A stretch of 64,000 nucleotides of DNA from Chthonobacter albigriseus (GTDB lineage: Bacteria; Pseudomonadota; Alphaproteobacteria; Rhizobiales; Pleomorphomonadaceae): the NCBI RefSeq assembly GCF_013839445.1, contig NZ_JACDIT010000008.1, positions 62,001-126,000 of the forward strand. Reading direction: 5' to 3'. The position numbers and the translations under genes are program-made. This document shows positions 1 to 64,000 of the stretch, one piece after another; position 1 is the first letter of the stretch; each line of letters starts with the position of its first letter. The notes under the pieces are model-generated. The model saw nothing but the letters and a program-made list of their open reading frames with translations. It was not told the origin of the DNA and ran no database searches.

Positions 1-1
1 C

Positions 2-1528
2 GGCGACGTGTTCGCCAGCCGTCGGCCGGACCCGGTGCTGCAGCAGGTGGAGGATTTCGGCGACGGAACCGTTTCCGCCAACGACTGCTTCCGCCCGGTG
101 TCGCGCTACTACGACCGGCTGACTCGGCCGGAGCAGCTCGTCCCGGCGCTCACCCGCGCCATGCAGGTGCTGACCGACCCCGCCGACTGCGGACCGGTGA
201 CGCTGTCGCTCTGCCAGGACGTGCAGGCGGAAGCCTACGACTATCCCGAAACGTTCTTCGCTGAGCGGGTCTGGCGGTCGCGGCGGGTACGGCCGTCGGA
301 GGACGAGTTGGCGGAGGCGGTTCGCGCACTGCGGGGCGCGGCGCGGCCGCTGATCGTCGCCGGTGGCGGCGTGCTCTACTCGGGCGCAACGCAGGCGCTG
401 ACGGCTTTCGCGGAGAAGCACGGCATTCCGGTTGCCGAAACGCAGGCGGGCAAGTCCAGCCTGCCGCACGATCATGCGCTCAACCTCGGCGCCATCGGCG
501 TGACGGGCTCGTCGGCCTCCAATGCACTCGCGGAAGAGGCGGACGTGATCCTGGCCGTCGGATCGAGGCTGCAGGACTTCACGACCGGCTCCTGGGCGCT
601 CTTCAAGGACGAGCAGGTGCGGATCATCGGGCTGAACGTGCAGCCGTTCGACGCCGGCAAGCACAGCGCGCTGCCGCTCGTCGCCGACGCGCGGGCGGGT
701 CTCGGAGAGCTCTCGCTGGAGCTCGGATCCTATGCCGCCCCCGCCGATTGGCAGGCGCGCGCCGCCCGCGAGCGGGACGGCTGGCTTGCGGCGGTGGCCG
801 ACGCGACAGCGTCGCGCGAGACCGGCGGCGCGGGCGAGCGGGCCGGCAACAGCCTTCCGTCGGACGGGGAGGTGATCGGCGCCGTGCAGCGGGCGTTCGG
901 CTCGACCGCCACGCTGGTCTGCGCATCGGGCGGGCTGCCGGGCGAACTGCACAAGCTTTGGCAAGCCGGCGCGCCGGGCAGCTATCACCTGGAATACGGC
1001 TTCTCGACCATGGGCTACGAGATCGCCGGGGGCGTCGGCGTCAAGATGGCCAAGCCGAATGAGGAGGTCGTCGTGATGGTCGGCGACGGCTCCTACCTGA
1101 TGATGAACTCGGAGATCGCCACGTCGGTCATGCTCGGGCTGAAACTGACGATCGTCGTGCTCGACAACCGCGGCTTCGGCTGCATCAACCGGCTGCAGAT
1201 GGCGACCGGTGGCGCGAACTTCAACAATCTCCTGGAGCACACGCGGCACGTCACGCTGCCCGACATCGATTTCGCCCGCCACGCCGAAGCCCTCGGCGCG
1301 ATCGCGCGGAAGGTCGGCGGGATCGGAGAGCTTGAAGCGGCACTCGGCGAAGCGAAGGGCAACGACCGCACCACCGTCGTCGTGATCGACACCGACCCGC
1401 TGATCACCACCGAGGCCGGCGGCCACTGGTGGGATGTCGCCGTGCCAGAGGTGAGCGTTCGGCCGGAGGTCAACCGCGCCCGCTCGGCCTACGAGACGGC
1501 CGTCCAGCGGCAGCGGCTGGTGAATTGA
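2..1528 (+). CDS. iolD: 3D-(3,5/4)-trihydroxycyclohexane-1,2-dione hydrolase, IolD (5' end outside window)
   Basis: Thiamine-diphosphate enzyme that hydrolyses the cyclic diketone of myo-inositol catabolism to 5-deoxy-glucuronate. The reading frame is open from the first base, so the start lies upstream; about 508 residues are visible against roughly 610-640 in the family, so about 100 or more N-terminal residues are missing. The fold order is typical of ThDP enzymes: a central nucleotide-binding-like domain (roughly nt 300-800) and the C-terminal ThDP domain with the GDG...N motif (GDGSYLMMNSEIA near nt 1084-1120). The next genes are iolE and iolB, the usual rhizobial iolCDEB order, which supports the assignment. 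A GTG at nt 8 is internal, not the true start. Confidence 0.93.
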   Translation, partial: GDVFASRRPDPVLQQVEDFGDGTVSANDCFRPVSRYYDRLTRPEQLVPALTRAMQVLTDPADCGPVTLSLCQDVQAEAYDYPETFFAERVWRSRRVRPSEDELAEAVRALRGAARPLIVAGGGVLYSGATQALTAFAEKHGIPVAETQAGKSSLPHDHALNLGAIGVTGSSASNALAEEADVILAVGSRLQDFTTGSWALFKDEQVRIIGLNVQPFDAGKHSALPLVADARAGLGELSLELGSYAAPADWQARAARERDGWLAAVADATASRETGGAGERAGNSLPSDGEVIGAVQRAFGSTATLVCASGGLPGELHKLWQAGAPGSYHLEYGFSTMGYEIAGGVGVKMAKPNEEVVVMVGDGSYLMMNSEIATSVMLGLKLTIVVLDNRGFGCINRLQMATGGANFNNLLEHTRHVTLPDIDFARHAEALGAIARKVGGIGELEAALGEAKGNDRTTVVVIDTDPLITTEAGGHWWDVAVPEVSVRPEVNRARSAYETAVQRQRLVN

Positions 1529-1794
1529 GAGGATGGTGCGTTGTTTGGGGACAGCCGCGCCGTCGATGGCTTCGACCGGACGGTTGATGTCTTCGTCTCC
1601 ACCGCTCGTCGTCATGGTCCGCGCAGGCGGACCACCCACGCATGTTTCCGGCGCAACCGTGCCGGACGCGCTGCGGGGCCGATGACGGAATGCGTGGGTG
1701 GTCCGCCTGCGCGGACCATGACGTGTTTCGATCGGCACCGCGACCATTCAGCGGCACGCGCCGCCCTTATGTCTGACCCGGGAGCAAACCATCC
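1529..1794. other. iolD-iolE intergenic region
   Basis: A 266-base gap inside the inositol operon. Its centre is filled by a long inverted repeat, listed separately. A short ORF at 1541-1798 runs through the repeat and into the iolE start and has no protein-like character, so it is not called. iolE has its own Shine-Dalgarno (GGAG about 10 bases before its ATG). The rest shows no convincing promoter. Confidence 0.6.
1610..1723. repeat. Long perfect inverted repeat, REP/RIME-like palindromic element
   Basis: Arms at 1610-1643 and 1690-1723 are perfect reverse complements (34 bp; the arm contains GGTCCGCGCAGGCGGACC, itself nearly palindromic). Beyond an internal bulge the pairing continues with TTCCG (1646-1650) against CGGAA (1686-1690 region), so RNA or single-stranded DNA could fold into one long stem with a roughly 35-base GC-rich loop. 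It has no T-run like a terminator. Size and structure fit the intergenic palindromic elements common in Alphaproteobacteria. Within an operon it may act as an mRNA processing or stabilising hairpin. No second copy was spotted in this window. Confidence 0.8.
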
Positions 1795-2679
1795 ATGATC
1801 CGCATCGGCGCCAACCCGATCTGCTGGTCCAACGACGATATGATCGAGATCGGCGGGAACATCCCGCTGGAGACCTGCCTGTCGGAGGCCAAGGCCATCG
1901 GAATCGAGGGCATGGAGCTCGGCAACAAGTTCCCGAAGACGGCGGAGGCCCTGAAGGGCAAGCTGGCCGAGTTCGGGCTCGTGTTCGTGTCCGGCTGGTA
2001 CTCCACCTTTCTCCTGGAGCGTGACGCCGAAGCCGAGTTCGCGGCTGCTGCGGACGCCATCGCCCTTCGCAAGGGGGCGGGAGCGGAGGTGCTGATCGTC
2101 TGCGAGTGCACCCGTACCGTCCATGGCGTGAAGTCCGCGCCGCTCTCCACGCGGCCCGTCATGACAGAGGCGGAGTGGGCGGTGTTCCTGCCGCGCATGA
2201 CGCGCTTCGCCGAGCTGGTCCGGGAGGCGGGGCTGCAGCTGGTCTATCACCACCACATGGGAACGGTGATCCAGACCGAGGCGGAGATCGACCGGTTCAT
2301 GGCCGGTACCGGCCCGGCGGTGAAGCTGCTGCTCGATACCGGACATGCGACCTGGGGCGGTGCGGATCCCGTGCGGCTCGCCCGACTCTACCGCGACCGG
2401 ATCGGCCATATCCACTGCAAGGACGTGCGCGAGGCCGTTCGGGCGGAGAGCGAGGCGGGCGACTGGTCGTTCCTCGACAGCGTGCTCGCCGGGGTCTACA
2501 CGGTGCCCGGTGACGGACGCGTCGACTACGTCTCCGTGTTCAAAGAACTCCCTGATTATTCCGGCTGGGTGGTGATCGAGGCCGAGCAGGATCCGGAGAA
2601 GGCGAACCCGAAGCAGTATGTCACGCTGGGCTACGCCAACCTTGTCCGCTTCCTCGCCGAAGCGGGCCTCAAGCGCTGA
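1795..2679 (+). CDS. iolE: myo-inosose-2 dehydratase, IolE
   Basis: Dehydrates 2-keto-myo-inositol (scyllo-inosose) to the 3,5/4-trihydroxycyclohexane-1,2-dione precursor, the step before IolD. The 294-residue length matches the family. It is a xylose-isomerase-like TIM barrel: the N-terminus (GANPICWSNDD) and the HHHMGT motif near residues 150-155 are characteristic of IolE, followed by the conserved DTGHA and HCKDVR strands near residues 182 and 205, which supply metal and substrate ligands in this fold. It starts at ATG 1795 with GGAG upstream and lies 12 bases before iolB, so the two are translated from one message. Confidence 0.95.
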   Translation: MIRIGANPICWSNDDMIEIGGNIPLETCLSEAKAIGIEGMELGNKFPKTAEALKGKLAEFGLVFVSGWYSTFLLERDAEAEFAAAADAIALRKGAGAEVLIVCECTRTVHGVKSAPLSTRPVMTEAEWAVFLPRMTRFAELVREAGLQLVYHHHMGTVIQTEAEIDRFMAGTGPAVKLLLDTGHATWGGADPVRLARLYRDRIGHIHCKDVREAVRAESEAGDWSFLDSVLAGVYTVPGDGRVDYVSVFKELPDYSGWVVIEAEQDPEKANPKQYVTLGYANLVRFLAEAGLKR

Positions 2680-2691
2680 AGGGCGGGACCC

Positions 2692-3489
2692 ATGTCGAAG
2701 CTCCTCGTCAAGCCGTCCGGTGACCATGGCCCGATCGTGTCGGTGACGCCGGAGACCGCCGGCTGGACCTATGTGGGGTTCGAGCTGCAGCGGCTCGCGC
2801 CCTACGACCGTATCGCCGGCGACACCGGCACGCGCGAGGTCTGCCTGGTGCTGGTCGAAGGCAAGGCGCACATCTCGGCGGGCGGTGTCGACTTCGGCAT
2901 CGTCGGCGAGCGGATGTCGCCCTTCGCCGGCAAGCCGCATTCGGTCTATGTGCCGGCCGGCTCGGACTGGAGCGTCCGGGCGGACACGGCGGCAACCGTG
3001 GCGATCTGCTCGGCGCCCGGGGTGCCCGGTGCGCGCCCGCCGCGGCTGATCGGCCCGGACCAGGTCTCACAGGAGGTACGCGGCAAGGGCTCCAACACGC
3101 GCCACGTCACCAACATCCTGCCTGAGGGAGAGCCGGCGGATTCGCTGCTTGTGGTGGAGGTAATCACCCCCGGCGGCAACACCTCCAGCTATCCGCCGCA
3201 CCGGCACGACGAGGACGACCTGCCGCGCCAGTCGTTCCTGGAGGAAACCTACTATCACCGGCTGAACCCGCCGCAGGGCTTCGCCTTCCAGCGGGTCTAC
3301 ACGGACGACCGGTCGCTCGACGAAGCGATGGCGGTGGAGAACGGCGACGTGACGCTGGTGCCGAAGGGGTATCACCCCTGCGCCACCATCCACGGCTACG
3401 ACCTCTACTACCTCAACGTCATGGCCGGTCCGGTGCGGACCTGGAAGTTCCACAACGCCCCGGAACACGAATGGCTGCTGAAGGCGTGA
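2692..3489 (+). CDS. iolB: 5-deoxy-glucuronate isomerase, IolB
   Basis: Isomerises 5-deoxy-D-glucuronate to 2-deoxy-5-keto-D-gluconate in myo-inositol catabolism. The 265-residue protein is a bicupin. The C-terminal cupin carries the expected metal-ligand pattern: HRHDED near residue 164, FLEETYYHR near 178 and a later GYHPC near 224. An AAGGGCGGG ribosome binding site lies just upstream of ATG 2692. It is the last gene of the visible iol operon. The convergent Dabb gene ends only 7 bases away, leaving no room for a separate terminator. Confidence 0.95.
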   Translation: MSKLLVKPSGDHGPIVSVTPETAGWTYVGFELQRLAPYDRIAGDTGTREVCLVLVEGKAHISAGGVDFGIVGERMSPFAGKPHSVYVPAGSDWSVRADTAATVAICSAPGVPGARPPRLIGPDQVSQEVRGKGSNTRHVTNILPEGEPADSLLVVEVITPGGNTSSYPPHRHDEDDLPRQSFLEETYYHRLNPPQGFAFQRVYTDDRSLDEAMAVENGDVTLVPKGYHPCATIHGYDLYYLNVMAGPVRTWKFHNAPEHEWLLKA

Positions 3490-3496
3490 GCCAAGG

Positions 3497-3811
3497 TCAG
3501 TCCGGGGTTTCCAGGTCGAAGACGATCAGGCCGTCGATGCCGCCCTCGGCGGCTGAAACGAGGCGGGCGCCGACGCGGCCGTGCTCCTCGTCGGCGAGGT
3601 AGCGGTCGCGCCCCTCGGGGCTATCGAAAGTCACGACGAAGCCTTCCGTGAAGCCGCGGTCGAGGTTCTCGGGCGACACGTTCGGCCCGGCGGCAAAGGC
3701 GAGGAAGCCCGGGACGCGCGCCTTCAGCGCCGCCAGATCGGCGAAGATCTCGTCGCGCTCTTCGCGCGAGACGTCGCGGGCGAACTTCACGAGCACCACG
3801 TGTCGGATCAT
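3497..3811 (-). CDS. Dabb-family (stress-responsive alpha/beta barrel) small protein
   Basis: A 104-residue protein that begins MIRHVVLVKF and fits the Dabb dimeric alpha/beta barrel family. Members include plant stress proteins, polyketide cyclase-like proteins and small proteins of bacterial catabolic operons; no fixed chemistry can be assigned. Its ATG (3811-3809) overlaps the stop of the upstream GMC gene as ATGA, so it is translationally coupled and is the last gene of the GMC-SDR-GMC-Dabb unit. A longer frame continues upstream on this strand, but it only shadows the GMC gene. Confidence 0.85.
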   Translation of the reverse strand: MIRHVVLVKFARDVSREERDEIFADLAALKARVPGFLAFAAGPNVSPENLDRGFTEGFVVTFDSPEGRDRYLADEEHGRVGARLVSAAEGGIDGLIVFDLETPD

Positions 3812-5469
3812 GCGGAAACCTCCTGCGGGACGGCGGACCGGGCAGCCGCGGCCTGCCGATTCAGCGTTACCTTTGGCAGCATCGCACGGCCGCGGATGTG
3901 ATCGGCGGCTTTTTCCGCAATCATGATCGTCGGGGCGTTGGTGTTGGAGGAGTTGACGCGCGGCATCACCGAGCTGTCGCAGACGCGCAGGCCGGGCAGG
4001 CCGTGCACCGTCAGGTCCGGCGCGACCACGGCCATGGGGTCGACGCCCATCTTGCAGGTGCCGGCGGGGTGGTGGTCGGTCTTGGCGTTGGCGCAGCCGT
4101 AGTGGAAGAGATCCTCGTCGGTCATCCGATCCGGGCCGGGCAGCACCTCGCGCATCACGAAGGGCTCCAAGGCCTTCTGACGGACGATCTCGCGGGCGAG
4201 CTTCAGGCCTTCGATGGACATCCTGCGGTCGTACGGGTCCTCCCAGTAGTTGGGATCGATCAGCGGCATCGCCGCCGGATCGGCGGAGGCGAGGCGGACG
4301 GTTCCGCGCGAGCGTGGGCGCAGGAAGGCAGAGTTCAGCGTCACGCCGGGGTTGGACATCTTGGCAACGCCCGCCTCGATGCCGGAGCCCTGGCCGAGGT
4401 GGAACTGGATGTCCGGCGAGCGGGCGGTCTTGTCGGCGTACCAGAAGCCGCCGGTCTCGAAGAGGCTGGAAGCGGCCGGGCCACGCTTGAAGAGGAGGTA
4501 CTGGAGCCCCGCCCAGGCGGTGCGGTGGAGCTTGGCGTAGTTGTCGTAGGTGTGGTCGCCGGTGCATTCGGCGATGACGAAGAGGTCCAGGTGGTCCTGC
4601 AGGTTGGAGCCGACGCCCGGCAGGTCGTGGACCGGCTCGATCCCGACCGAGCGCAGGTGGTCGGCCGGGCCGATGCCGGAGAGCATCAGGAGGCGCGGCG
4701 AGCCGATCGCGCCGGCCGTGACGATCACCTCGCGGTCCGCGCGCGCGACCAGCTTCTGACCCGAGCCCTCCAGCGCATATTCGACGCCAACGGCCCTGCC
4801 CTTCTCCACCACGACCCGCAGCACGTTGGCGCCGGAGGCGACCGTCAGGTTCTTCCGGTCGCGGATGGGGTTGAGGTAGGCGACCGAGGCAGAGGAGCGG
4901 CGGCCGTTCTTCTGGGTGAGCTGGTAGGGGCCGATGCCGTCCTGGACGGCGCCGTTGAAGTCGTGGTTGTAGGGGATGCCGAGCTCCTGCGCCGCGCGGA
5001 AGAAGGCATCGCAGATCGGCAGCATGGCGAGCGGGTTGGAGACGCCGAGCGGCCCGCCGTAGGCGTGGTAGTCGTTGACGAAGGACTGGTTGTCCTCGGC
5101 GCGCTTGAAGTAGGGCAGCACCTCCTCGTAGGACCAGCCGGAGCAGCCGTGCTCGCCCGCCCACTCGTCGTAATCCGCCCGGTTTCCGCGGGTGTAGAGC
5201 TGGGCGTTGATCGACGACCCGCCGCCGATCACCTTGGCCTGGGTGTACCAGAGCACGCGGTCCTGCATATGGCGCTGGGGTACCGTCGACCAGCCCCACG
5301 AGGCGATGCCCTTGGTCATCTTGGCGAAGCCCGCCGGCATGTGGAACAGGAAGTGCCGGTCGAGGCCGCCGGCCTCCAGGAGGAGCACGGAGACGGTGGG
5401 ATCCTCCGACAGGCGGTTGGCCAGCACGCAGCCCGCCGGGCCGCCGCCCGCGATGATGTAGTCGACCAT
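3808..5469 (-). CDS. GMC-family FAD oxidoreductase (choline/alcohol dehydrogenase-like)
   Basis: A 553-residue FAD-dependent oxidoreductase that probably oxidises an alcohol or sugar hydroxyl. The FAD dinucleotide fold is at the N-terminus (GGGPAGCVLANRL, residues 7-19). The second GMC signature GAIGSPRLLMLSGIGP lies mid-protein. The catalytic HHPAGTCKMG and the later NTNAPTIMIAEKA carry the His and Asn/His pair of the family. Sequence style is closest to the choline dehydrogenase/AlkJ-like branch. The start was set at ATG 5469 (MVDYIIAGG) because AGAGGTG lies 7 bases upstream; a start 14 codons earlier lacks this support. It lies between an SDR gene and the Dabb gene in the same operon. Confidence 0.9.
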   Translation of the reverse strand: MVDYIIAGGGPAGCVLANRLSEDPTVSVLLLEAGGLDRHFLFHMPAGFAKMTKGIASWGWSTVPQRHMQDRVLWYTQAKVIGGGSSINAQLYTRGNRADYDEWAGEHGCSGWSYEEVLPYFKRAEDNQSFVNDYHAYGGPLGVSNPLAMLPICDAFFRAAQELGIPYNHDFNGAVQDGIGPYQLTQKNGRRSSASVAYLNPIRDRKNLTVASGANVLRVVVEKGRAVGVEYALEGSGQKLVARADREVIVTAGAIGSPRLLMLSGIGPADHLRSVGIEPVHDLPGVGSNLQDHLDLFVIAECTGDHTYDNYAKLHRTAWAGLQYLLFKRGPAASSLFETGGFWYADKTARSPDIQFHLGQGSGIEAGVAKMSNPGVTLNSAFLRPRSRGTVRLASADPAAMPLIDPNYWEDPYDRRMSIEGLKLAREIVRQKALEPFVMREVLPGPDRMTDEDLFHYGCANAKTDHHPAGTCKMGVDPMAVVAPDLTVHGLPGLRVCDSSVMPRVNSSNTNAPTIMIAEKAADHIRGRAMLPKVTLNRQAAAARSAVPQEVSA

Positions 5470-5515
5470 GGCATTCACCTCTTGCGGTCCCGGCCGGGAC
5501 CCATTCCTCAACGTG

Positions 5516-6280
5516 TCAAAGCCGCGGCAGCGAAAGTCCGCCGCCGACGTCGACGATCTGGCCCTGGCTGAAGGCGAGGTCGCCGCGCGCCAGCATCACC
5601 ACCGCCCGCGCCACGTCGGCCGGCTCGCCCCAGCGGCGCTGCGGGACGAGGCCGCCGTCGATCAGCCTGTCGTATTTCTCCGCCACGCCGGCGGTCATGT
5701 CGGTGCGGATGATGCCGGGCCGGACTTCGTAGACGCCGATGCCGGTGTCGGCGAGGCGGAGCGCCAGCGTGCGGACGAACATGGAGAGCCCGGCCTTGGA
5801 GATGCAGTAGTCGGCCCGTTCGGGGCTGGCGGCCTCCGCGCTCACCGAGGAGATCGTGACGATCGAGCGCAGATGCTCGGACGGCGTCTCCAGCATGCGG
5901 CGAACCACCGCCTGGGTGAGGAACAACGTGCCCTTCAGGTTCACGTCCATCACCGCGTCGAAGTTCTCCGGCGTGAGGTCGAGCAGGTCGCCGCGGACGA
6001 CGGCGCCGCGGCCGGCGTTGTTGACGAGGCAATCGATGCGGCCGAGCGCCCGCTCGATGCCTTTGAGCGCCTCCGCGTGGCCGGCGACGTCGGCGACGTC
6101 GAGCACCTCGGCATGGGCGTAGGCGCCGTGCTTCTCGACGGCGGCGACCGCCTCGGCCATCGCCTCGTCGGCGACGAGGTCGGCGATGGCGATGTCGAAG
6201 CCGGCAGCGGCGAGCTGTTCGGCGACGGCCCGGCCGATGCCGCGGCGGCCGCCGGTGACGAGGGCGACGGGCCGGCTCAT
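5516..6280 (-). CDS. SDR-family 3-ketoacyl/sugar-type dehydrogenase
   Basis: A 254-residue classical short-chain dehydrogenase/reductase. Motifs in order: cofactor loop TGGRRGIG (residues 9-16), structural NNAG (87-90), catalytic Ser (SS at 144-145), Tyr158 and Lys162 in YCISK, then the PG motif (RPGIIRTDM). The acidic residue after strand 2 (D34 region) suggests NAD rather than NADP, but this is inference. Its ATG overlaps the stop of the upstream GMC gene (ATGA at 6277-6280), so it is co-translated. The substrate is unknown; being sandwiched between two GMC enzymes suggests it reduces or oxidises an intermediate of the same sugar or alcohol. Confidence 0.9.
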   Translation of the reverse strand: MSRPVALVTGGRRGIGRAVAEQLAAAGFDIAIADLVADEAMAEAVAAVEKHGAYAHAEVLDVADVAGHAEALKGIERALGRIDCLVNNAGRGAVVRGDLLDLTPENFDAVMDVNLKGTLFLTQAVVRRMLETPSEHLRSIVTISSVSAEAASPERADYCISKAGLSMFVRTLALRLADTGIGVYEVRPGIIRTDMTAGVAEKYDRLIDGGLVPQRRWGEPADVARAVVMLARGDLAFSQGQIVDVGGGLSLPRL

Positions 6281-7797
6281 GCTAGGCCTCCGGCGGCTGC
6301 GAATTCGGTCTTCAGCACGTGGTCGGCCGCCCGGAGCGCCTGGGCAGCGACGGTGAGCGCCGGGTTTACCGCGGCGGAGGTGGGCAGCACACTGGCATCC
6401 ACCACGAAGAGGTTCGGGTGCTCGAAGGCGCGGCTGAAGACGTCGAGCGGCGCCTCCGCCGGGTCGCGGCCGATACGGACCGTGCCGCACTGGTGCGACG
6501 GCGTGCGGCGGTCGAAGCCCTTGGCAAGCACGATCGGAAAGCCCGCCGCCCGGCAGCGCTCGCGCATGACGGACACCAGCCGGGCATGCGCCTTCATGTT
6601 GGACCGCTTCCAGTTCAGGCGGATGCGCGGGCCGTCGAGCGTCACTCGGCTTTCCGGGTCGGGCAGGTCCTCGCTCATGAGGTACCAGTCCACCGCGTGG
6701 TCCGCGAAGGGCTTCAGCGCGAACTCCGGCAGGCGCGGCAGGTTGGCCTTGAGGATGGGCGCGGTGACGCGGCCGAGCAGTTGGACGTTGCCGAGCGGCG
6801 GGCCGCCGGCGCCGTCGGTGAAGTAGAAGTCATTGATGCCGAGCGTCTTCTGGTAGACGGAGGTGTTCCGCCAGCGCGGGTCGATGGCCAGCATGGCCGA
6901 CGAGTTGTGGTTCATGAAATTGCGCCCGACCTGGTCGGAGCGGTTGGCAAGTCCGGTCGGGTGCGCCTCGTCGGCGGAGGCGAGCAGCAGGGCGGCCGAC
7001 TGCACGGCGCCGGCGGCAAGTACGACCAGCTTGGGCGTCAAGCGGTGCACCTCCCCGCCCTTCTCGTACTCGACGGCCGTGATTTGGCCACCCGCCCCGG
7101 CGACCAGCCGGGTCACCCGCGCGCCGGTGACGAGGCTGATGTCCGGGTCCTTCAGCGCCGCCTTGAGGCCGCAGGTCTCCGCGTCGGACTTGCCGAAGTC
7201 GGTGTTCGGATAGGCGTCCCACGGCGTCGAGGCCCGCTTCAGCCAGCGTTCGATGTCGACGCCGAGCGGAAGCGAGAAGGGCCGCAGGCCCGCTCGGGCC
7301 ATGCGCTCGCGGACGATGGCGATCGCCGGTTCGTCCGGCACCGGCGGGTGGGGATAGGGCGCGGAATGCGGCGGCTCGGTCGGGTCGTCTCCGGCCTTGC
7401 CGCGGACTTCGTAGAGCCGTTCGGCGGCGGTGTAGAAGGGTTCGAATTCCTCGTAGCTCACCGGCCAGGCGGGCGAGACGCCCTCCATGTGCTCGAGAAC
7501 GTCGAAGTCCTCGCGCCGATAGCGGATCAGCACCGCGCCGTAGAACTTGGTATTGCCGCCGACATTGGCGTAGTTGCCGGGATTGAACGGCACGCCGGCC
7601 GCGTCCACCCACATCTCCTTCGGGCGGAAATGGCCGCGCTGGAAGATGGCGCGCGGGTCGCGGTTCTCCGGCAGGTCCGCCAGCCGCTCGCCGCGCTCCA
7701 GGATGGTCACCCGCGCGCCGTGCCCGGCGATCCCGGCGGCGAATGTGGCGCCGCCCATGCCGGAGCCGATGATGACGATGTCGGGGGAACCAGTCAT
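6277..7797 (-). CDS. GMC-family FAD oxidoreductase (glycoside 3-dehydrogenase-like branch)
   Basis: A 506-residue GMC oxidoreductase, more compact than its neighbour and closer by eye to the catalytic subunits of sugar dehydrogenases (glucoside 3-dehydrogenase, fructose dehydrogenase). The FAD fold GSGMGGATFAAG is at the N-terminus, the flavin-proximal GGNTKFYGAV near residue 90, the catalytic THis-type motif PSHQCGT near 435 and NPALTVAAQALR near the C-terminus. The start is uncertain: ATG 7797 was chosen, but TTG 7812 in frame has AAGG 8 bases upstream. Both sit on or beside the operator at 7799-7812. It is the first gene of a four-gene unit, 69 bases after the ABC ATPase. Confidence 0.88.
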   Translation of the reverse strand: MTGSPDIVIIGSGMGGATFAAGIAGHGARVTILERGERLADLPENRDPRAIFQRGHFRPKEMWVDAAGVPFNPGNYANVGGNTKFYGAVLIRYRREDFDVLEHMEGVSPAWPVSYEEFEPFYTAAERLYEVRGKAGDDPTEPPHSAPYPHPPVPDEPAIAIVRERMARAGLRPFSLPLGVDIERWLKRASTPWDAYPNTDFGKSDAETCGLKAALKDPDISLVTGARVTRLVAGAGGQITAVEYEKGGEVHRLTPKLVVLAAGAVQSAALLLASADEAHPTGLANRSDQVGRNFMNHNSSAMLAIDPRWRNTSVYQKTLGINDFYFTDGAGGPPLGNVQLLGRVTAPILKANLPRLPEFALKPFADHAVDWYLMSEDLPDPESRVTLDGPRIRLNWKRSNMKAHARLVSVMRERCRAAGFPIVLAKGFDRRTPSHQCGTVRIGRDPAEAPLDVFSRAFEHPNLFVVDASVLPTSAAVNPALTVAAQALRAADHVLKTEFAAAGGLA

Positions 7798-7798
7798 A

Positions 7799-7818
7799 TT
7801 GGAACGTTCCAAATCTTA
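7799..7818 (-). promoter_or_regulatory. LacI-type operator and -10 box before the GMC-SDR-GMC-Dabb unit
   Basis: TTGGAACGTTCCAA (7799-7812) is a perfect 14-bp palindrome with the central CG typical of LacI-family operators. Read leftward, a good -10 hexamer TAAGAT (7818-7813) abuts it; a -35 (CAGACG) 17 bases further up is weak. The same core occurs beside the LacI gene at 19.4 kb, which is the likely regulator. The first base of the message would lie inside the operator and only about 9 bases from ATG 7797, so the transcript may be nearly leaderless. Confidence 0.75.
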
Positions 7819-7829
7819 CGCCTTGGAGT

Positions 7830-7850
7830 GCCCGGCGTCTGCCGCCGGGC
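7830..7850. other. GC-rich hairpin between ABC ATPase and GMC genes
   Basis: GCCCGGCG (7830-7837) pairs perfectly with CGCCGGGC (7843-7850) over a 5-base loop. In the leftward direction no T-run follows, so it is not a standard intrinsic terminator. It may slow read-through or protect the 3' end of the transporter message before the internal promoter at 7.8 kb. Confidence 0.5.
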
Positions 7851-7865
7851 CTCGACGAACCATTG

Positions 7866-8981
7866 TCAGGCGACGCGAGCCTGGGTCGCCGGATCGAAGA
7901 ACACCGCCTTGTCCATGTTGAAGGCGAAGTCGACCCGCTCGCCGGGGCGGACGCGGGCGTCGGAGCGCATGCGCGCGATCACTTCGCGGGCGCCAAGGCG
8001 CGTCACCACGAAGGTGTCGGATCCCGCGGGCTCCACGACGTCGACGTGGCAGCCGGCGTGGACCACCGTGCGCGCGGTGCGGTCGGCGCCGTCGGTGTCG
8101 GTGATCGCCTCAGGGCGGATGCCGAGCAGAATCTCGCGGCCGTCGTGGCGGGCGAGCGACGCAGCGCCACGGCCGGCTTCCAGGAGAAGATCCGGCTCGT
8201 TGTCGCGCTTTAGGGCCACCGCCACCGCGCTGCCGTTGGCCGTCACGCGGGCGGGGACGAGGTTCATCGCCGGCGAGCCCATGAAGTCGGCGACGAAGAC
8301 GTTGACCGGGTCGTTGTAGATCTCCGCCGGGGTGCCGAACTGCTGCAGCACGCCATCCTTCAGCACGGCGATCTGGGTGGCGAGCGTCATCGCCTCGATC
8401 TGGTCGTGCGTCACGTAGACGATGGTGGTGCCCATCTTCTGGTGCAGCCGCTTGATCTCGGTGCGCATATCGACGCGCAGCTTGGCGTCGAGGTTGGAGA
8501 GCGGCTCGTCGAACAGGAAGACCTGCGGGTCGCGCACCAGGGCGCGGCCCATGGCGACGCGCTGGCGCTGGCCACCGGAGAGCTGGCTCGGCTTGCGGTT
8601 GAGGAGGTGACCGATCTGCAGCATGTCGGCGACGCGGGCCACCGCCTTGTCGCGTTCGGCCTTGTCGACACCGCGCATCTCCAGGCCGAAGGCGATGTTC
8701 CCGCCCACCGTCATGTTCGGATAGAGCGCGTAGGACTGGAACACCATGGCGATGTCGCGCTGGGACGGCGGCAGCTCGTTGACCCGCTTGCCCTTGATGC
8801 GGATCTCGCCCTCGCTGATCGTATCGAGGCCGGCGATCATGGACAGCAGCGTGGACTTGCCGCAGCCGGACGGGCCGACGAGCACCAGGAAGCCGCCCTC
8901 CTCGACCTGGAGGTTGATGCCCTTCAGCACCTCCACCGGGCCGAAACGCTTGATGAGGCTGTCGATCTCGAGGAATGCCAT
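7866..8981 (-). CDS. Sugar ABC transporter ATP-binding protein (MalK/UgpC type)
   Basis: A 371-residue ATPase energising the adjacent permease pair. It has Walker A GPSGCGKST (about residue 36), the Q-loop, signature LSGGQRQR (about 134), Walker B VFLFDEP and the H-loop (VTHDQ). The extra C-terminal 130 residues are the TOBE/regulatory domain typical of MalK/UgpC and of carbohydrate importers. The gene starts 5 bases beyond the end of the permease gene, so the transporter order is binding protein - permease - permease - ATPase. Confidence 0.95.
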   Translation of the reverse strand: MAFLEIDSLIKRFGPVEVLKGINLQVEEGGFLVLVGPSGCGKSTLLSMIAGLDTISEGEIRIKGKRVNELPPSQRDIAMVFQSYALYPNMTVGGNIAFGLEMRGVDKAERDKAVARVADMLQIGHLLNRKPSQLSGGQRQRVAMGRALVRDPQVFLFDEPLSNLDAKLRVDMRTEIKRLHQKMGTTIVYVTHDQIEAMTLATQIAVLKDGVLQQFGTPAEIYNDPVNVFVADFMGSPAMNLVPARVTANGSAVAVALKRDNEPDLLLEAGRGAASLARHDGREILLGIRPEAITDTDGADRTARTVVHAGCHVDVVEPAGSDTFVVTRLGAREVIARMRSDARVRPGERVDFAFNMDKAVFFDPATQARVA

Positions 8982-8986
8982 TGGTT

Positions 8987-9868
8987 TCAGCCCTTAACTG
9001 CGCCCGCCATCAGGCCGCGCACGAAGTAGCGTCCGGAGACGATGTAGACGACGAGGGTGGGGAGCGCGGCCATGATCGCGCCGGCGAAGTGGACGTTGTA
9101 TTCCTTCACGCCGGTGGACGAGGACACCAGGTTGTTGAGCGCCACCGTCATCGGCATGGAGTCGAAGTCGCCGAACGAGGCACCGAAGAGGAAGTCGTTC
9201 CAGACGTTGGTGAACTGCCAGATGACGGTGACCACGATGATCGGGCCGGACGACGGCAGCAGGATGCGGAAGAAGATCTGCCAGAAGCTCGCCCCGTCGA
9301 TCTGCGCGGCCTTCACCAATTCGGTCGGGAAGGCCTCGTAGTAGTTGCGGAAGAAGAGCGTGGTAAAGCCGATGCCGTAGACCACGTGCACCATCACGAG
9401 CCCCGGCGTGGAGCCGGCGAGGCCGACGAGGCCGAGGATGCGGGCCATCGGGATCAGGACGATCTGGAACGGAATGAAGCAGGCGAGCAGCATCATGCCG
9501 AAGACGATGTCGTGGCCGGGGAAGCGCCACTTGGTGAGCACGTAGCCGTTGATCGCCCCGAAGACGGTTGAGAGCGCCACGGCCGGCACCACCATCAGGA
9601 TGGAGTTGATGAAGTAGGGCGAGAGGCCGGTTGGCGAGACGCCGATCTGCGCGGAGTTCCAGGCGGTCAGCCAGGGCTCGACGGTGAAGAGCTTGGGCAG
9701 TGCAAGCATCGCCCCACCGCGGATCTCGTCCAGCGGTTTGAACGAGTTCACCACCATCACGTAGAACGGCAAGAGGTAGTAGACGGCGAAGACGATCAGC
9801 AGCGCGTAGATCAGCGCCCGCGTCACCCGGCCCGTGCGGACCGCCGTATCGGGAGAGCTAACGGCCAT
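8987..9868 (-). CDS. Carbohydrate ABC transporter permease (MalG/UgpE type)
   Basis: A 293-residue inner-membrane protein with about six hydrophobic segments. The first is ALIYALLIVFAVYYLLPFYVM near residue 15. The cytoplasmic EAA loop is visible as EAFPTELVKAAQIDGASFWQIFFRI-type sequence (around residues 180-205), which docks to the ATPase. The start overlaps the end of the other permease gene by 11 bases. It forms the heteromeric channel with that permease for a sugar or polyol not identifiable from sequence. Confidence 0.93.
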   Translation of the reverse strand: MAVSSPDTAVRTGRVTRALIYALLIVFAVYYLLPFYVMVVNSFKPLDEIRGGAMLALPKLFTVEPWLTAWNSAQIGVSPTGLSPYFINSILMVVPAVALSTVFGAINGYVLTKWRFPGHDIVFGMMLLACFIPFQIVLIPMARILGLVGLAGSTPGLVMVHVVYGIGFTTLFFRNYYEAFPTELVKAAQIDGASFWQIFFRILLPSSGPIIVVTVIWQFTNVWNDFLFGASFGDFDSMPMTVALNNLVSSSTGVKEYNVHFAGAIMAALPTLVVYIVSGRYFVRGLMAGAVKG

Positions 9869-10787
9869 TGGACTGCCCTCCTTTCACTTCCGCGTAGATG
9901 TAGGGGACGATCACAGAGGCGATCATCACCAGCATGATGACCGCCGAGGAGGCGCCGATGCCCATCTGGTTGCGGGTGAAGGTGTAGGAATACATGAAAG
10001 TGGCGGGCAGCTCGGTCGCCCGTCCCGGGCCGCCGTTGGTGAGCGCCACGACGAGGTCGTAGGACTTGATGGCGAGGTGCGCCAGCACCACGAAGGCGCT
10101 GAGGAACGCCGGCTTCAGGAGCGGGATCACGATGCGGCGGTAGAGCTGAAAATTGGAGGCGCCGTCGATCTGCGCCGCCTTCAGTATCTCGTTGTCGATG
10201 CCGCGCAGGCCGGCGAGGAACATCGCCATCACGAAGCCGGAGGACTGCCAGACGGCGGCGATGACGACCGTGTAGATCGCCATGTCGTTGTTCTTGATCC
10301 AGTCGAAGGTGAAGGTCTCGAAGCCCCAGGAGCGGACGATCGTTTCCACGCCGATGCCGGGATCCAGGAACCACTTCCAGGCGGTGCCCGTGACGATGAA
10401 GGAGAGCGCCATCGGGTAGAGGTAGATCGGCCGGAGCAGGCCCTCGCCGCGGATCTTCTGGTCGAGCAGGATCGCGAGGCCGAGCCCGACAATCGTGCAG
10501 ATCACGATGTAGAGGCCGCCGAAGATGGCGAGGTTCGACAGCGCGGTCCACCAGTTCGGCGCGGCGAACAGCTTCTCGTAGTTCTGCAGGCCGACAAAAG
10601 TGAAGTTCGGCAGGATCTTCGAGTTGGTGAAGGAGAGATAGAAGGTGAAGAGGATGAAGCCGTAGACGAACAGCAGCACGGCCGCGAAGCTCGGCGCCAG
10701 GACGAGCCTCGGCAGCCAGCCCTGGAGCCGCTCGCGCGCGGTGGCCGTCGTCACGATCGGCACGGTTTCGGTCTGCGTGATCGACAC
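9858..10787 (-). CDS. Carbohydrate ABC transporter permease (MalF/UgpA type)
   Basis: A 309-residue permease with six predicted membrane segments (first WLPRLVLAPSFAAVLLFVYG) and an EAA loop around DNEILKAAQIDGASNFQLYR. The start was set at GTG 10787 (MSITQTETV) because GAGGA lies 7 bases upstream. A longer frame reaches 10955, but its extra N-terminus is Arg/Pro-rich and implausible. It lies between the substrate-binding protein gene (about 170 bases upstream) and the MalG-type gene. Confidence 0.92.
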   Translation of the reverse strand: MSITQTETVPIVTTATARERLQGWLPRLVLAPSFAAVLLFVYGFILFTFYLSFTNSKILPNFTFVGLQNYEKLFAAPNWWTALSNLAIFGGLYIVICTIVGLGLAILLDQKIRGEGLLRPIYLYPMALSFIVTGTAWKWFLDPGIGVETIVRSWGFETFTFDWIKNNDMAIYTVVIAAVWQSSGFVMAMFLAGLRGIDNEILKAAQIDGASNFQLYRRIVIPLLKPAFLSAFVVLAHLAIKSYDLVVALTNGGPGRATELPATFMYSYTFTRNQMGIGASSAVIMLVMIASVIVPYIYAEVKGGQSNGR

Positions 10788-10958
10788 GGGTCTATCCTCG
10801 CGGGAGATGTCAGGGGGATCCCCGGCGGACGAGCCGCCGGGGACAGATCGAGATGCGGACGGTGAAAGCCCCGGGGGCACCCGGCAACGCACCGGGAGTC
10901 CGCGGTGGTCCGGCATGGCGGGCGAGCGCCGTAACGCCGCCCGCCAAGACCGCACCCG

Positions 10959-12200
10959 TCACTGCGCGGCGGCGACCGCTTCCACCAGCTGCTTGGTGGC
11001 GGCCGCCGGATCGACCTGGCCGTTGAAGGCCGCGGTGACCACGTCGTAGACGGCCTGCTTGACGGCAGCCGGGGCGGCGTGGCCGTGGGCCATGGAGCCG
11101 AACAGCTTGCCGGAGGCGGAGGCCTCGGCGAGGTCCTTCATGCCTTTCTTGCCGCAGTCGTCGAAGTCGGTGTCGGGCACGTCGGTGCGTGCCGGGACCG
11201 AGCCCTTGACCACGTTGAAGGCCGACTGGAAGCCCGGCTCCGCGATGGCGGCGGCGAGCTTGACCTGGGCGGCCTGCTTGTCTTCACCGACCGAGAACAT
11301 GGCGAACTGGTCGGAGTTGAAGGTGACCGTTCCCTGGGTGCCCGGGAAGCGGAAGCAGCTGAAGTCGACGCCCGGCTTCTGGCCGGCCTTCAGGAACTCG
11401 CCCTTGGCCCAGTCGCCCATGAACTGAACGCCGGCCTTGCCCTCGATGACCATCGCGGAGGCGAGGTTCCAGTCGCGGCCGGAGAAGTTGTCGTCCACAT
11501 AGGTGCGCAGCTGCGCCATCCGCTCGAAGGCGGTCTTCATGGTGTCCGAGCCGAGGGCCTCGGGGTCGAGGTCCACCAGCGCCTTCTTGTAGAAGTCCGG
11601 TCCGCCGGTGGACATCACGACGGCGTCGAAGATGGTCGCGTCCTGCCAGGGCTGGCCGCCGTGGGCGACGGCGACCTTGCCGGCGGCCTTGATCTTGTCG
11701 AGCGCGGCGATCAGCTCGTCCCAGCTGGTGGGTTCGGCGATGCCGAGTTCGTCGAAGATCTTCTTGTTGGCCCACACCCAGTTGGTGGAGTGGACGTTGA
11801 CGGGCGCGGCGACCCACTTGCCGTCATACTTGGAGAACTTCTGCAGCGCCTCGGGGACGACCTTGTCCCAGCCTTCCTTGGCCGCGAGGTCGTTGAGATC
11901 GGCGAGCGCACCCTGCTCGGCCCAGTCGGTGATGTCGAAGCCGAGCATCTGCACGGCCGTCGGCGGGTTGCCGGAGGTGACGCGGGCGCGCAGAACGGTC
12001 ATGGCCTGCTCGCCACCACCGCCGGCAACCGGCATGTCCTGCCAGGCGACGCCTTCCTTCTCCAGGTTGCCCTTGAGCACGTTGAGCGCCGCGGCTTCAC
12101 CGCCGGACGTCCACCAGTGCAGAACCTCCACCTGCTCCGCAGCCATTACGGATCCGGTGAGCGCGACCGAGAACACGGTCCCCATCAGAAGCTTATACAT
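10959..12200 (-). CDS. Carbohydrate ABC transporter substrate-binding protein (family 1 / MalE-like)
   Basis: A 413-residue periplasmic protein. It begins with a clear signal peptide ([23 protein letters not shown], cleavage after AA near residue 21), followed by [11 protein letters not shown], the hallmark start of the glucose/sugar-binding branch of this family. Aromatic residues (HWW, STNWVW, GQPW) line the likely sugar site. The start at ATG 12200 has a strong GGAGGAGAA site 7 bases upstream; an ATG six codons earlier lies on that site. It is the first gene of the transporter operon. The operator-like palindrome at 12257-12274 lies upstream. Confidence 0.94.
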
Positions 12201-12256
12201 ATGTTCTTCTCCTCCCATGCCCCATTGTATAGGGCTTCGGCCATATGGCCTGTGCT

Positions 12257-12287
12257 ACCTGTAACGTTGCAGGTGACCGCCTGTCAA
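12257..12287 (-). promoter_or_regulatory. Candidate LacI-type operator and -35 box upstream of the sugar transporter operon
   Basis: ACCTGTAACGTTGCAGGT (12257-12274) is an 18-bp palindrome with a single mismatched pair and the central AACGTT of LacI-family operators. Leftward, a consensus -35 TTGACA lies at 12287-12282, putting the operator in the spacer and -10 region. No good -10 was seen at 17-18 spacing (TTACAG or TACAGG). The LacI gene ending at 12302 is the natural candidate regulator. A second palindrome GGCCATATGGCC lies at 12239-12250. Confidence 0.6.
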
Positions 12288-12301
12288 CGAACCAGGATCT
12301 C

Positions 12302-13369
12302 TCATCCGACCGGTTGCATGGCCGCCCTCAACCGTTGCGTCGCGTCGGGCTGCTCCACCGCCTGAAGCGTCGCCGGGTCCTCGCCTGCGATCGCGCGCAG
12401 CAGCAGAGCCGCCAGTTCGCGGCCGGCGAGGCGGATGTCCTCGCCGATCCGCCCGACGGCCGGCATCTGCATGCCGAGGATCGGCAGCGTCTGCTTGGCA
12501 ACGATGTGGTAGTCGCGCCCGATCACCAGTCCCTCGGCCTGGAAGGCGGAGACGATGGCGGCGGCCGACACGTCGCCCGGCAGCACGAAACCGTCCGGGC
12601 GGTCCGGCCCGAGGGCGATCCGACGGGCCTCGGCGACGATCGCATCCACGGGGGTGTCGAGGTCGATGCCGGCGAGAATTTCTCCGGAGACGCCGTATGC
12701 TTCGACCGCCGCGCGGAAGCCGTCCACCGTGTGACGGTGAAAGGTGAGCGCGGGGGACGGCTCCAGCAGCGCCAGGCGTCGGGCGCCCGCCGTTACGAGC
12801 CGCTCCACGGCCATCCGGGCGAAGGCCTCGTTGTCGTAATCGTAGAAGGCGTGCGGCTCCGGCAGCGCCGAGCGTCCGTGAGTGACGAAGGGAAAGCCGT
12901 GCCGCTGGAGATAGGCGATCCGTTCGTCGTCGGGGCTGGTGCGGGTGAAGATCACGCCGTCGGCGGACTTGGTCTCCACGAGGTAGCGGATCGGGGCCAT
13001 GGTGTCGCGATCGAGGAAATGCGGCGTGACCACCAGGTGGTAGCTGGAGCCGCGCAGCACCTCGGAGATGCCGTAGATCAGCTCCAGGCCGAAGGAGATC
13101 AGCTCCTCATGGGGCGAGAGCACCAGGCTGATGACATTGGTGCGGCCTGTGCGCAGGCGCACGCCGGCCCGGTTCGGGCGATAGCCGATCTCGTTGGCGA
13201 TGCGGCGGACGCGCGCCTTGGTGGCCTCGCCGATGTCGGGTGCGTCTTTGAGCGCCTTCGACACTGTGGTGACGCCGAGACCTGCGATGGTCGCGATCGT
13301 GCGCAGGGTGGCGGACCCGGGCGGGTGCGCGACGGCGGCGTCGTCGGTCGGCATCGGCTCCTCCGTCAT
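12302..13369 (-). CDS. LacI-family transcriptional regulator (of the adjacent ABC transporter)
   Basis: A 355-residue repressor-type protein. The N-terminal helix-turn-helix is ATLRTIATIAGLGVTTVSKAL (about residues 19-40), with the hinge (NRAGVRLRTGRTNVI) and a periplasmic-binding-protein-like effector domain to the C-terminus. The start was set at ATG 13369 (MTEEP) because GAGAGG lies 7 bases upstream; an ATG seven codons earlier overlaps that site. It lies directly upstream of the transporter operon in the same direction, so it probably senses the imported sugar and binds the palindrome at 12257. Effector unknown. Confidence 0.92.
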   Translation of the reverse strand: MTEEPMPTDDAAVAHPPGSATLRTIATIAGLGVTTVSKALKDAPDIGEATKARVRRIANEIGYRPNRAGVRLRTGRTNVISLVLSPHEELISFGLELIYGISEVLRGSSYHLVVTPHFLDRDTMAPIRYLVETKSADGVIFTRTSPDDERIAYLQRHGFPFVTHGRSALPEPHAFYDYDNEAFARMAVERLVTAGARRLALLEPSPALTFHRHTVDGFRAAVEAYGVSGEILAGIDLDTPVDAIVAEARRIALGPDRPDGFVLPGDVSAAAIVSAFQAEGLVIGRDYHIVAKQTLPILGMQMPAVGRIGEDIRLAGRELAALLLRAIAGEDPATLQAVEQPDATQRLRAAMQPVG

Positions 13370-13402
13370 CGGGTTTCCTCTCTCGTTCACGATCGGTCGC
13401 GC

Positions 13403-14929
13403 TCAGTCTACGGTGGCCGGGGTGGCCCACCAGCCGGTACGCGGGCCGGCGTGGAACTGGATCGTTTTCGTCTCGGTGTAGTCCTCCACGGCCGCCTTGC
13501 CGAGCTCGCGGCCGAGGCCGCTCTGCTTGGCGCCCCCGAAGGGAAGTTCCGGATATCCGTCCATGAATGTGTTGACCCACACCGTACCGGTCCGGGCGGC
13601 GCGTGCAAGGTTCATGCAGGTGTCGATGTCGCGGCTCCAGACGCCGGCCGAGAGGCCGTAATCGGTGCCGTTGAGCAGCTGCGCCGCCTCCTCCGCCGTC
13701 CGGAAGGAGAGCACGGAGAGCACCGGCCCGAAGATCTCGTCGCGGGCGACCGGCATCTCGGGCTTCACGCCGGCGATCACGGTCGGGCCCATGTACTGGC
13801 CGGCTGAGGCTCCGATGCCGCGTCCGTCGGCAAAGAGGCGCGCGCCGGCGGCTTCGGCCGAGGCGACGGCGGCATGGATCTGGCGGAGATGGTCCGGCGT
13901 GATGATCGCGCCGACCTTGGTGCGGGGATCGAGGGGATCGCCCACGACAACGTTGCGGGCGCGCACCTCGAAGGCCGCCAGGAACTCGGCCTCGAGACCC
14001 TCCTGGAGAATGACGCGAGAGCCGGCGTTGCAGCATTCACCGGCGTTGAAGAAGGCACCGAAGACGGCCGCGTCCACGGCGGCTTCCAGGTCGGCGTCGC
14101 GGAAGACCACCTGGGCGTTCTTGCCGCCGAGCTCAATCGCGACCTTCTTCAAGGTCGGCGCGGCGGCCTGCATGGTCGCCTGGCCGACGCGGGTGGATCC
14201 GGTGAAGGAGACCATGTCGACGCCGGGATGGGCGGTCATGTGGGCGCCGACGTCCGGGCCGGTGCCGAGCAGGATGTTGACGGCGCCGTTCGGCAGGCCG
14301 GCTTCCATCAGGATCTCGCCGAGCACCACCGTGGAGGCGGAGGTCATCTCCGACGGCTTCACCACGGCCGTGCAGCCGGCGGCAAGCGCGAAGGGCAGCT
14401 TCTGCGCGATGATCAGGAAGGGGAAGTTCCAGGGCGTGATGAGCGCGACCACGCCGATCGGCTCGCGCAGGACGACGCCCAGCATGTCGTCGCCGAGATT
14501 GGCGTAGCTCTCGCCGTGCAGCGTGCGGCAGAGGGCTGCGGCGTAGCGCCAGATGTCGGCGGCGCCGGCGATCTCGCCCAAGGCCTGGGAGATCGGCTTG
14601 CCCGACTCGATCACGTCGAGGCGCGCGATCTCCTCGCGCCGACGGTCGATGATGTCGGCGGCCCTGAGCAGCACAGCGGACCGCTCGGCGGCTTTCAGGC
14701 GCGGCCAGGGGCCCGTGTCGAAGGCACGGCGGGCGGCGGCGACGGCACGGTCCACGTCGACGCGCGTGCCGAAGGCGTAGCGGCTCACCTCCACCCCGTG
14801 GCCCGGCGAGACGCGCGACCCTTCGCGCCCCTCCGCACCGTCGACGAAGGCGCCGTCGATCAGCATGCGGTAGCGCGTCGGGCCGGCGGCGGCCTCGGCA
14901 AGCGCGGCGGGGTTGATGGCGAGCGTCAT
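13403..14929 (-). CDS. NAD(P)-dependent aldehyde dehydrogenase
   Basis: A 508-residue ALDH that would oxidise an aldehyde to a carboxylic acid. Visible motifs: TPWNFPF (166-171), cofactor-pocket KPSE (191-194), FTGSTRVG (242-249), general base Glu266 in ELGGK, and nucleophile Cys300 in GECC (the usual GQ is GE here). It comes immediately after the enoyl-CoA hydratase-like gene and is followed 33 bases later by the second LacI gene. In context it could convert the aldehyde formed by a GMC enzyme into the acid that the upstream CoA-transferase activates; this is inference. Confidence 0.93.
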   Translation of the reverse strand: MTLAINPAALAEAAAGPTRYRMLIDGAFVDGAEGREGSRVSPGHGVEVSRYAFGTRVDVDRAVAAARRAFDTGPWPRLKAAERSAVLLRAADIIDRRREEIARLDVIESGKPISQALGEIAGAADIWRYAAALCRTLHGESYANLGDDMLGVVLREPIGVVALITPWNFPFLIIAQKLPFALAAGCTAVVKPSEMTSASTVVLGEILMEAGLPNGAVNILLGTGPDVGAHMTAHPGVDMVSFTGSTRVGQATMQAAAPTLKKVAIELGGKNAQVVFRDADLEAAVDAAVFGAFFNAGECCNAGSRVILQEGLEAEFLAAFEVRARNVVVGDPLDPRTKVGAIITPDHLRQIHAAVASAEAAGARLFADGRGIGASAGQYMGPTVIAGVKPEMPVARDEIFGPVLSVLSFRTAEEAAQLLNGTDYGLSAGVWSRDIDTCMNLARAARTGTVWVNTFMDGYPELPFGGAKQSGLGRELGKAAVEDYTETKTIQFHAGPRTGWWATPATVD

Positions 14930-14930
14930 G

Positions 14931-15710
14931 TCAGCGGTCCTTGAATGCGGCGGGGCGTTTCTCGCGGAAGCTCGCGACGCCCTCCTTGAGGTCTTCCGTG
15001 GTGGCGACGAGCGCGCCGGCGATCGCCTCCATGGCGGCGTCGCGCTCCTCGCCCTCGGCGGCGTTGATCAGCGCCTTGGCGACCTGGACGGCGACCGGTC
15101 CGCGCGCGGCGATGCCGTCGGCGAGGGCGAGCGAGCGGGCAAGGCCCTCGCCAGTTGCGACCACCTCGTCGAGGATGCCGGCAGCGAGCGCTTCCTCGGC
15201 GTTGTACATCCGGCCGGCCAGCGACATGCGCTTGACGGCGCGGCTGCCGAAGCGGCGGACGAGACGCTGGGTGCCGGACCAGCCCGGTACCATGCCGAGA
15301 CCGCTCTCGGGCAGGCCGACGCGCACGTGTGCCTCGGCAATGATCAGATCGGCGGTCGCGGCGAGTTCCAGACCGCCGCCGAAGGCGTGGCCGTTGAGGA
15401 CCGCCACCAGCGGCTGGCGCAGCCGGGCGAGCCGGTCGAACACGCGGTGGCCGTTGCGCACCCAATCGCGGCCGAAGCCGATGGGGTCCATCCCGGCCCA
15501 GGCGTTGATGTCGCCGCCGGCGGAGAAGGCCTTCTGCCCGCTGCCGGTGATCACCGCTGCGCGCACCGTGCGGTTCGCCTCGGTCGCGTCGATCCAGGCC
15601 TCGATCTCCTCGATCAGGGGCTGGTCGAGCGCGTTCAGCTTCTCCGGCCGGTCGATGGTGAGGATGGCGACGTGGCCGACGATCTCGGCCTTGAGGCGCG
15701 ACGGGGTCAT
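14931..15710 (-). CDS. Enoyl-CoA hydratase/isomerase-family protein
   Basis: A 259-residue crotonase-fold protein. The oxyanion-hole segments are seen as AFSAGGDI (about residues 61-68) and GHAFGGGLELA (about 107-117). The Glu of LPESGLGMVPG is in the place of the first catalytic Glu of hydratases. By eye the second catalytic Glu falls at an Arg (in VKRMSLAG), so it may be an isomerase, hydrolase or lyase rather than a true hydratase. It overlaps the end of the CoA-transferase gene by 4 bases and lies 1 base before the ALDH gene, in a tight operon. Confidence 0.9.
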   Translation of the reverse strand: MTPSRLKAEIVGHVAILTIDRPEKLNALDQPLIEEIEAWIDATEANRTVRAAVITGSGQKAFSAGGDINAWAGMDPIGFGRDWVRNGHRVFDRLARLRQPLVAVLNGHAFGGGLELAATADLIIAEAHVRVGLPESGLGMVPGWSGTQRLVRRFGSRAVKRMSLAGRMYNAEEALAAGILDEVVATGEGLARSLALADGIAARGPVAVQVAKALINAAEGEERDAAMEAIAGALVATTEDLKEGVASFREKRPAAFKDR

Positions 15711-17290
15711 GCGGCGCCTCCGAGGTCGAGGCCGATCGGCTCCGGCCGGAACAGCCGCTCCGGCATGACCTTGAGGTCCTTCGCCACGATCAGCGGCACG
15801 TCGGACTGGGCGAGCACGTCGCGCTCCAGGTCGATGCCGGGGGCGATCTCGGTGACGACGATGCCGTCCGCGGTCAGCGTCATCACGCAGCGCTCGGTGA
15901 CGTAGGTGATGTCCTGGCCCTGCGCGACCGCGCGGCGGCCGGAGAAGGAGACGTGCTCCACCTCGGGCACCAGCTTCTTCACCTTGCCTTCCCTATCGAT
16001 CCGCACCGCGCCGTTCTCCACGGCGAGCTTCGCGCCGGCATTGAAGTAGCCGGAGAAGACGATCTTCTTCGCCCGCGCCGTGATGTCGACGAAGCCGCCG
16101 GCGCCGGCCGTCACGTGCGGGCGGACGGAGAGCTTGGAGACGTTCACCGAGCCGAAGCGGTCGATCTGGAGGAAGGAGAGCAGCGAGCAGTCGAAGCCGC
16201 CGGCCTGGAAGTAGGTGAAGTTGTAGGGGCTCGGAACGATCGCCTCGGCATTGGAGGCGCAGCCGAACTGGAAGTCGAGAAGCGGCACGCCGCCCACGGC
16301 GCCCTGCTCGATCACCCAGGTGACGTCGCCGTGCCGGCCCTCCTCAAGGAGGATGCGCGGCACGTTGGCGGAGATGCCGAAGCCGATGTTGACGGCCCAC
16401 CCGGCCTTCATCTCCATCGCCACCCGTCGGGCGATCACCTTGCCGATGTCGAAGGCGGGGATCTCGAAGCTTTCCAGCGGGCGGAAGATCTCGCCGGAGA
16501 TGGCGGGCTCGTAGACAGTCTGGGTGGTTTGCATCTGGTCCGGGGCGACCACCACATGGTCGACAAGGATGCCGGGAACGTAGACCTGCTGCGGCTTCAT
16601 GGTGCCGGATTTCGCCACCCGCTTGACCTGCGCGATGACGATGCCGCCGTTGTTGTGCGCGGCCATCGCCTGGTCGAGCGGTCCGAGGAAGGCGCCCTCG
16701 TGCTCGTAGGTGAGGTTGCCGCGCTCGTCCGCCGTGGTGGCGCGGATGATCGCGACGTTGGGCGTGATGGCGCGGAAGTAGAGCCATTCGTCGCCGTCGA
16801 AAGTCTGCCGCGAGACGATCGGGCGGGCGGCGGCGCGGGCGTTCATGGCGCAGCCCTCGCGCGCCGGGTCGACGAAGGTGTCGAGGCCTACCTTGGTGAG
16901 CACGCCGGGGCGCTTGGCCGCCGCCTCGCGGTGCATGTCAAACAGGATGCCGGAGGGGATGTTGTAGGCGGCGATGCTGTTGTCGCCGATCATCCGCCAG
17001 ATGGCTGGCGGCTCTGCCGACGACGGTCCGGAGGGATAGGAGCCGGCCAGCACGGTGGAAAGCAGGCCTTCCCGAGCGATGTGGTCAATGCCCTTGATGC
17101 CCCACATGTCGCCGGCCGCGATCGGATGCAGCGTGGTGAGGTTGCGCGGGTGCCCCTCGGCCTCGAAGCGACGGCCAATGGCGGCGAGCACCGCGTCCGG
17201 ACAGCCGAGTCCGGAGGACGAGGAGACCGTGACGACGGCATCGTCGGGGATGAGGGCGGCCGCCTGGTCGGCGGTGATGATCTTCGACAT
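15707..17290 (-). CDS. Acyl-CoA:acetate/3-ketoacid CoA-transferase (YdiF/propionate CoA-transferase-like)
   Basis: A 527-residue family I CoA-transferase with both subunit domains fused, as in YdiF. The catalytic Glu is probably Glu328 in EQGAVGG, at the start of the second domain, where the family forms a glutamyl-CoA thioester. The GxGxxG-like stretch SSSSGLGCPD near residues 23-32 fits the N-terminal domain. Its position before the crotonase-like gene and ALDH suggests it activates a short organic acid with CoA taken from acetyl-CoA or a similar donor. Substrate unknown. Confidence 0.92.
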   Translation of the reverse strand: MSKIITADQAAALIPDDAVVTVSSSSGLGCPDAVLAAIGRRFEAEGHPRNLTTLHPIAAGDMWGIKGIDHIAREGLLSTVLAGSYPSGPSSAEPPAIWRMIGDNSIAAYNIPSGILFDMHREAAAKRPGVLTKVGLDTFVDPAREGCAMNARAAARPIVSRQTFDGDEWLYFRAITPNVAIIRATTADERGNLTYEHEGAFLGPLDQAMAAHNNGGIVIAQVKRVAKSGTMKPQQVYVPGILVDHVVVAPDQMQTTQTVYEPAISGEIFRPLESFEIPAFDIGKVIARRVAMEMKAGWAVNIGFGISANVPRILLEEGRHGDVTWVIEQGAVGGVPLLDFQFGCASNAEAIVPSPYNFTYFQAGGFDCSLLSFLQIDRFGSVNVSKLSVRPHVTAGAGGFVDITARAKKIVFSGYFNAGAKLAVENGAVRIDREGKVKKLVPEVEHVSFSGRRAVAQGQDITYVTERCVMTLTADGIVVTEIAPGIDLERDVLAQSDVPLIVAKDLKVMPERLFRPEPIGLDLGGAA

Positions 17291-17342
17291 CGGGCTTCTT
17301 CGCGTCTCTTCAGTCTTTGGTCTCGTCGGCCGGCGTTTTCGC

Positions 17343-19440
<2,098 letters not shown>

Positions 19441-19517
19441 TCCCCTGCAAATCCCCGAACGGCGTTGATGCGGCGCAGCAATCAGCCGGAGGAGCCGCGA
19501 TCGACGGTCAAATGCGG

Positions 19518-19547
19518 TTGACAAGTTTGGAACGTTCCAATTATTGA
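19518..19547 (+). promoter_or_regulatory. Promoter with operator in the spacer, for the DUF993 gene
   Basis: Rightward promoter: consensus -35 TTGACA (19518-19523) and -10 TATTGA (19542-19547, 18-base spacer) or TTATTG (17-base spacer). TTGGAACGTTCCAA (19527-19540) fills the spacer, a classic repressor position. The identical core at 7799 and 19398 links the three transcription units. Confidence 0.82.
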
Positions 19548-19568
19548 GACCGGAAAAGGGAGCGTCTC

Positions 19569-20738
19569 ATGCCGGTCGAACTCCGACTTCCCACCGCGGT
19601 GCGCAGCCTGGAACGGTTCGTCGTGCCGGAGCCTCGCGGCTTCGGTCCTGTTGATCCGGCGCGCTTCAACCGTGTCGCCTACGCAGCCGCCCATGTGGTC
19701 GCGGACCCGCTGGCAACCGGCAACCCGTGGTCGGACGTCGCTGTCGACTGGGACGCGACGCTTGCCTATCGGCGGCACCTGTGGAGCCTCGGCTTCCGGA
19801 TCGCGGAGGCGATGGATACCTCGCAGCGAGGCATGGGTTTTGCCTGGGTGAACGCGCAGGAGCTGATCCGGCGCTCGATCGCCGAGGCCCGGACGATCCC
19901 GGGCGCAGATCTCGCGTCGGGCGTCGGCACCGACCACCTCCCCGCCGATGCACCGCTCACCCTCGACGACGTGATCTCCGCCTACGAGACGCAGCTCGCC
20001 TTTGTGGAAGGCCTCGGCGGCCGCGCCATCCTGATGGCGAGCCGGGCGCTGGCGCGCACCGCCCGCGGCGCCGATGACTACATCCGCGTCTACGACCGGA
20101 TCCTGTCGCAGGCCTCGGGCAAGGTCGTGCTGCACTGGCTGGGAGACATGTTCGACCCGGCCCTTTCGGGCTACTGGGGCGGCACCGATTTCGAGACGAT
20201 GCTGCCGACGGTGCTTGCGATCATCGAGGCCAATCGGGACAAGGTGGAGGGCATCAAGATCTCGCTGCTCGACGCGGCCTACGAAGTCGAGCTACGGCGC
20301 CGGCTGCCGGAGGGCGTCTTGATGTACACAGGCGACGACTTCAACTACGCGGACCTGATCGCCGGCGACGGCGAGCGGCACAGCCATGCCCTGCTCGGCA
20401 TCTTCGACGCGGTCGCACCGGCGGCAGCGGCGGCGCTGACCCGGCTCGGCGATGGCGACGAGGCCGGTTTCCGGGCGATCATCGAGCCCACCGTGCCGCT
20501 GTCGCGCAAGATCTTTGAAGCGCCGACCCAGTACTACAAGGCCGGCGTCGTCTTTCTCGCCTGGCTGAACGGGCACCAGGACCATTTCCGGATGGTCGGC
20601 GGCCTGGAATCGAGCCGCTCGATCCTGCACTACGCCGAGGTGTTCAGGCTGGCCGCGGCCGCCGGCCTGCTTGCCGATCCGGAGCGTGCATCCCATCGGA
20701 TGCGGCTGCTGCTCGGTGTCTCGGGTATCGCGGGATAA
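19569..20738 (+). CDS. DUF993-family protein (dihydrodipicolinate synthase-like TIM barrel)
   Basis: A 389-residue protein of the DUF993 family, often described as dihydrodipicolinate-synthase-like, so a TIM-barrel aldolase or lyase is plausible but unproven. The conserved-looking core includes KVVLHWLGDMFDP, KVEGIKISLLD (the Lys in KIS would be the Schiff-base position in the related fold) and MYTGDDFNYADLI. It starts at ATG 19569 with AAGGGAG 6 bases upstream and is transcribed alone from an operator-bearing promoter. Being divergent from LacI and Gfo/Idh/MocA genes, it probably cleaves an intermediate of the same sugar pathway. Confidence 0.88.
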   Translation: MPVELRLPTAVRSLERFVVPEPRGFGPVDPARFNRVAYAAAHVVADPLATGNPWSDVAVDWDATLAYRRHLWSLGFRIAEAMDTSQRGMGFAWVNAQELIRRSIAEARTIPGADLASGVGTDHLPADAPLTLDDVISAYETQLAFVEGLGGRAILMASRALARTARGADDYIRVYDRILSQASGKVVLHWLGDMFDPALSGYWGGTDFETMLPTVLAIIEANRDKVEGIKISLLDAAYEVELRRRLPEGVLMYTGDDFNYADLIAGDGERHSHALLGIFDAVAPAAAAALTRLGDGDEAGFRAIIEPTVPLSRKIFEAPTQYYKAGVVFLAWLNGHQDHFRMVGGLESSRSILHYAEVFRLAAAAGLLADPERASHRMRLLLGVSGIAG

Positions 20739-20860
20739 ATGCGCGTTAATCCGTGCATATATGTGATCTGCAGTTCGTCCGGACCAACATATTATAAATA
20801 AATACGCATTAGGGTTTGCCCTCACAACCGGCAGCAGTCCGTCCTGAGGGAAACGTCTCC

Positions 20861-23245
20861 ATGGCATCACGCGATCCTTCCGTCACCCGGCCGATCGGCC
20901 TGAAGATCGGGGCCGGCGTCGCCGGCCTTGCGGCGGTGGCCGCCCTGGTGGGAGCGGTGGGCTGGACCGGCCTTTCGGGGATGGGCCGTGCTGTTGAGCA
21001 GACCGGCCTTTCCGCCAAGATCCTGTCCGACGTCAACGGCGCGAGCGCTTCGGTCAACGCCTTCCTGGAGAACCGCCGACCGGAGGTGGCCGAAGGAGCC
21101 AAGACCGCGATCGCCAAGGTGGTGACCGACGTCGGGGGGCTAGCGGCGACCGGGGATCCCAAGATCGCGGAGGCGAGCGAGAGCGTCCTGCGCTTCGGCA
21201 CGGCCGTCGACACGCTGGCGGTCAAGACGGTGGAGAGCGACGCCGCCCTCGCCGCGGCGCTCACGGCCCTGGCGGATCTGCGCGCGATCGGGGAGCGCGT
21301 TCAGTCCGACAGCTTCGCCAAGGCGGACAGTTTCGCAGCCGAGGCCGACAAGGTTTCGCGCACGCTGTCGGAGGCGCGCGTGATCGCCGGCCAAGTCGGG
21401 CAGGTCCAGATCGCGGGCCTGCGCACCGCCGCCGCGCTGAAATCCCATGCGCTCACCGGTGAGGACCGCTTCATCAAGGCGGCCGGGGCCAGCGTCGGCG
21501 GCATGGTTCCCCTGGTCAAGAAGGTCTCGTCCGGCCAGGTGACCGAAGCCGCCAAGCCGCACATGGAGACCCTGGCGGCGGAGACGAAGACGCTGGTTTC
21601 GCTCGCCGGAAAGCTGCGTGCGGCCGATGCGGCCACCGTGCCGGCCCTGCGCGACCAGACCATTGCGGCCGTCGACAAGGCGATGGCGGCCGCCGACGAG
21701 ATCGGCCGGCTGCAGGCGACCGCGGCGGAGAAGATGGCCTACGAGGAGCGCGCCAAGAATGCCAAGCGCGCCGAGGCGATCACCACCAGCAAGCTCGGCG
21801 CGACCTTCAGCGCCCGGATCGCCGCGCTGGCGGCGGACACCTTCCTCTACCGGCTGGAGGGATCGGACGAGGCGGAGAACCGCATCGACGATCTCGTCTC
21901 CGAGCTCAAGGCGTCGGTCGGCGACATCGTCAAGGCCGGCTTCCCGGAGGCCGCCGACAAGGTTGCGGCCTTCGCTGCCGCGTTCGACGACCTGGCGGTC
22001 GCCTCCACCGGCTTCGCCAAGGCCCGCACCGACGCGCGCAGCGCGGCGATGAGCGCCACCGGCGCCATCCGCGGGGTGGTCGAGACGCTTGCCGGCTCGG
22101 CGGCGGAAACCCGCCAGACCGCGACGCTCGCCATGGCGGCCGCCGTGGTGGTGGCGCTGTTGCTCGCCGCAGGGATCGCGATCGGTCTCGATCGCGCCAT
22201 CGCCCGACCGATCCGCGGCATCACCGGCGCGATGCGCCGGCTGGCCGACGGCGACACGGAAATCGCGCTTGCTGAAACCCGGCGCCGGGACGAGATCGGC
22301 GGCATGGTCGAGGCGGTCCGCGTGTTCCGCGACAACGCGGTGGAGCGGGTCGCGCTCGCCGCGGCTTCCGAGCGGGAGAACCACCAGCGCGCCGCGCGGC
22401 AGGAAAGGATCGAAGCCCTGATCTCCGGGTTCCGGACGGAGATGGCGGGCCTGCTTGAAGCGGTGGGCGGCAACGCCGATCGGATGGAGCGGACCGCCAA
22501 CGGGCTCGCCGAGACGGCCGCGCAGGCGGCCGGCCGCGCCCGGACGGCAACCGACGCATCCGGCGCGGCAGCCGGATCGGTGCAGACGGTGGCGTCCGCG
22601 GCCGAGGAGCTTTCGGCGTCGATCCAGGAGATCGCACGGCAGGTCAGCGGCGCCATGCAGGTGGTGTCGGCGGCCACCGGCAACGCGCGCGCCACCAACG
22701 CCACGATCGGCGAACTCGCCAATGGCGCATCGCGGATCGGGCAGGTCGTGTCGCTGATCCGCGCGATCGCCGAACAGACCAACCTTCTCGCCCTCAATGC
22801 CACGATCGAGGCGGCACGGGCGGGCGAGTCCGGCCGCGGCTTCGCAGTGGTCGCCGGCGAGGTGAAGAGCCTCGCCAACCAGACTGCCAAGGCGACCGAC
22901 GAAATCGCCCAGCAGGTCGCCGAGATCCAGCGGTCCACCCAGGCCGCGGTGGACGCGATCCAGGTGATCGTCGCCAACATGACCGACGTGGACAGCTACA
23001 CCTCCACCATCGCCGCGGCTGTGGAGGAGCAGGGCGCTGCCACATCGGAGATCTCGCGCAACGTGCTGCAGGCCGCGGGCGGAACCGAAACGGTTGCGGA
23101 GGCGATGGACGTGCTCGGCGAGGCCGTCGGGGCGACCAGCCGGTCGGCCGCCGACGTGCTCGACGTATCGCGCGACGTCAACGGCAAGGCTGGCGATCTT
23201 CGCGCCGCCGTCGACCGTTTTCTGCATCAGGTCGCAGCGGCCTGA
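20861..23245 (+). CDS. Methyl-accepting chemotaxis protein
   Basis: A 794-residue transducer. The first membrane segment ([22 protein letters not shown]) is at residues 11-32, followed by a long Ala-rich, mostly helical sensor region of about 380 residues with no recognised ligand pocket. The second membrane segment ([22 protein letters not shown]) lies near residue 425, then a HAMP domain ([18 protein letters not shown]) and the cytoplasmic signalling domain with the conserved hairpin tip ([21 protein letters not shown]). The start was placed at ATG 20861 with GAGGG upstream; an earlier TTG lacks a spaced ribosome site. No CheR-docking pentapeptide is seen at the end. It is a single-gene unit, ending at a strong terminator. 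Confidence 0.92.
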
Positions 23246-23284
23246 TCAATCGGCGGCGCCGCCGACGTCAGATCCATGGAAATC

Positions 23285-23327
23285 AAGAAGGCCCGCCGGG
23301 GGGCGCCGGCGGGCCTTCTTTTCTTTT
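23285..23327 (+). terminator. Rho-independent terminator after the chemoreceptor gene
   Basis: A perfect 15-bp stem (23285-23299 with 23306-23320; arm AAGAAGGCCCGCCGG) with a 6-base loop is followed by TTCTTTT. This is the clearest intrinsic terminator in the window, 40 bases after the chemoreceptor stop. Confidence 0.93.
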
Positions 23328-23628
23328 GTCAACGCTGCACCGAAAAACAATGGCGGCGATCGGCTGGGCCATCGACCTCAATAGACTGTAACGCATCATC
23401 AATTTGCCGCCACGGTGACTGCCGAACTTCAGCCCCGCCCAAAGCGGCGTCCATGCGATCAAAACGGATGGGGACAAGCGCCTATTCCCTCGTGCGTTAT
23501 TTTTTTGTAACACCAGGAATGCGATTCGCCCCAATTCGGCACAGTCAGGTCACCGAGCCTAAATGCGGGGAGACATCTGGCCGTCGTTGCGTTAACCTGA
23601 ACGCAATTGATGTACGGATTATTTTATC
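23328..23628. other. Intergenic region upstream of the phosphatase gene
   Basis: About 300 bases with clearly lower GC than the flanking genes. An 83-codon frame on the minus strand (23283-23534) overlaps the terminator and is not protein-like. No ribosome binding site of note precedes ATG 23629 (the context is ATTTTATC). No consensus promoter could be picked with confidence. Confidence 0.5.
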
Positions 23629-26256
23629 ATGACGACCCATTTCAAGACACATGGCTACCAGCCCGCGGGCAATAGTCCCGATAGTGGCCTCCATCGTCTC
23701 CTTCCGGCGAACGCGATCGTCTATGCCGTCGGCGACGTGCACGGATGCCTGCGCGAGCTGATCGAACTGGAGCGCCGGATTGTTGCCGATGCGGCGAGCC
23801 ATGCCGGTCCCCGCTATATCGTTATGCTGGGCGACTACGTGGATCACGGCCCGGATTCGGCCGGCGTGATCGACCATCTGCTGACCGAGCCCCCGGCCGG
23901 TTTCAAGCGCATCTGCCTGAAGGGCAACCACGAGGCCTTCTTCGAGAACTACCTGCAGTCGCCGTCCAGCAACGCGTCGTGGCTGCAGATCGGCGGGCTG
24001 GAGACCCTCGCATCCTACGGTGTCGAACAGCTCGGCAAGCCAGGCCGTTCCGACCGCAAGCGGATCGCAGACGATGCGCGCCATGCCGTGCCGCGGGAGC
24101 ACCGCGAGTTCCTGGCCGGCCTGCCGCTGACGGCACGCATCGGATCCGTGTTGTTCGTGCACGCGGGCCTCAAGCCCGGCGTGCCGCTGGAGCGCCAGTC
24201 GCCCACCGACCTCCTGCTGATCCGCCATGAGTTCCTGGAGAGCGACCACGACTTCGGTATGCTCGTGGTGCACGGCCACACGGCGCGCCTCAGCCCGGAG
24301 GTGCGCCGGCATCGGATCGGCATCGACACCGGCGCCCACCGCACCGGCTGCCTCACCGCCTTGAAGGTGCACCCGGGCGGCCTGCACATCCTCTCCACCG
24401 TGGATGCGCGGCCCGTGTCCATTCCGCGTGAAGCGGTCCAGCGCGGTCCCGGTTCGATGAGCGCGCTGCCGGAGTGGGTGGAGCTCGCGCTTCCCGCCTC
24501 CGGACACAAGCACATCACCCCCGGCGCCGTCACGGCGGCGCGACGCATCCTGCCGCGCGCCATGGCCTCGGCCGTCGCGGCCGTGTCGCTCGCCGCCATT
24601 GCGCTCGGTGCCGAGCCGCTGATCCGCTCCAGCTGGTCCAGCTGGTTCCCGGACGCCACGACGCCGCCGGTGCAGACCGCCAGTGCCGATCCGCAGGATG
24701 TGACCGGCGCGCTGCCGCCGTCCGCGGAGCCGCGAACCACCGTCACGGCGCTTGGTTCCGAAAAGCCGGCGCTTCCGCCGCGCGCCGACGACGTGGCCGA
24801 AGCGGATATCGTCGACGTCGCCGCGCCGATCGAAGACCCGGTCGACCGCCGGCCGATCCTTGCGGCGGACGAGGCGATCCTGCCGGAGGAACCGGTCACC
24901 CCGGCGCCGCGTCCGGAGGAGATCCGGACCGCCGCTGCGCCGACCGAGATCCTCGAACCCGTTCCCGTTGGGCCGACGGCGGCCGTGGCTGTGGAGACGC
25001 CGCCACCTGCAGAGGTCGCCGCTCCGGCGATCGTTCCGCGCGCTCCGTCTCAGGCCGCCAAACCGGCCGAGCCGATCGTCACCGCGGCGATCGAACCGGA
25101 GACCACTACACCTGCGAAGATCGCGAGCCCGTCGACGGCGCCGCTGTCTGTGCGCTCGGTCACCGTTCCCGGCGCCGGCGCGACCCAGACGTCGGCGAGC
25201 AACCGTCCCGCCAGCGTGCCGATGAAGGCGCCGACGCCCGATGCCGCCACCGCGCTTGCGCCGACGGCCATCGTCATGCCCGAGCCGACACGGACGACGA
25301 CGCCGGACGCCGCGCCCGCGCGGCCGGTCGAGGTCGCGGCGATCGATCCGGACATCGCCAGCGATGCCACCGCCCCCCTTGTGGGCGAGTCGGAAGCCGC
25401 GCCGAGCTTCACGACGCTGACGCCGCCGCTGCCGACGCCGCGTCCGCGCATCGCAACGCTGCCGACGGTGACGACGCCCGAGGCGACCACACCGCGCAAG
25501 CCCGCCAAGCCTGCCCAGCAGACCACCCGCAAGCCAGCGACCACCGAGACGGCCGCTCGCAAGCCCGCAACCCAGCCGCAGGCCCGGGTCGCGGCGGTGG
25601 AACCTGCTCCGCAAGCCCAGGCGCCGGCCGTGCGTCGCCAGCAGAAGGCGGCGCCGGTGCTGATGAAGGTTTGCGAGAAGAAGCTCTTCTGGGAGAGCTG
25701 CGAGTACATGATGGTCGAGGCCGACCAGCTGCAGCCGATTGAGCGGCCCCGGGTGGCCCGGTCCGAGAACCGCAGGGACAACAGCGATCGCGGATCGTCG
25801 GACACGGACAACCGGAACTCCTCGGTCGACAACAGCACGACGGGTGGAAACACAGGTAACACCCCCGGCGGCTCGGATGGTACGGGCGGGACCGGCGGCT
25901 CAGGTGGGACCGATGGAACCGGTGGCACGGGCGGGACTGGTGGCACGGGCGGAACCGGTGGCACGGGTGGAACCGGTGGCACGGGCGGAACCGGTGGCAC
26001 GGGTGGAACCGGTGGCACGGGCGGAACCGGTGGCACAGGCGGAACCGGCGGCACGGGTGGGACCGACGGCGGTGCCGGGTCCGGCTCGGGCGGCTCCGGT
26101 TCCGGTGGGTCCAGCAGCGGCGGGTCCAGTTCCGGTGGGTCCAGCAGCGGCGGGTCCAGTTCTGGCGGGTCTGACTCCGGCGGCGGGTCTGACTCCGGCG
26201 GCGGCGGCGGTTCCGGCGGCGGCGGCGGTTCAGACGGCGGCGGCGGGGAAACCTGA
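23629..26256 (+). CDS. Membrane-anchored PPP-type phosphatase with Pro/Ala/Thr stalk and Gly-repeat tail
   Basis: An 875-residue protein of unusual architecture. Residues 28-260 are a serine/threonine-type metallophosphatase with all metal motifs: GDVHG (35-39), GDYVDHG (68-74), GNHE (99-102), FVHAG (176-180) and HGHT (215-218). A basic stretch and one hydrophobic segment (about 308-330, AMASAVAAVSLAAIALGA) follow, then about 350 residues rich in Pro, Ala and Thr. A short two-Cys patch (KVCEKKLFWESCEYM, near 680-695) precedes a tail of about 130 residues of Gly/Thr, Gly/Ser and Gly/Asp repeats. The simplest topology is cytoplasmic phosphatase, one membrane pass and an exported stalk. The function of the exported part is unknown. 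The convergent aminotransferase gene ends 18 bases downstream. Confidence 0.85.
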   Translation: MTTHFKTHGYQPAGNSPDSGLHRLLPANAIVYAVGDVHGCLRELIELERRIVADAASHAGPRYIVMLGDYVDHGPDSAGVIDHLLTEPPAGFKRICLKGNHEAFFENYLQSPSSNASWLQIGGLETLASYGVEQLGKPGRSDRKRIADDARHAVPREHREFLAGLPLTARIGSVLFVHAGLKPGVPLERQSPTDLLLIRHEFLESDHDFGMLVVHGHTARLSPEVRRHRIGIDTGAHRTGCLTALKVHPGGLHILSTVDARPVSIPREAVQRGPGSMSALPEWVELALPASGHKHITPGAVTAARRILPRAMASAVAAVSLAAIALGAEPLIRSSWSSWFPDATTPPVQTASADPQDVTGALPPSAEPRTTVTALGSEKPALPPRADDVAEADIVDVAAPIEDPVDRRPILAADEAILPEEPVTPAPRPEEIRTAAAPTEILEPVPVGPTAAVAVETPPPAEVAAPAIVPRAPSQAAKPAEPIVTAAIEPETTTPAKIASPSTAPLSVRSVTVPGAGATQTSASNRPASVPMKAPTPDAATALAPTAIVMPEPTRTTTPDAAPARPVEVAAIDPDIASDATAPLVGESEAAPSFTTLTPPLPTPRPRIATLPTVTTPEATTPRKPAKPAQQTTRKPATTETAARKPATQPQARVAAVEPAPQAQAPAVRRQQKAAPVLMKVCEKKLFWESCEYMMVEADQLQPIERPRVARSENRRDNSDRGSSDTDNRNSSVDNSTTGGNTGNTPGGSDGTGGTGGSGGTDGTGGTGGTGGTGGTGGTGGTGGTGGTGGTGGTGGTGGTGGTGGTGGTGGTDGGAGSGSGGSGSGGSSSGGSSSGGSSSGGSSSGGSDSGGGSDSGGGGGSGGGGGSDGGGGET
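25921..26064 (+). repeat. 18-bp tandem repeat coding for (Gly-Gly-Thr)n
   Basis: Eight contiguous copies of GGTGGCACGGGYGGAACC. The fourth position of the second half alternates C and T in neighbouring copies, giving a partial 36-bp higher-order period. The first and last copies are degenerate. It encodes a Gly-Gly-Thr tract in the phosphatase tail. In-frame unit length means copy-number changes by slippage would alter protein length without a frameshift. Confidence 0.95.
26101..26160 (+). repeat. Exact 30-bp direct duplication coding for Gly/Ser repeats
   Basis: 26101-26130 and 26131-26160 are identical. The unit encodes Gly/Ser-rich sequence (SGGSSSGGSS). It is followed by degenerate GGSDSGG and GGGG tracts to the stop. 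Confidence 0.93.
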
Positions 26257-26274
26257 CAGGCGTCGAGTTGAACT

Positions 26275-27294
26275 TCAGCCCGACAATACGGCGTTCACCC
26301 TCGCCCAATCCCCTTCCCCGGGGATGCCGAACCTCAGCCAGTCCGACCGGTAGCTGAACGGTCGGACGAGCACGCCGGCAGCCGCCAGCCTGTCGAACCA
26401 GGCGGCGGCCTCAGGCGCCTCGGCCAGTCGGAACAGCGGCGTTCCCCCGACCACGCGCAGGCCCGCGGCAACCAGAAGCGCATCCAGCTTTTCCGCATCG
26501 GCCACCAGTCGGCCGACGAGCCGCTTGCTCCAGTCGGTGTCGGACAGCGCCCGGCGACCGATCTCCAGTGCCGGTCCCGGCACCGCCCAGGGCCCGAGCA
26601 GAGCCCGCAACCTTCCAATCCGATCTGCGCTTCCGAGCGCGAAACCCAGCCGCACGCCGGCGAGGCCATAGGTCTTGCCGAACGAGCGCAGCACCAGCAC
26701 GTTGTCGGGCAGGCCGGCGGAGAGCAGGCTGGCGCCCGGGATCACATCCACGAACGCCTCGTCGACCACCAGCGTCGCGCCACGCCGGGCGAGGCGGGCG
26801 GCCTCGTCGAGGAGGTCCGCCGATGCGACCAGCCGGCCGTCCGGGTTGTTCGGGTTGACCAGGACCACCACGTCCGCGTCCCCGGCCGCGTCCAGCGCCG
26901 GCGCCTCCGTGACCGCTGAGCCGCCCGCAATCCAGGCGGCCGCGTGCTCGCCGTAGGTCGGCCCGACGACCGCCACGCGGCGGGCCGGCAGGATGCGCGG
27001 CAGCAATTGGATCAGGATCTGCGTGCCCGGCGCCGCGACGATCGCGACGTCGGCGGGCGCCGCGTAGGCGGCGCGCGCGGCGCCCAACAACGCAGCCTCG
27101 GCGTCCGCCTCCGGCAGGCGGGTGAAGCAGGCGGAGGGCAGGTCGCCGAAGGGGTAGGCGTAGGGGCTGATGCCTGTGGAGAGGTCGATCCACGGTTCCG
27201 GCGCCCGCGGGAAGGCGCGGCGCGCGGCAGCGAGGTTGCCGCCGTGGCGGCTCATCTCAGCCGCGACATCAGCCGAACCGTCTGCGCACGTCAC
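26275..27294 (-). CDS. cobC: Threonine-phosphate decarboxylase-like PLP aminotransferase (CobC/CobD type)
   Basis: A PLP-dependent fold-type I enzyme of about 340 residues. The cobalamin branch makes aminopropanol phosphate from threonine phosphate for the B12 lower loop. Signature features: HGGNLAAARRAFP and WIDLSTGISPYAYP at the N-terminus, VNPNNPDGR (cofactor Asn), DEAFVD and the PLP-binding SFGKTYGLAGVRLGF, with the Lys in SFGKT. The start was set at GTG 27294, with AAGGGG 7 bases upstream; ATG 27255 (MSRHGGN) is a plausible alternative. No other cobalamin gene is in the window and no B12 riboswitch was recognised, so histidinol-phosphate-type activity cannot be excluded. Confidence 0.85.
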   Translation of the reverse strand: MTCADGSADVAAEMSRHGGNLAAARRAFPRAPEPWIDLSTGISPYAYPFGDLPSACFTRLPEADAEAALLGAARAAYAAPADVAIVAAPGTQILIQLLPRILPARRVAVVGPTYGEHAAAWIAGGSAVTEAPALDAAGDADVVVLVNPNNPDGRLVASADLLDEAARLARRGATLVVDEAFVDVIPGASLLSAGLPDNVLVLRSFGKTYGLAGVRLGFALGSADRIGRLRALLGPWAVPGPALEIGRRALSDTDWSKRLVGRLVADAEKLDALLVAAGLRVVGGTPLFRLAEAPEAAAWFDRLAAAGVLVRPFSYRSDWLRFGIPGEGDWARVNAVLSG

Positions 27295-27419
27295 CGGAGT
27301 CCCCTTCTTTCGGCCGCGTCGGGCGGTGGATGCATCCACCAGAACAGCGTGGGAATCAAGCCGGACGCTGGTCGGGGCCGCGGCGGAGGGCCCGGACTCC
27401 GTCCAGCTGCGACCGCCGT

Positions 27420-27461
27420 GGTTCGGAAAACCCGAACCTCGGCTCTTGAAACAAATATTTT
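27420..27461 (+). promoter_or_regulatory. LysR-type box and promoter element upstream of the monooxygenase operon
   Basis: GGTTCGGAAAACCCGAACC (27420-27438) is an inverted repeat with 7-bp arms and fits the T-N11-A LysR box. It is followed by N7, TTGAAA (27446-27451), N4 and TATTTT (27456-27461), then CC. The string CCGAACC-N7-TTGAAA-N4-TATTTT recurs with identical spacing at 37463-37492 before the ABC transporter operon, whose adjacent LysR gene is the likely binder. Confidence 0.72.
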
Positions 27462-27541
27462 CCTGAAGGGGCCTGCGGCGCTTTCATCAGGCGGATACCG
27501 CAGCAGCGGTCCCCCACGCTCCTCTTCCGGGACCTCAATCC

Positions 27542-29062
27542 ATGATCCGCACAGGCGCCGAATACAAGGACAGCATCCGCGACGGCCGGGAGGTCCACGT
27601 CGGCGGCGAGCGGGTGAAGGACGTCACGGCCCACCCGATGTTCAAGCCGCTGGTCGACATCCGGGCGCGGATCTACGACATGCAGCACGAAGCGGCGACG
27701 CGGCATATCCTGGCCTTCGAACAGGACGGCGAGACCCACGCGGTCGCCAACAAGCTGCCGATCACCCAACAGGACTGGTGGGACAAGCGGCGGGCGACCG
27801 ACACCGTGCTGGAGACGATCGGCGGCGTGGTCACCCGCGTCGGCGACGAGACCGTGGGCGAGATGTGGTCGCTGTTCGACGGGCAGGACGTGCTCAACGA
27901 GGTGGACCCGCAGTTCTCGGCGAACATTCGCACCCATATCGACAAGGTGCTGCACACCGACCCCTTCCACGTCTCGGCCAACACCGATCCCAAGGGCGAT
28001 CGCTCCAAGCCGCCGCAGGACCAGGACCCGGACATGCTGCTGCATGTGGTGCGGGAGACTGATGCCGGCATCGTCGTGCGCGGCGCCAAGTACGAAACGG
28101 CGGCCGCCTACGCCAACCAGGCCTTCACCAAGCCGACGATCGCCAACTGGGGCAACTCGGCGCTGTCCGACTATGCGGTCGGCTTCATCTGCGACCTCGG
28201 CTCGGCGGGCCTGAAGTTCATCTGCCGCACGGGTTTTGCGGGCCGCGCGCCGGCGGAGGACTACCCGCTCTCCAACCGGTTCGACGAGGTCGACACGCTG
28301 GTGATCTTCGACGACGTGCTGATCCCGTGGGAGAACGTGCTGTTCTACCGCCACACCAAGGCGGCGATGTTCATCCGGGCGACGCTGCACCGCTATTCGG
28401 CCTATGCCTTCGTCCAGCGCAACCTGAAGCTCGCCGACATGCTGATCGGCGCTGCCCTCTTCAACGCGCGCCAGACCGGGCTGGACAAGCAGCAGGCCGT
28501 TCAAGAGAAGCTCGCGCAGCTCGCCGTCTATCGGGAGGGCATCAACGCTCACCTGACCGCCGCGATCGCGCTTGCCGAGCGCTCGCCGGGCGGCCTCCTG
28601 ATGCCCAACCAGTCGCTGCTCTATGCCGGGCGCGTGCTCGCCTGCTCGCAGCTGCACGAGATGATGCACATCGCCCGCGAGCTCTGCGGCGGGCAGATCT
28701 GCGTGACGCCGGACAAGGCTGCGTTCGACGCGCCGGAGACCAAGCCCTGGCTCGACAAGTACTACACCGTCAACGAGGACTGGGTGGCAGACGACCGGCG
28801 CAAGCTGCTCGCCTTTGCGCGCGACATGCTGAACTCCGACTACGCCGGGCACCGGCTCACCTTCCAGCTGTTCGCCCAGTCGCCGCCCTATGCGCATCTG
28901 GCCGCGGTCTACCGGAACTTCGACTGGGACGGGCCGCTGGAGTTCGTGCAGAAGGCGGCCGGCCTCTCCGACAGGGTGCTCGGCGCCACGACGCGCACGC
29001 CCGGCGACAGCGCGGTCAGCCGCTGGTTCAACGCCGGGATCACCCGCACCGCGGCGGAATGA
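27542..29062 (+). CDS. 4-hydroxyphenylacetate 3-hydroxylase (HpaB/PvcC)-family flavin monooxygenase
   Basis: A 506-residue large component of a two-component reduced-flavin monooxygenase, with the acyl-CoA-dehydrogenase-like fold. Typical family features are the N-terminal RTGAEYKDSIRDGREVHVGGERV, HPMFKPLVDIRARIYDM, and the central segment with IPWENVLFYRH. Length matches HpaB-type enzymes. It needs FADH2 or FMNH2, which the next-but-36-base gene (flavin reductase) would supply. The aromatic substrate of classic HpaB is not implied: this branch also hydroxylates or cleaves other rings. Its control element is shared with the NitT/TauT transporter operon, so its substrate is probably what that importer brings in. 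Confidence 0.9.
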   Translation: MIRTGAEYKDSIRDGREVHVGGERVKDVTAHPMFKPLVDIRARIYDMQHEAATRHILAFEQDGETHAVANKLPITQQDWWDKRRATDTVLETIGGVVTRVGDETVGEMWSLFDGQDVLNEVDPQFSANIRTHIDKVLHTDPFHVSANTDPKGDRSKPPQDQDPDMLLHVVRETDAGIVVRGAKYETAAAYANQAFTKPTIANWGNSALSDYAVGFICDLGSAGLKFICRTGFAGRAPAEDYPLSNRFDEVDTLVIFDDVLIPWENVLFYRHTKAAMFIRATLHRYSAYAFVQRNLKLADMLIGAALFNARQTGLDKQQAVQEKLAQLAVYREGINAHLTAAIALAERSPGGLLMPNQSLLYAGRVLACSQLHEMMHIARELCGGQICVTPDKAAFDAPETKPWLDKYYTVNEDWVADDRRKLLAFARDMLNSDYAGHRLTFQLFAQSPPYAHLAAVYRNFDWDGPLEFVQKAAGLSDRVLGATTRTPGDSAVSRWFNAGITRTAAE

Positions 29063-29097
29063 CGAGCGGTCGGCCTCGGCCGGGAAAGGGCGGTCCG

Positions 29098-29625
29098 ATG
29101 AACGCGGTCGCAAAGCATGAGGGCGATCCTCTCAAGGCGAAGTTCCTCGGCGGCATGAGCTCGGCCGCCGCCACGGTCAACGTGGTGACCACGGACGGGC
29201 CGGCCGGACGCTTCGGCGTGACCGTTTCGGCGATGTCGTCGGTGTCGGCTGACATGGAGCAGCCGACGCTGCTGGTCTGCGTGCACGAGCGGAGCGCCAC
29301 GGCCGGGGCGATCCTCGCCAACGGCGTATTCTGCGTCAACGTCCTGCGCGACGACCAGGCCGAGGTCGCCGACGTCTTCGCCGGACGACGGCCCGCAGAG
29401 GCCGGCGACAAGTTCTCCGGCATCGGCTGGACGCCCGGGACGACCGGCGCCCCTGCCCTCGCGGGCGCGCTCGTGGTGTTCCACTGCCGCCTCCTCAGCC
29501 ACCAGCAGGTCGGCACCCACCATGTGCTGATCGGCGCGGTGGAGGACGTGACCCGGGGGCACGCCGGCCTGCCGCTGATCTATCAGGATCGGTCCTACGG
29601 CCGGCCGGCGCGCCTCTCCCCCTGA
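29098..29625 (+). CDS. Flavin reductase (HpaC/RutF-like) domain protein
   Basis: A 175-residue NAD(P)H:flavin reductase that feeds reduced flavin to the monooxygenase. The family split-barrel is recognisable from FLGGMSSAAATVNVVTT, GVTVSAMSSVSADMEQPTLLVCV and the conserved GVFCVNVL strand (about residues 77-84), with the C-terminal HHVLIGAVEDV. The start was set at ATG 29098 with AAAGGG 7 bases upstream; a much longer frame upstream only shadows the monooxygenase. It is followed 29 bases later by the RidA gene. Confidence 0.9.
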   Translation: MNAVAKHEGDPLKAKFLGGMSSAAATVNVVTTDGPAGRFGVTVSAMSSVSADMEQPTLLVCVHERSATAGAILANGVFCVNVLRDDQAEVADVFAGRRPAEAGDKFSGIGWTPGTTGAPALAGALVVFHCRLLSHQQVGTHHVLIGAVEDVTRGHAGLPLIYQDRSYGRPARLSP

Positions 29626-29654
29626 TCCCCAGCCCCCTTCCCCAAGGATCGACG

Positions 29655-30071
29655 ATGGCCGTCCACAAGCGCATCCGCCCGTTCAACACCGGCGCGACCT
29701 ATCCGGAGCAGAAGCTCGACAACGATCTCTGCCAGGTGGTGGTGGCCAAGGGCACCTTCGTTTTCTGCCGGGGACAGATCGGGCAGAACCTCGACACCAG
29801 CGAAAGCGTCGGCATCGGCGATGCGGCCGCCCAGACCGAGCAGGCGATGGCCAACATCAAGATGCTGCTGGAGGAGGCGGGGTCCGACCTCTCGCACATC
29901 TGCAAGATCACCATCTACATCGTCGATCCGCGCTACCGGGAACCGGTGTACCGGGTGGTCGGCAAGTGGCTGAAGGGCGTGTTCCCGGTCTCCACCGGCA
30001 TCGTGGTGTCCGGCCTCGCCCGTCCGGAATGGCTGGTGGAAGTGGACGCCACCGCCGTGATCCCGGAGTGA
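29655..30071 (+). CDS. RidA-family (YjgF/YER057c/UK114) enamine/imine deaminase
   Basis: A 138-residue RidA-fold protein. Members hydrolyse reactive enamines and imines, or act as aminoacrylate deaminase like RutC. Arg123 in SGLARPEW and Glu129 in VEVDATAV correspond by eye to the catalytic Arg and the conserved Glu. It is longer at the N-terminus than the classic 128-residue form. ATG 29655 has AAGGA 6 bases upstream. Next to a flavin monooxygenase/reductase pair it may clear an aminoacrylate-like product of ring cleavage. Confidence 0.92.
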   Translation: MAVHKRIRPFNTGATYPEQKLDNDLCQVVVAKGTFVFCRGQIGQNLDTSESVGIGDAAAQTEQAMANIKMLLEEAGSDLSHICKITIYIVDPRYREPVYRVVGKWLKGVFPVSTGIVVSGLARPEWLVEVDATAVIPE

Positions 30072-30075
30072 GTCG

Positions 30076-30750
30076 ATGACCTTTTCGATCTCCGCCCGCT
30101 GCCCGCGCACCGGCGCCTTCGGCATCGCCATCTCGTCTTCCTCGCCGGCGGTGGCGGCGCGCTGCTCGCACGCGCGGGCCGGCGTCGGGGTGGCGGCGAG
30201 CCAGAACATCACCGATCCGCGGCTGGGGCAGCGGGCGCTGGAGCTGATGGCGGAGGGCCTTTCCGCGGATGCGGCGCTCACCGCTCTTCTGGATGGTTAT
30301 CCGCACGGCGCGTACCGCCAGCTGGCGCTGGTCGACGCCGACGGCGGTGTCGCCTTCCATTCCGGAGAGAAGGCGCTCGGCACGGTCGGCGCGGCGATCG
30401 GCTCCGGTGTGATCGCGATCGGCAACCTGCTCGCCCACGCAGGCGTTCCGCAGGCGATGGTGGAGGCCTATGAAGCGGCACGCGGGCCGTTTCCGTCGCG
30501 GCTGCTGGCGGGGCTGGAAGGCGGACTGGCGGCGGGCGGCGAGGCGGGCCCGGTTCATTCGGCCGGGCTTCTGGTGGTGCGCGACGTTCCCTGGCCGATC
30601 GCCGACCTCCGGGTCGACTGGGCCGACGACGACCCGATCGGCGCGCTGCGGCGGCTCTGGGACATCTACGCGCCGCAGCTCGAGGCCTACGTCACGCGCG
30701 GACTGGACCCGACTGAGGCGCCGAGCTTCGGCGTGCCGGGCGACCCCTGA
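30076..30750 (+). CDS. DUF1028 family protein (putative Ntn-hydrolase-fold amidase)
   Basis: A 224-residue DUF1028 protein. The start TFSISARCPRTGAFGIAISSSSPAVAARC is characteristic, as is the later ASQNITDPRLGQRALELM. The family is thought to adopt an Ntn-hydrolase-like fold; no reaction is firmly established. It starts 4 bases after the RidA stop, with GGAG upstream, so the two are co-translated. RidA and DUF1028 neighbours are a recurrent pairing in catabolic operons. Its last 64 bases overlap the 3' end of the convergent glycosyltransferase gene. Confidence 0.9.
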   Translation: MTFSISARCPRTGAFGIAISSSSPAVAARCSHARAGVGVAASQNITDPRLGQRALELMAEGLSADAALTALLDGYPHGAYRQLALVDADGGVAFHSGEKALGTVGAAIGSGVIAIGNLLAHAGVPQAMVEAYEAARGPFPSRLLAGLEGGLAAGGEAGPVHSAGLLVVRDVPWPIADLRVDWADDDPIGALRRLWDIYAPQLEAYVTRGLDPTEAPSFGVPGDP

Positions 30751-31874
30751 GCCGGCGCCATGTCTGCAACATCAGGCAGGGCCCGCGAAAGTCCGGATTC
30801 ATCGACTTCACAGAGCCGCTGGAAGCGCGCGGTCTGGAAGCGGCCGATCGGGCCGCGCGAGGCAAACTCCAGCGGGTCGGCTTCCAGGTAGGGTATCCTC
30901 GGCTCCGGCTCCCGATTGCGCAGCAGCCTGATCGGGTTCAACGAGCCGATGAGGTTCATGACGAAGTGCTTGCCCATCCGAAGAAGCACCGGCGGGTCCA
31001 GGCGCGCCAGTTCCCAGGTGGACGCGAAGAAGCGGTCGAAACGGCGCGCCCTCAAGAAGTTGACGCGGGCATAGTGGAGCGCCCCCGCCATGATCCAGCG
31101 CCTGGTCTCCTCGGACAGCTGGGGATTGGCCTCCAGATGGTTGCGGGTGGTGGCGATCATGCCCTCGGCCATTCGCGCCCGGTTGCTGGACATGCTGCCT
31201 TCATAGACGCGGTAGCCAACCAGGAACTCGGGCACGAAGGCCACCTTGTAGCGGGCGACGATCTTCATCTCGAAGTCGAAATCCTCGCAGCCGCCGATCC
31301 CCGCGGCGCGGTAGGAGCTGTCGTAGCCGCCGACCGCCAGCGCAGCGTCTCGGCGCACCAGAAGGGCGCTGCCGTTGCCGACGCTCTTGAAATAAAAATG
31401 CCGGGCAAGGATATCGCCGCTGTAGATCACGGTGGCGCCCTGGCTGATGACGTCGTCGAACTCGTCAATCCGGCGGTGGAGCGTGAACACAGCGCCCCAT
31501 TCCGGGCCGTTGCAGCTTCGCAGAGCATCCACCTGCCGACGGATCTTCTCGGGATGCCAGAGATCGTCGGCGTCGAGGAAGGCGACGAGTTCTCCGGCGG
31601 CGGCGGCAAGACCGGCGTTGCGGGCGGCGGCCACACCGCCGTTCGGCGTGTTCAGGATCCGGATGCGCGGATCCGACGCCGCAAACTCCTGAGCGATACT
31701 CAGAGTCGAATCCGTCGACCCGTCGTTGACGATCAGGATCTCGACGGTGCGGTAGCTTTGATGAACTGCCGTGCGGAGCGTTCTCGCCAGATAGGTTTCA
31801 GCGTTGTACGCCGGTATGATTATGCTCACCAACGGATCTTGGCGATCTCCAGCGATCTCTTCACTTCCATGCAT
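30687..31874 (-). CDS. Family 2 glycosyltransferase
   Basis: A 395-residue GT-A enzyme transferring a sugar from a nucleotide donor in glycan assembly. VSIIIPAYNAETYLART opens the fold, VNDGSTDST (50-57) is the nucleotide-binding strand and DADD (101-104) the metal-binding DXD motif; GGCEDFDFEMK around residue 205 carries the ED catalytic base region. The C-terminal 60 residues are unlike the family and lie partly over the 3' end of the convergent DUF1028 gene. AAGG precedes ATG 31874. It is divergent from the UDP-xylose synthase-like gene, together forming part of a glycan cassette. Confidence 0.9.
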   Translation of the reverse strand: MHGSEEIAGDRQDPLVSIIIPAYNAETYLARTLRTAVHQSYRTVEILIVNDGSTDSTLSIAQEFAASDPRIRILNTPNGGVAAARNAGLAAAAGELVAFLDADDLWHPEKIRRQVDALRSCNGPEWGAVFTLHRRIDEFDDVISQGATVIYSGDILARHFYFKSVGNGSALLVRRDAALAVGGYDSSYRAAGIGGCEDFDFEMKIVARYKVAFVPEFLVGYRVYEGSMSSNRARMAEGMIATTRNHLEANPQLSEETRRWIMAGALHYARVNFLRARRFDRFFASTWELARLDPPVLLRMGKHFVMNLIGSLNPIRLLRNREPEPRIPYLEADPLEFASRGPIGRFQTARFQRLCEVDESGLSRALPDVADMAPAQGSPGTPKLGASVGSSPRVT

Positions 31875-32057
31875 CGCGACGACCTTTTGTCAGCCTTTGC
31901 GACACATGCTAACAGGCAAATGTTTTTCTTCCGCAGCCAGACACGATAAAAATGCGATTAAACATATCGATGTATATTCACAATATGTGATGTTTCCACT
32001 TTTTCCCGACAATCGGGATGTTATGGTGAAGACCTATTGCCGATAGGGGTCTTTGCC
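31875..32057. promoter_or_regulatory. AT-rich divergent promoter region with a 13-bp palindrome
   Basis: This 183-base divergent gap is much more AT-rich than its flanks. TCACAATATGTGA (31978-31990) is a perfect inverted repeat (TCACA-N3-TGTGA), a plausible binding site for a dimeric regulator, though the factor cannot be named. No unambiguous -35/-10 pair was fixed for either gene. Confidence 0.45.
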
Positions 32058-33035
32058 GTGAAGAACATACTAGTTGCCGGGGGATGCGGTTTCATTGGCT
32101 CCCACCTCTGCGATCACCTTCTTCAACGTAGCGACGTAGGGTTGTGCGTCGTTGTCGATAATCTCTGGACCGGCCGCAAGGAGAACCTCGCCCACGTCCA
32201 GGATCCACGTCTCAAGATCGTGGTCACTGACGTCGAGGCCTTCCAGAGCGACGTTCTCTTCGACGAAGTCTACCACCTCGCCTCGCCGGCTTCGCCGCCG
32301 TGGTACATGACCGAGCCGAAGCGGACGATCTCCGCCAACCTCCTCGGCGCCATGCGGCTGCTGCACCTGCTGAAGCCCGGCGGCCAGTTTGCCTTCACCT
32401 CCACGTCGGAGGTCTACGGAGACCCCCTCGTTTCGCCGCAGCCGGAAAGCTACCGGGGTTCGGTGGATTGCACCGGCCCGCGCTCGTCCTACGACGAGAG
32501 CAAGCGGTGCACGGAGTCGCTGCTGTTCGAGATGCGCCGCACCGAGAAGCTTAACGTTCGCGTGGTGCGCCTCTTCAACGTCTACGGGCCGCGGACGCGC
32601 CCGGACGATGGGCGCGCGGTGTCGAACTTCATCACGCAGGCTCTGGCCGGCAAGCCGATCACGATCTACGGCGACGGCATGCAGTCCCGCAGCTGGGGCT
32701 ACGTGGACGACATCGTGGAAGGCCTCGCCCGCTTCTTCTGGCGGGACCAGCACGGCTACGACGGCCCGCTGAACGTGGGCAACGAGCGCGAGATCCCGGT
32801 GATCGAGGTGGCGCGCCACATCGCCCAGCTGGTGCCCGGCACCACCCTGGTCCACCGCGATCCGGTGCCGCAGGATCCCACCAACCGTCGTCCCGACCTC
32901 ACCATCGCCAGAAAGGTGTTGCCTGGCTGGGAGTGCCGGATACCCTACGAACTCGGCGTCCAGCTGAACCTGGAGTGGTTCAAGGACCACCTCAAGGCCG
33001 GCGGCCCGGACCAGCAAGACGTCCGCGTGGCCTGA
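32058..33035 (+). CDS. NAD-dependent epimerase/dehydratase, UDP-glucuronate decarboxylase (UDP-xylose synthase)-like
   Basis: A 325-residue extended SDR. It has GGCGFIGSH (residues 8-16), YHLASPASPPWY (72-83), TSTSEVYG (114-121), Tyr145/Lys149 in SYDESK, and VRLFNVYGPR. The ASPASPPWY motif and the YDESKR catalytic block resemble UDP-xylose synthases, which decarboxylate UDP-glucuronate. A related dehydratase/epimerase is possible. The start was set at GTG 32058 with AGGGG 8 bases upstream; a TTG seven codons earlier has no site. It would supply the nucleotide sugar for the neighbouring glycosyltransferase. Confidence 0.88.
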   Translation: MKNILVAGGCGFIGSHLCDHLLQRSDVGLCVVVDNLWTGRKENLAHVQDPRLKIVVTDVEAFQSDVLFDEVYHLASPASPPWYMTEPKRTISANLLGAMRLLHLLKPGGQFAFTSTSEVYGDPLVSPQPESYRGSVDCTGPRSSYDESKRCTESLLFEMRRTEKLNVRVVRLFNVYGPRTRPDDGRAVSNFITQALAGKPITIYGDGMQSRSWGYVDDIVEGLARFFWRDQHGYDGPLNVGNEREIPVIEVARHIAQLVPGTTLVHRDPVPQDPTNRRPDLTIARKVLPGWECRIPYELGVQLNLEWFKDHLKAGGPDQQDVRVA

Positions 33036-33054
33036 CGCCAAGAACGGATGACCC

Positions 33055-34845
33055 GTGGTCCGCCTGCCTGACTTCAGCTACGAGCGTTCGATCGTCTCCC
33101 TGCTCCTGAGGATGCTCGGCGGGAAACGGTTGACGCTCGTGCTCGTCGTTGTTCTCGGGCTGCTGGCGTCGGCCTTCGAAGGCGTCGGCCTCTACCTTTT
33201 CCTGCCGCTGCTCGACGCCCTGGACGGTCCGGTCGACCTTTCCCAGCTGCCGGGCTGGCTGCGCGCCGCGGTGCAGGCCATCCCGGAGGGTTGGCTGGTG
33301 CCGGCGCTCGTCGGCCTGGTGCTTCTCAGCGTGATCGCCAAGAATGCGATCGGCTATCTCAACGCGGCGGTGTTCACCTCGCTCGATACGGCCGCCGCGC
33401 ATACGATGCGCCGCGAGTTCTACAGGAGCGTCCTCCGGGCGAGCTTCGGCTTCCTCAATGGCGAGCCCTCGGGGCGGATCGCCAACGCTCTCTTCTCGGA
33501 GACCTGGCGCGCGGCGAGTGCGCTCGGCGTGGTCTATGCGCTGATCACGGACGCCACCGCGGCCGTCATCCTGATCGCCGTGCTGGCCTACATCTCGTGG
33601 TCGACCACGCTTCTGGTCATCCCCTTCGTCGGGTTGATCCTCGTCGTGCTGCAGCTGCTCACCCGGCAGGCCAAGGACCTCGGCCGCAGCGCCACCGAGG
33701 CCAACGCGGCGCTCACCAAACGCGGCTGGGAGGGCCTGGCGGGCCTGAAGACCATCCGGCTGTTCGGACGGGAGTCCTACGAGCTTGACCGCTTCGCCGC
33801 CGCCTCCGACACGGTGCGTAGGTGCTTCCGCCGGATGAACCTGATCTCGCTGACGATCCAGCCCGCCTTCGAGGTGCTGATCGCCTTCGCAGTCTGCACC
33901 TGGATCATCGTGCTGCACCAGACGGGAACCGGCCTTTCGACGCTGGCCGTGTTCCTGCTGGTGCTCTACCGGCTGCAGCCGAAGGTGCGCGGGATCATGT
34001 CGGCCCGCATCGCACTGCTGGAACATGGCAGCGCGGTGCTGGAGATCGATCGCCTGCAGCGGGCGTCGGCGGTGTCGCACATCGCTTCCGGAACGACCCC
34101 GATCCCCCGGTTCCGCCGCGAGATCCGCTTCGACAAGGTCGGCTACAGCTACCCGGGCAGCGACACGGCCAGCCTGCACGAGGTGGACCTGACGATCCGG
34201 CACAACGCCACCACCGCGGTGGTCGGCCGGTCGGGCGCGGGCAAGTCCACGCTCCTCAGCCTGGTCTGCCGGCACATGGATCCGACCTCGGGGTCGATCA
34301 CCGTGGACGGCATTCCGCTCGACGAGCTTCGGCTGGACGACTGGTACGAGCGGATCGCGGTGGTGACGCAGGAGGTCCACCTGTTCGCCGCCACCGTTCG
34401 CGACAACATCGCCTACGGCCTCGTCGGCGCCACCGATGCAGACGTCGTGGAGGCGGCGCGGCTGGCCAATGCCGACGAGTTCATCCGCGCCCTGCCCCGC
34501 GGCTACGACACCGAAGTGGGCGACCGGGGGATCCTGCTGTCCGGCGGTCAGCGGCAGCGGCTGGCGTTCGCGCGGGCGATCATCCGCAAGCCGGACCTGC
34601 TGATCCTCGACGAGGCGACCAACGCCCTCGACAGCTATGCGGAATCGCTGATCCAGGACGCGCTGCGGACGATCGGCAGCAAGGCGACCATCCTGATCGT
34701 CGCGCACCGGCTCTCCACCGTCCGCGACGCCGACGAGATCGTGGTGCTGGATGCGGGGCGGGTGGTCGAGCGCGGACCCTACGACCAGCTGATCCGGCGG
34801 CGGGGCGCTTTCGCCGAGATGATGGCGCTGCAGACCAAGGGCTGA
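33055..34845 (+). CDS. ABC-type exporter, fused permease-ATPase (MsbA/lipid-flippase type)
   Basis: A 596-residue half-transporter. Its N-terminal membrane domain has about six helices (starting LTLVLVVVLGLLASAFEGVGLYLFL), followed by an ATPase domain with Walker A GRSGAGKST (about residue 392), Q-loop VTQEVHLF, signature LSGGQRQR and Walker B LLILDEAT, plus the H-loop AHRLST. Family members flip lipid-linked glycans or export lipids and peptides. It lies 19 bases after the UDP-xylose synthase-like gene, so a role in moving a lipid-linked glycan is the best reading. The start codon is GTG. Confidence 0.9.
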   Translation: MVRLPDFSYERSIVSLLLRMLGGKRLTLVLVVVLGLLASAFEGVGLYLFLPLLDALDGPVDLSQLPGWLRAAVQAIPEGWLVPALVGLVLLSVIAKNAIGYLNAAVFTSLDTAAAHTMRREFYRSVLRASFGFLNGEPSGRIANALFSETWRAASALGVVYALITDATAAVILIAVLAYISWSTTLLVIPFVGLILVVLQLLTRQAKDLGRSATEANAALTKRGWEGLAGLKTIRLFGRESYELDRFAAASDTVRRCFRRMNLISLTIQPAFEVLIAFAVCTWIIVLHQTGTGLSTLAVFLLVLYRLQPKVRGIMSARIALLEHGSAVLEIDRLQRASAVSHIASGTTPIPRFRREIRFDKVGYSYPGSDTASLHEVDLTIRHNATTAVVGRSGAGKSTLLSLVCRHMDPTSGSITVDGIPLDELRLDDWYERIAVVTQEVHLFAATVRDNIAYGLVGATDADVVEAARLANADEFIRALPRGYDTEVGDRGILLSGGQRQRLAFARAIIRKPDLLILDEATNALDSYAESLIQDALRTIGSKATILIVAHRLSTVRDADEIVVLDAGRVVERGPYDQLIRRRGAFAEMMALQTKG

Positions 34846-34867
34846 TCCGGCGGAGGTCCGCCCGACC

Positions 34868-36346
34868 TCACGGCCGTCCCGATGCGCTGCCGTAGGGGTC
34901 GGCGGAGGAATAGCGGTTCAGCCCGTAGCGGGCAGCGTCGTTCGGCGGGCGGGCCGGCCGCTGCCTCAGCGTCTCCCAGAGCTTCATGGAAAGCGACTGG
35001 TCCTCCAGGCCGGCGGCCGGGAGGGTATTGGCGGGGATCTCGATCCGGATCTCCCCGGTTTCCTGGCTGCCCGATACCACCCAGCCGAGCTTGGGCAGGT
35101 CCAGGCGGAAGTCGGCGCGCTCGACGGGCAGCGGCACGGCCGGGGCGGTCCAGAACGGATCGACGGGCGGCTGCATGATGGCCAGCGTCAGCGACCGCAG
35201 ACCCCAATGGCAGCTGCCGGGGCCGGTGTAGCGGTCGACGAGGCGCAGATCGGTTTCCAGGTAGCCCATGGTGAGCGAGCCGTCGCGCAGGACGTCGCGT
35301 TCCACGAAGTAGGTCCAGGTGGCGTCCAGCGCGCGGCGGGCGAGGCCGGGCGGTATGGCGGCGGGATCGAGCATGGAGGCGGCGAGCACGGGGCTCGGAA
35401 CCGCGGTGCGGTAGCAGGCGCTGCGACCGAGGATCGGGATGCCCCGCGGTGAGACGAGATGGGCGGTGAGGCGGCCGCTTTCGACCAGCGCAGGGACCAG
35501 GAACGCCGGGTCGAAGTCCGGCTTCATCTGGTGAATCCAGAACAGGTCGTAGCTGATGCCCCAGGCGTTGTAGAAGTCCACCTCGCCGGTCGGCCCGTCG
35601 GTGAACCAGCCGCTTTCGCGCAGGTTGGCGATGAAGGTGCGGTATCCGTTGCGCTCGACCTGTGGAATCCGGCCGACGGTGTCCAGGAAGGTCGCCACCA
35701 CGACCTGGAACAGGTCCCAGTTGTTGCGGAAGGTGATCTCGGCGCGAACCGCCTGGAGGAGCCAGGCCGCGACCTGCGCCTGCTCGGCCTCGCCGAGCCG
35801 GTCCCAAAGCACCGGCCGGGTGAGCCAGAGGAGGCGCGCGATGTCGGCGCTTTCCACGATCCGCTGGTCGTCGCCGCGCACATCGCCCCAATAGGACGGG
35901 CCGTCGGGATCGGTTCCGGCCAGGATGCCCTGGCGCAGGACCGCGACGAGGTCCACCGGCTCGCCGCTCGCCGGGTCGGGGATCACCGCTGGCCGTCCGC
36001 TGTGGATCCAGGCGCCGAGGAGCGGCGCGGTGCGGGCGAAGCCCTCCAGGCCGCTCACCCGGAATCCGCGGTCGGACGGCAGGCCGGTGTAGTCGACGCG
36101 GGCGAAATCGGCCGAGGCGTTGGCGACGAAGCCGGCCAGGAAGTAGCCGAACAGCGCCTCGAAGCGGGCGGCGGGCGCGGCGCGGCCGTCGAGGAAGGCG
36201 GCGGCAGCGGCGCGATCGGCGGCAGTCGGCCGCTCGCTCATGGCGCGGTAGCTGGACCAACCGTCCACCGCGTCCCGACGGACGATCGCGGCGGAGAGCA
36301 CGCCGGCCAGCACCAGCACCGACAAGGCCGCGATCCACCGCCGCAT
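34868..36346 (-). CDS. DUF2264 domain protein with N-terminal membrane anchor or signal
   Basis: A 492-residue protein. MRRWIAALSVLVLAGVLSAAIV is a single N-terminal hydrophobic segment (anchor or uncleaved signal), so the bulk is periplasmic. The body matches DUF2264, notably FRNNWDLFQVV (central) and GPGSCHWGLRSLTLA followed by DPFW and PLPVE, a family usually linked to carbohydrate-active alpha-helical toroids. No verified enzyme activity is known. The start was set at ATG 36346 with GGAGG 10 bases upstream; the frame is open further but the extension lies over the LysR start region. It is convergent with the ABC exporter and belongs to the glycan cassette by position. Confidence 0.85.
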   Translation of the reverse strand: MRRWIAALSVLVLAGVLSAAIVRRDAVDGWSSYRAMSERPTAADRAAAAAFLDGRAAPAARFEALFGYFLAGFVANASADFARVDYTGLPSDRGFRVSGLEGFARTAPLLGAWIHSGRPAVIPDPASGEPVDLVAVLRQGILAGTDPDGPSYWGDVRGDDQRIVESADIARLLWLTRPVLWDRLGEAEQAQVAAWLLQAVRAEITFRNNWDLFQVVVATFLDTVGRIPQVERNGYRTFIANLRESGWFTDGPTGEVDFYNAWGISYDLFWIHQMKPDFDPAFLVPALVESGRLTAHLVSPRGIPILGRSACYRTAVPSPVLAASMLDPAAIPPGLARRALDATWTYFVERDVLRDGSLTMGYLETDLRLVDRYTGPGSCHWGLRSLTLAIMQPPVDPFWTAPAVPLPVERADFRLDLPKLGWVVSGSQETGEIRIEIPANTLPAAGLEDQSLSMKLWETLRQRPARPPNDAARYGLNRYSSADPYGSASGRP

Positions 36347-36481
36347 CGTCCAGGCGCCTCCGTTCACGTTGTTGCTGTGCAAGGTACAGCATCGCTTGCG
36401 GCCGTCCCACCCGCGTTCGCGGCCCCGTGTCGGATTGCCATCGCAGGCGCGCTCGGGCAAGGTTCCCCAGGCGGGGGCGGC

Positions 36482-37480
36482 ATGCGTTTCACCTTCAGGC
36501 AGCTGGAGTATTTCATCGCGGCGGGGGAGACCGGCTCGATCACGCTCGCCTCCGAGCGGATCAACATTTCCCAGCCTTCGATCTCCACCGCGATCTCCCA
36601 GCTGGAGCAGGAACTCGGCGTCCAGCTCTTCATCCGCCATCACGCGCAAGGGCTATCGCTGACGCCGGCAGGCCGGGTGCTGCTGGGCGACGCCAAGCGG
36701 TTGATCGAGCAGGCGGAGGGTCTCTACACATCCGCCTCGGAGGTGACCGACCAGATCCGGGGGCGGCTTTCCGTCGGCTGCCTGGTGACGCTGGCGCCGA
36801 TGGTGCTGCCGGAGCTCAGCTACTCGTTCACCGCCGCCTTTCCGGCGACCACCGTCCGGCATCACGAGAACCACCAGGAATGGCTGCTGGAGGGGCTCAG
36901 GCGGTCGGAGATCGACGTGGCGATCACCTACGACCTGCAGATCCCGGAGGGCATAGCGTTCACCCCGCTCGTCCAGTTGCCGGCGCACGTGGTGGTGAGC
37001 GAGTCGCACCCGTTCGCGCGGCTCTCGGCGGTGACGCTGCAGGAACTGGCCGGCGAGCCGCTGATCCTCCTCGACCTGCCGATGAGCAGGGAGTATTTCC
37101 TCGCCCTCTTCATGGCGGTCGGGATCCAGCCGACGGTGCATTCGCGTTCCAGCCACCAGGACGTGGTGCGCACGATGGTCGCCAACGGCTACGGCTACAC
37201 GCTCGCCAACGTGCGGCCCCGGTCGGACTTCGCGCTCGACGGGCGGAAGGTTGTGCGGGTGCGGCTGGCGGGCGACCACCGGCCGATGACGATGGGGCTG
37301 GTGACGCTCGCGCGGCTTAAGAAATCGCGGCTGCTGGAGGCGTTCGAGCGGCACTGCCAGTCGTTCATCTCGGACGCCTACATCCCCGGCATGGTGGCAC
37401 CGGCACTGGAGCGGCGCTCGCTCCGCGCGAAATCGGCCGGCGACGGGGTTGGTTTTAAAAAACCGAACCAGGAAAATTGA
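36482..37480 (+). CDS. LysR-family transcriptional regulator of the amine/monooxygenase pathway
   Basis: A 332-residue LTTR. The winged helix-turn-helix is RQLEYFIAAGETGSITLASERINISQPSISTAISQLE (residues 6-42), followed by the linker and a two-lobed effector domain (GRLSVGCLVTLAPMVLP onward). ATG 36482 follows a GGGGGCGGC site. It is upstream of, and in the same direction as, the NitT/TauT-type transporter operon. Its last codons and stop (37463-37480) lie within the promoter element that also occurs at 27420-27461 before the monooxygenase operon. It therefore probably regulates both; the inducer is unknown. Confidence 0.92.
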   Translation: MRFTFRQLEYFIAAGETGSITLASERINISQPSISTAISQLEQELGVQLFIRHHAQGLSLTPAGRVLLGDAKRLIEQAEGLYTSASEVTDQIRGRLSVGCLVTLAPMVLPELSYSFTAAFPATTVRHHENHQEWLLEGLRRSEIDVAITYDLQIPEGIAFTPLVQLPAHVVVSESHPFARLSAVTLQELAGEPLILLDLPMSREYFLALFMAVGIQPTVHSRSSHQDVVRTMVANGYGYTLANVRPRSDFALDGRKVVRVRLAGDHRPMTMGLVTLARLKKSRLLEAFERHCQSFISDAYIPGMVAPALERRSLRAKSAGDGVGFKKPNQEN

Positions 37481-37492
37481 AAAGACTATTTT
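37447..37492 (+). promoter_or_regulatory. LysR-type box and promoter element upstream of the NitT/TauT-type transporter operon
   Basis: GGTT (37447-37450), GGTTTTAAAAAACC (inverted repeat, 37451-37464), CCGAACC (37463-37469), N7, TTGAAA (37477-37482), N4, TATTTT (37487-37492), TTCC. From CCGAACC through TATTTT, the order and spacing are identical to 27432-27461. The element overlaps the last codons of the LysR gene. Confidence 0.72.
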
Positions 37493-37689
37493 TTCCGACC
37501 CAAGGACGGTGATTGGATTTGCCGATCGAGACGGAGAGGGCGGCAGGAAAAGGCCGGTCCGCCGCCGGTGCGCGCTCCAGGGACGCCGATTTTCTACAAG
37601 GCGGGCCGCGCCGGACGGAATGCTCCCGCCGCTCGGCGACTGATTTCGCGCCCGGCATGAGCCGAGGCCATCCAGGGGGGTCCAAACCG
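37493..37689 (+). other. Long leader of the transporter operon
   Basis: About 200 bases separate the -10-like TATTTT from the transporter start, long enough for a structured leader. No TPP, FMN, guanidine or cobalamin riboswitch core motif was recognised. An in-frame ORF extension through this leader is Arg/Gly-rich and not signal-peptide-like, so it was not included in the CDS. Confidence 0.45.
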
Positions 37690-38676
37690 ATGACCATTTC
37701 GTCCGCGATGCGCGCCGCCGCCGTCGCTCTCGCCGCATCCGCTTCGCTCGCCGCCGGCGCGGCGCAGGCCGAGCCGCTGCGCCTCGGCATGACCACGTGG
37801 GTCGGCTACGGCCCGTTGTTCCTGGCCCGCGACATGGGCTTCTTCAAGGAATATGGCGTCGACGTCGAGCTGCAGATCATCGAGGACGCCTCGCTCTACA
37901 TGGCCGCGGTCGCCGCCGGCAACCTGGAGGGCAACGCCTCCACGCTCGACGAGATCATGAAGTACCGTTCGCCGGAGTTCTGCTTCAAGGCGGTTGTCGC
38001 GCTCGACGACAGCCATGGCGGCGACGGCGTGCTGGTGGCCGACGGCATCAATTCGCTGCAGGACATCAAGGGCAAGGAAGTCGGCATGAACGAGGGCTCG
38101 GTGAGCCAGTTCTGGTTCAACCAGCTGCTCACCAAGGAAGGCATGACGGAAGCCGACGTCACGATCACCAACATGACCGCCGACGACGCCGCTGCCGCCT
38201 TCATCGCCGGCCGCATCCCGGTCGCCGTCACCTGGGAACCGCACCTGACGCTGGTGCGCACCCAGAAGACCGGCAAGGTGCTGATCGACTCCTCCACCAC
38301 CCCCGGCGCGATCGTCGACGTGGTCGACATCACCTGCGACTACATCGAGAAGCACCCCGACAAGGTCGAGGGCTTCGTCAAGGGCGTCTACAAGGCGATG
38401 GACTACATCAAGGCCGAGCCGGAGAAGGCCTACGAGGTGATGGCCAAGGGCGTCGGCGGCTACCTCTCCAACCCGGCCGACTTCGCCGGCGCGGCAGCCG
38501 GCGTGCGGTTCTACGACCGGGCCCGCAACATCGAGTTCTTCGGCACCCCGGAGGCTGGCGAGGCGAAGGACCTGATGGCGCTCGGCGCCAAGATCTGGGG
38601 CGGCTTCGGCAAGCTCAAGATGGAGATCGGCTACGCCGACCTGATCGAGCCGAAGTGGCTGACCGTCGAGCCGTGA
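37690..38676 (+). CDS. NitT/TauT-type ABC transporter substrate-binding protein
   Basis: A 328-residue periplasmic binding protein of the SsuA/ThiY/NrtA class. The signal peptide is MTISSAMRAAAVALAASASLAAGAAQAEP (cleavage near residue 27). The mature start LRLGMTTWVGYGPLFLARDMGFFKEYGVDVEL is the family hallmark. The class imports small N- or S-containing compounds (sulfonates, taurine, nitrate, pyrimidine precursors). ATG 37690 has a run of six G's 9 bases upstream. It is the first gene of a five-gene operon with permease, ATPase and two amine-dehydrogenase-like flavoproteins, so the substrate is probably an amine or N-heterocycle. Confidence 0.93.
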   Translation: MTISSAMRAAAVALAASASLAAGAAQAEPLRLGMTTWVGYGPLFLARDMGFFKEYGVDVELQIIEDASLYMAAVAAGNLEGNASTLDEIMKYRSPEFCFKAVVALDDSHGGDGVLVADGINSLQDIKGKEVGMNEGSVSQFWFNQLLTKEGMTEADVTITNMTADDAAAAFIAGRIPVAVTWEPHLTLVRTQKTGKVLIDSSTTPGAIVDVVDITCDYIEKHPDKVEGFVKGVYKAMDYIKAEPEKAYEVMAKGVGGYLSNPADFAGAAAGVRFYDRARNIEFFGTPEAGEAKDLMALGAKIWGGFGKLKMEIGYADLIEPKWLTVEP

Positions 38677-38741
38677 CCGTCTGAGCCAACCGGCGCGGCA
38701 CCAGCCGCGCCGGCCCGCCTTTCGCGAAAGAGCGCCATCCC

Positions 38742-39530
38742 GTGAAGAAGAAGAGCCTCTTTATTCCCTTCGGCGACATTCCCGGCCGGATCGTGATCGG
38801 GGCTGGGGTCACCGTGTGGGTGGCACTGCTCGCCGCCTGGGTGTTGGTCAGCAACGCCGGCGTGGTGCCGAAGATGTTTCTCCCGACGCCGCAGGCCGTG
38901 ATCGGCGCGGCTCAGGAGCTCGGCGGCGACGGGCGGCTTCTCACCCACACGCTCGCCAGCGCGCAGGTCGTGCTGCTCGGCTTCTTCATCTCGTCGGCGA
39001 TCGCCGTGCCGGTCGGGCTCTGGATGGGCACCTACAAGGTGGTGCAGGCCGCGTTGGAGCCGGTGGTCAACTTCGTGCGCTACCTTCCCGTCTCCTCCTT
39101 CGTGCCGCTGTTCATCCTGTGGATCGGCATCGGCATCGAGCAGCGGGTGGCGGTGATCTTCTTCGGCACCTTCTTCCAGCAGCTCGTGATGATCGCCGAC
39201 AGCGCGCGCAGCGTTCATCCCGACCTCATCAACGCCTCCTACACGCTCGGCACCAAGCGCTCGGAGGTGGTTTGGCACGTGATCTTCCCGGCGGCGCTGC
39301 CTGGGATCATGGACACCCTCCGCGTGACGATGGGCTGGGCCTGGACCTATCTGGTCGTCGCCGAGCTGGTCGCGGCTTCCTCCGGCCTCGGCTACATCAG
39401 CATGAAGGCGATGCGCGGCTTCCAAGTGGAGATCATCTTTCTGGCCATCGCCACCATCGGCCTGCTCGGCCTGATCACCGACCAGGCCTTCCGCCATCTC
39501 CGGACCCGGGTCGCGCCATGGGCACGGTGA
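38742..39530 (+). CDS. NitT/TauT-type ABC transporter permease
   Basis: A 262-residue inner-membrane permease with about six helices, including VTVWVALLAAWVLVSNAGVV at the N-terminus. The binding-protein-dependent-transport EAA loop is seen as INASYTLGTKRSEVVWHVIFPAALPGIMDTLR (about residues 160-190). It forms the homodimeric channel usual for SsuC/TauC-type systems. Its last 13 bases overlap the ATPase gene. Confidence 0.93.
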   Translation: MKKKSLFIPFGDIPGRIVIGAGVTVWVALLAAWVLVSNAGVVPKMFLPTPQAVIGAAQELGGDGRLLTHTLASAQVVLLGFFISSAIAVPVGLWMGTYKVVQAALEPVVNFVRYLPVSSFVPLFILWIGIGIEQRVAVIFFGTFFQQLVMIADSARSVHPDLINASYTLGTKRSEVVWHVIFPAALPGIMDTLRVTMGWAWTYLVVAELVAASSGLGYISMKAMRGFQVEIIFLAIATIGLLGLITDQAFRHLRTRVAPWAR

Positions 39531-40357
39531 AGCAGTTCCGCCCGGTGCCCGAGCCGGGGGCGGCCGACGCCGCGCCGCGCAGCGGCACCGCGACAAGCCT
39601 CTCGGTGCGCTCCGTCGACCTGCAGTACGGCGGTCCTCAGGGAACGCTGGCGCTCGACCGGGTCTCGTTCGAAGTGCCGGAGAACCAGTTCTGCGTCCTC
39701 GTCGGACCCTCGGGCTGCGGCAAGTCCAGCCTGCTCTACCTGATCGCGGGGCTGCACGAGGTCACCAACGGCACGATCGCCGTCAACGGCAAGCAGGTCG
39801 ACGAGCCCGGCCGCGACCGCGGCATGGTGTTCCAGAGCTACACCCTCTTCCCGTGGCTCACCGTTCGCGAAAACGTGGAATATGGCCCCAAGCGGCAGGG
39901 CATGGACGCGGCGACGCGGCGCGCCATCGCCGACCGCTTCCTCGCCGAAGTTGGGCTCACCCAGTTCGCCGACCACCACCCGAGCCAGCTTTCCGGCGGC
40001 ATGAAGCAGCGCGTGGCGATCGCCCGGGCGCTTGCCAACGACCCGGACGTCCTCCTGATGGACGAGCCGTTCGGCGCGCTCGACAGCCAGACCCGCGGCG
40101 TGATGCAGAAGCTGCTGCTGCGGGTCTGGGAGCACAGCCACAAGACGGTGCTCTTCGTCACCCACGACATCGACGAGGCCATCCTGCTCGGCGACAGGGT
40201 GCTGGTGATGACCGCTCGCCCCGGCCGGATCAAGGCGGACCTCCTCGTCGACATCCCCCGGCCGCGCTCGATGGACATGGTGCTGGAGCCGGAGTTCATC
40301 GCGCTCAAGCGCAAGATCATCGGCCTCCTCCACGACGAGATCGACGAGGAGCACTAG
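39518..40357 (+). CDS. NitT/TauT-type ABC transporter ATP-binding protein
   Basis: A 279-residue ATPase for the adjacent permease. Walker A is GPSGCGKSS (about residue 62), followed by VFQSYTLFPWLTV (Q-loop), LSGGMKQR, Walker B VLLMDEPFGALD and VTHDIDEA. FPWLTV and the PRPRSM tail are typical of the SsuB/TauB branch. The start at ATG 39518 overlaps the permease gene; an open frame further upstream only shadows the permease. Confidence 0.93.
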   Translation: MGTVKQFRPVPEPGAADAAPRSGTATSLSVRSVDLQYGGPQGTLALDRVSFEVPENQFCVLVGPSGCGKSSLLYLIAGLHEVTNGTIAVNGKQVDEPGRDRGMVFQSYTLFPWLTVRENVEYGPKRQGMDAATRRAIADRFLAEVGLTQFADHHPSQLSGGMKQRVAIARALANDPDVLLMDEPFGALDSQTRGVMQKLLLRVWEHSHKTVLFVTHDIDEAILLGDRVLVMTARPGRIKADLLVDIPRPRSMDMVLEPEFIALKRKIIGLLHDEIDEEH

Positions 40358-40456
40358 CGGCCGGCCCGGCCGGCCCGAGCCTGCCCTCACCTTGCGGCCT
40401 CCCACGACCGCCGGACCCGCAACCGCCGTCGCGGCGAACGGCGGCGCATACCCCGG

Positions 40457-42562
40457 ATGCATGCCATGCTCGACAAGCCCGCCGCCCAGCCGTCCACCGT
40501 GCGCGATCCGCGCTTCGACATCCTGTTCGAGCCGGTGAAGATCGGGCCGGTGACGGCACGGAACCGGTTCTATCAGGTGCCGAACTGCAACGGCATGGGC
40601 TACCGGGATCCGTCCGGCGCGGCGATGATGCGCAAGATCAAGGCCGAGGGCGGCTGGTCGGTGGTCTGCACCGAGCAAGCGGAGATCCACCACAGTTCGG
40701 AGATCACGCCGTTCATCGAGGCGCGGATCTGGGGCGAGGACGACATTCCGGCGCTCGCCCGCTCGGCCGATTGGATCCATGAGCATGACGCGCTCGCCGG
40801 CCTGGAGCTCTGCTACAACGGCGCCAACAGCCCGAACTTCACCTCCCGCGAGATCCCGATGGGGCCGGCGGACCTGCCCGTCGCGACCTTCACCTTCGAT
40901 CCGGTGCAGGCCCGCGCCATGGACCGTACCGACATCCGCAATCTCGTCCGTTGGCACGGGCAGGCCGCCCGGCGGGGCAAGCGGGCAGGCTTCGACATCC
41001 TCTACGTCTATGCCGGCAAGTTCCTGGGCGGGCCGATGTTCTTCCTGTCCCGGCGCTACAACCAGCGCACCGACGAATACGGCGGCAGCCTGCAGAACCG
41101 CGTCCGCCTCCTCAAGGAGCTGATCGAGGAAACTAAGGAGGCGGCCGGCGACCAGTGCGGCGTCGTCTGCCGGATCTCCACCGACGAGCTGATCGGACCC
41201 GCGGGCCTGCACCGGGAAGAGGCCAAGGAGATCATCGCGCTCCTCGACGAGTACCCTGACATGTGGGACCTCACGCTGTCCGGCTGGGAGAACGACAGCC
41301 AGACGTCGCGCTTTGCCGAGGAGGGCTACCAGGAGCCCTTCGTCACGACAGTCAAGCAGGTGACAAGGAAGCCGGTGGTCGGCGTCGGCCGGTTCACATC
41401 GCCGGACCTGATGGTCCGCATGGTCCGCCAAGGCATTCTCGACATGATCGGCGCGGCGCGACCCTCGATCGCCGATCCCTTCCTGCCAAAGAAGATCGAA
41501 GAAGGCCGGATGGAGGACATCCGGGAGTGCATCGGCTGCAACATCTGTGTTTCCGGCGATTTCACGATGTCGCCGATCCGCTGCACCCAGAACCCCACCA
41601 TGGGCGAGGAATGGCGGCGTGGATGGCATCCGGAACGGATCCGTCCCAAGGAGGCGGAAGGAACGGTCCTCGTCGTCGGCGCCGGACCGGCCGGCCTGGA
41701 GGCAGCGCTGTCGCTCGGCCGTCGCGGTCACGAGGTCAAGCTCGCGGAAGCCGGCACCGTGCTCGGTGGGCGGGTCGAGCGGGAATGCCGCCTACCCGGC
41801 CTGTCGGCCTGGGGCCGCGTCCGCGACTACCGGGTCGGCCAGATCGGCCGGATGACCAACGTGGAGGTCTACCGCGACAGCCGGCTCTCGGCCGACGACG
41901 TGCTCTCCTTCGGCTTCGAGCATGTCGTGCTGGCGACGGGGTCGCACTGGCGAGCCGATGGCGTCGGCCGCTTCCACCAGTCGCCAGTCGCGATCGATCC
42001 GTCGATGCCGGTGCTGACGCCGGACGACGTCATGGCCGGACGTACGGCGACCGGGCGGATCGTCGTGTTCGACGACGACCACTACTACATGGGCGGCGTC
42101 ATCGCGGAGAAACTTGCGCGAGACGGGGCCGCGGTCACGCTGGTCACGCCCGCTCTGATGGTTTCCGCGTGGACCATCAACACCATGGAGCAGCACCGGA
42201 TCCAGGCCCGCCTGATGGAGCTCGGCGTTGAGATCCTGGTCTCCAAACTCCCCACTGACGTCGGGGCCGGGCACGTCGGTCTCGCCTGCACCGTGACCGG
42301 GCGGGAGAGCACTCTTGAAACGGACGGCGTGGTGATGGTCACCGCACGCACTCCCGATCTGGCGCTCTTCCACGCACTCTCCGCACGCGAAAACGAGTGG
42401 GCCGGCGCCGGCATCCGCTCGGTCACCCGCGTCGGCGATGCCGTCGCGCCAGGGACCATCGCAGCGGCCGTCTACTCCGGCCATCGCTATGCCGAGGAAC
42501 TCGGCGCTGTCATCGATCCCGACGTCACCCCCTTCCGCCGCGAAGTTGCGAGGCTCCTATGA
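40457..42562 (+). CDS. Trimethylamine dehydrogenase-like iron-sulfur flavoprotein, paralogue 1
   Basis: A 701-residue old-yellow-enzyme-type barrel plus C-terminal pyridine-nucleotide-disulfide-like domains, as in TMADH/DMADH and the so-called N-methylproline demethylases. RNRFYQVPNCNGMGYRDP binds FMN at the N-terminus. The 4Fe-4S ligands are in ECIGCNICVSGDFTMSPIRC, and the dinucleotide fold is GAGPAGLEAALSLGRRG. By alignment from memory, the His after YVY in TMADH (His172) is Lys here (YAGKF), and the aromatic-bowl Trp after the cluster (SRW) is replaced by Gly-Asp. The substrate is therefore unlikely to be trimethylamine. Its stop overlaps the next start (ATGA). Confidence 0.87.
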   Translation: MHAMLDKPAAQPSTVRDPRFDILFEPVKIGPVTARNRFYQVPNCNGMGYRDPSGAAMMRKIKAEGGWSVVCTEQAEIHHSSEITPFIEARIWGEDDIPALARSADWIHEHDALAGLELCYNGANSPNFTSREIPMGPADLPVATFTFDPVQARAMDRTDIRNLVRWHGQAARRGKRAGFDILYVYAGKFLGGPMFFLSRRYNQRTDEYGGSLQNRVRLLKELIEETKEAAGDQCGVVCRISTDELIGPAGLHREEAKEIIALLDEYPDMWDLTLSGWENDSQTSRFAEEGYQEPFVTTVKQVTRKPVVGVGRFTSPDLMVRMVRQGILDMIGAARPSIADPFLPKKIEEGRMEDIRECIGCNICVSGDFTMSPIRCTQNPTMGEEWRRGWHPERIRPKEAEGTVLVVGAGPAGLEAALSLGRRGHEVKLAEAGTVLGGRVERECRLPGLSAWGRVRDYRVGQIGRMTNVEVYRDSRLSADDVLSFGFEHVVLATGSHWRADGVGRFHQSPVAIDPSMPVLTPDDVMAGRTATGRIVVFDDDHYYMGGVIAEKLARDGAAVTLVTPALMVSAWTINTMEQHRIQARLMELGVEILVSKLPTDVGAGHVGLACTVTGRESTLETDGVVMVTARTPDLALFHALSARENEWAGAGIRSVTRVGDAVAPGTIAAAVYSGHRYAEELGAVIDPDVTPFRREVARLL

Positions 42563-44652
42563 ACGCGCCCGTCACCACCGCCCGGGATCCGCGGTACGAC
42601 ATCCTGTTCGAGCCGGTAAAGCTCGGTCCGAAGGTCACCAAGAACCGCTTCTACCAGGTGCCCCACTGCAACGGCCTCGGCTACCGGGACCCGACCGCCG
42701 CCGCCGTGATGCGCGGCATCAAGGCGGAGGGCGGCTGGGGCGTGGTGTGCACCGAGCAGGTGGAGTTCCACCACACGTCGGAGATCACGCCGTTCATCGA
42801 GCTGCGGCTGTGGGACGAGCGCGACATCCCGGTGCTGGCGCGGATGGCGGAGCACATCCATGCCCATGACGCGCTCGCGGGGGTGGAGCTCGCCTACAAC
42901 GGCATGAACGGGCCCAACCTCTACAGCCGCGAAGTGCCGATGGGACCCTCGCACCTGCCGGTGATGACCTTCACCTACGATCCCGTGCAATCGCGCCGGA
43001 TGGACCTTGAGGACATCCGCAACCTGCGCCGCTGGCACCAGACGGCCGTCCGGCGCGCCAAGACGGCCGGGTTCGACATCATCTACGTCTACGCGGCGCA
43101 CACCTTCGGCTTCCTGCATCACTTCCTCTCCCGGCGCTTCAACGATCGGACGGACGAGTACGGCGGTTCCATCAAGAACCGCGTCCGGCTCCTGAAGGAG
43201 GTGATCGAAGATAGCCTGGAAGCGGCGGGCGGGGATTGTGCGATCCCGGTGCGGATCTCGGTCGACGAGCTCCTGGGCGAAGCGGGCCTCCACAAGGACG
43301 AGGTGGAGGAGATGATCGGCGAGATTGCCGACCTGCCCGACTTCTGGGATCTCACCCTCTCCGGGTGGGACAACGACAGCCGCACCTCGCGCTTCGCCGA
43401 GGAGGGGCACGAGGAGCCGTTCATCTCCGGCATCAAGAAGCTGACCGGCAAGCCGGTCGTCGGGGTCGGCCGCTACACCTCCGTCGACCGGATGGTGTCG
43501 CTGGTGAAGAAAGGCATCCTCGACCTGATCGGCTGCGCCCGGCCGTCGATCGCCGACCCGTTCCTGCCCGCCAAAGTCAACGAGGGACGGATCGAGGACA
43601 TCCGGGAGTGCATCGGCTGCAACATCTGCGTTTCCGGCGACCTGACGATGTCGCCGATCCGCTGCACCCAGAACCCGACCATGGCCGAGGAGTGGCGCCG
43701 CGGCTGGCATCCGGAAAAGGTCAGGCCTGCCCGGTCGCAGGAGCCTGTGCTGATCGTCGGTGCCGGGCCCGCCGGACTGGAGGCCGCCACGGTGCTTGGA
43801 AAACGCGGATATCCGGTAACGCTCGCGGAGGCGGGCACGGTGCTCGGCGGGCGGGTGGTCCGGGAGTCCCGGCTGCCCGGGCTCGCCGCCTGGATCCGGG
43901 TGCGCGACTACCGGCAGGGCCAGCTCACCAAGCTGCCCAACGTGGAGATCTACTTCGACAGCAAGCTCACGGCCGACGACGTGCTCGGCTTCGGCTTCCC
44001 CCGCGTGCTGATCGCCACCGGCGCCACATGGCGGCGGGACGGCATCGGTCACCAGCACACCACCGTCCTACCACCGCTTGAGAGAGGCGGGGATATTCTG
44101 ACGCCGGACGACATCATGGACGGTTGCCTACCGAATGGGCGGACGGTCATCGTCTGGGATGACGACCACTACTACATGGGCAGTGTAGTCGCGGAAAAAC
44201 TCGCTACAGAGGGCTACGTAGTGCACTACGTAACGCCGGCGCCGGAGGCCGCAACCTGGACGCGCGCTACCATGGAGCAGACCTTTATCCAACGGCGCAT
44301 GCTGGAGGCTGGAATCCGGATCACGGTCGCCAGGACCTTGGCTGCCTACGGCAACCGAGAAGCTACCTTGCGTTGCATCTATACCGGCCGTGAGGAGACC
44401 TGCCCTGCCGACAGCCTCGTGCTGGTGACCGCTCGGCTGCCGAACGCGGGCCTCGCCGATGAGCTCAGGACAAGCAAATCAATCTGGCTCTCCAAAGGGC
44501 TGCGGGACGTTCAAGTCATCGCTGACGCGCTTGCGCCAGCCACGATCGCTCACGCAACCTATGCTGGCCGCAAGTATGCGGAAGAATTGGACGCTCCGAT
44601 TGCTTCAGACGAGGTACCGCCCTTCCTTCGCGAGATTACCCAGTTGGCCTGA
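42559..44652 (+). CDS. Trimethylamine dehydrogenase-like iron-sulfur flavoprotein, paralogue 2
   Basis: A 697-residue paralogue with the same layout: FMN barrel (KNRFYQVPHCNGLGYRDP), 4Fe-4S motif ECIGCNICVSGDLTMSPIRC, and GAGPAGLEAATVLGKRG dinucleotide fold. It keeps the YAAH motif that matches the TMADH His172 region, but like paralogue 1 lacks the post-cluster Trp. These enzymes cleave C-N bonds oxidatively and pass electrons from FMN through the iron-sulfur centre. The last 600 bases (from about 44060) use A/T-ending codons far more often than the rest, suggesting recombinational replacement of the 3' end. It is translationally coupled to paralogue 1. Confidence 0.87.
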   Translation: MNAPVTTARDPRYDILFEPVKLGPKVTKNRFYQVPHCNGLGYRDPTAAAVMRGIKAEGGWGVVCTEQVEFHHTSEITPFIELRLWDERDIPVLARMAEHIHAHDALAGVELAYNGMNGPNLYSREVPMGPSHLPVMTFTYDPVQSRRMDLEDIRNLRRWHQTAVRRAKTAGFDIIYVYAAHTFGFLHHFLSRRFNDRTDEYGGSIKNRVRLLKEVIEDSLEAAGGDCAIPVRISVDELLGEAGLHKDEVEEMIGEIADLPDFWDLTLSGWDNDSRTSRFAEEGHEEPFISGIKKLTGKPVVGVGRYTSVDRMVSLVKKGILDLIGCARPSIADPFLPAKVNEGRIEDIRECIGCNICVSGDLTMSPIRCTQNPTMAEEWRRGWHPEKVRPARSQEPVLIVGAGPAGLEAATVLGKRGYPVTLAEAGTVLGGRVVRESRLPGLAAWIRVRDYRQGQLTKLPNVEIYFDSKLTADDVLGFGFPRVLIATGATWRRDGIGHQHTTVLPPLERGGDILTPDDIMDGCLPNGRTVIVWDDDHYYMGSVVAEKLATEGYVVHYVTPAPEAATWTRATMEQTFIQRRMLEAGIRITVARTLAAYGNREATLRCIYTGREETCPADSLVLVTARLPNAGLADELRTSKSIWLSKGLRDVQVIADALAPATIAHATYAGRKYAEELDAPIASDEVPPFLREITQLA

Positions 44653-45043
44653 CGTCGGGATGGCTTAGAACCGTACCCACGTTTTCGGCCCATCGAAGCT
44701 CCGGAATTACTGGGCGATTACGCCGCAGAGCAGCGTGCAGTTTCGCGCGAACAGTGCCGTCCCTCGCAGGCCGGGAACCCTGCCGCCTTTTCATGCATCA
44801 CTGGAATCGATTTAGTCAAACGATACAGTCGTGTTGCTTGACGCTGTTTTATGACATTTATGCCATTTGTTATTTTTGTCTACGTTTGCCTTGATGGCAT
44901 CTCGGCGATTGTGATATTGACGGATATACCCTGCACGGTTTTGTCGGCGATCTCTCCATATACACGTCTTATCAGGTTCTGATTATCTTTGAATAACCAA
45001 AGTCAATCAGCGGTTTTGACCTGCGGACACGCGTGGAGGCTGG
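44653..45043. promoter_or_regulatory. AT-richer intergenic region, promoter region of the EPS locus
   Basis: 391 bases between the amine-dehydrogenase and ExoP-like genes, with clearly lower GC than the left flank, particularly 44800-45010. A possible promoter is TTGATG (44891-44896), N18, TATTGA (44915-44920), but several alternatives exist. No hairpin followed by T's was found after the flavoprotein stop. The EPS gene start has GGAGG 6 bases upstream. A 122-codon frame on the minus strand (44972-45340) lies mostly inside the EPS gene and is not called. Confidence 0.45.
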
Positions 45044-47404
45044 ATGTTGAAGGAAGTCGAACCCCAGGAACGGCCCAATGATCTGGAGGCAACGACCAAT
45101 GGGTTCAACGTCGCGCTCTATCTGGGTATTCTGCGTCGGCAGATTTGGGTGCTGGCGGGCGGCGGTTTGATCGGTGCGTTGTTGGCGCTCCTTTATCTCT
45201 GGGACGCCCCGCCGCAGTATCGTGCGACGACTCAAGTGTTGCTGGACGGTCAGAAGGCCAGCGCTGTTCAGGATCTGACAACCGGCGCCGCGTTCATGTT
45301 CGAAACCGGCGCCGTCGACAGCCAGGTTGTGTTGATCCAATCCACCAACGTCGCCGCCAAGGTTCTCAATCGTCTACAACTTATGGAAGATCCGGACCGG
45401 CTCCTGGGCAAGCCCGGCCCGATTTCCGGTGCGATCAAGGACATCAAGACGTTCGTCTCCGATCTGCTGTCCTGGAGTTCGGCCGAGCCGGAAGCCAGTC
45501 CGCAGATCAAGGAGTATATCACCCGACGCCAGATCCTCGGCGCCCTCGCCGGTGGTATCGAAGTCCGTCGTCTCGGCCGTACCTATGCGTTGGAGTTGAG
45601 CTTCACGGCGCCCGATCAGATCCTGGCCGCAGAGATCGTGAACGCCTTCGCGGAGGCCTACATCGAAGATCAGTTGGGGTCGAAATACGACGCCACGCGG
45701 CGCGCAACCGATTGGATGCAGTCGCGAATCAACGAATTGAGAGACAAGGCCCTGTCGTCCGACATGGCCGTCCAGCGATTCAAGGCCGAAAGCAACCTGA
45801 CGTCGACCGACGGTCGTTTGCTGGCCGACCAGGAGCTTTCGCAGGTCACGAGCCAACTTGTTCTGGCTCGTGCCGACAAGAGTTCCGCCGACGCCCGCTA
45901 CAAGCAAATCCAAGATCTCATCGCGAGTGGCGACCCGGATTCTTCCATCGCGGAGAGCCTGAACAACTCCGTCATCAGTGAATTGCGGGGGCGCTATCTC
46001 CGCGCCTCCAAGATGGAGGCCGACTTCTCCGCCCGCTACGGGCCGAACCACATCCAGGCGCGCAACCTGCGCGACGAGATGGGTAACTACAAGCGCCTGA
46101 TGCTGCTGGAGCTGGAGCGTGTCGCGCAGACGCTGAAGAGCGAGGCGGAGATCGCCGCCAAGCGTGTTGAATCGCTGGAGAACGGGCTGAGCGGACTGTC
46201 GACGCGCAACATCGCAGACAACGAGCAGATGGTTAACCTTCGCGAACTCGAGCGCGAGGCTGCCGCCTACGACAGCCTCTACCAGGAGTTTCTCAAGCGC
46301 TACCAGGAAAGCATCCAACGGCAGTCGTTCCCGATCTCGGAAGCTCGCGTGATCACCCCCGCGGAGGTCCCGCTTGCTCCGAATACTCGAAAGAACTCAG
46401 TCTCCGCGGCGCTTCTGCTGGTCGTCGGACTTGCCGGCGGGGCGTGCGTGGCGGCCGCCCGCGAGTACCGGGATCGCGGATTCCGGACCAGCGAACAGAT
46501 CAGCAGCCATCTCGGGATCGAGATGTTCGGCATGGTGCCGAAGACGGCGAACGATCCGAAACCGGAGCGACCCTCGTTGTCTGCGGAAGGCCGGAAGAGA
46601 GGGGCGGGCCAACAGCCCGTCATTCTTGCAAACCGGACGCCGCTGTTCGTGGACGCCGCCGACTTCGGCAAACGTTCTGTTCCGATCCTTCCGCCGGTGT
46701 TGTCTGCCGCCCTCGACGCACCGCATTCACAGTTCGCCGAAACGATGCGGGCGGCCAAGATGGCCATCGATGTGAGCCGTGTCGGCCGGCCATCAAAGGT
46801 GATCGGGATCGCTTCCTTGCTTCCGGGCGAGGGCAAGACCACCATCGCCAAGAACCTCGCTAGCAACATGGCGCATTCGGGCGCTCGTACCATCATCATC
46901 GATGCCGATCTGAGGAATCCGGGCCTCACGCGCAGCGTCACGCCCTTCGCCGATGCCGGACTGGTCGAAGTTCTTCTTGGCGAGCGGAACCACAAAGACC
47001 TCATCTATGTGGAAAAGGCATCCGGACTGCATGTCCTGCCCGGCGCGATGGAGCGACATTACATCCCGCATACCAGCGAAGTCCTGTCGTCCCCAACGAT
47101 GAGCAGCCTTCTTGCCGATCTAGGGCGGGAGTACGAGTACGTTCTGCTTGATCTCCCGCCGATCGGACCTGTCATCGATACGCGCGTTGTATCTCAGATC
47201 ATCGACAGTTTCGTCTTCGTCGTCGAATGGGGAGCGACCTCTCGATCGTCCATCGTTGATGAACTTCGAAAGCAATTCGAAGTTCGCAACAAGATACTTG
47301 GAGTTATACTTAACAAGGTCGATCCGAAGCGACTAAGTCTCTATCAGAGCGCGGGTGACGTCAGCTATTACTCGGCTCGATACAAATCATACCTGAAGAA
47401 TTGA
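45044..47404 (+). CDS. Exopolysaccharide transport protein, Wzz/BY-kinase fusion (ExoP/GumC type)
   Basis: A 786-residue protein that sets EPS chain length and gates export. The N-terminal Wzz domain begins after the first membrane helix (IWVLAGGGLIGALLALLYLW, about 34-53). A long periplasmic coiled-coil stretch (about 225-440) and the second helix (VSAALLLVVGLAGGACVAAA, near 460) follow. The cytoplasmic tyrosine kinase domain has Walker A LLPGEGKTT (about 591-599), A' IIDADLRNPG and Walker B VLLDLPPI. The C-terminal tail has five Tyr in the last 17 residues (YQSAGDVSYYSARYKSYL), the usual autophosphorylation cluster. It is the first gene of the EPS locus. Confidence 0.93.
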   Translation: MLKEVEPQERPNDLEATTNGFNVALYLGILRRQIWVLAGGGLIGALLALLYLWDAPPQYRATTQVLLDGQKASAVQDLTTGAAFMFETGAVDSQVVLIQSTNVAAKVLNRLQLMEDPDRLLGKPGPISGAIKDIKTFVSDLLSWSSAEPEASPQIKEYITRRQILGALAGGIEVRRLGRTYALELSFTAPDQILAAEIVNAFAEAYIEDQLGSKYDATRRATDWMQSRINELRDKALSSDMAVQRFKAESNLTSTDGRLLADQELSQVTSQLVLARADKSSADARYKQIQDLIASGDPDSSIAESLNNSVISELRGRYLRASKMEADFSARYGPNHIQARNLRDEMGNYKRLMLLELERVAQTLKSEAEIAAKRVESLENGLSGLSTRNIADNEQMVNLRELEREAAAYDSLYQEFLKRYQESIQRQSFPISEARVITPAEVPLAPNTRKNSVSAALLLVVGLAGGACVAAAREYRDRGFRTSEQISSHLGIEMFGMVPKTANDPKPERPSLSAEGRKRGAGQQPVILANRTPLFVDAADFGKRSVPILPPVLSAALDAPHSQFAETMRAAKMAIDVSRVGRPSKVIGIASLLPGEGKTTIAKNLASNMAHSGARTIIIDADLRNPGLTRSVTPFADAGLVEVLLGERNHKDLIYVEKASGLHVLPGAMERHYIPHTSEVLSSPTMSSLLADLGREYEYVLLDLPPIGPVIDTRVVSQIIDSFVFVVEWGATSRSSIVDELRKQFEVRNKILGVILNKVDPKRLSLYQSAGDVSYYSARYKSYLKN

Positions 47405-47427
47405 CTTGATGTTCAACAGGACGAACC

Positions 47428-48246
47428 ATGACGGCCATTGCTACTCATCGCCAGGAAAAGACGGCCGGCGTGAACACAGCGGCGCTGGTCCTGCTGATCG
47501 GTCTGTTCGCCAATGCTCATATCGTCGCGAGTTATGGCCTGCTTCTGAAGGGCGACTTCGTCGCGTTTGCAACAAAAACCTTCGGCATCAACGTCGTCGC
47601 ATTGTTGGCCATGTATCGGGCCATCCAGCTCGTTCCGCAAGACGAGCCGCTTTTTGCAGACCGCTGGCGGGTCGGCCTGATCGGCGTCTGCGCAATCTTG
47701 ATGTTGGTGCCGTTGACGGTCGCGTCCTGGCTAGCCGTCACGCTTGTCGGGTTGTACCTCACCATCGGTCGGCGCCAGTCGGGCACCGGCTGGGCTCTCG
47801 GCAGCATCCTGCTCGGGCTCGCCTTCAGCGGGCAATGGGCCCGCTACATCGCCTCCATCTTCCGACCCTACATCCTTTCGGCCGACGCCTTCGTCATCGG
47901 CGTCTTCGCCGGAACAGGGAGCCAAGGAAACCTGGTCTATTCCACGGACGGATCCACGGTCTTGCAGGTTCTGGAAGCCTGCTCTTCGTTTTCCAATCTC
48001 TCCTGGGCCATCCTGGCGTGCGTGACCGTAGCCAGTTTCTTTCCCGAAAGCGGCAAGTATCGCCTTGTTTCAGCAATGCTGCTGTCTTGCGTCGTCGTCG
48101 TCCTGATCAATACCATTCGGATCGGCATCATAGCGCTCGATCCCAATCTTTACGACTTGGCGCATGGCGAAGTCGGCACGACGATTGCCGGGGTGACAGG
48201 CTCCATCGCCGCCTTGCTGGTTCCCTACATGGTGCTCAGGCGATGA
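47428..48246 (+). CDS. Exosortase/archaeosortase-family membrane protein
   Basis: A 272-residue protein with about eight hydrophobic segments. The three catalytic motifs of exosortases can be placed: Cys185 in LEACSSFSN, Arg231 in NTIRIGI and His246 in AHGEVG. Family members are cysteine transpeptidases that cleave C-terminal sorting tails (such as PEP-CTERM) and attach proteins to the envelope or EPS; many lie in EPS loci. The exosortase-specific SGxR after the Cys is SSFS here, a divergent form. Start ATG 47428 follows the kinase gene by 23 bases. The ATGA stop couples it to the next small gene. No PEP-CTERM-like target was found in the window. Confidence 0.75.
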   Translation: MTAIATHRQEKTAGVNTAALVLLIGLFANAHIVASYGLLLKGDFVAFATKTFGINVVALLAMYRAIQLVPQDEPLFADRWRVGLIGVCAILMLVPLTVASWLAVTLVGLYLTIGRRQSGTGWALGSILLGLAFSGQWARYIASIFRPYILSADAFVIGVFAGTGSQGNLVYSTDGSTVLQVLEACSSFSNLSWAILACVTVASFFPESGKYRLVSAMLLSCVVVVLINTIRIGIIALDPNLYDLAHGEVGTTIAGVTGSIAALLVPYMVLRR

Positions 48247-48710
48247 CCCGGAGAGGACTCATCGCACTCACTCTGTTCGCCGTCGGCGGGGCAATCCTCA
48301 AAGCCGCGATGCCCGAACGCTCCGTTCAACTCGATCCTGGTCGGCTTGAAGAGGTGCTCGCCGGCGCCCTCATCGAACAGGGTTTCGTAACCGTCCGAAA
48401 CGCTGATGGCATCATCGGGGCCGCATCAAAGTCCTGCATGCTTTGGGTGCGATCTTCCCGGCTCGACAGTGATGATTCCGTATTTATCCTACAGTACGGG
48501 ATGAACGGTCATCATATGTATGTATTCATGAATACTAGTACCGTTGATCGCCCTGTTGTTTCGATCTTGGCGCGGAACGTCATCGAGCGTTTCACATCCT
48601 TATGGACCGGAGAGCGGTTCATGTTGCCTCTCTACTCTTTGATAGTCGCAGACCAGTGTTCAGAGTTGCCTCGCCTCCCGGCTTCCTTGGCCGTCGCTGA
48701 AGGGAACTGA
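48243..48710 (+). CDS. Small membrane-anchored protein of unknown function, partner of the exosortase-like gene
   Basis: A 155-residue protein not recognised. It begins with a signal-anchor (RRGLIALTLFAVGGAILKAA), followed by a soluble domain with two Cys (KSCMLWVR and DQCSELPRL). Its ATG overlaps the exosortase-like stop (ATGA), so the two proteins are made together. The position recalls the small EpsI-type proteins that accompany some exosortases, but it is shorter and no sequence match could be claimed. It uses more A/T-rich codons than neighbours. Confidence 0.7.
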   Translation: MTRRGLIALTLFAVGGAILKAAMPERSVQLDPGRLEEVLAGALIEQGFVTVRNADGIIGAASKSCMLWVRSSRLDSDDSVFILQYGMNGHHMYVFMNTSTVDRPVVSILARNVIERFTSLWTGERFMLPLYSLIVADQCSELPRLPASLAVAEGN

Positions 48711-48764
48711 AGTTTCAACCGCATTTCCGTTGTCGATGTACACAAAGAGAACAGGTGTGGTGCG

Positions 48765-49622
48765 ATGACTGGAAGCTTAGGTGATCATGGTCTTCCATTG
48801 CCGATCCACCAGATCGACGCCCGAACTGATGATGGCACCTTCGCTCCGCGGAACATTGACATACTCGGCGTGCCGATCAGCCTTGTGACTCCTGAGCGGG
48901 CTCAGTCGATCGTGTTGTCCTGGGCAGCCGAAAGGCTGCTGCGTGTCGTCTTCGTCAGGGATGTTCACGGGCTCATGCGCGCGGTCGATGATCCCGAACT
49001 GCTGGGGCTCCATAGGAGAGCGCACATGGTCGTGCCCGATGGCATGCCGCTGACCTGGGTCGGGCGGCTGCGGGGCCACGGGCGGGAAATCGGGCGCACC
49101 GCGGGCCCGGATCTCGTGGACCGCGTATGCGAGGCGACCTCGACCACGACCATGCGCCACTTCTTCTATGGCGGTAAGCCCGGAGTCGCCGAAATGATGG
49201 CGCAGGAGCTCAGCCGACGGTACCCGGGCCTCAAGGTCGCGGGATGCTTCACGCCCCCGATTCGGGACGTTCCGTTGAACGACGCGCCGTCGGACGAGGA
49301 GCTGCAGGAGTTCGAGCTCATCCGAAAATCCGAAGCCCATTTCGTGTGGGTCGGCCTTTCGAGCCCCAAGCAGGAGCGCTGGATGATGCGGGCCGCCCCA
49401 CACCTTGGCAGCGGTGTCCTTTTCGGCGTCGGTGCCGCGTTCGACTTCCACGCCGGCTCCATCAAGCGGGCCCCGGTGTGGATGCGCGAGAGCGGGCTCG
49501 AATGGCTCCATCGCCTTTCTTCCGAACCGGGACGGCTTTGGAGGCGCTACCTGTTCTATGCACCGCGCTTCGTCCTGGCCGTTGCGCTGGAGCAGGTTGG
49601 TATCAAGCGAGCAGGCCAATGA
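48765..49622 (+). CDS. WecB/TagA/CpsF-family glycosyltransferase (GT26)
   Basis: A 285-residue GT26 enzyme that adds a sugar (often N-acetylmannosamine uronic acid, glucuronic acid or similar) to a lipid-linked intermediate. Signatures: VPDGMPLTWVGRLRG (about residues 88-102), GPDLVDRV, YGGKPGVAEM, and VGLSSPKQERWM (about 198-209). The catalytic Asp is expected in the PDGMP motif. It lies between the exosortase pair and the GT2 gene in the EPS operon, with the GGTGTGGTGCG context upstream giving only a weak ribosome site. Confidence 0.92.
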   Translation: MTGSLGDHGLPLPIHQIDARTDDGTFAPRNIDILGVPISLVTPERAQSIVLSWAAERLLRVVFVRDVHGLMRAVDDPELLGLHRRAHMVVPDGMPLTWVGRLRGHGREIGRTAGPDLVDRVCEATSTTTMRHFFYGGKPGVAEMMAQELSRRYPGLKVAGCFTPPIRDVPLNDAPSDEELQEFELIRKSEAHFVWVGLSSPKQERWMMRAAPHLGSGVLFGVGAAFDFHAGSIKRAPVWMRESGLEWLHRLSSEPGRLWRRYLFYAPRFVLAVALEQVGIKRAGQ

Positions 49623-49791
49623 ACCGACTTCGTCCGCCACTCGGGCAAGCCATTTCATCTCCGCGGTTCGGGCCGGTTGACGACACCGCCTGGACCGGCT
49701 CGGACTGCCGCCCGCGATGCGGCCGCCGGTCGGCGGCCAGCGCCTGCAGGCTGGACGGCCGCACGACTGAAGTCGCCGCGAGACCGCTCGC

Positions 49792-50649
49792 ATGACATCC
49801 GTCGCCGTCTGCATCGCATGCCACAACCGAAAGGACCGGACGCTCGCCTGCCTTGGCCGACTTCTGGCGTCGACGACGGCCCCGGAAATAACACTGCGTG
49901 TCCATGTACTCGACGACGCGAGCAGCGACGGTTCGGCCGAGGCGATCCGTCAAGCCTTCCCGGATGTCCTCGTCCATGCCGGCGACGGCACTCTGTTCTG
50001 GGCCGGAGGCATGCGTGTGGCCTATGGGGCCGCTCTGCGGGAAAAACACGACTTCTACCTTTGGCTGAACGACGACGTGGAGTTGTTTCCCGATGCCCTC
50101 CAGCGCGCGCTGGACACCTATACGAGGCTGAAGGGCTCGCACGGCGGCGAACACATCGTCGTCGGCGCCATGCGCGCACCCGACTCGCTGCGAACGACAT
50201 ACTCCGGCTACCGCCGGGCTTCCCCGATCTTCACCTGGAAGTTCCAGATGGTCGAACCGAACCTGAACGAGGCAACGGAATGCGCGACGGTGAACGGAAA
50301 CTTCCTTCTGATTCCGTCCGCGGTCGCCGACGTCGCCGGCAATATCCCCGAAGCCTTCACGCATACTCTCGGCGACTTCGATTTCGGCCTGCGAGCTCGC
50401 AAGGCGGGTGTTCGCAGTTGGGTGATGCCCGGCTATGCCGGTGTCTGCGAAGCCAACACCACCGGCCGAAGCAACTTCAAGGCGCCCGGCCTTCGGTTCA
50501 GGGAGCGGCTTGCCAAGATGGAGCATCCCCTGGGCCATCCCTTAAGGCCCAGCCTCGCCTACGCCCGGAATTTCGGCTTGTGGGCCCCTGCGGTCGTTCT
50601 CGCGCCCTACGTCGGGTTGCTGCGCGCCACGTTTTCCCGACGGCGATAA
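49792..50649 (+). CDS. Family 2 glycosyltransferase (rhamnosyltransferase-like)
   Basis: A 285-residue GT-A transferase. SVAVCIACHNRKDRTLACLG opens the fold; DDASSDGS (about residues 41-48) is the nucleotide-binding strand, and NDDVE near residue 93 is the metal motif. GDFDFGLRARKAG near residue 195 is the acceptor/base region. The FWAGGM motif (about 69-74) is common in the rhamnosyl- and galactofuranosyltransferase branch. A gap of 169 bases from the GT26 gene contains no other gene. Confidence 0.92.
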   Translation: MTSVAVCIACHNRKDRTLACLGRLLASTTAPEITLRVHVLDDASSDGSAEAIRQAFPDVLVHAGDGTLFWAGGMRVAYGAALREKHDFYLWLNDDVELFPDALQRALDTYTRLKGSHGGEHIVVGAMRAPDSLRTTYSGYRRASPIFTWKFQMVEPNLNEATECATVNGNFLLIPSAVADVAGNIPEAFTHTLGDFDFGLRARKAGVRSWVMPGYAGVCEANTTGRSNFKAPGLRFRERLAKMEHPLGHPLRPSLAYARNFGLWAPAVVLAPYVGLLRATFSRRR

Positions 50650-51063
50650 GTCTGACGGAACCGCCTCGCGTTCGATGCCGCACGAGGCTCAGGCCATGAT
50701 CGGACAGCAAGGCGGTTCCATCCGACCGGATCGAATCAAGGAGAGGCCTATCTTGACCGCGGAGTCATCGTTCCGAACGACCGGAAGCGGCACGCCGCAG
50801 CGCCCGTCGGGGGCATCGGGCCGTTCGGACCCGACGATCAGCATCGTGATCGATCCCCCGTCGGCGTGTCCGGCGAGGGACGCCCGATTCCAGATCGCCG
50901 GAGCGTGTCCAGCCGCCGCGGACCGGTTGGTCGCCGGATCTCGGGACAGTCGATCGGCGCGCCACACCTTCGTCCGGCCCCACCATGTTCCGACGCGACT
51001 GGAGGCCGCCATCGGGCGCGGCAGATCGGCTGGCGCACCACTCGAACCCACCGAGTGCCACCG
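50650..51063. other. Gap between GT2 and GT4 genes, with an inverted repeat
   Basis: A 414-base gap. GGAACCGCCT (50657-50666) pairs with AGGCGGTTCC (50710-50719) across a 43-base loop, a possible hairpin directly after the GT2 stop, without a T-run. The rest is filled by an uncertain small ORF, listed separately. Confidence 0.45.
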
Positions 51064-51067
51064 ATGA
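50675..51067 (+). CDS. Uncertain small ORF before the GT4 gene
   Basis: A 130-codon frame whose stop overlaps the following GT4 start as ATGA, the arrangement seen at real gene joins in this window. A better start may be ATG 50696 with GAGG 8 bases upstream (123 residues). The product is Arg/Pro/Ser-rich, has no membrane segment or known motif and uses rarer codons (AGG, CGA, GGA), so it may be an accidental frame or a decayed gene. Confidence 0.3.
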   Translation: MPHEAQAMIGQQGGSIRPDRIKERPILTAESSFRTTGSGTPQRPSGASGRSDPTISIVIDPPSACPARDARFQIAGACPAAADRLVAGSRDSRSARHTFVRPHHVPTRLEAAIGRGRSAGAPLEPTECHR

Positions 51068-52233
51068 AGATCACATTGGCCGGGCCGTTCGACACCGCTG
51101 CCTTCTCGGCCCTTTCCGGCCTGGATCTCGAGGGTTACCCCGCCGGCGCAGCGGGCGGCGTCGTGGTTCCCCTGCTGGCGCATCAACTGCTGGAGCGGGG
51201 CCACACCGTCAGCGTCGTCTCGTTGGATGCGACCATCGACACGGTTTCGAGGGTTGCCAGGGACCGGTTCGCTTTGACCTACGTGCCGCTTCGCGGCGCG
51301 CCGAGATACCGCGCCCGGGTGCGGGCGATGGACTTGTTCTCCAAGGAAATCAGAGCGCTGGAGGCGGAGATTCGAGCCGTCTCTTCGGACCTGGTCCACG
51401 CCCACTGGACCTACGAGTACGCCGAGGCGGCCGTTCGCAGCGGTATTCCGCACGTCGTGACCATGCATGACGTAGGCTGGGACAACCTCTGGCTATATCG
51501 GGACGCGTATCGACTGATGCGGTTGATCATGATGCTGCGGGTAATGCCGCGCATCCAACGGCTGACTGTCGTTTCCCCGATGATGAAGCGTCTGCCACGG
51601 CACTACGGATACTTCGGCCCCGTCGACGTGGTCTCCAACGGTGTCTCGGTTCCGACGGCCGAACCACAGGCCGACCGGGACCTTTCGAAACGCTTCAACC
51701 TCGTCACCGTGGGAGACGCGACCCGGCGCAAGAACGTCCGCGCCAGCGTGCTGGCCTTTCGGGAGGTGAAGTGCCGGCTGCCGCATGCCGAACTCCACCT
51801 GTTCGGGCCCGGCCTCGAAACCTCGTTCGCCCACGGCGAACCGGGGGTGGTCGGACATGGACCGGCCGCCCATGAGACTTTGATGTCGTTTCTGTCCGAT
51901 CACGCCGACGTGCTGGTGCACCCCTCGTTGCAGGAGACGTTCGGCGTGATCATCGCAGAGGCGAAGGCGCGCGGTGTCCCCGCGATCGGAGGGGTGAATT
52001 CCGGCGCCGTGTCCCACGTCCTCGGGGAGGCGGGGCTGGCCGTCGACGTGAGGAACCCGGACGCCATCGCCAACGCGGTCCTTCATCTCCAGTCCGATCT
52101 AACCGCCTATCAACGGCTCCGCGAGGCGTCGCGGCGCGACATCGAACAGCGGTTCGATGTCGAGCGTACCTCGTCGGTCTACATGGACGTCTACACGACG
52201 ATACGGCCTCAAACCGACACGGCCGGCCCTTAG
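51064..52233 (+). CDS. Family 4 glycosyltransferase
   Basis: A 389-residue GT-B transferase. The N-terminal acceptor domain has GGVVVPLLAHQLLERGHTVSVVS; the DLVHAHWTYEYA and HDVGWDNLW segments follow. The C-terminal donor domain shows VTVGDATRRKNV (residues near 220), HPSLQETFGVIIAEAKARGVPAIGG (about 300-325), which holds the E-x7-E motif. It probably adds one sugar in the EPS repeat unit. The start at ATG 51064 overlaps the stop of the uncertain upstream ORF; a longer frame upstream has no family homology. Confidence 0.9.
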   Translation: MKITLAGPFDTAAFSALSGLDLEGYPAGAAGGVVVPLLAHQLLERGHTVSVVSLDATIDTVSRVARDRFALTYVPLRGAPRYRARVRAMDLFSKEIRALEAEIRAVSSDLVHAHWTYEYAEAAVRSGIPHVVTMHDVGWDNLWLYRDAYRLMRLIMMLRVMPRIQRLTVVSPMMKRLPRHYGYFGPVDVVSNGVSVPTAEPQADRDLSKRFNLVTVGDATRRKNVRASVLAFREVKCRLPHAELHLFGPGLETSFAHGEPGVVGHGPAAHETLMSFLSDHADVLVHPSLQETFGVIIAEAKARGVPAIGGVNSGAVSHVLGEAGLAVDVRNPDAIANAVLHLQSDLTAYQRLREASRRDIEQRFDVERTSSVYMDVYTTIRPQTDTAGP

Positions 52234-52252
52234 GCCGCCCAGGAGCTGTTGC

Positions 52253-53632
52253 ATGCAATCGCGCCGGATCCCCTACATTCCAGCGGATCTGTTCGGCCCT
52301 GCCAGTGCCGAACGGTGGATCCACTTGGCGATTTCCGTGGCGCTCCTTTCCGCCTTCTACCGCGAGGTGGTGGGTCACTATTCACTTGCCATGCTCGGCA
52401 ACTACAACCTGACGGTCAGCGAGATATCGCTGCTCTTCAACCTGATCGCGCTGTGGGTCAATCTTCTTCACAAGCGCCCGTCTATGAATATTGTTACCGG
52501 CGCCGCCTTGGTTCTCCCGGCGATACTTGTCTTCGGAGTTCTCCGTGGCTTTGGAGATTTCTTCGCTTCGATCATTTCTCTCAGGGCGCACGGGTCGACG
52601 ATCTGCATCCTGCTTCTCGCACCCTTCATTCCAATGCGAGACGATTTCAACGCCACAGTGAGACTGGCTTTCATTCGTGCAGGACTTGGGCTGGTCGTAC
52701 TCACACTCCTCCGCGCAGTTTTCGGTCCCGGTTTCCTGATGCAGCATGAGGTTTTTGACCCTCTCGACGTCAACGAAGGTGGGCGTGCTCTATCTTCCAG
52801 TGGAGCTTTCATCGTTGGAATAGCGCTTCTATACAGTATTGACCATATTCTTTCAAACTTTCAAAAAAATATTCAACCAATCCGTCTCCAGTTTACAGCC
52901 GTCATTGCCTTCTCTTTTCTATTTACACTGATCCAGGTCAAGCAAGGCACTGCTACCTTTGCTGCAGCTTCAGGCCTGATTTTCCTGGTTTTATGCGGGA
53001 ACGGTCGCTTCAGAGACCTTCGTGGCGCTACCACGCTGTTCCTTTCGTTCCTGATGTTGTTCTGCATCTTCTTCTACTCGGTTGAGATCGGGGAGCAGAT
53101 TGAACGCTTAGCAGCGGAAACGCTGCCGAATTCACTTTCGGACTGGCTCAGCCGGCGATCGAGGACAATCGAGACACGACAACTCGTATGGGAAGGTCTT
53201 CTCATGGATTTCCACTCGAACTGGACTTCCTTCCAGATGTTCTTCGGGCTCCCAGCAGGCCAGAAGCCATTCATATTCATGAGTAATACCCAGGACCTGT
53301 GGGAACATTCTATGCATAGCATGTACTACGGCCTGCTTGCCTTGAGCGGGATTGTCGGGTTGAGCGCATACATGGTCCTTCTCGCGCTCTGCTTCCTGAC
53401 CAATATCCGCGCAGCCGTTCACGGCCTGGTCGACACTCGCGTTCTTTCATCCAGTCTTGCGATCGCCTTTACCGTCACCTGTGCCGTGTTCGGATACGGC
53501 TATGATATCCGCGGCGAAGCGATCTGGGTTCTGGCTTTGGCGGTTACCGCCTCTCGCCTCCGTCTGAAAATTCGCCCGACGAGTATTCCTGGCTCTCAGT
53601 CGACCCAGAACTGGCAAACGACCAATGTGTAG
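52253..53632 (+). CDS. Multi-spanning membrane protein, Wzy/O-antigen ligase-like polymerase candidate
   Basis: A 459-residue protein with about ten hydrophobic segments and a long extracytoplasmic loop in the second half (around residues 280-370, with RSRTIETRQLVWEGLLMD and WEHSMHSMYYGLLALSG). That layout, and its position in an EPS operon, fit a Wzy-type polymerase or WaaL-like ligase; the family is too divergent to be sure. The start was set at ATG 52253 with AGGAG 7 bases upstream. Codon use is markedly more A/T-rich than neighbours, typical of Wzy genes acquired by transfer. Its stop overlaps the next start by 8 bases. Confidence 0.75.
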   Translation: MQSRRIPYIPADLFGPASAERWIHLAISVALLSAFYREVVGHYSLAMLGNYNLTVSEISLLFNLIALWVNLLHKRPSMNIVTGAALVLPAILVFGVLRGFGDFFASIISLRAHGSTICILLLAPFIPMRDDFNATVRLAFIRAGLGLVVLTLLRAVFGPGFLMQHEVFDPLDVNEGGRALSSSGAFIVGIALLYSIDHILSNFQKNIQPIRLQFTAVIAFSFLFTLIQVKQGTATFAAASGLIFLVLCGNGRFRDLRGATTLFLSFLMLFCIFFYSVEIGEQIERLAAETLPNSLSDWLSRRSRTIETRQLVWEGLLMDFHSNWTSFQMFFGLPAGQKPFIFMSNTQDLWEHSMHSMYYGLLALSGIVGLSAYMVLLALCFLTNIRAAVHGLVDTRVLSSSLAIAFTVTCAVFGYGYDIRGEAIWVLALAVTASRLRLKIRPTSIPGSQSTQNWQTTNV

Positions 53633-55688
53633 TCCGACCAGAGCGCGCTCTCACCATGGGACCGTTTTCCGGCGCCTACCGGCCCCGATTTCGTCGCTCA
53701 TCGTTGCGGCGATTTTCCTCTTCTCGGCGTGTCCCGACGTGGGCGCCGTTTCCGCCCTTTCGGTGCTGGACAAGAGCCAGGGCGTAACAGCCACCGTCGA
53801 GAATGGCCAGCGTGTGTTTCATCTGCCTGCGAAGACATTCGAATTGCGCTCTCCCTTGGAACTCGGCGCGCTCGCACGGGGGGGCGTGGTGCTTCGGGGA
53901 GACGTGAACGGAAAGACGCGGATCCATGGGTCCCGGTCCTATCGGGCGCGCCGGGTCGGGCCGGACGAAGCTCTCCCGAACGGGATGCGTCGCGACAAGA
54001 GCTTGTTCGTCATCGAGGCCGACAGCCTCATCCGCAAGCTTTGGATCGACGGCGGCGAGAGGAAGCCGGGTTGCCTGGCCGGCTCGCTTGTCGCGGTGTA
54101 CCAGGGCGACCGCCGATTGACGTGCGCGTCCTGGCCGAAGTCCGGATACGCCAGGGCTGCAGTGCTGCGCTCGGACGATCCGGCCAGGCTCGTATTCGAC
54201 GTTCCTCCCGAGAAGGCGGCCGATTGGGCCGGGGCCGGGTTGTCGGTCAGCGGCTATTTCGGCTTCGACTGGCTGCATGAGGCGGCCGACGTCAAAACGC
54301 TGAACGCCACGCTGGGCCAGTTGGCCCTCGCGCCGCTGAGACAGGCGTTCAAGCCCATGCCCGGGCTCCGCTACGCTGTTCACGGCGCGCCGGCGGATCT
54401 GACGGAGCCGGGGGAATACGTCTCAGATCCGACGACAGGCCGGATCTTCATACGGCCGCTGGACGATGCCGAGGCGCCAGAATTCCAGATCCCGGTCGCA
54501 CGCTCGCTCATCAGCATCGTCGGCGGCGGTCGCGTGGTCCTGGAGAACATCCATTTCGCCTATTCCATCGGAAACGGGCTGGACTTGCGAGACGTGGAAG
54601 GCGCGGTGATCCGCGACGGCAGCGTCATGCATGTGGGCGATACCGGCATTCGCGTCCGCGGCGGTCATGCGGTCGTGGTCGAACGGATGCGGGTTTTTGA
54701 TATCGGCGGTACCGGCATCGACCTGGCGGGCGGAGATCGCCAGACGCTTGCCCCGGGCGGGCATGCGGTCCGGCAGTCCGTGATCACGAACACGTCGGTG
54801 CGCAAGCGCACCTATCGTCCGGCCGTGCGGCTCGATGGTGTCGGCAACAGTGTGGAGGACACCTTCATCGCGGACCTGCCGCACAACGCGATCACATTCG
54901 CCGGCAACGACCATCGGATCGCCTTCAACGAGATCACTCGCGTCGTCCAGGAGACGAGCGATGCGGGCGCCATCTATGCCGGACGGGATTGGACCTTTCG
55001 GGGGAACGTGATCGAAGGAAACTACCTGCACGACATCGTCCCCCTGGAGGAGCCCAGCCTGCTTGCGACTCCCGACGAGCCGAAAGCCATGGAGGTGCGT
55101 GGGATCTACCTGGACGACCTGCTGAGCGGGACCAGCGTGCTGCACAACATCCTCATCAACGTCTGCCAGCCGATCATCGTCGGCGGCGGACGAGACAATC
55201 GCATCGAAGGCAACCTGCTCGCACGGCCGCCGAGAACGTCCGCCTGCCCGGCCGGGGCCATCACCTTCCATTCCTGGGGCCTGGCCGAGAAGCATCTCTA
55301 CCCTCTCGATCCCAACAGCACCTTGCGGAAGGGACTCGCCGCTGTTCCCTACAACCGGCCGCCCTATTCGGACCGGTATCCAGGTTTGACCGATATCCTG
55401 AACGGCCATCCCGGCGAGCCCATCAACAACGGCTTCTCCGGAAATGTCGCTATCGGCGGACCGCTGTTCCACTTCAAGGGCGTGGCCCAGACCTATGCGC
55501 GGCTGGGGCAGAACCACGAGGGCTTGGAAGATGCGGATCTCGAAAGGGAGGATCTGCCCGCCGTCAACGCCTGGATCGATCGGACATGGCCAGACGATGT
55601 GTCGATGGATACCCGTAACGCCCTGAGGAACACGACGGATCGACTTTCCCGTAACGCAAGCGTGTGGACCGCCATCGCGCGTCGATGA
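53625..55688 (+). CDS. Secreted right-handed beta-helix protein
   Basis: A 687-residue protein. An N-terminal signal (ISSLIVAAIFLFSACPDVGAVSA) indicates export, perhaps as a lipoprotein-like form given the Cys in FSAC. From about residue 290 there are stacked parallel beta-helix repeats (IVGGGRVVLENIHFAYSIGNGLDLRD, ...VIRDGSVMHVGDTGIRVRGGHAV, ...NAITFAGNDHRIAFNEI, DAGAIYAGRDWTFRGNVIEGNYLHDI). This fold is used by polysaccharide lyases, epimerases and hydrolases. No catalytic residues can be assigned. In this operon it probably edits or trims the EPS. Its stop overlaps the next frame (ATGA at 55685). Confidence 0.82.
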   Translation: MCSPTRARSHHGTVFRRLPAPISSLIVAAIFLFSACPDVGAVSALSVLDKSQGVTATVENGQRVFHLPAKTFELRSPLELGALARGGVVLRGDVNGKTRIHGSRSYRARRVGPDEALPNGMRRDKSLFVIEADSLIRKLWIDGGERKPGCLAGSLVAVYQGDRRLTCASWPKSGYARAAVLRSDDPARLVFDVPPEKAADWAGAGLSVSGYFGFDWLHEAADVKTLNATLGQLALAPLRQAFKPMPGLRYAVHGAPADLTEPGEYVSDPTTGRIFIRPLDDAEAPEFQIPVARSLISIVGGGRVVLENIHFAYSIGNGLDLRDVEGAVIRDGSVMHVGDTGIRVRGGHAVVVERMRVFDIGGTGIDLAGGDRQTLAPGGHAVRQSVITNTSVRKRTYRPAVRLDGVGNSVEDTFIADLPHNAITFAGNDHRIAFNEITRVVQETSDAGAIYAGRDWTFRGNVIEGNYLHDIVPLEEPSLLATPDEPKAMEVRGIYLDDLLSGTSVLHNILINVCQPIIVGGGRDNRIEGNLLARPPRTSACPAGAITFHSWGLAEKHLYPLDPNSTLRKGLAAVPYNRPPYSDRYPGLTDILNGHPGEPINNGFSGNVAIGGPLFHFKGVAQTYARLGQNHEGLEDADLEREDLPAVNAWIDRTWPDDVSMDTRNALRNTTDRLSRNASVWTAIARR

Positions 55689-55708
55689 CACTAATGGAGA
55701 TTACCGCG

Positions 55709-56845
55709 ATGCGTTGGAAAGCCGGTTTTTACTATCCGCCTTCATATCACTACCGACAGCCGTTTCATGAGAATGTAAGATCTCTGCTTGCGTCTAGTGA
55801 CGTGGATTATTGCGTTTACTATTCCGAGCCCTTCGGTTCCTACAAAATTAAGAAGGACACTGTGGAGATACCGTGGGGTCGCAAGGTTCCCTTGCTCAGA
55901 CTGGGGAATAAAGGCCCGATGCTCCAAATGGCTTTCGCTGACGTGCTCGCATCGGACCTCGTGATTGTCCAGCAAGAGAACCTTCTACTGCTCAATTACT
56001 TTTGCCAAATGATCAGCCTTGCAGGACGGCAAAAGGTAGCGTTCTTCGGCCATGGGCGGAATTTTCAGTCCAGAGATCCCCATTCACTCGCCGAGCGGTT
56101 CAAGAGTGCTCTTGCCACCCGGGTCGACTGGTGGTTCGCCTATACCGACCAGACCTCGAAGCATCTGCAGTCGATCGGGTATCCGGCGGACCGGATCACG
56201 GTGTTCAACAACGCCGTCGATACGAGCACCCTGCGAAGCCAGGCGGCGGCGGTCACGGCTGAACGGCTGGCAATCAGGCGCGCGGAACTCGGGCTCGTCG
56301 GGTCGAACACCTGCGTCTACGTCGGCGGTATCTATCCCGACAAGCGGGTGCCGTTCCTGGTGGAGTGCCTGGATCTGATCCGCGCGGCGGTCCCGGACTT
56401 CGAGTTCGTCGCCGTGGGCGGCGGCGTGGATCTTCCGCTGCTGGAGCAGGCAGCCAAGGATCGGCCCTGGCTGAAGGTCACCGGGCCGCGGTTCGGCCAG
56501 GACAAGGTGGAGCTGATGGCCCTCGGGAAGCTGTTCCTGATCCCTGGCCTGGTGGGCCTTGCCGTGCTGGACGCAGGGGTGATGGGGCTCCCGGTGGTCA
56601 CGACGGACTATCCCTATCACAGCCCGGAGATCGCCTATCTGGAGGACGGTCGGAGCGGGCTGATCGTGAAGCCCTGGTCCGACGCGAAGGCCTATGCCGA
56701 CGCGGTGATCGGGCTGTTGGGGAGTGACCGTCTTCCGGCGATGTCCGAGGCGTCGCGCGCGATCGCCGCGCGCTACACGATCGAAGCGATGGCCGAGCGG
56801 TTCGCCGAGGGCGTGTTGAAGGCGCTTGCCGCACCGCCGAAATGA
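55709..56845 (+). CDS. Family 4-like glycosyltransferase with a composition switch
   Basis: A 378-residue GT-B-type transferase. The donor domain has VYVGGIYPDKRVPFLVECL (about residues 205-225), VAVGGGVDLPLLE and LIPGLVGLAVLDAGVMGLPVVTTDYP (about 272-298), with the family Glu replaced by Asp (LDAG). The start was set at ATG 55709 because GGAG lies 9 bases upstream; ATG 55685 (overlapping the previous stop) is an alternative. Roughly the first 350-400 bases use many A/T-ending codons, after which the gene is GC-rich like the genome, suggesting a mosaic origin. Last gene of the plus-strand EPS run. Confidence 0.87.
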   Translation: MRWKAGFYYPPSYHYRQPFHENVRSLLASSDVDYCVYYSEPFGSYKIKKDTVEIPWGRKVPLLRLGNKGPMLQMAFADVLASDLVIVQQENLLLLNYFCQMISLAGRQKVAFFGHGRNFQSRDPHSLAERFKSALATRVDWWFAYTDQTSKHLQSIGYPADRITVFNNAVDTSTLRSQAAAVTAERLAIRRAELGLVGSNTCVYVGGIYPDKRVPFLVECLDLIRAAVPDFEFVAVGGGVDLPLLEQAAKDRPWLKVTGPRFGQDKVELMALGKLFLIPGLVGLAVLDAGVMGLPVVTTDYPYHSPEIAYLEDGRSGLIVKPWSDAKAYADAVIGLLGSDRLPAMSEASRAIAARYTIEAMAERFAEGVLKALAAPPK

Positions 56846-56983
56846 CAGCCGGACGTCGGTTTCGCGGGCCCGATCCGATACCCCGCGCGGCCGAACGGCC
56901 TGGATCGCCCGGCGCCGACGGGTTCCCCACGTCGGCGGAGCGCACCCCCCGAGCCCCGGAAGCTCTCCCCCGGGCCGCCGGCC

Positions 56984-57499
56984 TCAGGCTGGCGGAAGAA
57001 GGCCGCGATCCAGAAGGAAACCGTGGAGGTCGCCCCCTTCGAAGAGGTGCCCGGCGATGCCGGCGCGACGGGCGGCTTCCAGGTCGCTGTCCCGGTCGCC
57101 GACCAGGAAGCTCCTGGAGCGGTCCACCGGCCAACGGTCAAGCAGGTCGAGGATCATGCCGGGCTCGGGCTTTCGCCAGGTGGACGCCTGCCGGTAGGCC
57201 TCGATTGGGGCGTCCTCCAGGTAGGGGCAGTGGCGCTCGTCGTCGATCCAGGCACCGGTTCCCGCCAGTTCGGCGCGGATGTGGTCGCGGAGCCGGGCGA
57301 AATCAGCTTCGGAATAGTAGCCCCGCGCGATACCGGACTGGTTGGTGACCACGAAGACCAGGAAATCCGCCCGGTTGGCGTGCGCGATCGCCTCCCTGGC
57401 GCCGGGAATCCAGTCGAAGCGGTCGGGCGTGCCGACATAACCGTGGTCGACGTTGAGGACACCGTCCCGATCCAGGAACATGGCAGGCTTGAGCGTCAT
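56984..57499 (-). CDS. HAD-IIIA hydrolase, D-glycero-heptose 1,7-bisphosphate phosphatase (GmhB)-like, zinc site lost
   Basis: A 171-residue HAD phosphatase. Motif I FLDRDGVLN carries the nucleophile Asp and general acid Asp, motif II is VVTNQSGI, motif III WRKPEPGM and motif IV VGDRDSD. This is the GmhB layout, acting in ADP-heptose synthesis for LPS. Unlike canonical GmhB, the zinc loop is degraded: CPH becomes CPY and the CxC before RKP is replaced by ASTW. It may therefore act on another sugar phosphate. It is convergent with the EPS operon, 138 bases away. Confidence 0.88.
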   Translation of the reverse strand: MTLKPAMFLDRDGVLNVDHGYVGTPDRFDWIPGAREAIAHANRADFLVFVVTNQSGIARGYYSEADFARLRDHIRAELAGTGAWIDDERHCPYLEDAPIEAYRQASTWRKPEPGMILDLLDRWPVDRSRSFLVGDRDSDLEAARRAGIAGHLFEGGDLHGFLLDRGLLPPA

Positions 57500-57634
57500 T
57501 CAGGGTCCGGCTTTCCAGAGAAACAGCGGTCCACGCAGCCTCTCGCGTGTCCGAAGTCGCGTCGGCCGGTTTCGCCGCAGGAGGATGCCTCGTGTCAAGG
57601 GGGCTCCACGATCCAGGTTCTAGGAAAGCGACGA

Positions 57635-58180
57635 TCACAGCGCGACGCAGCCGCGAAATCCCCGAGCCGCGTAGTAGGATTCCGCGCCGTTGTGGTAGAC
57701 GAACACCTGATTGTAGCGCCTGTCGCAAAACAGAGCGCCGCCCAGCGTTCGGATCGGCGTCGGGGTCAGCACCCAACTCGACGTCTTGCGGTCGAATGCC
57801 CCGAGCGTCTGAAGCGTGCGATACTGCTGTTCGGACAGGATCTCCACGCCGATGGCCGCGGCCATTTGCATGGCGCTTCCCCGCGGTTTGTTTTCCTTCC
57901 TCGATTCAAGGGCGGCATCGTCGTAGCAGAGGCTGCGACGGTCGGCAGGACTTTCCGGCGAACAGTCGCAGAAGACGAGGTCGCTCTCCAAGGGGCCAAG
58001 CCGCACAACGTCCGGCTCGCCACCTGTCCGTTCCATCGCCAGCACCGTCTGCAGTTTTTTCGCGTCGGCCAGCAGCCTCGATTCCACGGTCTGCCAGTCC
58101 AGGTCGGCATGGCGGGTCGGATTGGCTGTGAACCTGCTTTTCAGGATGCCGAGCAGTTCCTCGGGCGTGGTCGACTCCAT
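57635..58180 (-). CDS. DUF4256 domain-containing protein
   Basis: A 181-residue protein matching DUF4256 throughout: RFTANPTRH, MERTGGEPDVV, DCSPESPADRRSLCYDDAALESRKENKP and the C-terminal GGALFCDRRYNQVFVYHNGAESYYAARGFRG. The family is found in many bacteria and has no assigned reaction. It has no signal or membrane segment. The start was set at ATG 58180 with GAGGAAG upstream. The reading frame is open further upstream, but the extension is Arg/Pro-rich. It sits 91 bases after the aldo/keto reductase stop, probably as its own or a read-through gene. Confidence 0.88.
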   Translation of the reverse strand: MESTTPEELLGILKSRFTANPTRHADLDWQTVESRLLADAKKLQTVLAMERTGGEPDVVRLGPLESDLVFCDCSPESPADRRSLCYDDAALESRKENKPRGSAMQMAAAIGVEILSEQQYRTLQTLGAFDRKTSSWVLTPTPIRTLGGALFCDRRYNQVFVYHNGAESYYAARGFRGCVAL

Positions 58181-58271
58181 GTCGCTTCCTCGCAATACGC
58201 GGCCCCCGTTCCGCAAGGGATTGGTAGCTGCGCGGCGGCGGTCCGTCCACCTCAGTGGCTCGGATCTGAGG

Positions 58272-59336
58272 TCAGGCCGAGACGAGGCAGGCAGATGACA
58301 GGTCCGTCCACAGGGCCTCCGGAGGCGGGCTTCCATAAAGGGTGACGATGGCGGCGACCTGATCGGCGGCGACGGCACCGGGGATCACCGACGTCACCTC
58401 TGAAAAACGCAAGGGGTAGTGAAGCGCGGCGGCGGCGAGGGTCACGCCGTGCGCTTGACAGACGGTCTCGATGGCGGCGGCGCGCGCCAGCGCGTCGGGC
58501 CCCGCCGGGGCGTAGTTAAAGAGCGCGCCCGGCACGGGACCGCTTGCCCCGAGGCCGGAGGAGAAGACGCCGCCGGCGACGATGCCGACGCCGTCGCGTC
58601 GAAGGCGCGGCAGCTCGTCGGCCAGAAACGGGGCGTGTTCCAACAGCGTCAGGCGGAGGGCGACAAGGAAGAAGTCCAGCGGCATCAGGTCGAGGAAGCG
58701 GCCGGTGAAGCCGCACTGGTTGATGCCGGCGCCGACTGCCTTGACCGCGCCGCATGCACGGAGTTCGGAGAGCGCCCGCCAGCCGGACTGCGCGAGCTCG
58801 CGGAGACGAGTCTCGAACGCGGCTTCGTCGTGGTGCCAGTGGTCGAGGTCGTGGATGACCAGCATGTCGATCACGTCGAGACCGAGGCGCTGCTGGGAGT
58901 CCTCGTAGGACCGCATGATGCCATCGTAGGTGTAATCGAAGCGGGGCTCGAAGGGCAGGCCGGCGAGCCACTGGTCGGCGATCTCGCGGGTCACGTCCGC
59001 GCGGCGGCGGAACAGGCGTCCGACCTTGGTGGAGACGATGGCCGCGTCCCGGGGCTTGTCCCAAAGGAAGCGTCCGACCCGGTGCTCCGACTTGCCGCGG
59101 CCGTACCAGGGGGAGGTATCGAAGTATCGAATGCCAGCGTTCCAGGCCGTCTGCAGGATGGCGTCGCTTTCGGCCTCAGGCACCGGGGTGAAGAGCTCGC
59201 CGAGGCCGGCGCAACCCAAGCCTAGCGCGGGCAGTTGGACGCCGGAGCGGCCGAGCGGGCGCAGCGGCAGGTCGGACGGGGGCACTTCAGCGCCACGTCC
59301 CGCGGAGGCCTTGGCGGCGAACGGCAGGGAACTCAT
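58272..59336 (-). CDS. Aldo/keto reductase, L-fucose (D-threo-aldose) dehydrogenase-like
   Basis: A 354-residue AKR. Catalytic residues by family position: Asp of FDTSPWYG (near residue 73), the Tyr in that motif and Lys in VSTKVGRL (near 104), with HDLDHWHHD near 162 following the usual catalytic His. The C-terminal NADP/NAD-binding segment is less conserved. The long N-terminal LPLRPLGRSGVQLPALGLGCAGLGELF is typical of fucose/threo-aldose dehydrogenases, which oxidise the pyranose to the lactone. It is the last gene of the mutarotase-kinase-mutarotase operon, so it probably acts on the same sugar. Confidence 0.88.
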   Translation of the reverse strand: MSSLPFAAKASAGRGAEVPPSDLPLRPLGRSGVQLPALGLGCAGLGELFTPVPEAESDAILQTAWNAGIRYFDTSPWYGRGKSEHRVGRFLWDKPRDAAIVSTKVGRLFRRRADVTREIADQWLAGLPFEPRFDYTYDGIMRSYEDSQQRLGLDVIDMLVIHDLDHWHHDEAAFETRLRELAQSGWRALSELRACGAVKAVGAGINQCGFTGRFLDLMPLDFFLVALRLTLLEHAPFLADELPRLRRDGVGIVAGGVFSSGLGASGPVPGALFNYAPAGPDALARAAAIETVCQAHGVTLAAAALHYPLRFSEVTSVIPGAVAADQVAAIVTLYGSPPPEALWTDLSSACLVSA

Positions 59337-59349
59337 GGGGGTCAGACCC

Positions 59350-59790
59350 TCAGATGACGCCCTTCTTCAGGATGAAGCAGCCGTAGGGGCCGGGATCGGA
59401 GGTGCGGACGATGGCGAAGGCGCGCTTTGCGGCCGCGTAGAAATCGAAGCGTTCCAGCGCCTGCATGGGGACCCGGCGGCCCTCGGCGGCGTCGATCACC
59501 GCCTGCATGGCGGCGAAGATGGGCATCTGTCGGTCGGGGTCGCCGACCACCTTCATGCGGGAGACCGGCGCTTCCACGAAGGTGTCGAGCGGCATCAGCT
59601 TCAGGATCGCCTCGGCGGCGCGGGGTATGCCGCAGCCGGACACGTTCACCAGCTTCCCGTAGGTGGTCTCCTTGGCGATGGTGACCGCGGGATGATTGAC
59701 GTCGCAGACGACCAGATCGTCGCCATGCCCCATCAGCATCAGCACCTGCAACAGTTCGGCGTGGACGACGGGGTCGATCCCCTTCAGCAT
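59350..59790 (-). CDS. RbsD/FucU-family sugar mutarotase, copy 1
   Basis: A 146-residue mutarotase that interconverts sugar anomers, typically L-fucose (FucU) or ribose (RbsD). Signature MLKGIDPVVHAELLQVLMLMGHGDDLVVCDVNHP is at the N-terminus, with the catalytic His of GHGD. The C-terminal GPYGCFILKKGVI is typical of FucU. A strong GGAGGTGAT site precedes ATG 59790. It lies 30 bases after the kinase gene and 13 bases before the aldo/keto reductase gene. Confidence 0.93.
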   Translation of the reverse strand: MLKGIDPVVHAELLQVLMLMGHGDDLVVCDVNHPAVTIAKETTYGKLVNVSGCGIPRAAEAILKLMPLDTFVEAPVSRMKVVGDPDRQMPIFAAMQAVIDAAEGRRVPMQALERFDFYAAAKRAFAIVRTSDPGPYGCFILKKGVI

Positions 59791-59819
59791 GGCATATCAC
59801 CTCCTCAAGGCCGCCGAGG

Positions 59820-60746
59820 TCATCCGGCGAGCAGACGATCGATCTCGGCGCGGGTCGGCATCGCGGGGGCGGTTCCGGGCTTCTGGACGGAAAGTCCGGC
59901 CACCGCGCAGCCGAAACGGACGGCGTCCAGCGCCGGGCGGCCTTCGGCCAGCGCCAGGCAGAACCCTGCGTTGAAGGCGTCGCCGGCGCCGGTGGTGTCG
60001 ACCACCTTCGAGACCGGAAACGCCGGAACGAGGTGGGTGCCGTGTTCCCCGTGCAGGAGCGCGCCCTTGTCGCCGAGCGTGATCAGGGCGTTGCGGGCGC
60101 CTCTGCGAACGAGATCGACGGCCGCGCGACGGGCGTCCTCGACCGTGTCGACGGCGATGCCGGTCAGGGTCGCGGCCTCGGTCTCGTTCGGCGTGACGTA
60201 GTCGCACAGCGCGAAGATGGCGTCCTCGACCGGAAGCGCCGGCGCGGGGTTGAGCACGGTGATCGCCCCGTGTCGGCGCGCCGCGGCAAGGCCGGCCATC
60301 GCGGTTTCGATCGGCTGCTCGAACTGGGTGACGAACACCCTGGCGCCTGCGAACAGATGATCCGCCGCATTCACGTCGGCCGGCGAGAGTTTCGCCGCTG
60401 CGCCGCTTTCCACGATGATCGCGTTGTTGCCGGTCTCGGTGGAAACGAAGATGAAAGCCGCGCCGGTCGGGGCGTCCGGATCGGCAATGACGGCGGACGT
60501 GTCCACGCCATCGGTGGCCCAGGCCTTGCGGGCGATCTCGCCGAAGGCGTCCGTTCCGACCCGGGTGATGATGGCGGCCTTGCCGCCGGCCCGTGCCGCC
60601 GCGATCACCTGGTTGGACCCCTTCCCTCCGGGGCCCATGGCGAAGCCCTGCCCCAGGATGGTCTCGCCCATCACCGGGAGGCGGGGCGCACGGAAGGCAA
60701 GATCGGCGACGAAGATGCCGAGGACGACGACGTCATGACCGGCCAT
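59820..60746 (-). CDS. PfkB-family carbohydrate kinase (ribokinase-like)
   Basis: A 308-residue sugar kinase. GPGGKGSNQVIAAARAGG (about residues 38-55) and the catalytic DTTGAGDAFNAGFC (about 251-264) are the two PfkB signatures. The Asp in GAGD is the general base. NPAPALP and NETEA are the usual ribokinase nucleotide and cation motifs. It is placed between two RbsD/FucU copies. The substrate could be ribose, fuculose, fuconate-derived sugars or another pentose/deoxyhexose. Confidence 0.92.
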   Translation of the reverse strand: MAGHDVVVLGIFVADLAFRAPRLPVMGETILGQGFAMGPGGKGSNQVIAAARAGGKAAIITRVGTDAFGEIARKAWATDGVDTSAVIADPDAPTGAAFIFVSTETGNNAIIVESGAAAKLSPADVNAADHLFAGARVFVTQFEQPIETAMAGLAAARRHGAITVLNPAPALPVEDAIFALCDYVTPNETEAATLTGIAVDTVEDARRAAVDLVRRGARNALITLGDKGALLHGEHGTHLVPAFPVSKVVDTTGAGDAFNAGFCLALAEGRPALDAVRFGCAVAGLSVQKPGTAPAMPTRAEIDRLLAG

Positions 60747-60782
60747 CGAAGGCGCTCCTGGACGGTGAAACGGGCGGTATGC

Positions 60783-61235
60783 TCAAGCGTCCGGCGGAAT
60801 GACGCCCTTCTTCAGAAGGAAGCAGCCGTAGAAGCGCCGTTCGCCGGTGATGAGCACCGCATAGGCCTTCTTCGCGCGTTCGTAGAAGGCGAAGCGCTCC
60901 ACCGAGCCCATCGGAGAGGGTTTGCCTTCGGCCGCGTCGATGGCGGCCTGAACCTCGGCCTGGACGGCCGGAATCGTGTCCGGTTCGCCGACCACTTCCA
61001 TCCGTTCTGCCGGATGGGGCACGAAGCTGTCGAGAGGCATGACGGAAAGCACCGCCGCGACCGCTCCGGCCGCACCGACGCCGTCCATGCGGATCGGCCG
61101 GCCCCAGGCGGTCTGGCGGGCGACACTGTCCCCGGGGAAATTAGTATCGCAGACGACGAGGTCGTCGCCATGGCCCATCGAGCGCAACACGTTGAGTATC
61201 TCTCCGTTGAGGAGAGGGTCGAGACCCTTCAGCAT
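60783..61235 (-). CDS. RbsD/FucU-family sugar mutarotase, copy 2
   Basis: A 150-residue paralogue of the copy at 59350: MLKGLDPLLNGEILNVLRSMGHGDDLVVCDTNFPG with the catalytic GHGD. It differs in the substrate-facing residues (LLN instead of VVH). It is first in the minus-strand operon; the 466-base gap to the divergent isomerase gene holds the promoters. Two mutarotases around one kinase suggest two different sugars or anomers. Confidence 0.92.
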   Translation of the reverse strand: MLKGLDPLLNGEILNVLRSMGHGDDLVVCDTNFPGDSVARQTAWGRPIRMDGVGAAGAVAAVLSVMPLDSFVPHPAERMEVVGEPDTIPAVQAEVQAAIDAAEGKPSPMGSVERFAFYERAKKAYAVLITGERRFYGCFLLKKGVIPPDA

Positions 61236-61701
61236 GTGCTTCCATCCCTTGTCCCGGCAGGTCGCGCTCCGGCGGCCTCACGTGAATGCCGGCCCTGAGT
61301 CGCGCGCGGGAACTTTACCTTTGTTCGTTCGCTCGTGAAGCTAGGCCGAGATCTGCCTCATTGTCCAGAGGACATCGCACGGGCACCAGTCCGCTCCTGC
61401 CGCCGACAGGGTCTTGCATGCATGCACGTTCGGGCGAAGGGAGGCCGTCGATACTCGGCTCACCGATTGCGGCAGTTTTGCTGCACTTGCGAACAACACT
61501 CGTCAATCTTGCACGGCGACAGGACGGGACTTTATCGAGGATATCCTGAAGAATCCGCGCTGCAGGGCTCCCATTTGAGGCCTTGGCGAACCTCATACCT
61601 GTTGCTTTGCAGCGACGAAAGTTGACCTGGAGGGAGGACACACTGTTTACGGCTCGACCTTTTTCTGTAAAGTCCCCTCGAGACGGACTGAACAGGATGC
61701 G
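61236..61701. promoter_or_regulatory. Divergent promoter region between the mutarotase and isomerase operons
   Basis: 466 bases without a credible gene. TGCATGCATGCA (61415-61426) is a 12-bp perfect palindrome and a candidate operator. TGGAGGGAGGACACACTG near 61628 resembles a ribosome site but leads to no gene. The RpiR gene nearby is the likely regulator, but its site could not be identified. No consensus -35/-10 pair was fixed. Confidence 0.45.
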
Positions 61702-62697
61702 ATGCCGGCGATGCTTCGATTTGCGACCCGACTGAACGCCTTCGCCAGTGGCGCCGAGCGCTATTGGCCAGACGCCAAGGGGCGACCCAGCGTGCTGCAG
61801 ATGGCCCAGCGTGCTGCGACGGTACCGGGCCTCACGGACCTCGATCTCAACTATCCGGACCATGTGTCGGGCTCTCCTGCCGAGCTCGCCTCGCGGGTCA
61901 AGGATCTCGGCCTAGGCCTCAACGGCCTGGCGATGCGCTACTACACCAACCCTGCCTTCAAGCGTGGCGCCTTCACGAACCCGGATCCGGCCGTGCGGCG
62001 GGAGGCCATCGAGTTGACCAAGCGCGGCATCGACGCCGCGCGCGAGATGGGTTGCCCGCTGATGACGATCTGGCTCGGCCAGGACGGGTTCGACTACGCC
62101 TTCCAAGCCGAATACGCCGCCGTCTGGGAGCTGGAGATCGAGGGCATCCGCGAGGTGGCCGAGCACGACCCGGACTGCCTCGTATCGATCGAATACAAGC
62201 CGGACGAGCCGCGGTCGCGCAGCCTCCTGCCGGACTGCGCGACAACACTGCTGGCGATCTCCGAAGCCGGGTCCCCCAATCTCGGGGTGACGCTGGACTT
62301 CGCGCACGTGCTTTATGCCGGCGAACAGCCGGCCTTCGCAGCGGCGTTGATCGCTCGCCATTCGCGGCTGCTCGGCGTCCACCTCAACGACGCGCACGGC
62401 AAGCGGGACGACGGGTTGATGGTGGGTGCCGTGCACCTGCAGGAGACCATCGAACTGCTGCGGCAGATCCGCCGGGACGGGTATTCCGGCGCCATCTACT
62501 TCGACACCTTCCCGGATCTCACCGGGCTCGACCCGGTCGGCGAGTGCGCCGGCAACATCGCCTCCGTCGGGCGGATGCTCGACGTGGTCGACCGGCTGGA
62601 AGGCGACAACCGGCTGGCGACAGCCATGGCCGCCCAGGACGCCGTCGCGTCCCAGGCTATCGTGCAGGAGCATATCTTCGGACGATCCCCCAGCTAA
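61702..62697 (+). CDS. Sugar phosphate isomerase/epimerase-like TIM-barrel protein
   Basis: A 331-residue xylose-isomerase-like TIM barrel. Metal-ligand candidates are Glu in LVSIEYKPDEP (about residue 155), Asp in GVTLDFAHVLYAGE (about 198), His in LLGVHLNDAHGKRDD (about 223) and Asp near the C-terminus (IYFDTFPD). The layout is that of L-rhamnose/D-tagatose-3-epimerase-type enzymes, with no member that can be picked. It is the first gene of the plus-strand operon with RpiR and a PfkB kinase. AGG precedes ATG 61702; a second ATG three codons in is possible. Confidence 0.87.
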   Translation: MPAMLRFATRLNAFASGAERYWPDAKGRPSVLQMAQRAATVPGLTDLDLNYPDHVSGSPAELASRVKDLGLGLNGLAMRYYTNPAFKRGAFTNPDPAVRREAIELTKRGIDAAREMGCPLMTIWLGQDGFDYAFQAEYAAVWELEIEGIREVAEHDPDCLVSIEYKPDEPRSRSLLPDCATTLLAISEAGSPNLGVTLDFAHVLYAGEQPAFAAALIARHSRLLGVHLNDAHGKRDDGLMVGAVHLQETIELLRQIRRDGYSGAIYFDTFPDLTGLDPVGECAGNIASVGRMLDVVDRLEGDNRLATAMAAQDAVASQAIVQEHIFGRSPS

Positions 62698-62728
62698 GCA
62701 GCGCCTACTGCGTTCGCCAGGATCCACC

Positions 62729-63589
62729 ATGGACGTTTGGGACCCAAAGGCCGTCGGGCCGCGCATTCGGATGATGATGCCGACGCTCACTCCGCTGGAG
62801 GCGCGGGTGGCGGAGTGCGTGCTGCACAAACGGAACCTGGACGAGACGACGCCGATCAAGGAAGTGGCGGACGAGGCCGGCGTGTCCGAGGCGATGCTGG
62901 TCAAGATCGCCAAAAAGCTCGGGTACTCCGGCTTCCGGGACTTTCGAGCGGCGATCAGCGAGTACAACCGGCTGCCGACCGCGGAAATGCACCAGGAGCT
63001 TTCGCCGGACGATACGGCGCCCGAGATCGTCGGCAAGGTGTTCCGCACCTCGATCCAGGCGCTGGAAGAGACACTCGCCGTTCTCGACATGGATGCCTTC
63101 GAAGCGGTGGCCGACATTCTCGCCACCGCACGACAGCGCGACCTCTACGGCGTGGGCGGCTCGGCGCAGATCGCCAGGGACGTCTCGCACAAGTTCCTGC
63201 GGATCGGTCTGCGCACCGCCGTGTTCGATGACGCGAACATGATGCTGATGTCCGCGTCCCTGCTGGGGCCCGGGGATGTGGCGGTCGCCTTCTCCCATTC
63301 CGGACGATCGACGGCGGTGCTCGACGCGGTCACGCTGGCGCGCCGGAACGGTGCCAAGACCATCGCCCTCACCAACTATCAGGCCTCGCCACTGGTGGAC
63401 GTGGCGGATCACGTGTTGATCTCCACGGCGCGCGGATCTCCGCTGATGGGAGAGAATGCCGCCGCCCGGATCGCGCAATTGAACATCCTTGACGCCCTGT
63501 TCGTGGCCGTCGCCCAGCGCGACCTCGGGGCGGCGGAAAACAACCTGGCGAAGACGGTCGGCGCCGTCCGACCGAAGCGGAGGGCCTAA
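62729..63589 (+). CDS. RpiR-family (MurR/RpiR) transcriptional regulator
   Basis: A 286-residue regulator. The N-terminal helix-turn-helix is IKEVADEAGVSEAMLVKIAKKLGYSGFRDFRAAI (about residues 43-76), followed by a sugar-isomerase (SIS) domain with GVGGSAQIARDVSHKFLRIG (about 142-161) and FSHSGRST, where phosphosugars bind. It is 31 bases after the isomerase gene and 3 bases before the kinase gene, so it probably senses a phosphorylated intermediate of the same pathway. The start was set at ATG 62729 with AGGA 6 bases upstream. Confidence 0.92.
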   Translation: MDVWDPKAVGPRIRMMMPTLTPLEARVAECVLHKRNLDETTPIKEVADEAGVSEAMLVKIAKKLGYSGFRDFRAAISEYNRLPTAEMHQELSPDDTAPEIVGKVFRTSIQALEETLAVLDMDAFEAVADILATARQRDLYGVGGSAQIARDVSHKFLRIGLRTAVFDDANMMLMSASLLGPGDVAVAFSHSGRSTAVLDAVTLARRNGAKTIALTNYQASPLVDVADHVLISTARGSPLMGENAAARIAQLNILDALFVAVAQRDLGAAENNLAKTVGAVRPKRRA

Positions 63590-63592
63590 GAG

Positions 63593-64000
63593 ATGCCTGC
63601 CGCACGGATCGCCGTCGTCGGGAGCCTGCACTACGACGTCATGGTCGATGCGCCCGACCGGCCGCGGAAGGGCGAAACCCTCATCGGGCGCTCCTGGTGG
63701 CCGAAGTGCGGCGGCAAAGGGGGCAACCAGGCGGTCGAAGCCCGGCTTGCGGGAGCATCCGTCGCGATGATCGGCGCCGTCGGCGACGACGACTTCGGGC
63801 GCGCGTTGATCGAAAATCTCGACCGCGTCGGGGTGGACAGGTCGGCGGTCGCCACGTTGCCTGGCGTCGGATCGGGGATGAGCGTGGCGATCTTCGACGA
63901 CACCGGCGACTACGGTGCCGTGGTCGTCTCGGGAGCCAACCGAGCCATCCCGCTTGACGGGCTCACCGCGGAGCGGTTCGCGGGCACCCACGTGCTGCTC
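63593..64000 (+). CDS. PfkB-family carbohydrate kinase, second copy (3' end outside window)
   Basis: The first 136 residues of a ribokinase-like kinase: ARIAVVGSLHYDVMVDAPDRP, then CGGKGGNQAVEARLAG (about residues 39-54), the first PfkB signature. The second signature lies beyond the window, so activity cannot be judged. ATG 63593 follows the RpiR stop by 3 bases. It is unrelated in position to the other PfkB gene on the minus strand, so two kinases may serve two arms of the pathway. Confidence 0.9.
   Translation, partial: MPAARIAVVGSLHYDVMVDAPDRPRKGETLIGRSWWPKCGGKGGNQAVEARLAGASVAMIGAVGDDDFGRALIENLDRVGVDRSAVATLPGVGSGMSVAIFDDTGDYGAVVVSGANRAIPLDGLTAERFAGTHVLL

Follow-up and report, generated by a model that had tools for sequence, protein, structure and literature searches.

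The HpaB-like monooxygenase operon and the NitT/TauT-type transporter operon of the window (the whole 64-kb stretch of DNA analysed, with a GC content of 67%) are very probably controlled by one LysR-type regulator, judging from an element that recurs before the same genes in many relatives. In the window, this 42-bp element occurs in two copies, and the two gene groups that bear it sit about 7 kb from each other (Table 1). The first operon comprises, in order, the HpaB-like monooxygenase, a flavin reductase, a RidA-type protein, and a DUF1028 protein; the second comprises a NitT/TauT-type binding protein, a permease, an ATPase, and two large flavoproteins.

Table 1. Predicted operators, genes of the two operons, and the intervening cassette (window positions).
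Feature	Position	Strand	Remarks
Operator 1 (predicted)	27420..27461	+	dyad GGTTCGG-N5-CCGAACC + TTGAAA-N4-TATTTT; 31.9 bits, held out
Operator 1, parts	dyad 27420-27438; T-N11-A 27423/27435; downstream half 27446-27461		
HpaB-like two-component flavin monooxygenase, oxygenase, 506 aa	27542..29062	+	Pfam HpaB_N + HpaB
Flavin reductase, 175 aa	29098..29625	+	Pfam Flavin_Reduct
RidA/Rid-type protein, 138 aa	29655..30071	+	Pfam Ribonuc_L-PSP
DUF1028 protein, 224 aa	30076..30750	+	Pfam DUF1028
Glycan cassette: glycosyltransferase (-), epimerase (+), ABC exporter (+), protein without Pfam match (-)	30687..36346		between DUF1028 and lysR
LysR-type regulator, 332 aa, proposed regulator of both operators	36482..37480	+	Pfam HTH_1 + LysR_substrate; orthologues
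Operator 2 (predicted)	37451..37492	+	dyad GGTTTTA-N5-CCGAACC + TTGAAA-N4-TATTTT; 27.9 bits, held out
Operator 2, parts	dyad 37451-37469; T-N11-A 37454/37466; downstream half 37477-37492		
NitT/TauT-type substrate-binding protein, 328 aa	37690..38676	+	Pfam NMT1
ABC permease, 262 aa	38742..39530	+	Pfam BPD_transp_1
ABC ATPase, 279 aa	39518..40357	+	Pfam ABC_tran
Histamine/trimethylamine-dehydrogenase-like flavoprotein 1, 701 aa	40457..42562	+	909.9 bits to 6de6 histamine dehydrogenase
Histamine/trimethylamine-dehydrogenase-like flavoprotein 2, 697 aa	42559..44652	+	898.6 bits to 6de6

Compared base by base, the two copies are identical at 29 of 42 positions and share the layout GGTT-N3-AAAA-N-CCGAACC-N7-TTGAAA-N4-TATTTT. 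The initial annotation had reported the motif CCGAACC-N7-TTGAAA-N4-TATTTT with identical spacing at 27432-27461 and 37463-37492, and both copies were recovered with 0 mismatches, although the three named blocks contain 19 matched positions (7+6+6) and not the seventeen that it had counted. This motif is the right-hand two thirds of a bipartite operator whose first 12 bases had been missed: the likeness of the copies begins 12 bases 5' of the motif and stops where the motif stops. The anatomy is that of a LysR operator, with a 19-bp dyad, GnTTCGG-N5-CCGAAnC, enclosing T-N11-A and followed at nearly fixed spacing by GAAA-N4-TAnTTT. Both window copies have T-N11-A, formed by the T of position 4 together with the A of position 16. 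The inverted repeat starting with GGTT that had been placed in front of the motif is part of the element itself. At operator 1 its 7-bp arms pair perfectly, and at operator 2 the left arm GGTTTTA lies in the same register with the outer 4 bases alone pairing. Operator 1 ends 81 bp 5' of the HpaB-like gene. Operator 2 overlaps the 3' end of lysR, whose stop codon (37478-37480) falls within it, as had been noted; this overlap is special to the present genome, since the sites of the 15 loci with a binding-protein site begin 15 to 110 bp 3' of the lysR stop.

Near-identical cores that occur twice in one genome might have arisen by recent copying of a single promoter or be the ends of a mobile repeat. 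This origin is extremely improbable, as the flanks of the two copies are unrelated (three adjoining 100-bp blocks match at 32, 31, and 24 of 100 positions, which is background) and the sites precede the same two genes in relatives. Both copies are also AT-rich in a GC-rich window, so that chance or generic AT-rich promoter sequence had to be weighed as the source of the likeness. In 100 dinucleotide-preserving shuffles of the window, no match to the motif was found at up to 3 mismatches. At the same tolerance, the whole genome (4,644,500 bases, 20 contigs) contained the two window sites and no others, inside or outside promoters, and a reversed control pattern had no match in the same 4.64 Mb. 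Across 80 genomes, a fixed consensus was unspecific at 3 mismatches (11 matches in 7 genomes versus 15 for the reversed control), and its 0-mismatch matches were operator 1 and the HpaB site of genome G002 only.

A relaxed form of the window pattern matches sites 5' of the HpaB, binding-protein, and dehydrogenase genes in relatives. We used 18 such sites to seed an operator matrix, which was trained on 74 loci alone with the window held out. The loci came from a scan of genome contigs with the window LysR (63 loci) and from further related genomes (13 regions); L094 and L095, with 23% and 28% identity, were judged unrelated and removed before every count. Near-duplicate loci (e.g., L033/L034, L046/L047, and L070/L071) were counted separately, and L049 and L091 have identical sites. 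With a threshold of 15 bits, the matrix found 156 sites, compared to a mean of 0.9 and a maximum of 3 for 15 composition-matched, column-permuted matrices, and no position of the window reached 8 bits besides the two held-out operators. Its consensus is GcTTcGG-N5-CCgAAgCa, then GAAA-N4-TAnTTT. The dyad correlation is 0.95, and T-N11-A is strongly represented (T 0.91 at position 4 and A 0.89 at position 16). In a set of 109 dyads with no more than one mismatch, the downstream half followed at a gap of 9 in 29 cases and of 10 in 14 cases, and each remaining gap between 0 and 24 occurred once or never. This is a second half at constrained spacing as in LysR-type operators, with gaps of 9 and 10 as two classes within the 74 loci. 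The downstream-half centre, which is weakly defined, lies about 26 bp 3' of the dyad centre. At 14 bits, 133 of 162 sites had the start of a gene on the same strand no more than 300 bp away, on rough gene calls, versus 29.1 for random placement (maximum, 47).

Because the training seeds had been picked by their likeness to the window, which makes the procedure partly circular, we also ran a matrix built solely from operators 1 and 2. With this matrix, the region 5' of HpaB was within the top five scores of its locus in 19 of 22 cases and first in 12 (0.08 expected). The binding-protein 5' region was in the top five in 9 of 15 and first in 1 (0.11 expected). The window-only matrix did poorly for the two dehydrogenase genes and RidA (first in 1/8, 0/11, and 2/55, respectively). 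Unseeded Gibbs sampling returned tCCGAAAcaAATATTTTCC from 22 sequences 5' of HpaB and AAAAGAtTATTTTTCCgAa from 14 sequences 5' of the binding protein, each corresponding to the downstream half. A first matrix, built by EM, had drifted to AT-rich noise (556 matches at 14 bits versus a control mean of 329) and was replaced; this drift speaks for generic AT-rich sequence. The empty shuffles, the two genomic matches, the permuted-matrix controls, the window-only matrix, and the Gibbs results contradict chance, which we regard as having next to no probability. The initial judgement that the match is hard to explain by chance stands.

Operator placement was then counted for sites at 14 bits within 500 bp 5' of a gene. 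A site was present 5' of HpaB in 19 of 23 loci; for the gene of the NitT/TauT binding protein, the count was 15 out of 16. The proportions were lower for the two dehydrogenases (5/8 and 5/12), the flavin reductase (4/10), and RidA (14/57). In front of lysR itself a site was found in only 2 of 74 loci, so self-regulation of lysR via the element was not seen. Where a locus contained both HpaB and the binding protein, both sites were present (10 of 10 loci, two near-duplicate pairs among them). The HpaB loci without a site were L101 and L104, with a site before the upstream flavin reductase, L090, which starts inside HpaB, and L107, whose LysR has only 37% identity. Two loci are marginal (L100 at 14 bits and L097 at 18). 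The single miss among the binding-protein loci is L051, with only 26% identity. The distance from site to HpaB was 85 to 98 bp in 12 of the 19 loci and 55 to 69 bp in the other 7.

Some operators occur as pairs on opposite strands about 80 to 125 bp apart (L035, 3882/3962; L044, 2432/2522; and L046, 7032/7156), which look like one region serving divergent operons. An operator is also found 5' of a gene for an MSMEG_0569-family flavoprotein in L044 (7531-8811), L042 (462-1745), and L070 (8674-9906). RidA, DUF1028, and lysR come after this MSMEG_0569-type gene in L044. The L042 cluster includes genes for an aldehyde dehydrogenase and for a choline-dehydrogenase-like protein.

The two operons had been described as separated. 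They are apart in the window, where DUF1028 and lysR are 5.7 kb from each other with the glycan cassette filling the interval, but in many relatives they form one cluster and directly flank lysR on either side. Several relatives, such as L040 and L096, have the contiguous order HpaB, flavin reductase, RidA, DUF1028, lysR, binding protein, permease, ATPase, and dehydrogenase. In 31 of 74 loci, a same-strand cluster gene ends no more than 300 bp 5' of lysR, and 40 loci qualify if the distance is extended to 2.5 kb. The glycan cassette is absent between the same genes in relatives, and it probably entered a previously intact cluster; the alternative is that one half of the cluster moved. The glycosyltransferase frame, which ends at 30687, extends into the antisense of the last DUF1028 codons (DUF1028 stop, 30750), and this overlap at 30687-30750 suggests a rearrangement junction just 3' of DUF1028. 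For the cassette exporter, the best match by E value among those listed from 19 other genomes has 37% identity. The 492-amino-acid cassette protein at 34868-36346 on the minus strand has no Pfam match at 1e-5.

The cluster is patchy, since the one other same-genus genome searched (G001) had no HpaB and no LysR above 31% identity. HpaB and LysR tend to be found in the same genomes. HpaB of at least 72% identity was found in 11 of 80 genomes. Ten of these have a LysR of at least 45% identity, and the eleventh has a LysR of 37% beside HpaB; two genomes in this comparison have a LysR of at least 45% without HpaB. In G042, HpaB and LysR are on separate contigs, a 3-mismatch site lies about 60 bp 5' of HpaB, and a different LysR (28% identical) is encoded near HpaB.

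The window regulator belongs to the LysR type, with HTH_1 at 79.1 bits and the substrate-binding domain at 117.3 bits, both above the Pfam gathering scores. Among the best 25 of 52 matches, no curated NCBIfam LysR equivalog reached its cut-off. A site at 14 bits was found in 57 of 60 loci whose LysR is at least 60% identical and in 8 of 14 loci below 60%, and divergence of LysR tracks weaker or absent sites (Spearman, 0.51). The HTH region is little changed in the closest orthologues displayed, in an alignment with two rows out of register. At 16 loci with distant LysR paralogues, the best scores ranged from -0.3 to 15.7, with one above 14 (L024, 15.7); this control is weakened because most test loci are about five times as long.

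We consider it highly probable that the elements are operators of this LysR and that through them it controls both operons. The initial proposal of co-regulation by the window LysR, the predicted binder, is well supported by the conserved sites before both operons in relatives. Another regulator, encoded elsewhere, might bind the site with lysR merely adjacent. The identity of the binder is not readable from the sequence, and sites before lysR itself are rare, both of which would agree with an outside regulator. However, every locus was gathered through lysR, the sites adjoin lysR also at loci that lack HpaB and the transporter, weaker or missing sites go with LysR divergence, and the two most conserved dyad positions are the T-N11-A of the LysR box. 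An outside regulator is therefore quite improbable.

According to the passages of PMC8407307 drawn on here, the DNA bound by LysR regulators spans 50 to 60 bp and includes both a recognition site, T-N11-A, that is often found near -65 and an activation site located at the -35 and -10 regions. The window LysR would anchor on the dyad as its recognition site. With an inducer, probably the pathway substrate or an intermediate, it may then engage the promoter-proximal downstream half and activate both operons. The dyad centres lie at 27429 and 37460, and with the usual -65 placement transcripts would start near 27494 and 37525. Operator 2 would keep the split halves under one control despite the glycan cassette. 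Alternatively, LysR could bind both sites and serve for the most part to repress, with the inducer lifting this repression. Some LysR regulators do repress (same passages of PMC8407307), and the promoter positions at both operons are predicted ones, but a conserved second half 3' of the recognition dyad suits an activation site, and we hold predominant repression to be unlikely.

The proposed LysR activator resembles the systems in those parts of PMC8407307 in its HTH_1 and LysR_substrate domains, the T-N11-A dyad, the downstream half, and a site before the controlled operons. In contrast to the arrangement given there, the window lysR lies between its two operons and is not divergent, and no site was seen at its own promoter. 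The oxygenase resembles 4-hydroxyphenylacetate 3-monooxygenase (HpaB/HpaC) in having both HpaB Pfam domains and a flavin reductase partner. However, it falls far below the NCBIfam HpaB equivalog cut-offs (229.2 bits versus 480.2 for HpaB-1, and 167.8 versus 885.2), as does the reductase for HpaC (112.5 versus 205.95 bits). Both large flavoproteins belong to the histamine/trimethylamine dehydrogenase family (6de6, 3k30, and 1djn), with full-length similarity (910 and 899 bits) and an aligned cysteine cluster; for each, histamine dehydrogenase is the best match. The related enzyme Pno acts in nicotine breakdown in Agrobacterium tumefaciens S33, according to the section of PMC5500553 used. Unlike those enzymes or Pno as described in that section, the window flavoproteins are in two tandem copies with a NitT/TauT transporter.

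The gene content points to oxidation and deamination of a nitrogen-containing compound, and the regulon probably serves catabolism of an amine or N-heterocycle, this substrate class being favoured because of the two histamine-dehydrogenase-like enzymes. The NitT/TauT-type transporter would take up the substrate, and the dehydrogenases, the monooxygenase, and the RidA-type and DUF1028 proteins may break it down oxidatively. The open-licence literature searched gave no description of the gene set or regulon. We therefore judge the particular regulon to be new and apparently uncharacterised, although the type of regulator/operator switch is known. It is reasonably likely, on the comparative evidence, that this LysR regulon is widespread in Alphaproteobacteria, that its rigid two-part operator marks one uncharacterised amine or N-heterocycle pathway, and that an operator for each half permits the split by a foreign cassette without loss of co-regulation.

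In the window, a glycan cassette apparently interrupts a catabolic cluster, with both halves retaining the same operator. The operator is a handle on a pathway whose genes include DUF1028, on which the open-licence literature searched gave no paper, and its matrix can be used for finding further pathway genes and for designing inducer screens. Elsewhere in the window, the plus strand at 23629-26256 encodes a protein that combines a metallophosphoesterase domain with a long repeat tail rich in Gly and Thr.

Follow-up and report, generated by a model that had tools for sequence, protein, structure and literature searches.

An exopolysaccharide (EPS) cluster of Chthonobacter albigriseus contains a gene for an exosortase-like membrane protein. 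Is this protein an orphan, a factor of EPS assembly, or a sorting enzyme with substrates encoded elsewhere? A preliminary description of the window (the whole analysed stretch of 64,000 nucleotides) had called it an orphan. By the reading favoured here, which is held with high confidence, the gene encodes a CSS-type exosortase that sorts PGP-tagged proteins and lies beside an EPS cluster.

Family assignment and predicted structure

Features of the locus are compiled in Table 1. The EPS operon described around the gene is real. TIGR03097, weakly matched by one of its membrane proteins, is the model of the exosortase-A-associated O-glycosylation ligase.

Table 1. Features of the exosortase-like gene and its neighbourhood (window positions).
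Feature	Position	Strand	Basis
Wzc-like chain-length determinant / BY-kinase, directly upstream of the enzyme	45044..47404	+	AAA_31, Wzz, TIGR01005
CSS-type exosortase-like integral membrane protein, 272 aa	47428..48246	+	TIGR04178, homologues, AlphaFold2 model
Cys185 codon, putative nucleophile, in C-S-S-F-S-N	47980..47982	+	invariant in 18 aligned homologues
Ser187 codon, at the place of the Gly of EpsH Cys-x-Gly	47986..47988	+	Ser invariant in 18 aligned homologues
Asn228-Thr-Ile-Arg231 codons (N-x-x-R motif)	48109..48120	+	N228 and R231 invariant
His246-Gly-Glu-Val-Gly250 codons (H-x-x-x-G motif)	48163..48177	+	H246 and G250 invariant
Partner protein, 155 aa, N-terminal membrane helix and alpha/beta body	48243..48710	+	AlphaFold2, alignment, loci
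WecG/TagA/CpsF glycosyltransferase	48765..49622	+	PF03808, E 4.5e-57
Family 2 glycosyltransferase	49792..50649	+	PF00535
Family 4 glycosyltransferase	51058..52233	+	PF13439 and PF13692
Wzy/O-ligase-like membrane protein	52157..53632	+	weak TIGR03097 match, E 5.5e-4
Right-handed beta-helix protein of the EPS cluster	53625..55688	+	PF13229, E 9e-11
Family 4 glycosyltransferase	55664..56845	+	PF13692, E 9.5e-19

In the 272-residue protein, Cys185 lies in EACSSFSN, Arg231 in NTIRIG and His246 in AHGEVG. TIGR04178 (exo_archaeo) was matched in an NCBIfam scan with 26.4 bits (curated cut-off 23) over residues 180-264, so that the match covers all three residues. By this curated signature, the protein is a member of the exosortase/archaeosortase superfamily, and the triad described earlier was confirmed. 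The named subfamilies XrtD, XrtR and ArtE gave sub-threshold matches only, the EpsH model TIGR02602 was absent among the NCBIfam matches, and a Pfam scan returned no match, PF09721 included. Of the 18 aligned homologues (17 from named genomes and the window protein), 16 matched TIGR04178 at E up to 1.

SSFS after the cysteine, in place of SGxR, had also been read correctly. The EpsH family has six perfectly conserved residues in Cys-x-Gly, Asn-x-x-Arg and His-x-x-x-Gly (Haft et al. 2006, PMC1569441). Five of these six are present in the window protein, and the Gly of Cys-x-Gly is replaced by Ser187; lacking Cys-x-Gly, the protein is not a classical EpsH. Cys185, Ser186, Ser187, Asn190, Ser192, Asn228, Arg231, His246 and Gly250 are invariant in the 18 aligned homologues. 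Relatives were surveyed for the residue at Cys+2 (n = 47, including a few duplicate fetches of one locus). Automatic reading recovered all three motifs in 45 of them, none with Gly at this place; the other two (L036 and L037) showed CSSF by eye. Because Gly was absent throughout these 45 relatives, the change from Cys-x-Gly to Cys-Ser-Ser is regarded as a subfamily trait; it indicates that this Gly is not essential across the superfamily.

For comparison with classical exosortases of the same order, a profile of the 18 homologues was aligned with hhalign (probability 92%, E 7e-7). Cys and N-x-x-R were in register, from which, together with the E value, CSS-type and classical exosortases are taken to be homologous. 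These sequence comparisons support a coherent subfamily of exosortase-like proteins that consistently have another residue for the Gly of Cys-x-Gly, in agreement with the variant sorting enzyme suggested before. A scan of the genome contigs with the single protein found no relative, a PDB sequence search with it gave no match, and a description of the tag or of the CSS subfamily was not found in the open-access papers searched.

The AlphaFold2 model of the enzyme (mean pLDDT 83.9) has nine helices of 15 or more residues; the EpsH criterion is at least eight transmembrane helices. Cys185 and His246 shortly precede helices 187-202 and 248-271, respectively, and Arg231 is close to the end of helix 210-237. 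In the model, each of the last three helices thus has one of the three residues at or close to one of its ends, in agreement with the proposal for EpsH (PMC1569441); this placement matches the proposed EpsH topology, in which the triad is on the periplasmic side. Lys/Arg at about 210-212 and the C-terminal Arg-Arg would put the opposite helix ends in the cytoplasm by the positive-inside rule. Foldseek searches of the PDB with the enzyme and partner models gave no match at E up to 0.001, and VIA-align gave for both models only rows of Z 8.0 or less, which may be common arrangements; the search results contained no solved exosortase, and this null result says nothing on the fold.

Partner and tag genes beside the enzyme

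The start of the partner gene overlaps the stop codon of the exosortase gene (ATGA). In the AlphaFold2 model (pLDDT 85.4), the partner consists of an N-terminal helix and an alpha/beta body. Cys65 and Cys139 are invariant across the aligned partner proteins and possibly form a disulfide. A relative of the partner adjoins the enzyme in all 18 named loci and, at E below 0.01, in 15 of 21 loci from the order; several more of the latter have a weaker-scoring relative at the expected position. No Pfam or NCBIfam model matched the partner. In Methylobacillus, the gene that directly follows the one for EpsH encodes EpsI (PMC1569441). TIGR02914 (EpsI) had no match in the own genome nor in 17 partner proteins, and hhalign of partner against EpsI gave a probability of 0.8%, with few rows in the EpsI alignment.

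The second neighbour in relatives is a tagged gene. Its product is a small secreted protein whose C-terminus has P-x-P, then a hydrophobic segment and basic residues. Within the clade of the window protein the tag has the consensus [AV]-P-G-P-[IVL]-A-G-x-G-L-P, after which come a hydrophobic segment and a group of Arg/Lys. A gene with such a tag is the immediate upstream neighbour of the enzyme gene in 12 of the 18 named loci (L116, L117, L119, L120, L122-L128 and L132; Devosia, Microvirga, Lutibaculum and others), and tagged genes adjoin it in many order-level and class-level relatives. On a Microvirga ossetica plasmid, two tagged genes upstream of the enzyme were found by profile search. A tblastn search of plasmids with one tag found nothing; single-sequence tblastn is considered too weak for the tag, since the profile detected the two M. 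ossetica genes that it had missed. Curated sorting-domain models gave no match above cut-off for the tag, except for a marginal LPXTG_anchor match in one relative. TIGR02595 (PEP-CTERM) was below cut-off for every tag protein scanned; the motif is Pro-Gly-Pro and not Pro-Glu-Pro.

Several of these loci had further features. The upstream genes of L122, L125, L127, L128 and L132 encode, after the signal peptide and ahead of the tag, another motif (P-[PA]-DR-x-x-x-PGLG[WY]), and from this shared motif the small substrates of these loci may be one orthologous dedicated substrate. In genome G274 (L048, 10207-11128), a divergent exosortase-like gene is followed by a tandem of four genes for small secreted proteins whose tails are nearly identical (PGPVxGVVAGPWGLVAxGxxYGAYRAYKALR). 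A contig assigned to Kaiparowitsia implicata (a cyanobacterial MAG) contains a locus of the Devosia type that closely resembles the one in an alphaproteobacterial MAG (L122/L125), probably as a result of binning contamination.

These loci bear on the suggestion that the protein acts directly on EPS assembly (as polymerase, ligase or flippase helper), with its exosortase likeness a matter of ancestry only. The gene does lie between Wzc and glycosyltransferase genes, EPS genes are found near both own copies of the enzyme as well as near the relatives in G322, Rhizobium smilacinae and Rhizobium sp. WL3, and neither own copy adjoins a tagged gene. In most named relatives, however, the enzyme has a tagged gene beside it, and searches around most Devosia and Microvirga loci detected few or none of the EPS genes of the window type. 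The constant companions of the enzyme are the partner and the tag, not EPS genes. Moreover, all three motif residues are invariant, the own genome retains tagged proteins (see below), and EPS production in Methylobacillus was unaffected by epsH disruption (Haft et al. 2006, PMC1569441). A direct role in EPS assembly is therefore judged improbable, and sorting of tagged proteins is preferred.

On plasmid unnamed2 of Rhizobium sp. WL3 (L157, 5923-7288), enzyme and partner are both annotated as 'hypothetical protein', and the pair is placed inside a glycosyltransferase operon arranged like that of the window.

Tagged proteins in the own genome and co-occurrence with the enzyme

For the own genome, the preliminary description had proposed a search for proteins with a motif, a hydrophobic segment and a basic tail. 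Tag profile searches yielded at least seven PGP-tagged proteins; scoring was confined to the best candidates of each genome, which makes all tag counts lower bounds. The protein is hence not an orphan in the sense claimed, all the more as relatives have a tagged gene directly upstream of the enzyme. The reported absence of PEP-CTERM-like tails holds for the window, where a hydropathy-based tail scan detected unrelated ends only, but not for the genome.

With profile A5, which was built with four of the seven own proteins, six were matched at E below 1e-7 and the seventh at E 0.005. Profile A11, trained only on enzyme-linked tails of named relatives, matched three of the own tagged proteins, none of them linked to an enzyme gene, at E 5.4e-7, 1.4e-6 and 6.9e-5. 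Three of the seven genes are in tandem on contig C18, two are on C15 and two on C1. All seven proteins end within five residues of the A5 match and have a signal-peptide-like N-terminal segment (judged by eye). Their bodies contain 30% Ser+Thr+Asn and about 3% Lys+Arg, compared with 14% and 11%, respectively, in the other proteins of the window. The tandem genes on C18 (L107, 6868-9101) are situated between gatA-like and gatB-like genes, and no EPS genes were noticed nearby.

Enzyme and tag were then compared across genomes. The CSS-type enzyme profile matched 21 of 397 genomes of the order. A5 matched at E below 1e-4 in six of the 397, all enzyme-positive (Fisher p 1e-8; 8e-5 for the three genomes outside A5 training), a significance that is overstated, as is that of the class-level test below, because genomes were treated as independent. 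The same six genomes are those whose enzymes share the clade of the window protein (support 85/83, moderate). At class level, the enzyme was present in 10 of 385 genomes, and A11 matches below 1e-4 were confined to three (the own genome, G490 and G749), all of them enzyme-positive (p 1.3e-5; 5e-4 without the own genome). The co-occurrence is strong but imperfect, because some enzyme-positive genomes (G006, G137, G212 and G166) had no tag match and a few weak tag matches (E about 5e-4, e.g. G060) came from genomes without the enzyme. Among the enzyme-negative genomes, G060, G163, G736, G707 and others had such matches at E 5e-4 to 1e-2, which were considered unproven and left aside. The same-genus genome G001 matched neither enzyme nor tag.

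Several unrelated families process tripartite C-terminal tags (PMC3237569, PMC11980579), and the PGP tags might accordingly be substrates of a rhombosortase or a myxosortase-like protease, the association with CSS-type enzymes being indirect. This is very improbable: independent lineages have a tagged gene immediately next to the CSS-type gene, the tag motif changes along with the enzyme clade, and the GlyGly-CTERM and MYXO-CTERM models were below their cut-offs on the proteins scanned.

Attribution of the tags to the CSS-type family leaves two enzymes to be considered in the own genome, the window copy (contig C19) and a paralogue on C16 that is 32% identical to it (genome search). TIGR04178 was over cut-off for these two proteins only, and no classical exosortase (PF09721) was found in the genome. 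The C16 paralogue and its partner gene (C16:218000-237000; L005, 9793-11146) are divergent from a Wzc-like gene in another EPS cluster. The paralogue alone might handle the PGP tags, the window copy serving an undetected substrate or being lost; the existence of two paralogues, which in the tree are not each other's closest relatives (low support), would allow this. The window copy, however, retains every invariant residue and its partner gene, and it belongs to a clade whose genomes carry the PGP tag, so that this division of labour is rated as unlikely and the window enzyme is retained as a PGP-sorting candidate.

Proposed reaction and relation to known systems

Homology, conserved residues, gene order and tag co-occurrence suggest that the protein works like an exosortase. 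For cleavage, thioester, acceptor, partner role and the assignment of paralogues to tags, we infer the following. The gene product would be a transpeptidase of the exosortase type and represent a distinct 'CSS' subfamily. It would act on secreted proteins that begin with a signal peptide, have a body rich in Ser/Thr/Asn and end in a tag composed of [AV]-P-G-P-x-x-G-x-G-L-P, a membrane-spanning segment and a group of Arg/Lys residues. Once exported by Sec, such a protein would be retained in the inner membrane by its tag, with PGP facing the periplasm. Cys185, helped by His246 and Arg231, would attack near the tag and form a thioester, and the enzyme would hand the protein to an acceptor that is probably connected with the exopolysaccharide from the surrounding genes. 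The acceptor of the exosortase reaction is described as unknown (PMC1569441, PMC12188702). The partner, anchored by one helix and possibly carrying the Cys65-Cys139 disulfide, would act with the enzyme from a position like that of EpsI beside EpsH.

The EpsH/PEP-CTERM system resembles this arrangement in several respects: a multi-helix membrane enzyme with Cys, N-x-x-R and H-x-x-x-G within an EPS locus; several proteins in a genome that have a signal peptide and, at the C-terminus, a motif, a hydrophobic helix and basic residues; substrate bodies rich in Ser/Thr/Asn with few Lys/Arg; and a small protein encoded directly downstream of the enzyme. It differs in that EpsH has Cys-x-Gly, whereas the window enzyme has Cys-Ser-Ser and no PF09721 match, in that the tag here is PGP-x-x-G-x-G-L-P instead of PEP, and in that the downstream protein, unlike EpsI, has two invariant Cys and no detectable EpsI sequence match.

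The archaeosortases (ArtA, ArtE and ArtD models) have the TIGR04178 signature in common with the window enzyme. Judged by E value, ArtE is the nearest of these models (11 of 18 homologues at E up to 1, best 1.5e-6; E 0.18 for the window protein itself). The PGF-CTERM tag of ArtA also opens with Pro-Gly, but the tag here continues with GLP, not PGF, and the CSS-type system is bacterial, Gram-negative and EPS-associated. Cyanoexosortases A and B likewise combine an enzyme, a protein encoded immediately downstream and scattered tagged substrates (PMC12188702 for CrtB); for cyanoexosortase B, the downstream position of this protein is described in PMC12188702. The cyanoexosortase-associated protein in L156 has Cys near both conserved places, like the partner here, whereas the cyanobacterial enzyme read here has the standard C-S-G motif. 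XrtF is an orphan exosortase with target proteins not yet known (PMC12188702) and in this resembles an exosortase-like protein without assigned target; for the CSS subfamily, in contrast, a matching tag was found.

More tentatively, CSS subfamily, two-cysteine partner and PGP-GLP tag may constitute a sorting module that evolved on its own in Hyphomicrobiales and other Alphaproteobacteria, and not a drifted EpsH. The invariant Ser for Gly and the added invariant Asn190 and Ser192 would then mark an altered active site with a different acceptor or partner-dependent chemistry; this extension is possible, though on balance doubtful.

The apparent orphan is thereby turned into a defined, testable enzyme-tag pair, with a searchable tag, about seven candidate substrates in one genome and a conserved partner without a family name. 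The linked substrates of Devosia and Microvirga (about 110 residues or fewer) would suit an assay of the exosortase reaction.
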